IMG/VR virus record: IMGVR_UViG_3300012359_000039
Location: 1-35,095 of that record
DNA from: a virus
DNA length: 35,095 nt
Reading direction: 5' to 3' (one strand)
The notes beneath the pieces are model-generated. The model was not told where the DNA came from. It ran no database searches and saw only the letters and a program-made list of their open reading frames with translations. The position numbers and the translations under genes are program-made. Each line of letters begins with the position of its first letter. The first letter of the stretch is position 1. This document shows positions 1 to 35,095 of the stretch, piece by piece.

Positions 1-126
1 GTCACCAGCGCCGGAACCATCCGTCACGACCCTCCCCCCCTACCCCTGACCTGCGGAAACGCGGCAGGCTTGCGGGGTGGTGACCATGCCGGGGACAGGC
101 GCCCGTGCGGTGGTCACTGACCGTGG

Positions 127-154
127 TCCGCGGTCACTGGTTCGCGGTCACTGA
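127..154. repeat. Tandem 14-bp direct repeat
   Basis: Two adjacent 14-bp units share the core CGCGGTCACTG (129-139 and 143-153), and a related GGTCACTGA lies just upstream at 112-120. They sit downstream of the stop of the leftmost HNH gene, in the 176 bases at the window edge where I see no gene. They could be a protein-binding site or part of a packaging/end region; nothing in the sequence decides between these. Confidence 0.5.
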
Positions 155-176
155 TCGTGACTGGTCCCGGATGGTG

Positions 177-506
177 TCACCATTGCCTGCTGGTCATCCA
201 CCGCGTCGTGCCGCGCATGCGGTTGCCGCGCCTGGCGTTCAGGATCGCGGTGGTCTTGCGCTGCCCGTCGGAGCGGTTACATCCGCGGTGGGCCGGGCCA
301 CGCCAGCCGGCGCGATCGTCGGTGTGGTCAAGGTCCCAGGGTGTGCCGGGCTGGATCCACGAGCCGCACTTGACGCACCACGCCTGGCCTGCGTCGACCC
401 TGGGCTTCCACTGGGCGCGGAGCCGGGCGTGCGGGCCGCCGTAGCCGCGCTGCGCGGTGCTGCCCCGGCGCGCCCACCGCTGGTAGTCCCGGCGGGTGCG
501 GGCCAT
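177..506 (-). CDS. HNH endonuclease, terminase-neighbour type
   Basis: A 109-aa basic protein. The ATG at 506 is preferred over the ATG at 635 because it follows the previous stop by two bases (TGACCATG) and has GAGG upstream. A first zinc pair (CVKC) is followed by WDLDHTDD and HRGCN, the HNH core in which the D-H pair and the final N form the metal/catalytic site. Short Arg-rich HNH proteins of this shape usually sit immediately before terminase in actinophages and help DNA packaging. Terminase would therefore be expected beyond the left edge; that is inference. The other HNH genes in the window are unrelated in shape. Confidence 0.8.
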   Translation of the reverse strand: MARTRRDYQRWARRGSTAQRGYGGPHARLRAQWKPRVDAGQAWCVKCGSWIQPGTPWDLDHTDDRAGWRGPAHRGCNRSDGQRKTTAILNARRGNRMRGTTRWMTSRQW

Positions 507-508
507 GG

Positions 509-604
509 TCAGAGCCTCTGTCGGAGTTGAACCGCTACCGCACGGCAGGGCACGGAATCCGTCTTGACCCCTGCCAGCAGACCCACCGGGGAGAGGCAAG
601 CCAT
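509..604 (-). CDS. Possible 31-aa peptide
   Basis: ATG at 604 follows the TGA of the upstream gene by two bases, and its own TGA sits two bases before the HNH start, so it fits the TGACCATG spacing used along this operon. The product (MACLSPVG...) has no recognisable motif. It may only be spacer carrying the ribosome binding site of the HNH gene. Confidence 0.35.
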   Translation of the reverse strand: MACLSPVGLLAGVKTDSVPCRAVAVQLRQRL

Positions 605-606
605 GG

Positions 607-780
607 TCAGTCCTGCTCCAGTGCCCGCGCCGCATTCCCGAGCAGCGCCATGACCTTCTCGTGAAACTTCTGCTCAGCTGCCCAGTCGGCGGCGCAGAAC
701 CAGTGGTCGAAGCCCAGTTCGTCGGTGAGCTTGACCGCGACGTCCTCGGTCAGGCAGTCGTAGCAGCGCGGCGCGGCCAT
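607..780 (-). CDS. Small zinc-ribbon-like protein, 57 aa
   Basis: Too short for a usual ORF cut-off but well formed: it starts at ATG 780, directly after a TGACC junction with the upstream gene, and ends in TGACC before the next ATG. The N-terminus carries CYDC (residues 6-9) and a later single Cys (C29) near FDHWFCAADW; the C-terminal half is helical. Small Cys-containing proteins like this are common in actinophage accessory operons, with unknown function. Confidence 0.6.
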   Translation of the reverse strand: MAAPRCYDCLTEDVAVKLTDELGFDHWFCAADWAAEQKFHEKVMALLGNAARALEQD

Positions 781-782
781 GG

Positions 783-998
783 TCACCTGGTGACGGTGCG
801 GCCGGGGTGGTCCTGCGCCTCGGCCACGGCCTCGCGGATCCGGTAGTCGCGCCCGGGTTCGCCGTCAATGTTGTCGCCGAGGAACTCCGCGGTGATATTG
901 GCGATTGCCTGGCGCAGGTCGAGGTGCACTTCCTCCGTGCGCTTGCTGTGCAGGGCGGTCGCCTCGTCGATGGCGGCCCGGTACTCGCGGATGTTCAC
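783..998 (-). CDS. Hypothetical protein, 71 aa
   Basis: A GTG start at 998 (VNIREYRAAIDEA...) is favoured over the ATG at 1052 because the latter would overlap the whole of the upstream 25-aa gene; GGGA lies just before it. The product is hydrophilic and mostly helical with many Glu and Arg, suggesting a soluble helical protein. It ends in TGACC before the next gene. No family recognised. Confidence 0.55.
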   Translation of the reverse strand: MNIREYRAAIDEATALHSKRTEEVHLDLRQAIANITAEFLGDNIDGEPGRDYRIREAVAEAQDHPGRTVTR

Positions 999-1018
999 GG
1001 TCCCGAGTCTGCCATGGC

Positions 1019-1096
1019 TCAGCGCACGCTCACGCGGACGTGCCCGGCCCACAGGACGGCGAGGACGGCGATGAGCAGGATCAGCCAGCGCGGCAT
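1019..1096 (-). CDS. Single-pass membrane micropeptide, 25 aa (copy 1)
   Basis: ATG at 1096 opens MPRWLILLIAVLAVLW followed by a short basic tail: one membrane-spanning helix with a positively charged N-terminus. The first nine residues and the underlying DNA (about 28 bases) are repeated at the start of the 28-aa gene at 1647-1733, which supports it being a real, duplicated gene. Phage micropeptides of this kind can act at the membrane (holin accessory, exclusion), but the role is unknown. Confidence 0.55.
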   Translation of the reverse strand: MPRWLILLIAVLAVLWAGHVRVSVR

Positions 1097-1121
1097 GGCG
1101 GTCAATCGTCGCCTCCCCTGG

Positions 1122-1505
1122 TCAGCGGGTTGCGGCCGGGACGCCTATCTCGCGGGCGGCACCGACGGTGAACACGGCCGACTTGACCTCCTGGCTCTTG
1201 CGGAGTTCCTCGACGAAGCGGGCCATGATGGCGTCAGCGTCGTCGTCGCGGCCGTTGTCGTGGATGCCGTGGCCGTGGATGGTCATTGCCCATTCACCCA
1301 TGGTGATCAGTCCTTCTTTCGGCACGAGGGGGATAGTGGCGAACGCGAGGCGGGCGAACTCTACCGCCGCCGGGTGCAGGCGGCCGAGCGGCTGCGCGGG
1401 CGAGTAGTGCAACCGGAACGCGGAACTGGCCTCGATCGCCTCGGCGGCGGCGCGGACACAGGCGGGCAGCGCCATGGCCTCGGCCTCGACGTCTATGTCA
1501 GCCAT
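1122..1505 (-). CDS. Hypothetical protein, 127 aa
   Basis: Starts at ATG 1505, overlapping the 3' end of the upstream gene by 8 bases. The N-terminal half is Ala-rich and helical. The C-terminal part begins GEWAMTIHGHGIHDN and continues with an Asp-rich stretch (DDDADAIMARFVEEL), a pattern I recognise loosely from actinobacterial phage proteins of unknown function. An internal ATG before GEWAMTI (near residue 69) could give a shorter second product. Confidence 0.6.
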   Translation of the reverse strand: MADIDVEAEAMALPACVRAAAEAIEASSAFRLHYSPAQPLGRLHPAAVEFARLAFATIPLVPKEGLITMGEWAMTIHGHGIHDNGRDDDADAIMARFVEELRKSQEVKSAVFTVGAAREIGVPAATR

Positions 1506-1644
1506 GGTCGTGCCTGCTGCACGGCCAGCTCCGGGTGATCCACGAGCCGCCGGGGTGCAGTTCGTGCCAGATGACGCAGCCGCACGCCCACCCGGTGCGG
1601 TTGCAGGCCATCTGCCAGGCGCCCCTGATCGCGGCGGCGGCCAT
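1498..1644 (-). CDS. Small Cys-containing protein, 48 aa
   Basis: ATG at 1644 follows the stop of the upstream micropeptide by two bases (TGACCATGG). The product has CNRTGWACGC (residues 14-23) and Trp-rich segments, compatible with a small metal-binding or membrane-surface peptide. The 3' end overlaps the start of the next gene by 8 bases, so translation is likely coupled. Function unknown. Confidence 0.5.
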   Translation of the reverse strand: MAAAAIRGAWQMACNRTGWACGCVIWHELHPGGSWITRSWPCSRHDHG

Positions 1645-1646
1645 GG

Positions 1647-1733
1647 TCACGGCGCCGCCGGGCCGGGGATGCGGATCTCGGCGATGGCCAGGATGACCAG
1701 GGCGGCAATGAGCAGGATCAGCCAGCGCGGCAT
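1647..1733 (-). CDS. Single-pass membrane micropeptide, 28 aa (copy 2)
   Basis: MPRWLILLIAALVILAIAE is a near copy of the N-terminus of the 25-aa gene at 1019-1096. Its C-terminus AEIRIPGPAAP is in turn a near copy of the end of the unrelated 44-aa protein at 2358-2492, down to the DNA level. It therefore looks like a mosaic of two neighbouring genes. It is joined to its neighbours by TGACCATG on both sides. Confidence 0.55.
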   Translation of the reverse strand: MPRWLILLIAALVILAIAEIRIPGPAAP

Positions 1734-1735
1734 GG

Positions 1736-1957
1736 TCAGCTCCCGAACTCCACCCATACCGGCGGCTGCGACGGCGGGCACGGGCCGGGTCCATGGTGGC
1801 CTGAGCAGGCGGTGGTGTAGGTGTGCTGCGCCGCGCCCTGCCAGCCGATCGGCGTGATGGTGGCGAATGCGGGGTTGAGCACGAGGTGGCCGCCGCAGAA
1901 GGTGCCCGCGCAGTAGCAGGCGTTGTGGTACTCGAGGCCATTCGCCTTGGTGCACAT
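1736..1957 (-). CDS. Small Cys-rich protein, 73 aa
   Basis: ATG at 1957 has a strong ribosome binding site: CCGGAGGTAACCATG, identical to that before the gene at 2358-2492. The product carries four cysteines (NACYCAGTFC plus one near TTACSG) and many aromatic and Pro residues, suggesting a compact metal- or disulfide-stabilised fold. It ends two bases before the next ATG. Function unknown. Confidence 0.65.
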   Translation of the reverse strand: MCTKANGLEYHNACYCAGTFCGGHLVLNPAFATITPIGWQGAAQHTYTTACSGHHGPGPCPPSQPPVWVEFGS

Positions 1958-1976
1958 GGTTACCTCCGGTCAGATG

Positions 1977-2168
1977 TCAGTGCACGACGCTGAGCGGCGG
2001 CCGGCAGCGGTGGGCAAGCGCCGCGTCATCCGCCGCTTCCTCGCTGGTATACCCGACACCATCCGCCCCGCATGGGCAGGTCCATACCCAGCCTGCCGGG
2101 AGCGCGCGGCCTTGAGATGTCCTCTCACCTTCTGCGGCGGGACCCCAGACAAGCACGTCAGGCATCAC
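1977..2168 (-). CDS. Hypothetical protein with CPCGADG motif, 63 aa
   Basis: GTG at 2168 lies nine bases after GGAGGAGG and is immediately followed by ATG at 2165, so either may be used. The product includes WVWTCPCGADGVGYTSEEAA and a C-terminal HRC, which could bind zinc through Cys/Cys/His/Cys. This CxCG...HxC layout recurs in short actinophage proteins without an assigned role. Confidence 0.6.
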   Translation of the reverse strand: MMPDVLVWGPAAEGERTSQGRALPAGWVWTCPCGADGVGYTSEEAADDAALAHRCRPPLSVVH

Positions 2169-2187
2169 CCATGTCAGCCTCCTCCGG

Positions 2188-2355
2188 TCAGAACAGCGGG
2201 GTCTCGGCCATGGGTGCCGTGGTCTCGAAGTAGACGAGGTCCTGGTAGCCGGGGGCCATGGCCGCGAACTCCGCCTGGGCGGTCTCGTCGGGGACGTGTT
2301 CCCAGCCGTGGTCGGTGAGGCGGTACCAGCCGGGTTCGCGGAGCGGCTCAGCCAT
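2188..2355 (-). CDS. Hypothetical acidic protein, 55 aa
   Basis: ATG at 2355 follows the upstream stop by two bases. The product (MAEPLREPGWYRLTDHGWEH...) is acidic and aromatic-rich, without Cys or membrane segments. Codon use is GC-saturated like its neighbours and the spacing is that of the rest of the operon, which is the main support for it being real. Confidence 0.55.
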   Translation of the reverse strand: MAEPLREPGWYRLTDHGWEHVPDETAQAEFAAMAPGYQDLVYFETTAPMAETPLF

Positions 2356-2357
2356 GG

Positions 2358-2492
2358 TCACGGGACCGCCGGGCCGGGGATGCGGATCTCGGCGGTGATG
2401 ACGCCGTTCTCGTCCTGGGCGAGCTCAACAACGGCGCCGTCGACGGGGCCGCGGGGGATGCGTACAGGCAGCATGGCAATCGGGCCGTCCAT
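2358..2492 (-). CDS. Hypothetical protein, 44 aa
   Basis: ATG at 2492 has CCGGAGGTAACC directly upstream, the same ribosome binding segment as the gene at 1736-1957. The product (MDGPIAMLPVRIPRG...) ends AEIRIPGPAVP, almost the C-terminus of the 28-aa membrane micropeptide. It is the first gene of this small-gene run; about 235 bases without a convincing gene lie upstream (2493-2729). Confidence 0.6.
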   Translation of the reverse strand: MDGPIAMLPVRIPRGPVDGAVVELAQDENGVITAEIRIPGPAVP

Positions 2493-2729
2493 GGTTACCT
2501 CCGGGTAAAAGCGCCAGGTCCCGGCGTCCGGGGGGGTTTGGATGCCGGGCCTGGCTGCCGCGCTGGGGAGGGCCCGCAGGGATGGGTATCGGGGGTGCGG
2601 GCGTTAGCGGGCGCGAGCCGCACGCGGGTGCGTCCGGGCATGCGGCGTCAGGCACAGTTCACCGCGCGCAACCGCCGCTGTCAAGCGCCCCGCGCCAGGT
2701 GTCTCCGGCTGCGGGCAGCCTGCCGGGGC

Positions 2730-3014
2730 TCAGATGAACTCCGTCGCGGGCACCTCAGCCCACGCGACAGACTCCTGGCCCCACGCTTCGCGCAGCTTAG
2801 CCAGCTCCTGCTTGACCAGCGGCACGTCCGCATCGGCGAACACCACGCAGAAGCAGGCGTTCTGGTAAGGCTGGTCCGGCAGCGAGTACCACTCGCCGTG
2901 CGTCTCGCGTGCCCGGCCACTGAGCGCGAGCCTGACCTGCTGCACGAAGGCGGCCCAGTCGGCCTGACTGAGCTTGTCATCGCTGTTGCCGGCCGACACG
3001 TAAGCGGTGATCAT
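2730..3014 (-). CDS. Hypothetical protein, 94 aa
   Basis: The ATG at 3014 (MITAYVSAGNSDDKLSQADW) has GAGGA about 10 bases upstream; a GTG at 3038 overlapping the upstream stop is the alternative. The protein looks like a small alpha/beta fold: an aromatic strand (ACFCVVFADADVP) lies between two helices. No catalytic motif is visible. It lies downstream of the secreted-protein gene and probably shares its transcript. Confidence 0.65.
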   Translation of the reverse strand: MITAYVSAGNSDDKLSQADWAAFVQQVRLALSGRARETHGEWYSLPDQPYQNACFCVVFADADVPLVKQELAKLREAWGQESVAWAEVPATEFI

Positions 3015-3034
3015 CGTGTGCGTCCTCGTGTGCG

Positions 3035-3886
3035 TCACGGGCAGCTGAAGAAGCCGGGGGTCAGGGCGGTGACCGGGTTCGTGCAGCCGATCACCTTCCA
3101 GATCTCGTTGGCGCGGTCGTTCTCCGGGAAGGCGAGCACCTGCGGGCCGCGGCCGCCGCGGGCGTCCAGGACGAGCGGGTGGTTGAACGCGTTGCCGGAC
3201 ATGGCGTTATTGGCGAGCACGTAGCCGCCGGCGGCCGGGATCGGTGACCAGGTCTGGAACCGGTTGGCGAGGTTGACGACGCCGGGCACGCCCGCGCCGC
3301 CGTCAGGGGCCCCGGCGGTGAAGTGCGCGCCGAACGTATTGCAGGTCCGCTCGACGGCGTGCCAGCGGATCGCCAGGCCGCCCCACCAGGTCCTCGGCCC
3401 GTCGCGGACGGCCTCGACGGACAGGCACAGGTTGCCGGTGCTGTTAATGGTCCCGCCGAGGTGACGGCCGTCCGGGGTGACCTCGGCCACGTACTCGCCG
3501 AACCCGGACACCGGGTCCAGGACCGGGCTGCCGTTCGTGCCGCACGGCATGGCCGCTGTCGGGGCGACCGGGGCGCTGCCGACGGTGAACGAGCACGCCT
3601 GCCAGACGGTGAAGTCCTGGGCGGAGTCGCTGGCACTGTACGGGGTGACGGTCACCTGCGCGTTCCACGTGTCGCTCGCCGCTGTCAGCGTGAGCGAGGA
3701 CGCGTCGGGCTGGATGCCGGAGCCGAGCAGCGGCAGGTAAACCCCGCCGCAGCCGATGGGCGCGCTGACGGGGGTGGCGATGCTGGTGCACGTGCCGGTG
3801 GTGGCGCGCGCCGCGGTGGCGCCGGCTGCGGCCAGGGCGGCGGCGAGGACGGCGCCCGCCGCGAGCGCGGTGATGCGTCTGGACAT
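3035..3886 (-). CDS. Secreted protein, possible lectin-like C-terminus, 283 aa
   Basis: Starts at ATG 3886 with GGGAGG about 8 bases upstream. Residues 1-30 form a signal peptide: basic n-region MSRR, an Ala-rich hydrophobic core and an ARA-T cleavage site. The mature part has six to eight Cys, many Thr/Ser/Gly and beta-rich sequence. Near the C-terminus, LVLDARGGRGPQVLAF followed by NEIWKVIGC resembles one repeat of ricin-type beta-trefoil carbohydrate binding; this is a weak resemblance only. It is the only clear export substrate in the left half and could act on the host surface, as a lysogenic-conversion or exclusion factor. That role is inference. Confidence 0.7.
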   Translation of the reverse strand: MSRRITALAAGAVLAAALAAAGATAARATTGTCTSIATPVSAPIGCGGVYLPLLGSGIQPDASSLTLTAASDTWNAQVTVTPYSASDSAQDFTVWQACSFTVGSAPVAPTAAMPCGTNGSPVLDPVSGFGEYVAEVTPDGRHLGGTINSTGNLCLSVEAVRDGPRTWWGGLAIRWHAVERTCNTFGAHFTAGAPDGGAGVPGVVNLANRFQTWSPIPAAGGYVLANNAMSGNAFNHPLVLDARGGRGPQVLAFPENDRANEIWKVIGCTNPVTALTPGFFSCP

Positions 3887-3960
3887 GGAGGCGCCTCCCG
3901 GTGCGGTCAGTTGCGGTCAACCTACAGGACGCGCCAGGGCGCCGCGCGGATTACGGGCGG

Positions 3961-4131
3961 TCAGCCGCCATCGCCCACTACGGCCCTGACTACAGCCTGC
4001 GCGGCGGCATCCCAGTGCGCCCGGATGGCCGGGCTCTGGCCTGCCCAGTCCGGCAGGTCCTCGCCGTGGATGCTCTTGCCGCCGCAGCTCTTGATGTACG
4101 CCTCGTAGGCGATCTGGCCCAAGTCGTCCAT
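3961..4131 (-). CDS. Hypothetical protein, 56 aa
   Basis: The ATG at 4131 follows the upstream stop with GAGGA between them; ATG 4155 or GTG 4140 are alternatives. The product (MDDLGQIAYEAYIKSCGGKS...) fits a recurrent small phage protein in which a helix is followed by GGKS, LPDW and a Trp-containing helix with Ala-rich end. Function is unknown. Confidence 0.65.
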   Translation of the reverse strand: MDDLGQIAYEAYIKSCGGKSIHGEDLPDWAGQSPAIRAHWDAAAQAVVRAVVGDGG

Positions 4132-4136
4132 TCCTC

Positions 4137-4304
4137 TCACGGTCCCAGGATGCAAGCACGCTCACGGTTAGTCGGGCAGCCGCCAGTACACGGACCCGCC
4201 GTGAACGGGCAGTACACGTCGGTGCTGTCCAGGTAGCCCGACTCCTCGGCGCGGCACAGCGGGCCGCTGTTCGTCAGCGGGTAATCATATGCGGGTTCAT
4301 CCAT
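4137..4304 (-). CDS. Small Cys-rich protein, 55 aa
   Basis: ATG at 4304 is preceded by AGGAGGG at good spacing, which decides the start. Five cysteines (C17, then CPF..CTGGC, then C52) are spread through an otherwise polar protein. It probably binds a metal or folds with disulfides. The role is unknown. Confidence 0.65.
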   Translation of the reverse strand: MDEPAYDYPLTNSGPLCRAEESGYLDSTDVYCPFTAGPCTGGCPTNRERACILGP

Positions 4305-4554
4305 GCGTCCCTCCTGGCGCGTCCTGCACGGTGAGCCACGGCGCCAGCGCAGCGTGAAGGCGCTGCAGCTCGCCGATTTCATAAAGGGCATGGCCGCGGC
4401 CGCCGCGGCTGCCGGGCAGCTTCCTGGCCTCGCCGACGGGCACCAGGCCGGGCAGGTTACGGACGATGACCGCGAACCGGGCCTCCTCGACGGGCTGCCC
4501 GGCGCGCCCGAACTCCTCGCACGCCTCGCCGAGGGTCCACCCGTGGGCGGTCAC
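4297..4554 (-). CDS. Small HTH-like DNA-binding protein, 85 aa
   Basis: GTG at 4554 overlaps the upstream TGA (GTGA). The sequence starts GWTLGEACEEFGRAGQPVEE, a helix-turn-helix-like opening in which residues after the turn would read DNA. A basic GSRGGRGHALYEIGEL wing-like segment and a C-terminal helix (LHAALAPWLT) follow. This layout resembles small excisionase-type regulators of actinobacterial elements. It might control this operon; no operator was identified. Confidence 0.55.
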   Translation of the reverse strand: MTAHGWTLGEACEEFGRAGQPVEEARFAVIVRNLPGLVPVGEARKLPGSRGGRGHALYEIGELQRLHAALAPWLTVQDAPGGTHG

Positions 4555-4739
4555 GGCGCGCGGTCCAGAAGATCGCGGTACCGTTCCCAGGCCGCACGCT
4601 CCCGCTTGCGCAGCTCCACGTCCATCGCAGTCGGGCGATAGCCCTCCGGGCGTGAATCCAGCCGGTCGATCTCCCGCCACACCGTGACGGATGCGGCAAG
4701 GAATTCGGCTTGCGCCCTGGCCAGCTCATCAGTGCTCAC
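4551..4739 (-). CDS. Hypothetical helical protein, 62 aa
   Basis: GTG at 4739 overlaps the previous stop by four bases. The product (VSTDELARAQAEFLAASV...) is almost entirely helical and charged (REIDRLDSRPEGYRPTAMDV, then a Glu/Arg helix), suggesting a coiled-coil or helical bundle partner protein. It is coupled to the HTH-like gene that follows. Confidence 0.6.
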   Translation of the reverse strand: MSTDELARAQAEFLAASVTVWREIDRLDSRPEGYRPTAMDVELRKRERAAWERYRDLLDRAP

Positions 4740-5017
4740 CCGGCGTCCCGGGCGGCGAGGATGGCGCGGAGCTGGGCGACGGTCATCTCCTCCGCGTGGA
4801 TCGCGTCCGCCGCGTGCGGCCACGCTATCCACACGCCCATGGCGGCGTGCCGCCACTCCTCCAGGATCTTGCCGGGCACGGCCGCGACGGCGAGCATGGT
4901 GTCACCGCCGAGCCCGTCGAGCGGCGGCGGGGCGCGCACCTCCCGGACGACGACCAAAGCGACGCCGGGCGGCATGCGGTCATCAACGACCACCGGGATG
5001 CCGAAGAGCTCAGTCAG
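4736..5017 (-). CDS. Hypothetical protein, 93 aa, unusual start
   Basis: The conserved-looking part begins LTELFGIPVVVDD and no ATG or GTG precedes it closely. A CTG at 5017, overlapping the stop of the upstream gene (CTGACTGA), gives the most natural N-terminus; the ATG at 4960-4980 would lose the TELFGIPV part. Alternatively the upstream frame runs in by a frameshift: the same frame upstream reads CACPGAP, which resembles the end of the preceding Cys-containing protein. The C-terminus ends with a helix (MTVAQLRAILAARDAG) and overlaps the next start by four bases. Confidence 0.55.
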   Translation of the reverse strand: MTELFGIPVVVDDRMPPGVALVVVREVRAPPPLDGLGGDTMLAVAAVPGKILEEWRHAAMGVWIAWPHAADAIHAEEMTVAQLRAILAARDAG

Positions 5018-5222
5018 CGGGCCCGCCGACGCGGGGGACGACGCGGCGGGCGCCCCTGGACAGGCACACGGCGGGGCGGCGGGCGCCGCGCGGCTGCCGG
5101 TTATGCGGGCCGAGGGCAACGAACCTCCGGCCTGCGGCGTCTTCCTGGGGTCCGACAGCGCGGCCGGAGACGGTCCGCCCGCACTCGGGGCAGACGCCTT
5201 TCGCGCGCTCCTGCGCAGCCAT
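5010..5222 (-). CDS. Small zinc-finger-like protein, 70 aa
   Basis: ATG at 5222 directly follows the upstream TAG. The N-terminus GVCPECGRTVSGRAV is a classic half zinc ribbon; a later GPHNRQP and one more Cys follow. Wobble positions are almost all G/C, supporting this frame. The C-terminal 20 residues are Arg-rich and may be in the wrong frame (see the following gene). Confidence 0.6.
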   Translation of the reverse strand: MAAQERAKGVCPECGRTVSGRAVGPQEDAAGRRFVALGPHNRQPRGARRPAVCLSRGARRVVPRVGGPAD

Positions 5223-5453
5223 CTACGTGCCATTCGCCGCCGCTCCGAGCACGCCCGAAACGGACTGGCGGGGCAGCGCGCCAAGCAGCGCCAGGGCTAG
5301 CACGCGCGCATCATGGGCGGTCAGCGCGACCTCGGCAGTGCGCCCGAGGGCGTCGGCCAGCTTGAGCGCCGCGCCATCTTTCAGGGGCAGCACCTCATAC
5401 CGGACCGGGTAGGCGTCCGAATGGCCGCCCACATCAGCGCCGATGATGCGCAT
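5223..5453 (-). CDS. Hypothetical protein, 76 aa
   Basis: ATG at 5453 is placed by a strong GGAGGAG five bases upstream, even though this makes the gene overlap the 3' end of the previous one by 73 bases in another frame. The product (MRIIGADVGGHSDAYPVRYE...) looks like two beta strands followed by a hydrophobic helix (DARVLALALLGAL). No family recognised. Confidence 0.6.
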   Translation of the reverse strand: MRIIGADVGGHSDAYPVRYEVLPLKDGAALKLADALGRTAEVALTAHDARVLALALLGALPRQSVSGVLGAAANGT

Positions 5454-6115
5454 AACTCCTCCAGATCCGGCACGGTCTCGACCCTGCCGTCCGCCCACGC
5501 GAGCACGGGACGGCCGCGCTCGTCGGTGCCCATGGCGGCGACGGGCCGCAGGCCGTTGCCGTCGAGGCAGCGCCCGCCGTCGGCGCGGGCCCCGGCGAAG
5601 CACTCGACGTGACCGGTCGGGCGGCCCCGGGCGTCGAGCGCGACCTTCAGGGTGACCAGGCACCCGCAGTACGGGCAGGCCCGGCCGCGCAGGTGCCGCC
5701 ACCGCTGCGCCTCGTCGATCGCCGCGACGCTGCGGGCCTCGTCCAGGCGCTGCTCCAGCTCGGCGATGACCAGCCGGTACAGGTCGTCGTCGGCGATCTC
5801 GGCCAGGGCGCCGATGGCGTCCAGCGCCGCCAGCGTGTTGGCGTCGGAGCCGCCGCGCACCGCCAGCGGGCCGCCGCGGCGGGCCCCGGCCGCGTACTTC
5901 AGGACGCCCTCCAGCTGCCGGGCGGTCGCGTGGACGGACGTCAGCGCGAACAGGGCGGCGGCGTTGCCGGGCAGCGGCGCGGCCGGGGGGCGGGCGGCCA
6001 TCCCGGGGGCGGCGGGCGCGGCCACGTCCGGCTCCGGGGCCAGCCGCTCCAGCCGCGGCAGGTAGGAGGCCAGCAGCGTGCACGCCTCCCGCACGAGGTC
6101 CGCCGCAGTGGCCAC
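5381..6115 (-). CDS. Zinc-ribbon protein, 244 aa
   Basis: GTG at 6115 has AGGTGA upstream. Residues 1-60 are Ala/Pro-rich, 60-140 are helical, and about 145-185 contain RACPYCGCLVTLKVAL and a later VECF, a probable four-ligand zinc site. The remainder is acidic (RVETVPDLEELC). Proteins with this CPYC...HVEC arrangement recur in actinobacterial mobile elements but have no assigned role. The last 24 codons overlap the following gene in a different frame, which is unusual here. Confidence 0.65.
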   Translation of the reverse strand: MATAADLVREACTLLASYLPRLERLAPEPDVAAPAAPGMAARPPAAPLPGNAAALFALTSVHATARQLEGVLKYAAGARRGGPLAVRGGSDANTLAALDAIGALAEIADDDLYRLVIAELEQRLDEARSVAAIDEAQRWRHLRGRACPYCGCLVTLKVALDARGRPTGHVECFAGARADGGRCLDGNGLRPVAAMGTDERGRPVLAWADGRVETVPDLEELCASSALMWAAIRTPTRSGMRCCP

Positions 6116-6184
6116 GCATCACCTGCCCGCATCCGCCGGTACCGGGAGACGTACGGAGACCATCGTATCGGGGCAGGTGGCGAG

Positions 6185-6703
6185 TTACGTGCGCGGAACG
6201 GCGGGCTCCGCTCCGGTCAGTGCCGCCGTGATGGCCAGGACGGTCGGGCACGGCCAGTCCTCGCAGCGGCAGTGCACGCACGGGTGGCGGTCCCGGTACG
6301 AGCAGTCCGGGCAGTCGCGCACCGCGTCGAATGACCGGACCGTGTTCTTCGTCCAGTCGTGAGCCTCGCAGCGCAAGCCCAGATCCCAGGAACGGACCGG
6401 CTTGTCCTGACGGGCGTGCAGCTTCAGTGCGGCCTCTACGGCAGCGAGGAGACGGGGCATCGCGGTCCTGGCGGTGATGATGAACGCGGCGTCGGCCTCG
6501 GTGTAGTCCGCCTCCAGGATGTTGGTCAGGTAGGTGATCGCGATCGGCGACGGGGAGTCAAGGGGGCCGATGATGCGGACCTCGGACCACCCTTCATCGG
6601 CGATGTCGCGTCCGTGCTTCTCCTCGCTGCCCCACGGACCCGGAGTGGCTTCGAGGTGAGTCTTGCGCCACCCGGCCAGGGTGGCGGCTAGGTCGTCAGC
6701 CAT
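6185..6703 (-). CDS. Ead/Ea22-like protein with Cys-rich tail, 172 aa
   Basis: The start at ATG 6703 is set by GGAGGAACACG and overlaps the upstream gene by 8 bases. The N-terminal part has the pattern ATPGPWGSEE ... DAAFIITARTAMPRLLAAV, typical of the Ead/Ea22-like accessory proteins in many phages. The C-terminus adds CPDCSY, CVHCRC and CEDWPC-type cysteines, which may bind zinc. Function of the family is unknown. Confidence 0.65.
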   Translation of the reverse strand: MADDLAATLAGWRKTHLEATPGPWGSEEKHGRDIADEGWSEVRIIGPLDSPSPIAITYLTNILEADYTEADAAFIITARTAMPRLLAAVEAALKLHARQDKPVRSWDLGLRCEAHDWTKNTVRSFDAVRDCPDCSYRDRHPCVHCRCEDWPCPTVLAITAALTGAEPAVPRT

Positions 6704-6893
6704 CGTGTTCCTCCGTCGTCTCCCGGGCGCCGATGCCGAACCCGTCGAGCGCCTCGCAGCGGCCGCCCGGGCAGGCGGTGCACGGGACGGGCGCGCAACC
6801 GCCGGCGATGTGTCCGCGGCCGGGGCCGAGATCACGGCGGAAATCATGAGCTGCCATCGGGTGATGACAGAATACGCAGTCCATGTCACTCAT
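6696..6893 (-). CDS. Small zinc-finger-like protein, 65 aa
   Basis: ATG at 6893 overlaps the upstream stop by 8 bases. CVFCHHPMAAHDF and CTACPGGRC give two Cys pairs plus a His cluster, consistent with a small zinc-binding domain. It is part of the coupled chain 6185-7146. Function unknown. Confidence 0.6.
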   Translation of the reverse strand: MSDMDCVFCHHPMAAHDFRRDLGPGRGHIAGGCAPVPCTACPGGRCEALDGFGIGARETTEEHDG

Positions 6894-7146
6894 CCTCCGT
6901 ACTCTCGGCGGTGGTCCCGACGCCGAACCCGTCGAGCATCAGCGCGGCCAGCCGCACCAGCGCCGGGCCGTTCGCGTGCGTGATCACCGGGGCGTGGCCG
7001 CGCCGCGCCAGCGCCATCGCCGCGTCCGCCACCAGCGCCGCCGCGTCCGCCTCCCGGACCAATATGCCCCCCTGGACAGGCGCGCCGCGGGCAGCGCGGA
7101 AGGCGCGCGCCAAGGCGGAGGATGGTGACCGGACGGTCCCGGCCAT
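6886..7146 (-). CDS. Hypothetical helical protein, 86 aa
   Basis: ATG at 7146 follows the TAG at 7148-7150 by one base. Although the reading frame is open further upstream, wobble composition switches at this point and the upstream sequence is better read in another frame, so I separate the two. The product is rich in Ala, Arg and Leu with two long helices (READAAALVADAAMALARRG; GPALVRLAALMLDGFG). No motif recognised. Confidence 0.6.
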   Translation of the reverse strand: MAGTVRSPSSALARAFRAARGAPVQGGILVREADAAALVADAAMALARRGHAPVITHANGPALVRLAALMLDGFGVGTTAESTEDE

Positions 7147-7147
7147 C

Positions 7148-7629
7148 CTAGCGGGGCAGGCGGCCGTCATCCCGCCATGCCTGGGGGGTGTAGTAGACGT
7201 ACATTGACCGGTCAGGGAACCACCAGAGCCCGCCGTCGTAGACAAGGTCCTGGTGATGACCCCCGCTGTCAACGGGCTGGCCGCGGTGCCCTCGCCCCGG
7301 TAGTGCTGCCAGCCGGGGTAATGCTGCCAGCCGGGGCGGGGGGCGAATATCCCGATCAGGGCGCCGCACGTGGAGCAGGCGTAGGCCTCGTCGTCCTCCC
7401 GGCCGTCGCCGTCATCGCCGGTGCCCGCGATGCGCTCAATGATGGCGAGCAGGCCGGCGATCACCTCGCGGGCCTCGCCGTAGGCGCAGGCGTACGCCAT
7501 GCCGGCGTCCGCGTCGCCAGTGTGCTCCTTGACGGCGGCGGGGCCGGAGACCGCGATCAGCCCGCGGGCCCGGGCGACGGTGCGGCGGTCATGGCCGGAG
7601 AGGCCGGCGGGCGGTGCTGTCTCGCTCAT
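7148..7629 (-). pseudogene. Zinc-ribbon protein with apparent frameshift, about 160 aa
   Basis: Read from ATG 7629 the protein is good up to ACSTCGALIGIF ... YRGEGTAASP (CSTCG zinc-ribbon part of a common actinobacterial small protein). The plausible continuation (VDSGGHHQDLVYDGGLWWF ... TAG at 7148) lies in the next frame. A single missing G, or -1 slippage, at CCCGTTG (about 7270 on the minus strand) joins them. Just before it, PGWQHY is duplicated in frame by an 18-bp tandem repeat (about 7306-7341). It could be a decayed gene, a sequencing error or programmed frameshifting. Confidence 0.55.
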
Positions 7630-7630
7630 G

Positions 7631-8437
7631 TCATGCTCCCTGCTTGCCGTTCCTGGCACGTGAGATTGTCCGGATATCGCAGCCTGCGAGCTTAGCCAGG
7701 GCGGCGTTCGCCAGGCCCGGGTTGTCCCGGATGACGGCGGCGGCCCGGGCCTGCTTTGTCAGGCCGGCGCGGCGCTCAGGCGGCGGCGGCCTGCCGGGCC
7801 CGCCGTCCTTGCCGTCATCGTGCGCCATGACAGGCGGGGTGACAACCGGCTGGCCAGCCACCGCGTCATGCCGGGCGCCGCGGACGAACTGGACAACCAT
7901 CTCGGCGCAGCCGATGAACGCGACAGCGGGCCACGCAGACAGGGCGGCGCCGATCAGCGCGGACACGACAGAACTGATCCACGCTGCAGGCAGGCCGTCG
8001 AGGATGTTCGCGGCGATCGTGGCGATGACACCGGTGATGAGCATGCCCCGGGCGAGCCTGGGAACAGGCAGCTCCCGGCGGGCAGCGTGCAGCATGACAA
8101 GGCTGGCAGCCGCGATCAGCCCGTCAACGGACAAGGGCAGCAGCCGGGCGGCGGTGCCATCTTGCCCGTGGGCGCGGCCGAGAGCGTAAATGTGCGAGTA
8201 GGACACGATGGCGCCGAACGCGGCCACGGCGAGCACGACGATGGCGGCCAGGACGCGGATCGCCGTGTCGCCGTCGATGGCACGCCAGCGTCCGGGTTTG
8301 TCCGGCGGCGTCCGAGCCTGTCCAGGATCGTCCTGCTGCGGCCATGGCCGCGCGGGGCCGTGCTCGGGCAGGCGCAGCGGCGCCAGGGTCACGGAGCGGC
8401 CGCGGCCGTTCGCGTGCGGCGCTGCTGTCATGGTCAT
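7631..8437 (-). CDS. DUF2637 membrane protein with C-terminal HTH, 268 aa
   Basis: ATG at 8437 overlaps the upstream stop (ATGA). After a 55-residue polar, Pro-rich N-terminus come four hydrophobic helices (about 56-85, 105-125, 137-155 and 160-193). A Pro-rich linker and a C-terminal helix-turn-helix-like segment follow (ALAKLAGCDIRTISRARNG). DUF2637 proteins are typical of actinomycete plasmids and integrative elements, where they resemble the SpdB-type spread proteins encoded beside the transfer gene. Here the gene lies two genes downstream of the TraB/FtsK-like gene, the same arrangement. A role in intermycelial spread is inferred. Confidence 0.8.
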   Translation of the reverse strand: MTMTAAPHANGRGRSVTLAPLRLPEHGPARPWPQQDDPGQARTPPDKPGRWRAIDGDTAIRVLAAIVVLAVAAFGAIVSYSHIYALGRAHGQDGTAARLLPLSVDGLIAAASLVMLHAARRELPVPRLARGMLITGVIATIAANILDGLPAAWISSVVSALIGAALSAWPAVAFIGCAEMVVQFVRGARHDAVAGQPVVTPPVMAHDDGKDGGPGRPPPPERRAGLTKQARAAAVIRDNPGLANAALAKLAGCDIRTISRARNGKQGA

Positions 8438-8850
8438 GGCGTCATCTCGAGCTGGACCGGCTTGGCGGCAATGCGGAGCCGTGCTGCCGGGGTGCGAGAC
8501 TCCAGGTTGCCGGCGATGCGCCGGAGAAGTTCCGGATCGTCCTTTACCTGGCCGATCAGGGCGTTGCAGCGATGGCAAGCAAGACCGCGCCGACAAGCGC
8601 TGCACGATCTCCGCGGCGGGCAGCAGGCGTGGTCGTGGTCAACATTGGCCTTACTGCGGATCATCTCCTGGCCGCACAGGTAGCACCGGCCGCCCTGCCC
8701 ATCCCACATCGCCGCGAACACCTGGGTGTAATCCGAGCCGTGCTCTCGTTCCGCGCGTCGCAGATTGAGTGCTTCGCCGTTCTTGCGTCGGTAACGGCGC
8801 ATTTGCCCGGCCTGGTCGCCCTTGCTTCTCGACCGCGCGCGATCCTCCAC
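8434..8850 (-). CDS. Recombination endonuclease VII-like nuclease, 138 aa
   Basis: A GTG at 8850 with GGAGG four bases upstream is preferred; ATG 8802 or 8877 are alternatives. Residues 57-60 (CYLC) and 92-95 (CHRC) form the zinc site, D71-H72-D73-H74 supplies the DHDH core of the His-Me finger nuclease, and N96 follows. The family includes T4 endonuclease VII, which resolves branched DNA before packaging. An Arg-rich N-terminus (RARSRSKG, RRYRRK) would bind DNA. Its place next to the translocase gene suggests a role in DNA processing or packaging. Confidence 0.8.
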   Translation of the reverse strand: MEDRARSRSKGDQAGQMRRYRRKNGEALNLRRAEREHGSDYTQVFAAMWDGQGGRCYLCGQEMIRSKANVDHDHACCPPRRSCSACRRGLACHRCNALIGQVKDDPELLRRIAGNLESRTPAARLRIAAKPVQLEMTP

Positions 8851-8885
8851 TGATCCTCCATTCGTCACTCTCCGCATCCTCCAGA

Positions 8886-8905
8886 AATCCTGCAATTGCA
8901 GGATT
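8886..8905. promoter_or_regulatory. 20-bp perfect palindrome
   Basis: Left arm AATCCTGCAA, right arm TTGCAGGATT, no spacer. A perfect 20-bp palindrome is a likely binding site for a dimeric protein or a cruciform-forming element. It shares the TCC..CAATTG..GGA design with the 14-bp palindrome at 8947-8960. Confidence 0.65.
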
Positions 8906-8946
8906 CTCGCGCGTGCGCGCGTCGCCTGCGCGTAGACGGGCGCGCA

Positions 8947-8960
8947 CCTCCAATTGGAGG
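8947..8960. promoter_or_regulatory. 14-bp perfect palindrome
   Basis: CCTCCAATTGGAGG is perfect and unspaced and lies about 60 bp from the 20-bp palindrome. It is 16 bases downstream of the translocase stop codon. Confidence 0.6.
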
Positions 8961-8975
8961 AACTCCGCTGGAGGA

Positions 8976-11114
8976 TCACGCGGAGTTAACCCGGCGGCGG
9001 GACTGCCGGAACTCGCGCAGCAGGCCATCGTCGGCCGACCGGACCGCCTCCATCGCCGCGGCCACGTCGCCGTCCGCCCCGGCCGGGGCGTACCGGCCGC
9101 GGCCCACCTGGACGACCGCGCCGAGGCCGGCCAGCCGCCTCAGCATCTGGTGCACCCACGACTCCGACATGCCCGACAGCTCGGTCAGCTGGCCGGGGGA
9201 GACCGGCCGGGCCCGGGTAGCCGACTCCAGCGCGTCGGCGAACGAGGCCCGCTTGCGGTTCATCACGCGGGGGAGCGCGGCCACCATGGCCGGGTCGGGC
9301 CGGAAGCCGGCCGGGACGGCGGGCAGCCGGGCCTGCTCCTGCGCCAGCCGGGCGGCGGCCGCGGCGCCGTCGCCCTCGCCGGGCGCCGCGGCGGGCAGCG
9401 GGCCCGCGGCCTGCAGGACACCGGTCATCTGCCCGCTGGCGGCGTGGTAGTCCTGCGGGCTGGCCGCGGCGAGCATCGCCGCGTACCGCTGGTACTGCGG
9501 GGACAGCTCGCGGAAGATCTCCGGCAGCCGCTCCCACCGGGTATCCCACCAGCCCTGCCAGCGGGCGGCATACAGCCGCAGCGGAGGGCGGTCCATCTTC
9601 AGCGCGCAGTTCTGCAGCATGATCTTCGCCAGCAGGTCATGCGGCATGTAGGGGGCGCGGATCTCCTCGGTGTCGGCCTTCGCGCCGTCCTTGAGCAGGA
9701 ACGTGCCCGGCTCCTCGAGCCTGGACGCGTCGTGCTTATGGAAGTCCTTGATGAAGAACGCGCCGTGATCTGCCTGCTCGGTGCGGAACAGGACCCGGCG
9801 GGGCAAGTTGGAGCGCGTCTGCTCATCCCGCACGCTGGATTCGAGGGACCCGTACTGGGTGAAGACCTCGACATGGACGGCGACGGCGCGGCCCTGGCTG
9901 GCGATGTCCATCAGCAGTTTCGCGCATTCGGCATCGCCCCGCTGGACGGAGGTGAGCTTGAATGTCTCGTCGACGAGCAGGTGGATCGCCGGGTCCTCGA
10001 TGGTGGGGACATGCTGCTCGGAGCCGAAGTACATGCGGCCGGACCGCTCGGTGATCTCGTCGGCGAGCATCTGCAGCACCTGGCGGGCCTCGTCCAGGGT
10101 GATCACCGGGTAATCGACGCCGGGCAGCAGCGGGCGGGCGGACCGGCCGCCCTTGAGGTCGATGAGGATCTGCCAGTCATCCATGCAGCCGGACAGGTTC
10201 GCTGCCTCGACGGACAGGTAGTTGCTCTTCCCGCTGCCGGTCTGCCCGCCGACGAACGCCGACTTCAGCAGCGTGCCGGTCCGCCATTGCCCCGTTTCCG
10301 TCTTGCCGAGCACCGCGAGGTCGCTCACCGACCGCGGGGCCAGGGCCAGGTCGTAGGCGACTGGCTCAGCGAGCGGGCTGGCCTTGCGGAACTCCAGGAA
10401 GAACCGGGAGCCGTCCTTCTCGTCGGGGAAGTGGCGGACGCTGCCCGGCGGGAACATGCCGGCCAGCGCGGACGGGATGAGGCTGATGATCCGGTCGACG
10501 TACCCGGGGGAGTGGCGGCCCGGGACGCCCTGGACGTGCAGGCGGGCGGTGATCTCGGTCTCCCACACGGCGATGACGCGGGACCCGCCGAGCTGCCAGT
10601 CCCAGCAGTAGGACTGCCACCAGGCGTCCCACCGGGCGGTCCTGCGCTGCCGGCCGCGGCGGCCGCGGGGCCGCTTGTGCCGCCACCACGGGATGCCCCA
10701 CGCGACGGCCAGGGCGCACAGCAGCCCGGCCAGGACCAGGCCGGCCATCCCGGCGGCGGGGCCGAGGAGCGCGGCGAGCCACAGCCACCCGGCGGCCGCG
10801 GCGGCGGACAGCCGGGCGTAGGCCCGCTCGGCCGGGCGGCCCCACTTGGACGGCGCGAAGAACCACACGGCCGCGGCCAGGACCAGGCCGGCGATCCCGG
10901 TGATGACGGCGGCGCCGACGCGGTGCAGCGCCGCGCCGGCCGGCCACAGGGCCAGCGGGACCGCCAGCGGGACCGTGACGTGCCGGTTGCGGCGCAGCCA
11001 CCTGCCGATCGTCCGGTAAGCCGCCTCCGATTCCCGCTCCGGCTGCTGCCACGGGGGCACCCGGGCCGGGACGGGCTGGCGGGACGGCAGCGGGACGAGA
11101 TCCTTGCCGGGCAT
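8976..11114 (-). CDS. FtsK/SpoIIIE-type DNA translocase, TraB-like, 712 aa
   Basis: ATG at 11114 shares one base with the upstream stop (TGATG). Hydrophobic helices lie near residues 48-85 and 103-143, then a cytoplasmic part with Walker A GGQTGSGKS (289-297) and Walker B LLVDE (379-383). A winged-helix-like C-terminus (about 620-680, with SPGQLTELSGMSESWVHQML) would read specific DNA repeats, as the gamma-like domain of TraB does. One such hexameric ATPase suffices to move double-stranded plasmid DNA between actinomycete hyphae. The surrounding DUF2637 and small membrane proteins fit a transfer module. Phages also carry FtsK-like proteins, so a chromosome- or packaging-related role is possible. 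Confidence 0.85.
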   Translation of the reverse strand: MPGKDLVPLPSRQPVPARVPPWQQPERESEAAYRTIGRWLRRNRHVTVPLAVPLALWPAGAALHRVGAAVITGIAGLVLAAAVWFFAPSKWGRPAERAYARLSAAAAAGWLWLAALLGPAAGMAGLVLAGLLCALAVAWGIPWWRHKRPRGRRGRQRRTARWDAWWQSYCWDWQLGGSRVIAVWETEITARLHVQGVPGRHSPGYVDRIISLIPSALAGMFPPGSVRHFPDEKDGSRFFLEFRKASPLAEPVAYDLALAPRSVSDLAVLGKTETGQWRTGTLLKSAFVGGQTGSGKSNYLSVEAANLSGCMDDWQILIDLKGGRSARPLLPGVDYPVITLDEARQVLQMLADEITERSGRMYFGSEQHVPTIEDPAIHLLVDETFKLTSVQRGDAECAKLLMDIASQGRAVAVHVEVFTQYGSLESSVRDEQTRSNLPRRVLFRTEQADHGAFFIKDFHKHDASRLEEPGTFLLKDGAKADTEEIRAPYMPHDLLAKIMLQNCALKMDRPPLRLYAARWQGWWDTRWERLPEIFRELSPQYQRYAAMLAAASPQDYHAASGQMTGVLQAAGPLPAAAPGEGDGAAAAARLAQEQARLPAVPAGFRPDPAMVAALPRVMNRKRASFADALESATRARPVSPGQLTELSGMSESWVHQMLRRLAGLGAVVQVGRGRYAPAGADGDVAAAMEAVRSADDGLLREFRQSRRRVNSA

Positions 11115-11977
11115 CAGCGGCTGCCGTTCTCGGACAGCTCGGCGTGATGCGGGGCCTGCCGCGGGGACTGCGCCAGCTCGCCGACGCTCATGGCCATCAA
11201 GGTCATCAGGGCGCTGCCGCCCTCGCCGAACGTCATCGCGGCGGCCTGCAGGTGCTGGGATGCCCTGGCGAGCGGCTCGGTGATCTCCGGGCCGTAGTTG
11301 TCCTCAGCCATGTTGCGGGACAGCATGCCCGCCATCTGCGCGAACCGCTCGCACGCCTCATTGGACGCGGCGATCGCCGCCCGCTTGGCGTGGATGTTGC
11401 CGGCGGCGGCCCCGGCGTGGATCTGGCTGATGCCGTCGGCGAGCTGCTCGACGCCGCCGGTACTCGTTCCTGCTGCCACTGGGATTCCTCCGTTAATCCA
11501 TTCGCTGTACCGCTTCGTCTCGGCGGGATCAAAGGTCCAGCTGTTTCCGTCATGGCCGGTGGGCTCGGGGATTCTCATGGTTCCTCCGCTGGGGACGGAT
11601 CGCGGCCGGGCGGCAGCGGGCCCGCTGCCATTGCCCCCGGCGGCCGGAGGCTGCCCGGGGCGCCTGACCGCAGTCGCGGCGGCCCGGGCGCGGCGCGGCA
11701 CAGCGGGCGGGCGGGCGGATGGCCCGCCGCCGCCGCCGTTCTTGCGGGCGTAGTCGCGCTCGGCCAGCCAGTCCCTGAGCCAGGCGTCCGCCTGGCGGAG
11801 CCGTATCTCGTGCCGGACCGGCCGCTGGCCAGGCGGGCCGCCGCGGACGGCAGCGCGCTGCCGCATCCCGGCCGTGCGCGGCCCGGCCCAGGCGCTGCCG
11901 CGGGCCTGCGAGACGGAGCGGGCGAGGAACCCGCCGCCGAACAGCACCACGGCCAGCACCACGATCGCCTGCCCCAT
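11114..11977 (-). CDS. Membrane-anchored transfer-associated protein, 287 aa
   Basis: From ATG 11977 a single N-terminal membrane helix (IVVLAVVLFGGGFLA) leads into a long basic, Gly/Pro-rich stretch. A second part from M134 (ATG 11578) is a helical domain, with NEACERFAQMAGMLSRNMAE and a Met-rich segment. GGAGGAACC directly before ATG 11578 is an excellent ribosome binding site in the same frame, so a separate product of about 154 aa is probable, or two genes have fused. It is directly upstream of and overlapping the translocase gene, suggesting a partner role. Confidence 0.65.
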   Translation of the reverse strand: MGQAIVVLAVVLFGGGFLARSVSQARGSAWAGPRTAGMRQRAAVRGGPPGQRPVRHEIRLRQADAWLRDWLAERDYARKNGGGGGPSARPPAVPRRARAAATAVRRPGQPPAAGGNGSGPAAARPRSVPSGGTMRIPEPTGHDGNSWTFDPAETKRYSEWINGGIPVAAGTSTGGVEQLADGISQIHAGAAAGNIHAKRAAIAASNEACERFAQMAGMLSRNMAEDNYGPEITEPLARASQHLQAAAMTFGEGGSALMTLMAMSVGELAQSPRQAPHHAELSENGSR

Positions 11978-11978
11978 G

Positions 11979-12443
11979 TCATCCCCCCGCCCACACGGCG
12001 ACCTGCGACACCAGCTGGTGCGCCGGCGCGCTGGTCACGGCGTAGAACTGGCTGGCGGCCCCGCCCGCGGCCAGCGCCAGCACCAGCGGGGCGGCCAGCG
12101 CCACGTACGCATATGCCGGATCGGGTGCCCAGATCAGGGCGACGAGCAGGGCAGCGATCAGGGCCAGGCCGCCGACCGTGACCAGCGCCCAGCCGATCCC
12201 GCCGCCCGGGCCGGTCCCGCCCACTGCCATGCCGCCGAGACGCTCGACGGTCCGCTCGGCCCACAGGCCGACTGTGGACACGGCCAGCACCGTGCCCGCC
12301 GCGTACATGAGCAGGATCACGCCGCGGTGAATCCACGGGTGGGTACGCGCGGGCAGCCTGGAGTAGTGGCGCAGCACCAGCCAGCCCAGGCCCGCCGCGA
12401 TCAGGGCCTCGCCGCCGCCGAGCCAGTAGCCGATCCCGCCCAT
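11979..12443 (-). CDS. Multi-pass membrane protein, 154 aa
   Basis: ATG at 12443 overlaps the stop of the WhiB-like gene (TGATG). Four hydrophobic segments are visible (near 8-25, 43-62, 80-105 and 112-140), separated by Gly-rich loops. Short membrane proteins clustered before the translocase are characteristic of actinomycete transfer operons (Spd proteins), where they help spread DNA through septa. Assignment to that role rests on position only. Confidence 0.7.
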   Translation of the reverse strand: MGGIGYWLGGGEALIAAGLGWLVLRHYSRLPARTHPWIHRGVILLMYAAGTVLAVSTVGLWAERTVERLGGMAVGGTGPGGGIGWALVTVGGLALIAALLVALIWAPDPAYAYVALAAPLVLALAAGGAASQFYAVTSAPAHQLVSQVAVWAGG

Positions 12444-12718
12444 CACGCCGCCCTCCGCCGCGGGCCGCCCGCGCTGCTGTGCCACGCGCCGCGCTGCAGG
12501 GCCCGCAGCTCGTCCTCGCCCAGGCCGCCCCAGATCCCGGACCGCTCCCCGGACGCGACGGCGAACCCCAGGCACTGCTGCCGGACGGGACAGCCGGCAC
12601 AGACTGCCTTAGCGCGGGCCTCGCGGCGGCGGTGCGCCCGCCACTGCTCGGTGTCACCGGGGCCGAAGAACAGGCCCGGCTGCCCGGCGCACGCGGCGAG
12701 GGACCGCCAGCCGGTCAC
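12443..12718 (-). CDS. WhiB-like [4Fe-4S] regulator, 91 aa
   Basis: GTG at 12718 overlaps the upstream TGA. Cysteines C10, C40, C43 and C49 match the Wbl cluster-binding pattern (C-X29-C-X2-C-X5-C), and GIWGG at 61-65 is the family turn that contacts sigma-A; a basic C-terminus (GGPRRRAA) would touch DNA. Wbl proteins sense redox or nitric oxide and regulate transcription in actinobacteria, and phage-borne copies can interfere with host Wbl control. Its place inside the transfer operon suggests it controls that operon or host development; this is not shown. Confidence 0.88.
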   Translation of the reverse strand: MTGWRSLAACAGQPGLFFGPGDTEQWRAHRRREARAKAVCAGCPVRQQCLGFAVASGERSGIWGGLGEDELRALQRGAWHSSAGGPRRRAA

Positions 12719-12927
12719 GGCGCGTCCCCGGTCATCACGCCGTTGTCGTAGCCGAACGGCCCGGTGACCTCGCCGCGCGGCCGCGGCTCCGGGCGGGCCC
12801 CCGCGCCGGCCGGGGTGGCCCGGGGCCCGGCCGCCGCAGGGTGACGGCCGGGCCGCAGGCGGCGGGAGGCGAACGGGACGGCGAGCACCGCGGCGGCGGC
12901 GGCCAGGCCGGCCACGGCGGGCCACAT
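12715..12927 (-). CDS. Small membrane protein, 70 aa
   Basis: ATG at 12927 shares a base with the upstream stop. Residues 2-20 form one hydrophobic helix (Ala/Val-rich), followed by an Arg/Pro-rich, probably cytoplasmic tail ending in GPFGYDNGVMTGDAP. It is one of several coupled single- or double-pass membrane proteins in the transfer-like operon. Confidence 0.6.
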   Translation of the reverse strand: MWPAVAGLAAAAAVLAVPFASRRLRPGRHPAAAGPRATPAGAGARPEPRPRGEVTGPFGYDNGVMTGDAP

Positions 12928-13145
12928 CAGCGCACCCCGAGCGCGGCGGTGATGGCCTTCGCGGTGACCTCGACGATGCCGGGGGTGTAGAACACGATGG
13001 CGACGGCCACCGCCAGGACCAGGAACTGGGCGAACCGGGTGATCTCGCGGGTGAACAGGAAGAACACCGCGATGATCCCGGTGCCGCCGACGAACAGCGG
13101 GGCGATCAGGCCGCGGATCCAGTCGATGAGGCCGGCCGTGCTCAT
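12927..13145 (-). CDS. Two-helix membrane protein, 72 aa
   Basis: ATG at 13145 has GGGAGC upstream. The sequence (MSTAGLIDWIRGLIAPLFVG...) has a short amphipathic start and two membrane helices (near 15-32 and 40-56) joined by a charged FTREITRFAQ loop. Proteins of this size and topology occur beside conjugative genes in Gram-positive elements. Exact role unknown. Confidence 0.65.
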   Translation of the reverse strand: MSTAGLIDWIRGLIAPLFVGGTGIIAVFFLFTREITRFAQFLVLAVAVAIVFYTPGIVEVTAKAITAALGVR

Positions 13146-13210
13146 GCGGTGCTCCCTGCGGGGCTGCGGGCGGCGGCGCAGGGGAAGGGCGCCGCCGCCG
13201 GGACGGTCAC
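13142..13210 (-). CDS. Possible 22-aa coupling peptide
   Basis: GTG at 13210 overlaps the previous TGA and its TGA overlaps the next ATG, so it fills the space between two coupled genes exactly. The Ala/Pro-rich product has no features. It may only transmit translation. Confidence 0.25.
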   Translation of the reverse strand: MTVPAAAPFPCAAARSPAGSTA

Positions 13211-13341
13211 GCGGTCCAGGGCTCCGGCGGCAGGCCCCGCTCGGCGGCGGCCAGCTCGAGCAGCTCGGTGAACAGCGGGGTGATGTTCGGCGGCGGCAGC
13301 GGGCCGGCGGTGATGTCGGCGGGCGGTGGTACGTTGGGCAT
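13207..13341 (-). CDS. Hypothetical Pro-rich protein, 44 aa
   Basis: ATG at 13341 with GGAAGG upstream is chosen over ATG 13356. This is the first gene of the minus-strand transfer-like operon, starting 177 bp from the divergent Nudix gene. The product (MPNVPPPADITAGPLPPPN...) is Pro-rich, with a C-terminal helix LFTELLELAAAERG. Confidence 0.55.
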   Translation of the reverse strand: MPNVPPPADITAGPLPPPNITPLFTELLELAAAERGLPPEPWTA

Positions 13342-13381
13342 TGCATGGCCTTCCATGGGGAATGGAACTGACGGTGAGGGC

Positions 13382-13408
13382 GGGTCCGGTGTTCGCAGCA
13401 CCGGGCCC
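13382..13408. terminator. GC-rich stem-loop between divergent operons
   Basis: GGGTCCGGTG pairs with CACCGGGCCC (one G-T pair) around a 7-base loop TTCGCAG, followed on the plus strand by GCTTTCGCG. It lies upstream of both divergent genes, so it could be a transcription attenuator in a leader rather than an end-of-operon terminator. Confidence 0.5.
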
Positions 13409-13468
13409 GCTTTCGCGTGCGGGGTGGGCCGTCTGGTCGTCCGCAGTGGTCATGCCGACCAACGTAAC

Positions 13469-13483
13469 CCATGTCTAACATGG
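13469..13483. promoter_or_regulatory. Inverted repeat operator candidate
   Basis: CCATGT and ACATGG flank a CTA spacer, perfect over 6+6 bases. It sits 35 bp before the Nudix start and just upstream of a -10-like TATGCT at 13504-13509, so a dimeric repressor bound here could control the plus-strand gene and possibly the divergent operon. The binding protein is unknown; the HTH part of the adjacent protein is one candidate. Confidence 0.5.
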
Positions 13484-13517
13484 ACGCAAGAGACCTGCTA
13501 CCTTATGCTGAGGCAGC

Positions 13518-14234
13518 ATGACGGGTTACGTGAAGGGCACCACCCCGGACGGCGAGATAGCGCACATGGACGAGTCGTTCTACCGGGCCACCAGCGCCAT
13601 CAGGGCGTGGCCGGATGTGGCTCAGGCCTGGGAATCAGCCAAGGCCCTCGCCAAGCTCGTCGAGAAGCTGCGCACCGAGACCGCGGATTTCCGCGACTGG
13701 CTCGCCGCCTACATGGCCGACGAGCGTGGCCTGACGCACGAGGAGCTGGCCGCGTTCATGGGCGTCACCCGGGCGGCGGTCAGCCAGAGGATCGCACGCG
13801 CACGAGAGAAGGGATATCCCGTGACCGAGCCAGCCACCCTGCCAGAGCAGCCCCACGTCGGGCTCGCCATCATCACGTCACCGGACCGGCACGTCCTGAT
13901 TGCCAAGCGGCGGGACGGCATCCCGCCGTGGACGTTCCTGGGCGGCGACATCCACGAGGGCGAGTCGGCGGGAGGCGCGCTGCGCCGCCGCGTCCAGGCC
14001 GAGAGCGGCCTGACGGTCGAGTCGTTCCAGTTCATCGGCAGGCGCATCCACCCGAAGACCAGCCGCGTGATGGTGTACTGCCATGTCGCCGTATCGGCGG
14101 GCGAACCGCAGGTCGGCGACCCAGAGGACCTGGAAGAGGTCCGGTGGGTCAGCATCGACGAGACGCGCGGCCTAATGCCGGACATGTACGGGCCGGTGCG
14201 GCAGTACCTCGACGAACTCCAGCGGGAGACGTAA
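13518..14234 (+). CDS. Pif-like HTH-Nudix protein with degenerate Nudix box, 238 aa
   Basis: ATG at 13518 has GAGG five bases upstream. Residues about 70-98 form a helix-turn-helix (GLTHEELAAFMGVTRAAVSQ) and 112-230 a Nudix fold. The Nudix box G143-X5-E149-X7-R157 is in place, but the usual REUXEE reads R157-R158-V-Q-A161-E162: two of the three metal-binding glutamates are replaced by Arg and Ala, so hydrolysis is doubtful. In the integrative element pSAM2, the Nudix-domain protein Pif gives immunity to transfer from other carriers. A similar exclusion or sensing role next to the transfer module is a reasonable inference. It might instead be a nucleotide-sensing regulator. Confidence 0.78.
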   Translation: MTGYVKGTTPDGEIAHMDESFYRATSAIRAWPDVAQAWESAKALAKLVEKLRTETADFRDWLAAYMADERGLTHEELAAFMGVTRAAVSQRIARAREKGYPVTEPATLPEQPHVGLAIITSPDRHVLIAKRRDGIPPWTFLGGDIHEGESAGGALRRRVQAESGLTVESFQFIGRRIHPKTSRVMVYCHVAVSAGEPQVGDPEDLEEVRWVSIDETRGLMPDMYGPVRQYLDELQRET

Positions 14235-14239
14235 AGACC

Positions 14240-14536
14240 ATGCCGGCGGCTACGGAATTCGTGCTCTATCGCGTCTGGGGTGAAGCGGGCCTCTTGCTCT
14301 ACGTCGGCGTTAGCAAGAACTTCGGCGCCCGCTGGAAACAGCATGCGAATATGCAGCCTTGGTGGAGTGAGATGCGGCAGCTAACGGCCGATGAGTGGTT
14401 CAGCTCCCGGGCCGATGCCGAAGCAGCAGAAAGGGCAGCCATCGGGGCGGAGCAGCCGAAGTACAACAAGCGGCAGGACACGGAAACGCCAGCCTCAATG
14501 CCCTTGGGGTGCATATGCGCATATACGCATGGTTAG
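14240..14536 (+). CDS. GIY-YIG-like nuclease domain protein, 98 aa
   Basis: ATG at 14240 follows GGGAGA by about 10 bases and starts 5 bases after the Nudix stop, so the two are co-transcribed. Y10 (FVLYRV) and Y21 (LLYVGVS) correspond to the GIY and YIG tyrosines, R31 (GARWKQH) to the conserved arginine, E64 to the metal-binding glutamate and N76 (KYN) to the closing asparagine. The spacing matches short stand-alone GIY-YIG proteins common in actinobacteria. The substrate is unknown; nicking or repair of phage DNA is possible. Confidence 0.72.
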   Translation: MPAATEFVLYRVWGEAGLLLYVGVSKNFGARWKQHANMQPWWSEMRQLTADEWFSSRADAEAAERAAIGAEQPKYNKRQDTETPASMPLGCICAYTHG

Positions 14537-14618
14537 CTCTGCCGCGCCATGCCTGCTGCCCCGGGAGCAGCAGCAGAAGGACCGGCTGTTCATCGCGATC
14601 GTGCGGGCGCTTTCCTGA
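14529..14618 (+). CDS. Possible 29-aa peptide
   Basis: ATG at 14529 overlaps the stop of the GIY-YIG gene by 8 bases. The product ends QQQKDRLFIAIVRALS, a plausible amphipathic helix. No ribosome binding site of its own is clear. It might be translated by coupling only. Confidence 0.3.
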   Translation: MVSSAAPCLLPREQQQKDRLFIAIVRALS

Positions 14619-14662
14619 CGAGCCGCTTGCCCTCCGTCTCCATGTGCACGTAGCGTGCCCGC

Positions 14663-14842
14663 ATGGAGGGGACCGCCCAGAGCGCACGGCTCGCCGAGTA
14701 CGCGCGGGCGCACCCCGAGATCAGCTTCTGCTGCGTCGAGGGCAACCACTACGCGTGGAGGCCGGCCGCGGACGGCGGCGAGCTGTCGCACGGCCGGGAC
14801 GAGGACGAGCTGCTCGCCAAGCTGGCCGGGCTACCCGCCTAG
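14663..14842 (+). CDS. Hypothetical protein, 59 aa
   Basis: ATG at 14663 opens MEGTAQSARLAEYARAHPEI, then CCVEGNHYAWRP and an acidic helix (DEDELLAKLAGLPA). Wobble positions are nearly all G/C. Small proteins with this helix-strand-helix shape are frequent in actinobacterial genomes with no known function. It converges with, and overlaps by 4 bases, the minus-strand gene that follows. Confidence 0.6.
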   Translation: MEGTAQSARLAEYARAHPEISFCCVEGNHYAWRPAADGGELSHGRDEDELLAKLAGLPA

Positions 14843-15084
14843 GGCACCGCGCGCAGCCGCGGGGGGCGCGGACGGGGCACGGGCAGCCCGGCGGCGGCCA
14901 GCGCCTCGTCCGCCGCGCGCGCCCGCTCGGCCTCGATGACCTGCTCGTCGAACGACCGCCGCCGCAGCAGCTCCGCCGCCAGGTCCGGGCGCCCGGCGGC
15001 CGCGCAGACCCGCGCCGCCTCGGTCAGCACCCTGGCGCCGGGCCGTCCCGGCCTGGCCGCGCCACGCCGCGCAGGTGCCGCCAT
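14839..15084 (-). CDS. Hypothetical basic helical protein, 81 aa
   Basis: ATG at 15084 is set by GGGAGGG seven bases upstream; ATG 15099 lies within that site. The N-terminus is basic (ARRGAARPGRPG), followed by two long helices containing AAELLRRRSFDEQVIEAERA and a Pro/Arg tail. It could bind nucleic acid. It lies downstream of the repressor-like gene on the same strand. Confidence 0.55.
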   Translation of the reverse strand: MAAPARRGAARPGRPGARVLTEAARVCAAAGRPDLAAELLRRRSFDEQVIEAERARAADEALAAAGLPVPRPRPPRLRAVP

Positions 15085-15157
15085 CGCGTTCCCTCCCATG
15101 GCCAGGCCCGCCCGGGGAGATCCCAGGCCGTCCGCTCCGCAGCGGGCGCGTCTCGTC

Positions 15158-15168
15158 TCACAATGTGA
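15158..15168. promoter_or_regulatory. Short inverted repeat TCACA-A-TGTGA
   Basis: A perfect 5+5 inverted repeat in the 167-bp gap between two minus-strand genes, close to an unusually A+T-rich stretch. It may be an operator for one of the neighbouring regulators; it is too short to be sure. Confidence 0.35.
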
Positions 15169-15251
15169 CAATCCCCGTATTTGTCCTATGTGATTCACGC
15201 GCGCCGCGCAAGCCGTTGCGGGAAACCCGCGCCGCCCGCCGCGCGATTGCG

Positions 15252-15860
15252 TTACGTGCCCCGGGCCCGCGGGGAGGCGGCCGGGGAGCCGGCGCGGCGG
15301 GCGGCGCCGCGGCGCTGGAGGTCCGCGACGTGCCACACCCGGTCGGCGTCGTCCAGGCGCCCGGCGGCGGCGTCCCAGGCCTTGGCGTCGGCAGAGCCGG
15401 CCCCGAAGACCTGGTCGCCGGACGGGCCGGTGACGCCCCCGGCGGCCAGGGCGCGCAGCCGCTCCCAGATCCGGTCGGCGTAGGGGCGCCCGGCGGCGTA
15501 GCGGCCGGCGTCGTCCACCGGCGGCGCCCACCCGGGCGGCTCGGCCGGGACGGCGGGCGCGGCCGGGGCGGCCGGGGCCAGCTCGTCCGCCTTCCCGGCC
15601 AGGACCGCGGTGAGCGACTCGTAGGTGACCTCGTATACCTCGGCGATGTGCCGCAGCGTCCCGGCGGGGAAGGTGTTGATGCGGGCCTCGTATGCCTTCT
15701 CGATGTCGGCCTGCATCCGCTTGTTGAGCTTCCGCTCGCGCTCGAACTGGGTCCGGTACCTGTAGCCGAGAGCCTGACGGCGGCCCTCCAGCAGCTCGCC
15801 GAGTAGTTTCCACGCGCCAGGCGGGGCGCTGATCCCGGATTGCTTCCGGCCGTCTGCCAT
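15252..15860 (-). CDS. HTH repressor-type regulator, 202 aa
   Basis: ATG at 15860 has GGGGAC upstream. Residues 15-90 show an XRE-like arrangement: a helix (GAWKLLGELLEGRRQALGYR), a basic region, then FPAGTLRHIAEVYEVTYESL, where the second half looks like helix-turn-helix. The C-terminal half is Ala/Pro-rich with a final helical part. It is transcribed divergently from a small HTH gene across 200 bp of regulatory DNA, the classic layout of a lysogeny repressor facing a Cro-like gene. Confidence 0.7.
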   Translation of the reverse strand: MADGRKQSGISAPPGAWKLLGELLEGRRQALGYRYRTQFERERKLNKRMQADIEKAYEARINTFPAGTLRHIAEVYEVTYESLTAVLAGKADELAPAAPAAPAVPAEPPGWAPPVDDAGRYAAGRPYADRIWERLRALAAGGVTGPSGDQVFGAGSADAKAWDAAAGRLDDADRVWHVADLQRRGAARRAGSPAASPRARGT

Positions 15861-15902
15861 GACCGATGTCCCCTTTGTGCCTAGAAGTCCGTCCCCGTAC
15901 TG

Positions 15903-15931
15903 ACTCTGACCGTGCATGCCGATGCCGTCAA
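15903..15931 (-). promoter_or_regulatory. Weak candidate promoter for the repressor gene
   Basis: On the minus strand TTGACG (15926-15931) is followed after 17 bases by CAGAGT (15903-15908), leaving a leader of about 40 bases to the start at 15860. The -10 keeps only the A and T most conserved in actinobacterial promoters. Confidence 0.35.
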
Positions 15932-16015
15932 GTACCGGGCATGTTACCAGGAAACAGCAGCTTAAACCGTGTCTCGTATATATCAGACTCACCTCTGGGG
16001 TGTGGAGAATATCTC

Positions 16016-16032
16016 TATGTCCTATTGACATA
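16016..16032. promoter_or_regulatory. Operator candidate over the -35 box
   Basis: TATGTC and GACATA are perfect inverted arms around CTATT. The right half covers the TTGACA -35 of the promoter that follows, so binding would block the small HTH gene. Either of the two divergent regulators could bind it. Confidence 0.6.
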
Positions 16033-16054
16033 CCTCTACGCGCATCCGTACTGT
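16025..16054 (+). promoter_or_regulatory. Promoter giving a probably leaderless transcript
   Basis: TTGACA (16025-16030), an 18-bp spacer and TACTGT (16049-16054). The ATG at 16061 starts only 7 bases after the -10, so transcription would begin at or within a base or two of the start codon. Leaderless messages are common in actinobacteria. It is the best promoter match in the window. Confidence 0.68.
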
Positions 16055-16060
16055 CTCCAC

Positions 16061-16336
16061 ATGCCTCCAGTCGCGACCGCCAAGCCTAACGGCCCCAAGA
16101 TCGCCGAACTCATCGAGAGACGCGGCTACAGCCTGTCCGGTTTCGGGCGCTCGCTCGGCCGGCACCCGCAGACGATGTGGAACATCGTGCGCAAGGAACC
16201 CGACACCAGCGTCGCGTTCCTCAACCAGATCGCCCACGCCCTGTCATCCCCGGGATCCCGCGTCAGGCTGCGCGACATCAGCGACGCGGGCGGGGACGAG
16301 CAGTCCGATGCGGAGCCGGAGGTCCCGGCCGCATGA
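16061..16336 (+). CDS. Cro-like small HTH regulator, 91 aa
   Basis: ATG at 16061, with no Shine-Dalgarno sequence, agrees with a leaderless message. Residues 11-65 (IAELIERRGYSLSGFGRSLG, then HPQTMWNIVRKEP and SVAFLNQIAHAL) have the five-helix pattern of XRE/Cro DNA-binding domains. An acidic tail follows. Opposite and divergent to the 202-aa regulator, it probably commits the element to early/lytic expression; that direction is inferred from position. Confidence 0.75.
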   Translation: MPPVATAKPNGPKIAELIERRGYSLSGFGRSLGRHPQTMWNIVRKEPDTSVAFLNQIAHALSSPGSRVRLRDISDAGGDEQSDAEPEVPAA

Positions 16337-16863
16337 TGGCCATCGCCTTGAGCGGCAAGAAGGGGACCGGACGCGCAGCCCTCATTGACGATGAGGACTG
16401 GCCGCTGGTGGAAGGCCGCAAATGGCGGCTATTCGAATATCCATCTGCACCCGGACGCCGCAACAAGGGACCGTACGCGATCACCAGGGTGTACCGAGCC
16501 GACGGGAAGCCGACCACCATGCTCATGCACACCGCCATCACCGGGTGGCCGCGGACCGATCACGAGGACCACAACGGCCTGAACAACCAGCGGTCGAACC
16601 TGCGGCCCGCAACAAGTGCCCAGAATCAGCACAATCGGCGCTCAAACATCAAGGGTTCATCCAGGTACAAGGGCGTGCACTGGGTTACCGGGCATCGCAG
16701 ATGGCGGGCGATGATCCGCATTGACGGCACGCAGCGGTACATCGGCCAGTTCACGAGCGAGGAAGAGGCGGCACTCGCCTACAACTACGCCGCCCTGGAA
16801 ATCTACGGCGCTTACGCCTGCCTCAATCCTGTCGATGGCAAGACCGGGTACCCGGCCGCCTGA
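16333..16863 (+). CDS. HNH nuclease with AP2 domain, 176 aa
   Basis: ATG at 16333 overlaps the previous stop (ATGA). Residues 1-60 form a beta-rich N-terminal part, about 66-100 an HNH core (MHTAITGWP, DHEDHNGLNNQRSNL) and 108-165 an AP2 DNA-binding domain (SRYKGVHW, WRAMIRIDG, GQFTSEEEAALAYNYA). HNH-AP2 proteins are homing-type endonucleases that move between phage genomes. N-terminal and core motifs are shared with the nuclease at 28099-28848. It sits at the end of the Cro-like transcript, just before a stem-loop. Confidence 0.88.
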   Translation: MMAIALSGKKGTGRAALIDDEDWPLVEGRKWRLFEYPSAPGRRNKGPYAITRVYRADGKPTTMLMHTAITGWPRTDHEDHNGLNNQRSNLRPATSAQNQHNRRSNIKGSSRYKGVHWVTGHRRWRAMIRIDGTQRYIGQFTSEEEAALAYNYAALEIYGAYACLNPVDGKTGYPAA

Positions 16864-16876
16864 GACACGAAAAAAG

Positions 16877-16902
16877 GGCCCGGCCGCGCGAACGGCCGGG
16901 CC
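16877..16902. terminator. Strong stem-loop after the HNH-AP2 gene
   Basis: GGCCCGGCCG and CGGCCGGGCC pair perfectly (10 bp) around CGCGAA. A run of six A precedes it, so on the minus strand the hairpin is followed by CTTTTTTC. It is thus a textbook terminator for minus-strand transcription and a T-less stem-loop for the plus strand. Confidence 0.65.
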
Positions 16903-16957
16903 AGCGGGAGAGAAAACCCGCTCCAAGCATAACCACCAGTAAGGGAGAGACCCCCAG

Positions 16958-17650
16958 GTGACATTCTCCAGGTCCCGCCGCCGCCGCGGCCGTCCCGTCC
17001 TCGAGGGCGGCTTCCCCGATGACGGCTACGACATCACCGAGGTCCTGCAGCGCGCCGGGCCCGCCGACTGGGACGGTTCCACGTTCGAGTGGGGCGGCGC
17101 GCCCGGCCCCGCCGCCGAGCCGCTCGCCCGGCTCCGCAGCCCCGGCCGCTACCAGCCCCCGCCCGCCCTCCCGGCCCCGCCGCCGCCCCGGCAGCCCGAC
17201 TGCGCCGTCTGGGCCGTCCTGCGCGCCGGCGGCTTCGGGCTGCTCTGCGGCATCGACCGGTGGCGCATCCACTTCGACCCCGAGACCGCCCACGCCCGGC
17301 ACTGTTTCAGCGCCCTCCGCGCCTCCGCGCACGCCGCCGGGTGGCGGCCCGACGCCTACGGCCGGTGGGCCTGCCCCCGCTGCGTGACGGACCCCGCCTG
17401 GGCCGCGCCCCGGCTGCCCGCCCATTACGACCCCGCCGTCGCGCACGCCCGCTCCCCCGGGGACTGGCCCGCCCGGCACTGGCTCGGGCGGCGGCGCCCC
17501 GTCACAGAGGATCACCCGGACGCATCCGCGGCGTGGGTCGCCCGCGACCCGGCCGCCGAGTTCTGGCTCGCCGTCGGGGCCGAGATCAGCGTCGCGATCC
17601 GGACCGCGGACGCCGCCGGCCACGGCAGGCACCGGGCAGGCGCGCGGTGA
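16958..17650 (+). CDS. Hypothetical protein with CxxC, 230 aa
   Basis: GTG at 16958 with GGGAGAG upstream opens the long early operon. The N-terminus is Arg-rich, followed by a Pro/Ala linker (65-85). A domain rich in His and Trp then contains GRWACPRCVTDP (about 145-156) as its only Cys pair. No enzyme motif is visible. It is coupled by GTGA to the next gene. Confidence 0.6.
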   Translation: MTFSRSRRRRGRPVLEGGFPDDGYDITEVLQRAGPADWDGSTFEWGGAPGPAAEPLARLRSPGRYQPPPALPAPPPPRQPDCAVWAVLRAGGFGLLCGIDRWRIHFDPETAHARHCFSALRASAHAAGWRPDAYGRWACPRCVTDPAWAAPRLPAHYDPAVAHARSPGDWPARHWLGRRRPVTEDHPDASAAWVARDPAAEFWLAVGAEISVAIRTADAAGHGRHRAGAR

Positions 17651-17835
17651 ACGGCCCGGCCCGCACCCGGCCGCCCGCGCAGTGCACCTGCACGCACATG
17701 GCCGTGGCCACGCTCGCCGGGACCCTCGGCTGCCCGTACGCCTGGCGCGAGCTGCCCGGCGGCGGCTGGGCGCACGTCCTGCCGCCGCGCGTGCGCGGCA
17801 TCAGGGCCCGCGAGCCCGCGCAGGAGACCTCATGA
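17647..17835 (+). CDS. Small Cys-containing protein, 62 aa
   Basis: GTG at 17647 overlaps the upstream TGA. CTCTHMAVATLAGTLGC gives three closely spaced Cys and one His near the N-terminus, a possible metal site. The tail is basic. Unknown function. Confidence 0.55.
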   Translation: MNGPARTRPPAQCTCTHMAVATLAGTLGCPYAWRELPGGGWAHVLPPRVRGIRAREPAQETS

Positions 17836-18059
17836 CAGGGCCTGAACATTACGCCTGCGCCGAATCGGACCTCGAGCACGCCGCGCACGCCTCGGACAGG
17901 GACCGGCTGGACGACATGGCCTACTGGCTGGGACGCGCCCAGGTCCACGCCACGCTCGCGCTCGCCGCCGCCACGGCGCTGCCCGGCCAGCACCCCGGCG
18001 ACTGGGAGCGGGAGATCTGGGCGTTCAGCCCGGAGGATGCCCCGGAGGTGACCCCGTGA
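17832..18059 (+). CDS. Hypothetical helical protein, 75 aa
   Basis: ATG at 17832 overlaps the previous stop. The product is an acidic-to-neutral pair of helices (YACAESDLEHAAHASDRD; DDMAYWLGRAQVHATLALA), the pattern of small actinobacterial proteins annotated only as hypothetical. Part of the coupled early operon. Confidence 0.6.
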   Translation: MTGPEHYACAESDLEHAAHASDRDRLDDMAYWLGRAQVHATLALAAATALPGQHPGDWEREIWAFSPEDAPEVTP

Positions 18060-18259
18060 CCGGCCTCCGCAACCCGTTCCTCCCGTGGCTGTGGGTCGCC
18101 CTGGCCGTGAGCCAAAGCATCATGTGGCCGGTCGTGCTGCTGGCCCGGAGCTGGCTCGGCTGCCTGGCGTGGCTGCCGTGGCTGGCGGTCCTCGCCCTGC
18201 TGCTCCGCTGGGAGCGGGCGCACTCACCGGAGAAGATGTACCGGACGTGGCGCCCGTGA
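18056..18259 (+). CDS. Two-helix membrane protein, 67 aa
   Basis: GTG at 18056 overlaps the previous TGA. Two hydrophobic, Trp-rich segments (about 9-30 and 33-51) with a basic-acidic tail (RWERAHSPEKMYRTW) indicate a small inner-membrane protein. Role unknown; exclusion or anchoring of replication are possible. Confidence 0.6.
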   Translation: MTGLRNPFLPWLWVALAVSQSIMWPVVLLARSWLGCLAWLPWLAVLALLLRWERAHSPEKMYRTWRP

Positions 18260-18573
18260 CCGCCCTCGCCGGGCTTGAAAACGCCCGCGAGCAGGCCTGG
18301 AAAGCGTACGACACGATCGCGCGCGCCTACCCGGACTGCGAGCACGCCCGGGAGTGGAGAGAACGGGCCGCCGCGGCCCGCAGGGCGCACCTGCTGGCCA
18401 TCAGGGCCTGCGACAAAGCCATACACAAGGGGGACACCATGACCGGCGGACAGCAGCTATGCCGCGCCCACCCGGACGACTGCCCTAACGGCCCCGGGCC
18501 GCACGCCTACCATCCGCCGGAACTCGAGGGACTGCCGTGCTGCCGCCAGCCCGGCGAGGAGGTACCACTCTGA
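18256..18573 (+). CDS. Hypothetical protein, 105 aa, possibly two products
   Basis: GTG at 18256 overlaps the upstream stop. The first 60 residues are a charged helix (NAREQAWKAYDTIARAYPDC). A second segment from ATG 18439 starts with its own ribosome site (GGGGGACACCATG) and holds Cys and Pro (CRAHPDDCPNGPGPHAY, CCRQPG). Both are in one frame, so either one protein or an additional internal 44-aa product is made. Confidence 0.55.
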   Translation: MTALAGLENAREQAWKAYDTIARAYPDCEHAREWRERAAAARRAHLLAIRACDKAIHKGDTMTGGQQLCRAHPDDCPNGPGPHAYHPPELEGLPCCRQPGEEVPL

Positions 18574-18815
18574 TGACCAGGTTCATCACGCCAGACGGCC
18601 AGAAGGTCATCAAGTGGGATCCGGGCGACCCGGTCGACTGGACCACCCCTGACTCCGGCGACGGCATCAGCCACGAGTACTGCGGCAACTGCGGCCTGGA
18701 CCTTCCCTGCGGCTGCCCGCGCGATGAGCACTTCGGCAGCGACGCCGGCGCGCTCCCCGTCCAGCGCCGCGATGAGCCGCCCATTTCCTACTCGTACAAG
18801 GGGCCAATCCCGTGA
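18573..18815 (+). CDS. Small zinc-ribbon-like protein, 80 aa
   Basis: ATG at 18573 shares a base with the previous stop, with GAGGAGG ten bases upstream. HEYCGNCGLDLPCGCPRDE carries four closely spaced Cys, a compact zinc-binding knuckle, in an otherwise polar protein. It directly precedes and overlaps the recombination-type gene. Confidence 0.6.
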   Translation: MTRFITPDGQKVIKWDPGDPVDWTTPDSGDGISHEYCGNCGLDLPCGCPRDEHFGSDAGALPVQRRDEPPISYSYKGPIP

Positions 18816-20089
18816 CCGACCTTGACGTTTACCAGCCACCCGGCGGCATCGGCCAGTACCAGGCCGGGATCGTCATGACACCCGAGAACGCCAAGGCCCT
18901 CGACGACCAGGTCCGCAGGTGCACCGAGGCAGTCCTCCGCGAGGGCACCGACTACGGCGTCATCCCGGGCACGAACGGCGAGAAGACACTCTGGCGCCCC
19001 GGCGCCCAGAAGCTCCTGCAATGGTTCGGCCTCGGATACACCTGCGAGCGCGTCGAAGTCGAGCGCGACGACGACGGGCGCAAGCACGGCATCACCTACA
19101 GGTGCACCGTCGCCAGGCGCCTCCCCGACGGCACCCTCGACATCAAGGCCACCTGCGAGGGAACCGCCGACTACGACGAGAGCAAATTCCATCAGACCGC
19201 CGAAGAGGTCCAGGAAAAGGCCGAACGCAACGAGCGCAAGTGGGCCAAGAAGGACGGCAGGGTGGCCGACCCGACCAAGTGGAAGAACCGCGGCGAGTAC
19301 CGGGCGGACTGGAACGCGCTGATGAAACGGGCGCAGAAAAGAGCGATCGTCGGCGCCGTGAACGACGCCACCTCCGCCGGGGGCATCTTCGCCGACCGCG
19401 AGGAAGACGACAGCCCGGCACCGGGGGACGACGGCCCGGGCTGGTACGAACAGGCGCTCGAAGCCGCGCTCACCTTCACCGACACCGGCGCCGGGCGGAA
19501 ACTGCACGTCGAGGCCGCGCAGGCCGCCCGCGACGGCCTGTGCACCCCCGGCCAGGCCGGCCACGTCCAGAACCGCATCGCCCAGCGCGCCAGGCTGCTC
19601 AAGACCGCCACCCCGGTCGATGTCGAAGACCTCGGCCGCTCCGGACCTGCGGCGGAGGATGACGCCCTTCCCGGGTCCGGGCGTGCCGACGCCGGGAACG
19701 AGACCCGGGCCGCCGCCGGCGAGGTGCGGACGCAGACGGACCCCAGGGCCGCTCGCGGGCAGGCTGCCTCTCCCCGGGGTGCGCAGCCGCCTCCGCCGCA
19801 GCCTGAAGACGAGCCGAAACCGCCGGGCCGCGCCACCAGCGGGCAGCTCAGCATGCTCGGCCGGCGGCTCGGCCAGCTCGGCGTCGGCGACGAGAACCGC
19901 CTCGGCACCCTGGAGAAACTCGCCGGACACGACCTCACCGCCCCGGACCAGCTGACGCAGGACGAGGCCGCGCGCATCAGGGGACTGCTCGACCGGTGCG
20001 GCGGCGACCGGGGCGCCCTCGTCGAGCTGCTCGCCACCGGCCAGCTGCCCGAGGCGGGTGACGGCGATGCGGGTGACGGCGATGGCTGA
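18812..20089 (+). CDS. Phage recombination-type ssDNA protein (putative), 425 aa
   Basis: GTG at 18812 overlaps the previous stop. Residues 30-75 contain REGTDYGVIPGTNGEKTLWR followed by PGAQKLLQWFGLG. This motif is widespread in phage and mobile-element genes located between recombination and replication functions. A basic region (KWAKKDGR, KRAQKRAIVGAV) precedes a Pro-rich linker (300-345), and a C-terminal helical domain (SMLGRRLGQLGV ... LTQDEAARIRGLL) resembles the tail of ERF/RecT-type annealing proteins. I infer a single-strand annealing or binding role; no catalytic motif is present. Confidence 0.55.
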   Translation: MTDLDVYQPPGGIGQYQAGIVMTPENAKALDDQVRRCTEAVLREGTDYGVIPGTNGEKTLWRPGAQKLLQWFGLGYTCERVEVERDDDGRKHGITYRCTVARRLPDGTLDIKATCEGTADYDESKFHQTAEEVQEKAERNERKWAKKDGRVADPTKWKNRGEYRADWNALMKRAQKRAIVGAVNDATSAGGIFADREEDDSPAPGDDGPGWYEQALEAALTFTDTGAGRKLHVEAAQAARDGLCTPGQAGHVQNRIAQRARLLKTATPVDVEDLGRSGPAAEDDALPGSGRADAGNETRAAAGEVRTQTDPRAARGQAASPRGAQPPPPQPEDEPKPPGRATSGQLSMLGRRLGQLGVGDENRLGTLEKLAGHDLTAPDQLTQDEAARIRGLLDRCGGDRGALVELLATGQLPEAGDGDAGDGDG

Positions 20090-20402
20090 CCCGCGCATCG
20101 CGAGCGCCCGCGACGGCGCCCGGTCCGCCATGGGCCGGGCCAGCGGCGCCCGGCCGCCCCGGTACTACGGCCCCGCCCGCGGCCGGGAAGAGCCGCCCGC
20201 GGTCACCGCGGCACGCGAGCGGCAGCCGGACGGGGACGAGCTGGCGGAGCTGGACGCCGCCCGCGGCCGGTACCAGGCCGCGCTCGCCGCGGTGCCGGAG
20301 CCGGATCCGCCCGCGCCCCCCCCCGTCACGGCGGCGAGCCGGTGCGGGCGGTGCGGGTACCTGACCGCCGCGGCCGGGCACCGGGTGACGTGCGGTGACT
20401 GA
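20082..20402 (+). CDS. Hypothetical protein with CxxC end, 106 aa
   Basis: ATG at 20082 overlaps the 3' end of the previous gene by 8 bases; GTG 20058 and ATG 20067 are alternatives created by a GGTGACGGCGATG repeat. The body is basic and helical, and the C-terminus SRCGRCGYLTAAAGHRVTC is a tiny zinc-ribbon-like unit. Function unknown. Confidence 0.55.
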   Translation: MADPRIASARDGARSAMGRASGARPPRYYGPARGREEPPAVTAARERQPDGDELAELDAARGRYQAALAAVPEPDPPAPPPVTAASRCGRCGYLTAAAGHRVTCGD

Positions 20403-20607
20403 GGACCCGCGCGCCCGCGAGATCGGCCGCGTCGAGGACATGGACGGCGACGTGCTCGTCGTCGGCGTCAGCTACAACACGGTGACGTTCAGCCGCCCGG
20501 GCGCCCCCGTCCCGGTCTGGCAGCTCGAGTCGGGCCAGGCCGAGGAGTTCGGCCATTTGTTCGTCAGGGCCTGCTGGGAAGCGGGCGCGCAGGGCGGCGC
20601 GCCGTGA
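20395..20607 (+). CDS. Hypothetical beta-rich protein, 70 aa
   Basis: GTG at 20395 lies 8 bases inside the preceding gene. The sequence (GRVEDMDGDVLVVGVSYNTV) alternates hydrophobic residues like a small beta barrel, with a C-terminal helix. No motif. Coupled to the next gene by GTGA. Confidence 0.55.
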   Translation: MTEDPRAREIGRVEDMDGDVLVVGVSYNTVTFSRPGAPVPVWQLESGQAEEFGHLFVRACWEAGAQGGAP

Positions 20608-20852
20608 GCGGCTACACCCACGAGTGCCCGGCCACGGCCTGCACCCGCGAAGTCCGCCAGGACATGCTCATGTGCAGCAGCCACTGGTACATGGTCCCGG
20701 CGCCGCTCAGGAACGCCGTGTGGAACGCCTGGCAGGCCGGCGCCGGCGCCGGCACCGCGCGGCACGCCGCCGCCATCCGCGCCGCCATCCGGTCCGTCAA
20801 CGAGAAGCTCGCCGCGAGGGGCATCACCAGCACCCCGGACGGCGCGCCGTGA
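20604..20852 (+). CDS. Small protein with LMCSSHW motif, 82 aa
   Basis: GTG at 20604. CPATAC followed by DMLMCSSHWYMVPAPLRNAV and a helix (RHAAAIRAAIRSVNEKL) matches a short family common in phages and plasmids: two N-terminal Cys, then C-x3-W, which probably binds zinc. Function unknown. Confidence 0.65.
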   Translation: MSGYTHECPATACTREVRQDMLMCSSHWYMVPAPLRNAVWNAWQAGAGAGTARHAAAIRAAIRSVNEKLAARGITSTPDGAP

Positions 20853-21112
20853 CCGCCGCCGCCTGGGCCGCCCCGTTCCTCGTCCTCGCTGGCTGCGCCG
20901 CGTACGCCGCCAGCGTGCTGCCCGGCCGGGAGCGGCTCGCCTTCCTGCGCCGCGCCGCCCGCTACCACCTCACGCGGCGCCGCTACGCCCGCCGGATGCG
21001 CGGGCCCCTGCCCGCCCGCGACCAGGGCATCGGCTACGACCGGCGGGCCTGGCTCGCCGCCCTGGACGCCTGGGAGGCCCCCGCCGCCCGCACCGAGAGG
21101 AGCCGCACGTGA
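20849..21112 (+). CDS. Membrane-anchored basic protein, 87 aa
   Basis: GTG at 20849 overlaps the previous stop. An N-terminal hydrophobic helix (AAPFLVLAGCAAYAASVL) is followed by a strongly basic segment (RRAARYHLTRRRYARRMRG), as expected for a membrane-anchored nucleic acid-binding protein. GAGGAG near its end serves as the ribosome site of the next gene. Confidence 0.6.
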   Translation: MTAAAWAAPFLVLAGCAAYAASVLPGRERLAFLRRAARYHLTRRRYARRMRGPLPARDQGIGYDRRAWLAALDAWEAPAARTERSRT

Positions 21113-21450
21113 GCTGGACAGATGACCTCGGCCCGGAAGGGCGCGAGGAGTGGCAGCGGTTCGTGCAGTTCCACCGCGAGCACACCGTCAAGGGCATCGA
21201 GTCCTCGGCGTACGTGATGAGCCTGGTCCCCGGCGGCAAGCCCGACATCAAGCTCGCCGCCGGGCTGGGCCTGGCCATCATGCCCGGCAAGCCGGTGATC
21301 GCCGTGGCCATGCCCGGCACGCCCGTCCCGCCCGGCCTGCGCAAGGTGGCCGCCGCCGTCATCGAGGGGGCCGACCTGGACACCGAGGCCGGTCAGAAGG
21401 AGTTCGCCCGCCAGCTCGGGGCCGTCATGGAACGCCTGGAGGGCCAGTGA
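21109..21450 (+). CDS. Hypothetical protein, 113 aa
   Basis: GTG at 21109 with GAGAGGAG upstream. A charged N-terminal helix (DDLGPEGREEWQRFVQFHRE) leads into a hydrophobic, Gly/Pro-rich middle (LAAGLGLAIMPGKPVIAVAM) that may be buried or membrane-associated, and an acidic C-terminal helix. No family recognised. Confidence 0.6.
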   Translation: MSWTDDLGPEGREEWQRFVQFHREHTVKGIESSAYVMSLVPGGKPDIKLAAGLGLAIMPGKPVIAVAMPGTPVPPGLRKVAAAVIEGADLDTEAGQKEFARQLGAVMERLEGQ

Positions 21451-21626
21451 GACCGCACGCCGTCGCGGCCGTCTGCCTGTGGGTCCTCGCCTGGCTCTGC
21501 GTCGGCCTCATCCCGGCCGCGTGGTTCGCCGCCAGGGACGGCAAGACGGCCGTGGCCAGGACCGAGCTCGCCATCGGGGTGGCCGGGGCGGCCGGGCTCG
21601 GCATCGCCGGGGCGGTGCTGTGGTGA
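21447..21626 (+). CDS. Two-helix membrane protein, 59 aa
   Basis: GTG at 21447 overlaps the previous TGA. Two hydrophobic helices (about 5-25 and 40-58) are joined by a short loop, ARDGKTAVART. Together with the genes at 18056, 20849 and 24046 it is one of four small membrane proteins in this operon. Confidence 0.6.
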   Translation: MRPHAVAAVCLWVLAWLCVGLIPAAWFAARDGKTAVARTELAIGVAGAAGLGIAGAVLW

Positions 21627-21846
21627 CGCGCGCCGAGCACCTGGCGTGGGCCAAGGAACGCGCCCTGGAGTACGCCGACCGGGGCGAGACGGCCAGCGCC
21701 ATCGCGTCGCTGAGGTCGGACCTGGGCAAGCACCCGGACACCGCGTCATCGGCCAGGATCATCGATGAGCTGATGTTTCCGCTCGCGCTGACCGGCGACT
21801 TCGAGCGGCCGGCGAGCTGCGGAAGTTCATCGAGAGGTTCAACTGA
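21623..21846 (+). pseudogene. Conserved small protein with frameshift near its end
   Basis: From GTG 21623 the product reads TRAEHLAWAKERALEYADRG and SLRSDLGKHPDT, a pattern I recognise from many actinobacterial phage proteins that end in xxxKFIExFN. Here that ending (GELRKFIERFN, TGA 21844-21846) is in the next frame. One G is missing, or a -1 slip occurs, at CGGCCGGCG near 21810. Without the shift the frame runs on into the following gene. The length 224 is not a multiple of three, as expected for a 1-base loss. Confidence 0.65.
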
Positions 21847-21847
21847 C

Positions 21848-22081
21848 ATGACGACACGGAGAGAGCTGCCGGCCGGGGCCAGGGCTGAGGTCAGCGCGGC
21901 CCCGGCCGGGTACCGGGGCGAGGACGCCCGCGCCGCGTGGCGGAAGGCCCTGGCCGAACAGGCCAAGGCCAGGCGGCGCGCGGCGGGACGGTACGCGCGG
22001 CAGGCGGACCGGGCGGCAGGCGGACGGTACCGGGCCGGGATGAGCCGCAGGATGCCGCCCGGGGGTGATGACACTGCATGA
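21848..22081 (+). CDS. Hypothetical basic protein, 77 aa
   Basis: ATG at 21848 follows the restored stop of the previous gene by one base. The product is highly basic and helical (RKALAEQAKARRRAAGRYAR), suggesting nucleic acid binding. Its first 14 bases (CATGACGACACGG) reappear right after its stop at 22078, where the frame closes after five codons, hinting at a partial duplication. Confidence 0.5.
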   Translation: MTTRRELPAGARAEVSAAPAGYRGEDARAAWRKALAEQAKARRRAAGRYARQADRAAGGRYRAGMSRRMPPGGDDTA

Positions 22082-22243
22082 CGACACGGGACTGACAGCA
22101 CGGCACCTGGCGCTAAGGCGTGATGCTGCCCGGCCGGACCGGGCCGCCAGGGCGAGGTCGAGATGCTTGCCGCCCGGCTTGCTAGGACGACCTCCATTCC
22201 GGGCCTAGTCCGGTGACAAAACTAAGGAAGCCGGGGGCGCGCT

Positions 22244-22267
22244 GGCATGCCGCGCACAACGCATGCC
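22244..22267. promoter_or_regulatory. Inverted and direct repeat upstream of the initiator gene
   Basis: GGCATGC and GCATGCC flank a 10-base spacer, and GCATGCCGC also occurs twice in direct orientation. It lies 43 bp before the initiator start in the 228-bp gene-free stretch 22082-22309, so it is a candidate operator. Further upstream a GC hairpin (about 22124-22142) is visible but no clear promoter. Confidence 0.45.
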
Positions 22268-22309
22268 GCCTGAATTACTGACCGGCCAAGGAGACAGGAC
22301 GAATGAGGA

Positions 22310-23164
22310 GTGGCACAAAACGCCGTCGACTGGGTGTGGAAGCATTCACGCGCTGTCAATGGCTCCCTCATCGTCCTGCTGGCTATAGCGCACGAAGCGA
22401 ATCGCGACGGGATTACCGCTATGAGCGTCCTGGAATTGTCACAGAAAACGCGACTGAGTGAGCGGTCAGTACAGAATGCGACCGCGGAACTCGTTCGCCA
22501 CCGCGAGCTTGCCATGCACCTGAAGGCTGGCGACCACGGCCGCAATGGCTACGAGGTGATCATTCCCAGGGGTGCAGATTCTGCACCCCTACCACCCGGT
22601 AGGGGTGCAGAATCTGCACCCCTACCACCCGGTAGGGGTGCAGAATCTGCACCCCTGGGCGTCACCCCGCAGAATCTGCACCCCGCAGAATCTGCACCCC
22701 TGGAGAGACATAACGGCAGGTCAGAGGGAAACCCCGCAGAATCTGCACCCCTGGAGATTTCCGACGTGTTTAAAACCAGTACAGGTATAGATGAGGTACA
22801 GGTTAAAGACGTGCCGGCGATCGCCTCGCGGCCTGACGTCGAGCGCCTCTGCGCCCGCCTCGCCGACCGCATCGAAGCCAACGGCTGCAAGCGCCCCGCA
22901 GTCGGCAAGAAATGGCGCGACGCCGCCCGGCTGATGATTGACCGCGACGGCCGCACCGAACAGCAGATTACCGCCGCAATTGACTGGTGCCAGGACAACG
23001 AATTCTGGCGCTCCAATATCCTCTCAATGCCTAAATTGCGGGAGAAATACGATCAGCTCCGTATGCAGGCCAGCCGCAAACCGGGAAATAACCGCCAGGC
23101 GGAAACGGACGAGCTATTCGGCGCGGCGATGAAGCGCGCCATTGCGAAAGAAGGCAGGAAATGA
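22310..23164 (+). CDS. Replication initiator / replisome organiser, 284 aa
   Basis: GTG at 22310 is the likely start; AAGGAG and AGGA lie 11-16 bases upstream. Residues 1-85 form a winged helix (GITAMSVLELSQKTRLSERS, VQNATAELVRH). Residues 87-148 are a repetitive linker (GAESAPLPPGR units) encoded by six palindromic iterons. Residues 155-284 form a helical C-terminal domain (RLCARLADRIEANG ... MPKLREKYDQLRMQ) of the type that recruits the helicase loader. N-terminal DNA-binding domain, origin inside the gene and a loader gene next door match lambda O and DnaD/replisome-organiser systems. The upstream region is less GC-saturated than its neighbours, hinting at separate ancestry. Confidence 0.8.
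   Translation: MAQNAVDWVWKHSRAVNGSLIVLLAIAHEANRDGITAMSVLELSQKTRLSERSVQNATAELVRHRELAMHLKAGDHGRNGYEVIIPRGADSAPLPPGRGAESAPLPPGRGAESAPLGVTPQNLHPAESAPLERHNGRSEGNPAESAPLEISDVFKTSTGIDEVQVKDVPAIASRPDVERLCARLADRIEANGCKRPAVGKKWRDAARLMIDRDGRTEQQITAAIDWCQDNEFWRSNILSMPKLREKYDQLRMQASRKPGNNRQAETDELFGAAMKRAIAKEGRK
22568..22751. repeat. Six iterons inside the initiator gene (candidate origin)
   Basis: Copies 1-3 (22568-22590, 22601-22623, 22634-22656) are perfect 23-base palindromes with arms AGGGGTGCAGA and TCTGCACCCCT around one base, exactly 33 bases apart. Copies 4-6 (22669-22684, 22685-22700, 22736-22751) carry the 16-base unit GCAGAATCTGCACCCC. Copies 4 and 5 abut, and copies 5 and 6 are both followed by TGGAGA. 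The regular spacing of about three helical turns would place initiator dimers on one face of the DNA. Confidence 0.85.
22757..22808. other. A+T-rich stretch after the iterons (unwinding element candidate)
   Basis: The coding sequence switches to TTTAAAACC, GTATAGATGAGG and GGTTAAAGA, far richer in A+T than anything nearby. Its position, immediately after the iteron block within the same gene, is where the melted region lies in the lambda origin. Confidence 0.6.
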
Positions 23165-23499
23165 CGCCGGCGGAGACCGTTATCCTCATCCGCTACGTCG
23201 CGGCCTGCTGCCCGCAGCAGAAGATCGACAGCTACACGCCCGACGCATGGCATGACCTGCTCGGCGATCTGGACCTAGCCGACTGCCGCGCCGCCGTAGC
23301 CGAGGTAGCCCGGTCGCGCCCGTTCATCGCGGCGTCAGACATCCGCACGCTGGTCGACCGGAAGAACGCGGGCAGCCTGCCGCACAGCGACGCGTGCCGC
23401 GGACGGAACTGCCGTGACTGCGTGTGGAGCTGGTGCCGCTGCACGTGCCACCACTACGCCATCGTGCGCGATGCCGACGCGCTGGCCATCGAGTCATGA
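23161..23499 (+). CDS. Helicase loader-like protein (G39P-like N-terminus), 112 aa
   Basis: ATG at 23161 overlaps the initiator stop (ATGA). The first 70 residues (TVILIRYVAACCPQQKIDSY, DAWHDLLGDLDLADC, then FIAASDIRTLV) follow the helical pattern of the G39P loader/inhibitor family, which delivers the replicative helicase. The C-terminus is Cys/His-rich (CRGRNCRDCVWSWCRCTCHH), probably a zinc site. Position right after the initiator supports the assignment; no ATPase motif is present, as in G39P. Confidence 0.68.
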   Translation: MTPAETVILIRYVAACCPQQKIDSYTPDAWHDLLGDLDLADCRAAVAEVARSRPFIAASDIRTLVDRKNAGSLPHSDACRGRNCRDCVWSWCRCTCHHYAIVRDADALAIES

Positions 23500-23789
23500 C
23501 CGAGATCCAGGCGGCCCCTGACGAGCTCGCCGCCCTCGCCAGGGCCGTGCGCCCCGCGTGGGACCACGACGTCCTCGCCGCCGCCCTGCTCGCCGCCAAG
23601 AGCGCCGGGTGGACGTGGGACCGCACCCTGGCCGAGACGGTGCGCCTGATGCGGGACCCGGACGGCTCCCCGTGGGACCTGCGGCGGGCCGCCGCGGACC
23701 CGTTCCGCCGGGCGGTGCCGCCGCCGGGGGCGGAGAAGCGCGGCGCGGCGCTGGCCCGCCGGCTGCTCGGCTACGGCGGCGCGCCGTGA
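23496..23789 (+). CDS. Hypothetical helical protein, 97 aa
   Basis: ATG at 23496 overlaps the previous stop. It is largely helical and Ala/Arg-rich (DELAALARAVRPAWDHDVLA, RTLAETVRLMRDPDG), with a basic C-terminus. Proteins with this helix pattern occur after replication genes in actinophages without a known role. Confidence 0.6.
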   Translation: MTEIQAAPDELAALARAVRPAWDHDVLAAALLAAKSAGWTWDRTLAETVRLMRDPDGSPWDLRRAAADPFRRAVPPPGAEKRGAALARRLLGYGGAP

Positions 23790-24049
23790 CCGCGGCGGGC
23801 GAGGTGCGGACCGTGTTCACCGACCTAGTGCACGGCCTGGAATGCGAGCTGGTCATCCCGCCCGGCGGCCGGGTGTACCCGCAGCCCGGCGAGGCGAAGA
23901 CCGGCGTCGCCCACCCGGGGTGCCCGGCCATCGCGGACCTGGCCATCGAGCTGGATGCGTTCTGGTGCCGGGCCTGCCAGTGGAACGGGCGCGTGTCCGG
24001 GGCGTGGTGCGCGGACTTGATCCGCGCGGCGGGGCAGGTGACGCCGTGA
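23786..24049 (+). CDS. Small protein with Cys-pair motif, 87 aa
   Basis: GTG at 23786 overlaps the previous TGA. GCPAIADLAIELDAFWCRAC, then CADLIRAAG, give a probable zinc site around two helices; the N-terminal part is beta-like. This pattern (CxxC in FWCRACQWNGR) recurs in actinobacterial phage proteins. Function unknown. Confidence 0.6.
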   Translation: MTAAGEVRTVFTDLVHGLECELVIPPGGRVYPQPGEAKTGVAHPGCPAIADLAIELDAFWCRACQWNGRVSGAWCADLIRAAGQVTP

Positions 24050-24255
24050 CCGGCGTCCTGGCCGCCGCCGCCCGCGCCGTCCTGCGGGCCGTCCTGGTCC
24101 TGGCCGCCGCCGCGTCGGTGCTCTGGGCGGCGACCGGGGCGCCGGGGCTGGCCGGGGCGGGCCGCCTGGCGGTGATGTCCGCAGCGGTCGGCGGTGCCGC
24201 CGCGGTGCTGGAATGGCTCCGGGAACGGCGCCGGAAGGGGGCGCGCGATGGGTGA
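24046..24255 (+). CDS. Two-helix membrane protein, 69 aa
   Basis: GTG at 24046 overlaps the previous stop. Hydrophobic helices at about 10-30 and 38-56 end in a basic tail (RERRRKGARDG). Role unknown. Confidence 0.58.
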   Translation: MTGVLAAAARAVLRAVLVLAAAASVLWAATGAPGLAGAGRLAVMSAAVGGAAAVLEWLRERRRKGARDG

Positions 24256-24562
24256 CGGGGCGCGCCGCATGTTCCGCTACACGGTCCCGGTGGATGACAC
24301 GCCGTGGACCTTCGACCTGACGAGTGACCCGGTTCACGTCGCCAGCGGCGCCACGCTGGACGAGGTGGATTTCTGGGCCGAGTTCACGAGCGCGCCACGC
24401 TGGCCAGCGGGAATACTCCGTGTTGACCTTCTGATTTCACCGAGTGGTCGTTACCTGACCGCAACCGTGACCGCAACCGGAACGTGGCAGCCGTTCCCTT
24501 CCGTCGCGCGCAGCCCTTCGAGTACCCGGTCCATCACGTCCGCCCCGGCCCGCGGCTATTGA
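24248..24562 (+). CDS. Hypothetical protein with chimeric C-terminus, 104 aa
   Basis: ATG at 24248 overlaps the previous stop by 8 bases. Residues 1-55 (MFRYTVPVDDTPWTFDLTSD ... LDEVDFWAEF) look like a conserved small actinobacterial protein. The C-terminal 20 residues are translated antisense through a remnant of an integrase gene (24511-24555), so the natural end has been replaced. The last third also has looser codon use. It is probably a truncated or fused version. Confidence 0.55.
   Translation: MGDGARRMFRYTVPVDDTPWTFDLTSDPVHVASGATLDEVDFWAEFTSAPRWPAGILRVDLLISPSGRYLTATVTATGTWQPFPSVARSPSSTRSITSAPARGY
24511..24555 (-). pseudogene. Remnant of a second integrase 3' end
   Basis: On the minus strand these 45 bases encode PRAGADVMDRVLEGL, identical in protein to the end of the integrase (24843-24887). 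The DNA differs at seven positions, all of them third codon positions. Upstream of it a TAG interrupts the frame, so only the tail survives. The synonymous-only differences show divergence under selection before the remnant was left behind, rather than a recent copy. Confidence 0.75.
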
Positions 24563-24567
24563 TCTGC

Positions 24568-24834
24568 TCATGGGCCGTAAAGCAGGTTACGGGTAGCCCG
24601 GTCGTGGGTTTCCTGTCCTCTGCAGCCTTCGACGTGTACTGAGCACTCACCGAAGTCCGCGTCAGGGAAGGCTGTGTTCCATCCGAACTTTGGCAATCCG
24701 GCAGTTTCGCGCATCTCATCCACGATGCGCTGGAGCCGCCCGGCTAGCCCGATGGTCATCTTGTCATGCTGGGAGACGTGCCAGAGGTGACGGGTCCACC
24801 GGTCAATGTCTTCGGGATCAACGGAATCGGTCAT
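24568..24834 (-). CDS. Integrase-coupled small protein, 88 aa
   Basis: ATG at 24834 overlaps the integrase stop (ATGA). The N-terminus DSVDPEDIDRWTRHLWHV is acidic and helical, followed by a second helix (GLAGRLQRIVDEMRE) and a C-terminal part with two Cys (FGECSVHVEGCRG). No family recognised. It lies exactly between the remnant and the intact copy of the integrase 3' end, suggesting it arrived together with the present integrase. Confidence 0.6.
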   Translation of the reverse strand: MTDSVDPEDIDRWTRHLWHVSQHDKMTIGLAGRLQRIVDEMRETAGLPKFGWNTAFPDADFGECSVHVEGCRGQETHDRATRNLLYGP

Positions 24835-26084
24835 CGCTGTCTCAGTCCTTCGAGTACCCGGTCCATGACGTCGGCGCCCGCGCGGGGCACGTCCTCCAGG
24901 GCGTGCACGTACACCTGCGTCGTGGAGATCCGGGCGTGCCGCAGCATCCGCTGCACCGTCTTCAGGTCCGCTCCCCCGGCCAGCGCGTACGACGCGCATG
25001 CGTGCCGCAGGTCATGCAGCCGCGCTGGCCGCCCGATCCCGGCCCGCTCCCGGACTTTCTCCCACTGCCGGTCGATGTTCCGCGGCTCGACCGCCGTCCC
25101 CAGGCCGGTGGTGAACACCAGGCCGAGGTCCGCCCACGCGGGCGCGGCCAGCCGCTGGCGCCGCTGCCCGGTGCGCCACGCGGCCAGCGCCTCCGCGGCC
25201 GAGACGGGCAGCGCGGCCGGCTCGCGTGACGCGCGGGTCTTCATCTCCCGGGCCACCAGCCTGCCCTTGCCGCGTTTGCCGGTGGCCATATCGAGCTCGC
25301 CGCGCTGCCGCTGGACCTGCAGCCCGGGCGTCCAGATGCGCCGCTCCAGGTCGAGGTCGTCCCAGCGCATGCCGAGGCCCTCGCCGCGGCGGAAGCCGAG
25401 CAGGAACGCGGCCAGCCAGTAGCACCACCACCGGTCTTCCGCCATCGAGACCAGGAGCGCGGACACTTCGGCCGGGGTGAGGATCTCCGGCTCGGCCGCG
25501 TGGCTCCTGGGCGGCTCGACCAGGTCTACGATGTTGCGGGCGATCCCGGCGGTCTCGTCGCGGATGGCGTCGGCGATCATCTTGTGCAGGATCTCCCGGC
25601 AGTACGCCACGGTGCGCGGCGACAGCGTCCTGCGCGGGCCGGCGCGGGGCTGCCGGGCGCACGGCTTGCGGGACAGCCGGTCCTGCCAGTCCCGCACCGT
25701 GTCCGCCTTCAGCCTGGCGAGCTCGATATGGCCGATGCCGTCGCGCGCGGCGAGGATGTGCAGCCGGGCGTTGTCGGCGTAGGAGTCCATCGTGGAGGCG
25801 GTCAGCCGCCCGGCCCGGACGTACTGGGGCAGGGTGGTGCCGGTCCATCTGGTGAACGCGTCGGCGACGGTCTGGCGCGGGTCCTCCGGCAGCCCCTGCG
25901 CCAGTTTCGCCTCGAGCTGAGCGCGTTTCTCGATGGCCTCGTGGCGGGTCTTGCCGTAGACGTACCTGGGTTTGGTGTCGATGCCGCCTTCGGGGGGGTA
26001 GGCGCGGGCTTGCCAGCGGCCGTCCTTGCGTTTCCAGGGCCTGCCTTCGCGGTTGGGCCGCGCCCCGGCCGGCTTGCCGGTCAC
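24831..26084 (-). CDS. int: Tyrosine site-specific integrase, 417 aa
   Basis: ATG at 26084 overlaps the upstream stop. An N-terminal arm-binding-type region (RKDGRWQARAYPPEGG) and a SAM-like core-binding domain (about 72-175) precede the catalytic domain with R232 (GFRRGEGLG), K282, H357-X2-R360 (HDLRHA), H383 (LRHARIS) and the nucleophile Y392 (TTQVYVH). All catalytic residues are present. The enzyme integrates and, with an excisionase, excises the element at an att site. The excisionase-like gene lies at 26710. No tRNA or obvious attP core was seen nearby. Confidence 0.95.
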   Translation of the reverse strand: MTGKPAGARPNREGRPWKRKDGRWQARAYPPEGGIDTKPRYVYGKTRHEAIEKRAQLEAKLAQGLPEDPRQTVADAFTRWTGTTLPQYVRAGRLTASTMDSYADNARLHILAARDGIGHIELARLKADTVRDWQDRLSRKPCARQPRAGPRRTLSPRTVAYCREILHKMIADAIRDETAGIARNIVDLVEPPRSHAAEPEILTPAEVSALLVSMAEDRWWCYWLAAFLLGFRRGEGLGMRWDDLDLERRIWTPGLQVQRQRGELDMATGKRGKGRLVAREMKTRASREPAALPVSAAEALAAWRTGQRRQRLAAPAWADLGLVFTTGLGTAVEPRNIDRQWEKVRERAGIGRPARLHDLRHACASYALAGGADLKTVQRMLRHARISTTQVYVHALEDVPRAGADVMDRVLEGLRQR

Positions 26085-26455
26085 GGCCGCTCTCTTGGAT
26101 CAGCCGCGCGCGGCCCGTCAAACTCCATCTGGAAGTCGCCGCCGTAGCGGACCTCAACCGCGTCGAACGGCGACGAGCCGTCCTCGTACCGGAAGGCGAA
26201 GATCGCCGTGAACTGGCTGCGGTACTCATCGCCCTGATCGCTGTCGCGCCAGCCTTCTTTCGAGCCGTCCGGCAGGAAGGCGTACGTGCCGTATCCGTTG
26301 ACCACGGCGCGGACAGGGCCGATGACGAGCGCCCGCCACTCCTCCGGCAGCGACTCGCGGAACGCCTCAACCTTCGGGCCGGGAGCGAGGTCACGGTCGT
26401 CGTTGGCGTAGTCCGACACGGTGACGATTACTGCGGCGTGCTCAATGTAACCCAT
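26081..26455 (-). CDS. Hypothetical protein upstream of int, 124 aa
   Basis: ATG at 26455 (MGYIEHAAVIVTVSDYANDD) is preferred; ATG 26482 and 26515 are possible but weaker. The product is an alpha/beta protein with aromatic strands (TAIFAFRYEDGSSPFDAVEV) and no membrane segment. It overlaps the integrase start by four bases, so it is co-translated with it, and diverges from the xis-side operon. Function unknown. Confidence 0.62.
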   Translation of the reverse strand: MGYIEHAAVIVTVSDYANDDRDLAPGPKVEAFRESLPEEWRALVIGPVRAVVNGYGTYAFLPDGSKEGWRDSDQGDEYRSQFTAIFAFRYEDGSSPFDAVEVRYGGDFQMEFDGPRAADPRERP

Positions 26456-26582
26456 GCCCGCAACACTACCCAGGATGGACATGGCTGGTCTAGAGTGGAC
26501 TCCGGATGTCTCCATGTACCGTCAACGGTGGCGGGAGAACACGGGGGCCTGTCTCCGGGCCCCGGCAGAGGAGGGCGTGCGG

Positions 26583-26717
26583 ATGGACAGGCTGGTTTGC
26601 AGCGATCCCCCGGAGGAGTCGTGCTCTGACGCCGGCTGCCCGGTGCACGGCGACGATGACGTCAATTACGTTCACCACCTTCGCGACCCCGAAGGCGATG
26701 AGGCCGCCCATGCCTGA
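26583..26717 (+). CDS. Small Cys-containing protein, 44 aa
   Basis: ATG at 26583 with GAGGAGG about 8 bases upstream decides the start. LVCSDPPEESCSDAGCPVHG has three Cys and a His, a compact metal-binding signature, followed by an acidic tail. It overlaps the excisionase gene by 8 bases and is divergent from int. Confidence 0.58.
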   Translation: MDRLVCSDPPEESCSDAGCPVHGDDDVNYVHHLRDPEGDEAAHA

Positions 26718-26955
26718 GATTACCGACGTGGGCCCGGAGGCGCTCGACCTGCTGACGATGGCTGAGGTGGCCGGGCGGCTGAGGGTGTCGGAGAAGACGG
26801 TGCAGCGCATGATCCGGCAGGGCGTGTTCACGAAGCTGAAGGTCGGCGCCGGGGTCCGCATCGACCCGGCGCAGGTCATCGCCTACAAGCGGCGGCTGCA
26901 CGAGCAGGCGGCCGCCGCCGGGGAAGGTGCCGCGCCCCGGGATCCCGGGCGGTGA
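26710..26955 (+). CDS. xis: Excisionase-like MerR/BldC-type HTH protein, 81 aa
   Basis: ATG at 26710. Residues 12-60 (DLLTMAEVAGRLRVSEKTVQ, RMIRQGVFTKLKVGAGVRID) are a textbook excisionase-family winged helix; a helical tail follows. Such proteins bend attachment-site DNA and turn the integrase toward excision; some also repress int. It lies 0.6 kb from int in divergent orientation, consistent with reciprocal control. Confidence 0.85.
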   Translation: MPEITDVGPEALDLLTMAEVAGRLRVSEKTVQRMIRQGVFTKLKVGAGVRIDPAQVIAYKRRLHEQAAAAGEGAAPRDPGR

Positions 26956-26961
26956 CGCCGG

Positions 26962-27192
26962 GTGTCCAGGGGCAGCAGGCGGCAGCAGCAGGGGCAGCTG
27001 GCGGACATGTCGCTGCCGCCGGAGCTGCGGGGCCGGCGGGGCCGGGGGAGGCGGGGCCGGGGGAGGCGGCGCCGCAAGCGCATCGGCGGGACGCCCCCGG
27101 CGCAGATGGATCACGCGACGGGCGGGAAGGCCCGCAAGAGGCAGCGGGAAGGCGAGGCCGCGATGCGGCGGGGCCGGCGCGGTGAGCCATGA
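26962..27192 (+). CDS. Arg-rich basic protein, 76 aa
   Basis: GTG at 26962 is chosen because wobble positions in this frame are almost all G/C; the overlapping frame starting at 26952 is poorer. The middle is dominated by Arg and Gly (GRRGRGRRGRGRRRRKRIGG), so it should bind nucleic acid tightly, as small phage DNA-compaction or anti-host proteins do. It overlaps the methyltransferase start. Confidence 0.55.
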   Translation: MSRGSRRQQQGQLADMSLPPELRGRRGRGRRGRGRRRRKRIGGTPPAQMDHATGGKARKRQREGEAAMRRGRRGEP

Positions 27193-27740
27193 GCGCCCTC
27201 TTCCAGGTCACCGCCGCAGACGTGGCCAGCACGAATGACGAGTGGTACACCCCCCGGTGGATATTCGGCGCGGCCGGGCTCACTTTCGACCTGGACGTAT
27301 GCGCCCCGGTCGCACCCGAGTTCCGGACATGCCCGGCACGGCGGTACCTGACTGTGCTAGATGACGGTCTCACCGCGCCGTGGGACGGGCTGGTGTGGAT
27401 GAACCCGCCCTACAGCAACCCGGCCCCGTGGGTCGACCGGTTCATTAATCATCCGTCCGGGCTGGCACTAACCCCGGCATCAAATAGCCATTGGCGAGGA
27501 AGGTACGTCAGGGCTGCTGACGGCATCGCCCTGATATGCGTCAGCGGGAGCACGCGAAACAACAACTACGGCCCTAGCTGGAATCACGTAGGGTTCGGCA
27601 GGCCGGACGGCAGTCAGGTCAGCTATCCGACCGCCCTGATCCTGGCGGCACGGGGCGATCTGGCGCTAAGCGCGCTCGAACGGGTGGCGACAGTCGATCC
27701 GTACGCGGGCGGTGCCTGGTTTGTGCGGCCGGGCAGGTAA
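27189..27740 (+). CDS. Phage DNA N6-adenine methyltransferase (Dam-like), 183 aa
   Basis: ATG at 27189 overlaps the previous stop. DEWYTP (17-22), FDLDVCAP (33-40) and the catalytic NPPYSNPAPWVDRF (72-85) match the phage N6-adenine methyltransferase family, which uses S-adenosylmethionine and shields phage DNA from host restriction. No restriction enzyme partner is encoded nearby, so it is an orphan enzyme. It is last in the plus-strand run, before a stem-loop. Confidence 0.9.
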   Translation: MSALFQVTAADVASTNDEWYTPRWIFGAAGLTFDLDVCAPVAPEFRTCPARRYLTVLDDGLTAPWDGLVWMNPPYSNPAPWVDRFINHPSGLALTPASNSHWRGRYVRAADGIALICVSGSTRNNNYGPSWNHVGFGRPDGSQVSYPTALILAARGDLALSALERVATVDPYAGGAWFVRPGR

Positions 27741-27764
27741 GCGGCCGCCCGGAACGCGAAAACA

Positions 27765-27790
27765 GGCCCTCGCACGTCTGTGCGAGGGCC
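27765..27790. terminator. Bidirectional terminator
   Basis: GGCCCTCGCAC and GTGCGAGGGCC form a perfect 11-bp stem around GTCT. It lies between the end of the methyltransferase gene and the convergent holin-like gene. On the minus strand it is followed by TGTTTTCG, on the plus strand by CTGTTCTC. Confidence 0.8.
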
Positions 27791-27820
27791 CTGTTCTCAC
27801 CCCGGGAAGGGTCAGGCGTA

Positions 27821-28000
27821 CTACGGCGGAGGCGGCCGGTTCGGCGCCCGGTAGACGCCGAGCGAGCTGGCGGCCAGTACCGCCAGCGACACCCACGGGT
27901 TGCCCGGCCCCCACGCCTGCAGGGCCACCGTCAGCGCCGCGCCGGCCACGGCGACGGCGAGCTTGCGGTGCCCGGCCAGCCAGGCGCGCACACGTTTCAC
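27821..28000 (-). CDS. Holin-like membrane protein, 59 aa
   Basis: GTG at 28000 with GGGAGG six bases upstream. A basic start (KRVRAWLAGHRK) is followed by a hydrophobic pair of helices (about 13-28 and 33-50) and the end VYRAPNRPPPP. This basic-start, two-helix, VYxxPN-Pro-rich layout is typical of small proteins beside actinophage lysins that are taken as holins. It is last in the minus-strand lysis/tail operon. Confidence 0.68.
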   Translation of the reverse strand: MKRVRAWLAGHRKLAVAVAGAALTVALQAWGPGNPWVSLAVLAASSLGVYRAPNRPPPP

Positions 28001-28098
28001 CGGGGCCTCCCGCGCCTGGAATGAAAGGTAAAATAGAACACGAGTGCCCCGGCGGTGCGCTAACATCCCGGGGCTTGGCCACCACTTCACGGGAAGTG

Positions 28099-28848
28099 AT
28101 GACGCTGAAGACCATACCTCTGGGCGGCAAGAAGGCCGTCGGCCGGGCCGCGCAGGTCGACGATGCCGACCACGAGCTAGTCGGCCAGTACAGCTGGCAC
28201 ATCTACGAGAGAGAACGTGAGGGGCGCCGCGAAGGCCCGTATGCGGTTACGTCTATCGGGCGCGGGCCCAGCAGGGTCCTATACATGCACAAGCTGCTCA
28301 CCGGCTGGCCGCAGACCCGGCACGTGGATGGCAATGGCCTCAATAATCAGAGGTCAAACCTCCAGCCGATCCGCCCGGCCGAGCCAGGACTCTGCGCCTG
28401 CGGCTGCGGACAGCGCCTGAAGCGCGACACGGGGCGGCGAATACCGACCTGGGCGAAGGGCCACTACGGCAAAGGTGCCCGTTCTGCCAAGTGGAAGGGT
28501 GACGACGCCTCTTACGGAGCGATCCACGCCTACCTGCGCAAGCACTTCCCGAAGGCCGGGATCTGCGAGGAGTGCGGGCAGGCAAAGCGCACCGATTACG
28601 CGCTGATCAAGGGCCGCGAATACTCCCGCAACCGGGAGGACTACCGCGAGCTGTGCGAACGCTGTCACATTCGCTACGACGATATCGGCGGCAGCCGGTG
28701 GCGCGGAACGGCAACCGCGTCAGCGGCCGGCGAGCCGATCTGTGCTTGCGGCTGCGGAGAGCCAGCCGGATGGAATGCTCACACATCCCGCTGGCGCAGG
28801 TTCGCGCAAGGGCATCATACGAAAGAAGCTCAGCGCGGTAACTCTTAG
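28099..28848 (+). CDS. Composite HNH homing-type nuclease, 249 aa
   Basis: ATG at 28099 (or GTG 28096). Residues 1-60 and the HNH core (MHKLLTGWPQTRHVDGNG, LNNQRSNLQP) match the nuclease at 16333-16863. The AP2 domain is replaced by two CACGCG zinc knuckles (about 99-104 and 215-220), a basic AKGHYGKG repeat-like unit and a second HNH/zinc segment (CEECG ... LCERCHIRYD, 156-193). It is inserted on the opposite strand between holin-like and lysin genes and ends tail-to-tail with the lysin, so it looks like an invading selfish gene in the lysis cassette. Confidence 0.85.
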   Translation: MTLKTIPLGGKKAVGRAAQVDDADHELVGQYSWHIYEREREGRREGPYAVTSIGRGPSRVLYMHKLLTGWPQTRHVDGNGLNNQRSNLQPIRPAEPGLCACGCGQRLKRDTGRRIPTWAKGHYGKGARSAKWKGDDASYGAIHAYLRKHFPKAGICEECGQAKRTDYALIKGREYSRNREDYRELCERCHIRYDDIGGSRWRGTATASAAGEPICACGCGEPAGWNAHTSRWRRFAQGHHTKEAQRGNS

Positions 28849-29822
28849 TTACAATGCCACGCGACGGTCGCCGGGCCGTCGTCGACGCGGGTGAACGCGC
28901 ACCCGTTGCAGTCGGCCGGGGTGCCGATGTCGTAGGACAGGGTGCCGTCGACGGTCTTGTGCCCGGCGCCGAACGGCGCCGAGCTCAGGTGCGCGACCCG
29001 CAGGTCCACGACCGGCGGCGTGTCCTGGACGCCTTCCCAGTCGCTGAAGAGCACGATCTGCCGGGCGGCGCCGGCCGGCCAGGTGCGGGATTCGCGGATG
29101 CCGCGCGGCGATGCGATGAGCCCTGATGGCATGTCGTCCTCCGTGGTTGCGGGGCGGGCTGGCGGGCCGGCCTGTGGCCGCGGCCACTGGCCGAAGTCCG
29201 TCGAGGTGCCCTCGTGGATGTTGACGTCGGCGCCGGCCAGCGGCGTGGTGCCGGCCGTCTGGTACAGCACCGCCCGCGGGTCGACGCGATGACTGCCGTC
29301 CCTGTTCAGCGGGGACCACGCGACGGTCTGCCAGGCCATGGCGGCCAGCCCCGCGTCGAGCGCCCGGGAGCACGCCCAGTACCCGCCGTAGGCGCCCACC
29401 TTGTACGGGCGCTTCAGCATGTTGATCGCGCGGAAGTAATCGGCGGCCGGCCCGAGCTTGACGATCGCGTTCTGCGGGGTGTCGGCCAGGTGCGGGGCGT
29501 AGTCGGGTATGTCGAAGTCGATGGCGAAGTACACCGTCATCCCGGCGGGGGCAGCGAGCGCGGTGAGCTGCCGGGTGGCCAGCTCGCCGTCCTTGCGCCC
29601 CTGGTCCGCGCCCCCGGTCACCGCGCCGGCGGCGTACTCGAACGCGAGGAAGACGGAGATCCCGGCGGTGATCAGGGCGTGCGCCTCGCTGGCGGTGATG
29701 TTCTTCCCCATCGAGGCGAAGCCGGGCTCGGAGTCCCATCCGATGTACCGGCCGACGGCGGTGATCCCGGCCGCCTTCAGGGCGGCGGCGGGCGGCCGGA
29801 TCGTGGAGTAGTCGACGATCAC
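28845..29822 (-). CDS. Lysin: DUF1906 glycoside hydrolase-like protein, 325 aa
   Basis: GTG at 29822 (VIVDYSTIRPP) with TAGGAG upstream is chosen over ATG 29909, which would run through the previous gene. Residues 1-215 carry the DUF1906 pattern: DYS at the start, GRYIGWD, then VYFAIDFDIPD and GAYGGYWACSRAL, a TIM-barrel fold related to Rv2525c and GH25-type muramidases. The Asp/Glu after the strands would be catalytic. The C-terminal 90 residues may bind the cell wall. No signal peptide: release would depend on the holin. Confidence 0.85.
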   Translation of the reverse strand: MIVDYSTIRPPAAALKAAGITAVGRYIGWDSEPGFASMGKNITASEAHALITAGISVFLAFEYAAGAVTGGADQGRKDGELATRQLTALAAPAGMTVYFAIDFDIPDYAPHLADTPQNAIVKLGPAADYFRAINMLKRPYKVGAYGGYWACSRALDAGLAAMAWQTVAWSPLNRDGSHRVDPRAVLYQTAGTTPLAGADVNIHEGTSTDFGQWPRPQAGPPARPATTEDDMPSGLIASPRGIRESRTWPAGAARQIVLFSDWEGVQDTPPVVDLRVAHLSSAPFGAGHKTVDGTLSYDIGTPADCNGCAFTRVDDGPATVAWHCN

Positions 29823-29833
29823 GCGGTTTTCTC

Positions 29834-30226
29834 CTATCCGGCGGGCAGCCGGTAGTAGCGTGCCCACTTCGCGAATGACGGGGACGGCGGCGGCAGCATG
29901 CCGGGGCACCCCAGTCCCCGCCAGGTCGCCCGGGCGTCGGAGACGATCTGCACGCCGAGCAGCGTCGCCTTCCCCGTCGCGGGGCTGACGGTGATGGGCA
30001 GGCCCGCGAGGTCGGCGTTGAACTTACACGAGCTGGTGACGGCGCGCTGCAGTGCGCGGACCTGCTGCGCGAGGACCGCGTCGCTGGCGGTGATCCGCGC
30101 GGCGTTGCGGTTGCCGGCATACACCGCGTACCAGGTGCCGGCGAGCACCACCGCGATGGTGGCCAGGATGGTGCAGGTGAACAGGATGACGGCCCTGGAC
30201 CCGGGCGGCTCGCGGTCACGGCTCAC
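29834..30226 (-). CDS. Single-pass membrane protein of the lysis region, 130 aa
   Basis: GTG at 30226 overlaps the upstream stop. One N-terminal helix (AVILFTCTILATIAVVLAGT) anchors an external-looking domain with two Cys, rich in Ala/Gly. It sits between a coiled-coil membrane protein and the lysin. It could be a spanin-like, holin-partner or host-envelope protein; the first is less expected in Gram-positive hosts. Confidence 0.6.
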   Translation of the reverse strand: MSRDREPPGSRAVILFTCTILATIAVVLAGTWYAVYAGNRNAARITASDAVLAQQVRALQRAVTSSCKFNADLAGLPITVSPATGKATLLGVQIVSDARATWRGLGCPGMLPPPSPSFAKWARYYRLPAG

Positions 30227-30468
30227 GGTCCGCCCGGCCTCCCGTGATGCCCGATGCCCAGCTCGGTCTCGACGTGGCCCAGCCGGTCGGCCAGGCGCCC
30301 CAGGGTGAGGCTGTACTCCTCGAGCTGCCCGCTGAGTTTCCTGACGGCCAGGGTGTTCTCCCGCAGGGTGGTGGCGGTCCGCCAGATGGCCCGGACGAGC
30401 GCGGCGATGCCGCCCAGGACGACGACGGCGGAGGCCAGGAACGCGGCGACGCTGCTGCCCTGGCTCAC
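30223..30468 (-). CDS. Membrane protein with coiled coil, 81 aa
   Basis: GTG at 30468, GGGGG upstream. A membrane helix (VAAFLASAVVVLGGIAALV) is followed by a heptad-rich helix (LRENTLAVRKLSGQLEEYSL, LGRLADRLGHVETELG). This is the arrangement of the DUF2746-like proteins often found next to actinophage lysins and taken as holin or antiholin candidates. Confidence 0.62.
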   Translation of the reverse strand: MSQGSSVAAFLASAVVVLGGIAALVRAIWRTATTLRENTLAVRKLSGQLEEYSLTLGRLADRLGHVETELGIGHHGRPGGP

Positions 30469-30513
30469 GGTGCCCCCGCTCAGAGGCTCACATGGCCTGT
30501 CACCTGACTGGTG

Positions 30514-30891
30514 TCACAAAGCCACATGACCGATTATCGTCCATCCGGCCGTGGTGTACACGACGCCGCCGGACGGGCTGGACGACCAGTGGCAGGAGCC
30601 GTCGGGCTGCATCCGGACCGACCTGGCGACGACCGTCTCCCCGGTGGCGTTGTTCGACAGCACGTCCCCCGTGCTGACCTGCGCGAACTCGGTGACCACG
30701 GTCACCGGGACCTGCGCGGCGGGCGATGTGAGCTGCCCGGTCAGCACCCCGGCGGCGTCCATCAGCGCGGTGCCGCCCGCCGCGGACGCGGGCCCGAACA
30801 GGGACAGGTGCGTGCCCGCGGCGTCGATCGACACGACCTGGGCGACGAACAGGAACGCCTGCCCGGCCCGCAGGTCAGCGAGCGTCGTCAT
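30514..30891 (-). CDS. Minor structural (tail) protein, 125 aa
   Basis: ATG at 30891 overlaps the upstream stop (TGATG). The product is beta-rich (FLFVAQVVSIDAAGTHLSLF, VPVTVVTEFAQVSTGDVLSN) and ends with a Trp-rich strand, like small tail-tip or decoration proteins. Its position just after another tail-type protein supports a virion role. Confidence 0.55.
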   Translation of the reverse strand: MTTLADLRAGQAFLFVAQVVSIDAAGTHLSLFGPASAAGGTALMDAAGVLTGQLTSPAAQVPVTVVTEFAQVSTGDVLSNNATGETVVARSVRMQPDGSCHWSSSPSGGVVYTTAGWTIIGHVAL

Positions 30892-31397
30892 CAGCTGATC
30901 CGGTCCAGGACCAGGGCCGACTGGGCGTGCACGATCGTGGAGGTGGCCGAGCTGGTGTTCTGCGCCCACTTGAACTGCATGTTCCCGGCCGACGCGGCGA
31001 CGGCGAGGGTGCCGGTCATCATGACGCCGTGCAGGTTCCCGGCGCCGGCGGTCGCTGAGGAGGGGGTGTCGGTGGCGGTCTGCCCGTCGCCGGCGCGGGC
31101 GACGGACCCGGTGTTGTTCCAGCCGGCCCAGGTGTACCGGAACGTGGCGCTGGCGGGCACCGTCCAGCCCCATTTCAGGTCGGAGGACCCGGCGGTGCCG
31201 CCCTCGAAGTTGAGGTAGCAGCGGACGAAGTAGACCGCGCTGGCGGCGACGGCGACGACCAGCTCGCTGTCGTTGACCAGCGTCGTCGATGAGGTGACGG
31301 ACTGGTCGGCGGTCTTGTACGCGGCGAGCGGGACGAACCAGCTGTCGACGTCGCTGGCCGTGAGGATCTGCCCGACGACCCAGCTGGGTACCGGCAT
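30891..31397 (-). CDS. Phage tail-tip/minor tail protein, 168 aa
   Basis: ATG at 31397 with GGAGG six bases upstream. VPSWVVGQILTASDVDSWFV followed by repeated Ser/Thr-rich beta strands (VYFVRCYLNFEGGTAGSSDL, ATFRYTWAGWNNTGSVA) is a pattern seen in actinophage minor tail proteins. It follows the larger baseplate-type gene in tail order. Confidence 0.68.
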   Translation of the reverse strand: MPVPSWVVGQILTASDVDSWFVPLAAYKTADQSVTSSTTLVNDSELVVAVAASAVYFVRCYLNFEGGTAGSSDLKWGWTVPASATFRYTWAGWNNTGSVARAGDGQTATDTPSSATAGAGNLHGVMMTGTLAVAASAGNMQFKWAQNTSSATSTIVHAQSALVLDRIS

Positions 31398-31429
31398 TCA
31401 GCCTCCGTGATCGGTGAGAGGATGCGGGC

Positions 31430-31717
31430 ATGGATGACCTGGCGGCGTTCGCGGCCGCCCGGCTGGACGAGGCTGAACCGCTCGCCGGCACAGAGCTTGA
31501 CTTGCGGTTCATCAGGGCCGCGCGGGCGATCCTGGCCGAGCACGCCCATGAGCGCGGCCGGTCATACCTGGAGACGCCGGACGGTCCCGTGCAGGGCTGC
31601 GTGATCTGCGGCCTGGACGACGGCGTCGTGTTCCATGACGGCTGGTGCAAGACGGTGCGCCACCTCGCCGCCATCTGGGACGGCCACCCGGGCTACCGGC
31701 CGGAGTGGAAGCCGTAA
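31430..31717 (+). CDS. DUF6221-like moron protein on the opposite strand, 95 aa
   Basis: ATG at 31430 with GAGAGGA about 9 bases upstream. A helical N-terminus is followed by VQGCVICGLDDGVVFHDGWC and a short end (HPGYRPEW), the Cys-pair/His pattern of small actinobacterial proteins of the DUF6221 type. It is a lone plus-strand gene inside the minus-strand tail operon, starting 32 bp from a divergent tail gene. Its 3' half covers the end of the next tail gene antisense. A classic extra gene (moron); function unknown. Confidence 0.75.
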   Translation: MDDLAAFAAARLDEAEPLAGTELDLRFIRAARAILAEHAHERGRSYLETPDGPVQGCVICGLDDGVVFHDGWCKTVRHLAAIWDGHPGYRPEWKP

Positions 31718-33043
31718 GAACGCCAGCGAATTGCTGTCGAGTTTCCCCAGCGTCGGGTTGTCCAGGGTGAAGAACGACCCGTACTTGGACGCGTCCATCA
31801 GCGTCCACGTGGTCAGCCACGAGGACTGCACCGAGTCCCACACGTGGGTGATCCCGGCGATGAAGCAGTCTTTCGAGACGGGCGTCGCGAGGCCGGCGGG
31901 CCGGTGCCACACCTGGATGCGGTCGCCGATCTCGCGGCCGAGGACCTGCGGCCACAGGTTCCCGGGGTCCGCCGCCGGGTCGACCTGGAGCGACTCGAAC
32001 CGGTCCTCGCCGCCCCTGGCGACGGCCAGCACCCACTGGGCCCAGTTCAGCGCGTCGCTGTCGTTCTGCAGGATCAGGTCAGCGCGCGCGTAGGTCCGGG
32101 GGAACAGGTACTTGGCGATGCTCGCGGCGTCCTTGACCTCCTGCAGGCTGCTGCTGCCGGCCCGGGTGGCCTGGATGTCGTTGCCGATCGTGGTGTCGTC
32201 GCTGGCCCGGCCGACGGCCGCGTAGGCCAGTTCGGTGCCGGCCGCCTGGACGGTGCCGGGCAGGTCCCCGAACACGGCCTGCACCGTGGCGGACCGGGCG
32301 TCGGTCAGCAGTGCCTGCCGCCGCCGGAACACGACCGCCCCGGCCCCGTTGCAGTACAGCTGGCCGATCTCGCTGTCGGCCGCGACCTGCATGAGGTTCA
32401 GGGCGGTGTCGCCGAGGGTGGTGCCCTGCAGCAGCGAGTTGCCGGTGTCGATGACGCTGCGCTCGGCGGAGGTGTACCACCCGGCGCGGGTCAGGATGTC
32501 GCGGACCCGGGCGCCGGTGTCCGCGCCGACCCCCTCAACTGACGTAGGCGGAAGGGTGATCCCGGCGAGGACCTTGAACGCGTCGGTGGCGGGCAGCGTC
32601 AGCTCGGCGTAGCCGCCCTCGTAGGACACCGTGGCGGGCAGCCACCCGTCGGCGAACCCGGAGTACAGCGGGTACGCGCCGGCCCCGAAATTGCAGCGGG
32701 ACCGCACCGGCACCATGGCGGCGAGCTGGGTGACCCCCCCGGTGACGTAGGGCCCGGCGAGGTTGTCCGGGTCGAACCGGCCGTCGGAGTTGTCGAGCAG
32801 GATCGAGATGGTGCCCGGCTGATAGTTCCACAAGGGCCCCTGCAGTCTCGTCGACGGCCGGGTGATGGTGAACCCGAGGACCCACTGGCTGATCGGCGTC
32901 CAGGCGGTGGCGGTGCCGAGGGTGCCGGTGCCCAGTCCCGGCCCGGTGTTCAGGAAGATGGCGGTGCCGCCCTGCGCGGGGCTGTCCGGGACGAGGCCGG
33001 CCTCGACGATGATCTGCGGGAGGACGGGCAGGGGGCTGGTCAC
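31562..33043 (-). CDS. Minor tail / baseplate hub-type protein with extended end, 493 aa
   Basis: ATG at 33043. Domains: beta-rich N-terminus with TFWNYQPG-like strand LQGPLWNYQPGTISILLDNS and GRFDPDN, central region with GWYTSAERSVIDTGNSLLQG, and C-terminal KDCFIAGITHVWDSVQSSWL. This is the organisation of siphovirus minor tail proteins downstream of the tape measure. The virion-like part ends at about NSLAFL (near 31715). The last 50 codons run antisense through the plus-strand gene, so the native stop was probably displaced by that insertion. Confidence 0.78.
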   Translation of the reverse strand: MTSPLPVLPQIIVEAGLVPDSPAQGGTAIFLNTGPGLGTGTLGTATAWTPISQWVLGFTITRPSTRLQGPLWNYQPGTISILLDNSDGRFDPDNLAGPYVTGGVTQLAAMVPVRSRCNFGAGAYPLYSGFADGWLPATVSYEGGYAELTLPATDAFKVLAGITLPPTSVEGVGADTGARVRDILTRAGWYTSAERSVIDTGNSLLQGTTLGDTALNLMQVAADSEIGQLYCNGAGAVVFRRRQALLTDARSATVQAVFGDLPGTVQAAGTELAYAAVGRASDDTTIGNDIQATRAGSSSLQEVKDAASIAKYLFPRTYARADLILQNDSDALNWAQWVLAVARGGEDRFESLQVDPAADPGNLWPQVLGREIGDRIQVWHRPAGLATPVSKDCFIAGITHVWDSVQSSWLTTWTLMDASKYGSFFTLDNPTLGKLDSNSLAFLRLPLRPVARVAVPDGGEVAHRLAPAVMEHDAVVQAADHAALHGTVRRLQV

Positions 33044-33100
33044 GGGGGCCTCCGCACTGTAGGCGGGCCCGTAGACGGGCGGGGTACGTCATCTAGGTCA

Positions 33101-35095
33101 CTAGCGCGGCGTGACGCCCGGCGGGTAGATCCGGCCGCCGCCCTTGACGTGCGCGCCGAGGTACTCGGCGAGCTGGCGGCCGATGTCGCGGCCGTTCCCG
33201 GCGGGCGCGTGGATGACGACGGCGCCCGGCTGGAAGATGACCGTGGTGCCGGCGGCCGCGCCGACGGGCTCGGGGCGGCCGGTCCGGTTGCCGGCCAGCG
33301 AGATCCCGGGGGGCAGGTACCGGGCGGTCCGGCCGGCGTCGTCGTACCAGTTGAACGCCATCTCGTGCGCCCACGCCCGGGACGGGCTGCCGTACCGGCC
33401 GCGGATGTAGTCCTCGCCCCAGTTGACCTGCGGTCCCATCGCGGCCTGGCCGCCCTGTGACGGCAGCCACGCCGCCCGCGGCATCTTGGTGTAGGGCAGC
33501 GCCTGCGGAATGCCGGTGGCCCCGGAGCCGGCGTTGTACGCGAACCTGTTCCAGCCCGACTCCCTGTTCCACAGGGAAAGGAGGCTGGGCCCGTCGTAGG
33601 CCGGGCTCCAGCCGTACATGCCGAACCGGGAGAGTGCGTAGGCCTGCGCGGCGCGCGCGTCTCCCGAGACCGGGCCGCCGCCCGCGCCCGCGGCGCCCTG
33701 GGCCGCCCTGGCCGCGGCCTGCGCGGCGCGCATCGCGGCCAGCGCGGCGTTCGCCGTGGCGCTGGCGAGGGCTCCCAGCGTCGCGTCCAGCCGGCCGCCC
33801 GTCCACGGCGGCAGGCCCTTCACGGCCCCGGACCAGGACCCGGCGACGCCGCCTGCCGCGAACCCCGGGATGAGGCCGCGCAGGTGGTCGACGAGGCCCG
33901 CGTCCACCATCGGGACGGGGACGATGAGCTCGCCGCGCTGCGCGGCGATCAGCTGGTCGTCGACGCCGCGGCGGCCGCCCGTGATGTACAGGCCCGCGGC
34001 CGCCCCGGTGGAGGTGGGGGCGGCGCCGATGTTCTGCGGGCCGTGCGCGACCCCCGGCGTGATCGTGGTGCCGGTCACCGACCACTGGCCGGACCCGGTG
34101 ACGTGGATCGCGGTGGCGATGAATTTCTCCAGGCTGAGCTTGTTCAGCCACGTGACGAGTGTCCGGACTTCCTGCCAGTACTGCTTGTTCGTGGTCTTGG
34201 CCGAGTCCAGCAGCGGCAGCCCGTTCCGGATGGCGGTCATGGCGGCGTCGACGCCGTGGCCGGACTTGTACGCCTGGACGGCCTGGCTGGCCAGGCCGGC
34301 GATGTAGGTGTTGGCCGCGGAGAAGCTGTTCCGCTGCGCCTGGGTCTGCAGCCCGACCGCGCCGCCGGAGGCCTTCAGCGCGGTGTGCAGCGCGGCGGCG
34401 TCGTTGGCCGAGGTCACCAGGGAGTTGCCGTAGGCCAGCTGCGCGGCCAGCGCGCTGTCCTGCGCGTTCATCAGGTTCGCGGTGGCCGTCGCGGCGGCCT
34501 GGACCCACTGGGCGTAGGACTGCGCCGCGGGCCACGCGCCCCTGAACGCCGCGGCCCCCGCGGCCACCGCGGTCCCGGTCCTGCCCGCGGAGCTCCCGGC
34601 GCCGTCCAGGGCCTTCTGCAGCGCCGCGGCGCCCTTGACGCCGGGGAACATCTGCGCGAACGCCTGCTCGGCGGCGTGCCCGAGCTTGCCCAGCCAGCCG
34701 GTGCTGTGCGAGACGGCGTCGGCCTGCTGGTGCTCCCACGCGACGGCCGCGGTGGTGGCGCCGGTGAGCTTGAGGATCGCGGTGGTGTCCTTCAGGAACC
34801 CGTCGGCTAGCGGCTGGAGCTGGGTGAGCAGCGGCGGCAGGTCGTCGGCCAGCTGCACGAACAGGTTGCCGAGCAGCTTGACGTCGGGCCCGGCACGGTC
34901 GGCCATGAACCCGAAAAACCGCTGCCACGTCCCGGAGGCGAACTCGGCGTCGATCTGGCCGAGCAGCCCGCCGAGCGCCTTCCCGGTGGCCTGCGCGACC
35001 GGCTGCACGTCGTGCATCAGGTGCCCGGCGAGCTGGATGCCCTTGCCGAACACGGCCAGGACCTCGGGCTGCAGCTGCTGCTCGAACTGGTGGTA
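33101..35095 (-). CDS. Tail tape measure protein with lytic transglycosylase domain (5' end outside window)
   Basis: Open at the right edge, so at least 664 codons; the frame is open upstream of a GTG at 35053. Most is Ala-rich helix as in tape measure proteins (AAVAWEHQQADAVSHSTGWL). A hydrophobic patch (GLIPGFAAGGVAGSW) precedes a C-terminal SLT-type lysozyme domain: LWNRESGWNRFAYN with the catalytic Glu at about 33560, then GIPQALPYTKM and WGEDYIRGRYGSP. The tape measure sets tail length and the muralytic domain helps DNA cross the cell wall. Confidence 0.9.
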   Translation of the reverse strand, partial: YHQFEQQLQPEVLAVFGKGIQLAGHLMHDVQPVAQATGKALGGLLGQIDAEFASGTWQRFFGFMADRAGPDVKLLGNLFVQLADDLPPLLTQLQPLADGFLKDTTAILKLTGATTAAVAWEHQQADAVSHSTGWLGKLGHAAEQAFAQMFPGVKGAAALQKALDGAGSSAGRTGTAVAAGAAAFRGAWPAAQSYAQWVQAAATATANLMNAQDSALAAQLAYGNSLVTSANDAAALHTALKASGGAVGLQTQAQRNSFSAANTYIAGLASQAVQAYKSGHGVDAAMTAIRNGLPLLDSAKTTNKQYWQEVRTLVTWLNKLSLEKFIATAIHVTGSGQWSVTGTTITPGVAHGPQNIGAAPTSTGAAAGLYITGGRRGVDDQLIAAQRGELIVPVPMVDAGLVDHLRGLIPGFAAGGVAGSWSGAVKGLPPWTGGRLDATLGALASATANAALAAMRAAQAAARAAQGAAGAGGGPVSGDARAAQAYALSRFGMYGWSPAYDGPSLLSLWNRESGWNRFAYNAGSGATGIPQALPYTKMPRAAWLPSQGGQAAMGPQVNWGEDYIRGRYGSPSRAWAHEMAFNWYDDAGRTARYLPPGISLAGNRTGRPEPVGAAAGTTVIFQPGAVVIHAPAGNGRDIGRQLAEYLGAHVKGGGRIYPPGVTPR

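Follow-up and report, generated by a model that had tools for sequence, protein, structure and literature searches.

Does a gene for a phage replication initiator carry, within its own coding sequence, the origin at which its product acts? This question is raised by a locus in a 35,095-base virus record (the window, meaning the whole stretch of DNA analysed), where an array of repeats lies in the middle of an initiator-like gene and is followed directly by an A+T-rich stretch. A sequence-only reading had proposed a lambda O/P-like origin here, and the analysis supports that proposal, since iterons and then an A+T-rich stretch lie in the gene, its product has a lambda O-type C-terminal domain, and the next gene overlaps it by four bases. 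The locus thus very likely holds both the initiator of a phage that infects a high-G+C bacterium and the origin from which that phage replicates; an initiator complex on the six sites would open the A+T-rich stretch. By its composition and relatives, the host would be an actinobacterium. The features are the following.

22310..23164, + strand: initiator gene P0001, 284 aa, GTG start (ORF, PHROG matches, model).
22310..22558, + strand: predicted winged-helix DNA-binding domain, residues 1-83 (AlphaFold2 model, PHROG matches).
22460..22498, + strand: predicted recognition helix, residues 51-63 (helix H51-63 in the model; covariation with the operator).
22568..22590, no strand assigned: palindrome 1, 23 bases, core GCAGATTCTGC (repeat search).
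22601..22623, no strand assigned: palindrome 2, 23 bases, core GCAGAATCTGC (repeat search).
22634..22656, no strand assigned: palindrome 3, 23 bases, core GCAGAATCTGC (repeat search).
22669..22684, no strand assigned: iteron 4, 16-base unit, different frame, QNLHP (repeat search, translation).
22685..22700, no strand assigned: iteron 5, 16-base unit (repeat search).
22736..22751, no strand assigned: iteron 6, 16-base unit (repeat search).
22750..22814, no strand assigned: A+T-rich stretch, proposed unwinding element, directly 3' of the array (joint highest A+T 60-mers).
22832..23077, + strand: C-terminal helical domain, residues 175-256, lambda O-type/DnaD-like module (PHROG matches).
23161..23499, + strand: proposed helicase-loader gene P0002, 112 aa (model residues 1-70, 1no1 structural match).

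Six iterons had been described from the sequence alone, three perfect 23-base palindromes 33 bases apart and three 16-base units, and both their coordinates and their description hold. The palindromes are odd-centred (AGGGGTGCAGAWTCTGCACCCCT, three copies, start-to-start distances of 33 and 33 bases), the 16-base unit GCAGAATCTGCACCCC occurs three times in the array, and the GCAGAWTCTGC cores start at 22574, 22607, 22640, 22669, 22685, and 22736, in the linker-coding part of P0001. With at most one mismatch, GCAGAATCTGC has 12 matches in the 35,095-base record (six sites on both strands), all within the array, versus 0.53 expected; none of 100 dinucleotide shuffles reached 12. Across the 33-base unit, copies 1 and 2 agree at 97%, and copy 3 has its 23-base part in common with them. 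Copies 1-3, 5, and 6 are translated as AESAP or ADSAP and copy 4 as QNLHP, identical DNA being read in two frames. Moreover, the palindromic-repeat score of P0001 is 24, versus at most 11 in 20 synonymous-codon shuffles that keep the protein, a computed sign of selection at the level of DNA. Upstream of the gene, an out-of-frame ATG at 22303, preceded by AAGGAG, lies 7 bases before the initiator GTG (ATGAGGAGTG, 22303-22312); it could be the start of a leader peptide or serve translational coupling, and the same ATG/GTG arrangement is present in L007, which at 66% identity is the closest relative once a near-identical contig is set aside.

The AlphaFold2 model of P0001, built from 38 sequences, has a confident winged helix at residues 5-83 with a recognition helix at 51-63, and a helical domain at 175-256. 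Block pLDDT is 80-97 over residues 1-90, and the linker, residues 84-173, is modelled at low confidence; this linker holds the iteron-coding part, in agreement with the claim that the array lies inside the linker-coding part of a winged-helix initiator gene. Residues 4-266 match phrog_391, "replication initiation O-like" (E 2.9e-34), and residues 1-88 alone also give PHROG matches. The C-terminal part matches phrog_22834 (E 5.1e-36), phrog_2514, "DnaD-like helicase loader" (E 8.8e-23), phrog_2357 (E 2.9e-17), and phrog_277 (E 8.6e-12), as well as phrog_4880, "replisome organizer", the kind of profile that the sequence-only reading had named for a search. Lambda O itself matches phrog_277, 2357, 391, 2514, and 22834, and the C-terminal domain of P0001 is therefore placed as a relative of lambda O. 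Judged by its sequence, the N-terminal domain is HTH_36-like and not the Phage_rep_O domain of lambda: HTH_36 (PF13730) scores 12.9 bits in P0001, below the gathering cut-off of 25, and is clear in six of six relatives scanned (40.6-53.4 bits), whereas PF04492 (Phage_rep_O) gives no match in P0001 at E 1 and matches lambda O at E 5.7e-36. PF06970 (RepA_N) likewise gives no match in P0001 at E 1. Against solved structures, the HTH profile finds general winged helices only, the best at E 3.7e-5 over 25 positions.

The initiator ORF (22310-23164) and the ATG-started ORF of P0002 (23161-23499) overlap by four bases. The claim that a G39P-like loader gene overlaps the end of the initiator gene stands for the overlap and for the predicted fold, which is that of 1no1, and fails for the family profile, since PF11417 (G39P) gave no match at E 1 among the 14 members of alignment A6, in which seven families were matched; P0002 has no match to a P-like PHROG either. 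Its model has a block pLDDT of 95-98 over residues 1-60 and 86 over residues 61-70, and its top Foldseek match is SPP1 G39P (1no1; E 0.09, probability 1.00, TM 0.81 on the target). The comparison by VIA gives Z 10.0 and rmsd 1.2 over 63 residues, in a range (Z below about 13 for helical bundles alone) that the program itself notes can be common or weak; the match is strengthened by its first rank in both programs, by coverage of approximately the whole 67-residue target, and by the genomic position. The second structural match is the lambda P-DnaB structure 9oa1 (Z 8.6, rmsd 4.8, 92 residues). The C-terminal tail of P0002 contains a Cys/His-rich motif, ACRGRNCRDCVWSWCRCTCH, which looks like a zinc site and has a similar form in L007, L017, L031, L064, and L101.

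The next gene was also compared in 16 loci. The next ORF aligns with P0002 (A6) in eight of them (L007, L008, L009, L010, L011, L238, L243, and L265), and in four (L241, L242, L245, and L246) we read it as a P-loop protein, probably an AAA+ loader. By the same reading of sequence, the next gene of L266 would be DnaB, the next ORF of L244 appears methylase-like, and L012 seems to have another ORF before its G39P-like gene; that of L267 is doubtful. Elsewhere in the window, an excisionase-like HTH protein (26506-26955, phrog_66) and a short DNA methyltransferase match (27189-27740, phrog_111) lie downstream of the replication genes, and a 422-aa ORF at 13268-14536 has an endonuclease-type C-terminal match (phrog_16880).

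Relatives chosen by protein place the array in a wider frame. From 244 genes listed, 230 were complete and at least 150 aa long, and dereplication left 124, namely 121 fetched by the HTH domain plus the window gene, L007, and L008; these three came from outside the HTH queries, and the patterns that found L007 and L008 included a linker peptide. Some of the HTH query patterns cover part of the recognition helix and none covers the linker; for A2 and A3 the query domains were themselves taken from loci that bear the motif, a choice biased towards relatives that share it, and some of the starting contigs came up again, as with L148, L208, and L237 (on the contigs of L014, L013, and L012). In this set, the mean de novo palindromic-repeat score is 8.9 in the linker, whereas the HTH part averages 3.7, the C-terminal part 3.7 (123 genes), and synonymous shuffles 4.0; 72 of the 124 genes score above all 20 of their own shuffles. 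The detector is conservative, because on lambda O it found only two of the four annotated iterons (1 and 3, with 2 and 4 missed). On the contrary side, palindromic repeats above shuffles are absent from six of eight named phages other than lambda, or from five of seven when only those with an HTH-profile match are counted. A strong operator, defined as odd-centred, with a score of at least 6 that is not below the best of 20 shuffles and with at least two sites, was found in 75 genes, and the remaining 49 of the 124 representatives have none so defined. The HTH profile was also present in 6 of 396 genomes of one phylum, loci that were left out of the analyses.

The A+T-rich stretch that had been noted right after the iterons is indeed among the most A+T-rich of the record: 60-mers starting at 22750-22755 are joint highest (0.58, versus a mean of 0.28), and the two others among the eight highest listed begin at 15978 and 15979. 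Across the 75 strong-operator genes, the A+T content of the 48 bases after the array exceeds the gene mean by 0.106, and the A+T maximum of the gene starts between -20 and +120 bases from the array end in 55, versus 14.75 expected. The cumulative GC skew dips at 20-21 kb, close to the array without coinciding with it, but is confounded by coding bias and was uninformative.

The main alternative is that the palindromes are binding sites of the protein for transcription control, through autoregulation or an intragenic roadblock, with the origin elsewhere. The best Foldseek matches of P0001 are MarR-like winged helices, many of them repressors, and in the relative L010, whose N-terminal domain is a different one, four TGTCGCGACA palindromes lie about the likely start of the gene and upstream of it (L010:2341-2437). 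However, the array of the window is intragenic, the A+T maximum comes after the array in the 55 of 75 genes mentioned above, the C-terminal domain and the neighbouring gene point to replication, and lambda has the same plan with a known origin. Control of transcription as the sole role of the sites is thus unlikely, and an origin within the gene is the preferred reading.

The operator was also sought directly in DNA. A scan of viral contigs for two GCAGAWTCTGC cores 5-35 bases apart returned at least 119 stretches, whereas a control palindrome of the same composition gave 14 in a complete scan. An HTH-initiator ORF lies over the array in at least 93 viral stretches (93 of 119 among the matches listed), versus 0 of 14 for the control; the profile for these ORFs was built from HTH domains only, and its training genes share some contigs with the motif stretches. 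The HTH profile gave no match in 26 of the 119 stretches among the matches listed. In the HTH-positive genes, at least 93, the copies fall in frames 0, 1, and 2 in numbers of 187, 23, and 78, two or more frames are used in 59 of 93 genes, and the loci span a G+C content of 0.35-0.72 (all among the matches listed). The same DNA is translated as AESAP, QNLHP, or RICTP in different copies and phages.

If the palindromes are bound by the protein that their gene encodes, their sequence should follow its recognition helix, and this is what the 75 strong-operator genes display; weak-operator genes are unrepresented in this test, since it took strong-operator genes only. The partial Mantel correlation between operator and recognition-helix distance, given the rest of the domain, is 0.487, a value reached in 0 of 2000 permutations (largest 0.178), although permutations keep some effects of descent; that between operator and the rest of the domain, given the helix, is 0.039. 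Among all 13-residue blocks, the best is 47-59 (0.519). A contrary result comes from per-column mutual information, in which position 55 ranks first but only 5 of the 14 top columns are in the helix region (55, 54, 47, 56, and 49); we put down to descent the nine that lie outside it. Thus, the operator tracks the recognition helix and hardly the rest of the domain, and the palindromes are very probably binding sites of the initiator itself.

Arg-G and hydrophobic-T contacts are textbook chemistry, and single residue-base pairs can be read in the family, where positions 50, 51, 54, and 55 correspond to E51, R52, Q55, and N56 of P0001. In the HTH-chosen strong-operator set, Arg at position 51 is paired with G at base 3 of the half-site (70 of 72 cases); at position 50, Glu is paired with C at base 4 (51 of 53) and Asp with A (8 of 8); and Arg at position 54 is paired with G at base 2 (21 of 24). 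Outside this set, D50 with A appears again in Microcystis phage Mvi-Yong1342-1 (helix KSDRTCQ, half-site CCGAAGC). The DNA-selected genes, picked by the core and not by the flanking base, have G in the flank in 101 of 112 half-sites with R54 and in 34 of 364 with Q54, and T in 84 of 84 with Ile, Tyr, Val, His, or Thr at 54, among the matches listed, these half-sites being mutually dependent. Counted per distinct helix, the majority base is G for 7 of 8 helices with R54 and, as an exception to the code, for 3 of 37 with Q54; another exception is D50 with GCAGA, in 2 of 61 distinct helices (among the matches listed). When helices shared with the HTH-selected set are dropped, 39 are left among the matches listed, of which the majority base is G in 6 of 7 with R54 and 3 of 16 with Q54, and T in 13 of 13 with Ile, Tyr, Val, His, or Thr. 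The window is consistent with the code, with Q55 of P0001 at family position 54 and T or C beside the core.

Prediction is of modest power. In a leave-one-out comparison restricted to genes whose rest of the domain is less than 0.5 identical, the nearest neighbours by helix give 4.18 of six bases, versus 3.35 for the nearest neighbours by the rest of the domain and 3.04 for any gene; below 0.45, the values are 3.63, 2.98, and 3.05. The nearest helix predicts all six bases correctly in 0 to 11% of cases.

The reader and its site also seem to move together. BLAST clusters of the C-terminal parts of the 75 genes form 11 groups, five of them with 44, 13, 5, 4, and 3 members and six with one each; four of the groups include half-sites ending in GCAGA, so that one reader-and-site module appears joined to different ends. 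PHROGs labelled O-like, primosomal, DnaD-like, or replication protein are matched by nine of the ten C-terminal parts that were scanned, the tenth being without a match. Conversely, among seven loci (one partial) that have a related C-terminal domain and another N-terminal domain, a clustered palindromic array is found in L010 only; it seems, therefore, that the HTH domain, rather than the C-terminal domain, carries the embedded site along. L011 and L267 score slightly above their own shuffles with scattered sites, and the palindromic repeats of L009, L265, L266, and L411 are not above shuffles. The linker of L010 holds repeated GTCCAGGAGCTGGAC-like units, and at the corresponding position in the gene of L007 (3258-3470) the operator has become CCCCGCAGATCCTGCGGGG and GCAGGATCTGC.

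A shared GCAGAWTCTGC operator might instead reflect the recent spread of one linker segment and not selection for binding, in keeping with phage mosaicism and with the occurrence of GCAGA-ending half-sites in four C-terminal clusters. This is highly improbable, as the 25 strong genes with this operator have as little as 19% and a median of 46% identity in the domain outside residues 44-62, and the HTH-positive motif loci span the G+C range and the different frames given above (among the matches listed). Selection of the repeats as peptide, a flexible AESAP linker whose DNA palindrome would be a by-product of tandem duplication, could draw on the near identity of copies 1 and 2, on the 23-base part of copy 3, and on the low-confidence linker model, as in disordered linkers; it has the slimmest of chances, because one DNA sequence is read as three peptides across copies and phages, a spread over frames that a peptide-level repeat cannot explain, synonymous shuffles abolish the signal, and the DNA tracks the recognition helix. 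RNA hairpins, acting by attenuation or termination inside the mRNA of the initiator, are scarcely credible as well. Each palindrome could form an RNA stem, but covariation of operator and helix, including Arg-G and Ile/Tyr/Val-T, is unexpected of RNA structure. The peptide-only, RNA-hairpin, and simple-duplication readings were accordingly set aside on frames, synonymous shuffles, and helix covariation.

For the preferred reading, an origin inside the initiator gene, we infer the following course of events. A dimer of the N-terminal winged helix would bind each palindrome, with the half-site GTGCAGA read by E51, R52, Q55, and N56 of the recognition helix. On the six sites, several such dimers could then form an O-some-like complex that would strain and open the A+T-rich stretch at 22750-22814, while the lambda O-type C-terminal domain would recruit the G39P-like loader encoded by the next gene. 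This loader would deliver the DnaB helicase of the host, and replication of the phage would start from the palindromes.

Origins inside an initiator gene are already known from lambda, SPP1, and pSK41. Lambda O and ori-lambda have the same plan, with inverted-repeat iterons in the middle of the initiator gene and an adjoining A+T-rich region; each iteron holds an 18-bp inverted repeat (PMC6022878), so that the contrast once drawn between full palindromes here and simple repeats there falls away, and each is bound by a dimer (PMC7466680). The C-terminal domain families and the loader gene overlapping by four bases are shared as well, whereas the N-terminal domain (HTH_36-like here, PF04492 in lambda) and the operator differ, and the loader has no P-like PHROG match, even though 9oa1 is its second structural match. 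In SPP1, oriL lies inside gene 38, with origin repeats and an A+T-rich region, and gp39, whose structure the model of the window loader matches, is the helicase loader (PMC6316719); its sites are described as direct repeats, in contrast to the palindromes here. The RepA_N initiator of pSK41 also binds, through a winged-helix N-terminal domain, Rep boxes in the linker-coding middle of its own gene; in contrast, its C-terminal domain contacts primase (PMC5703833), and P0001 has no PF06970 match. Pseudomonas phage MD8 gp56 is an HTH_36 initiator, and its authors mention repeats within the O-like gene (PMC8508860), although the palindromic detector finds no array above shuffles there.

A precedent for covariation comes from the RepA_N initiators of PLE satellites of Vibrio cholerae, in which DNA-binding domain and origin covary as a module, as here, and the C-terminal domain is conserved (PMC8263062). 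Those replicons have two origin groups and an intergenic origin, whereas here there are many operators, they lie inside the gene, and single residue-base pairs can be read. That paper also reports on a T5orf172 nuclease whose DNA-binding domain is initiator-like (PMC8263062); in Sphingopyxis phage VSN-002 (L408:1175-1504), a T5orf172-domain gene lies between a DnaB-like helicase and the HTH initiator.

What is new is the tandem motif over related initiators in at least 93 viral stretches, with a shared operator and a residue-by-base code, of which no description was found in open PMC papers. HTH_36-type phage initiators probably make up a family with many genes that contain the binding site of their own product, with a code readable from sequence (R51-G, E50-C or D50-A, R54-G, Ile/Tyr/Val54-T, Gln54-T/C) and with an operator, GCAGAWTCTGC, that phages differing widely in G+C have in common and that is combined with different C-terminal helicase-recruiting modules. 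At least 93 viral stretches follow the in-gene plan of an origin with a single operator, and many relatives follow it with different ones. Because one gene both encodes the reader and contains its site, recombination leaves the two linked, and this linkage provides a natural data set for the winged-helix recognition code. With such a code, it could become possible to call replication origins from the sequence of a phage, making origin specificity and cross-interference between phages directly testable and, if true, it would predict which phages cross-activate or interfere at each other's origins.
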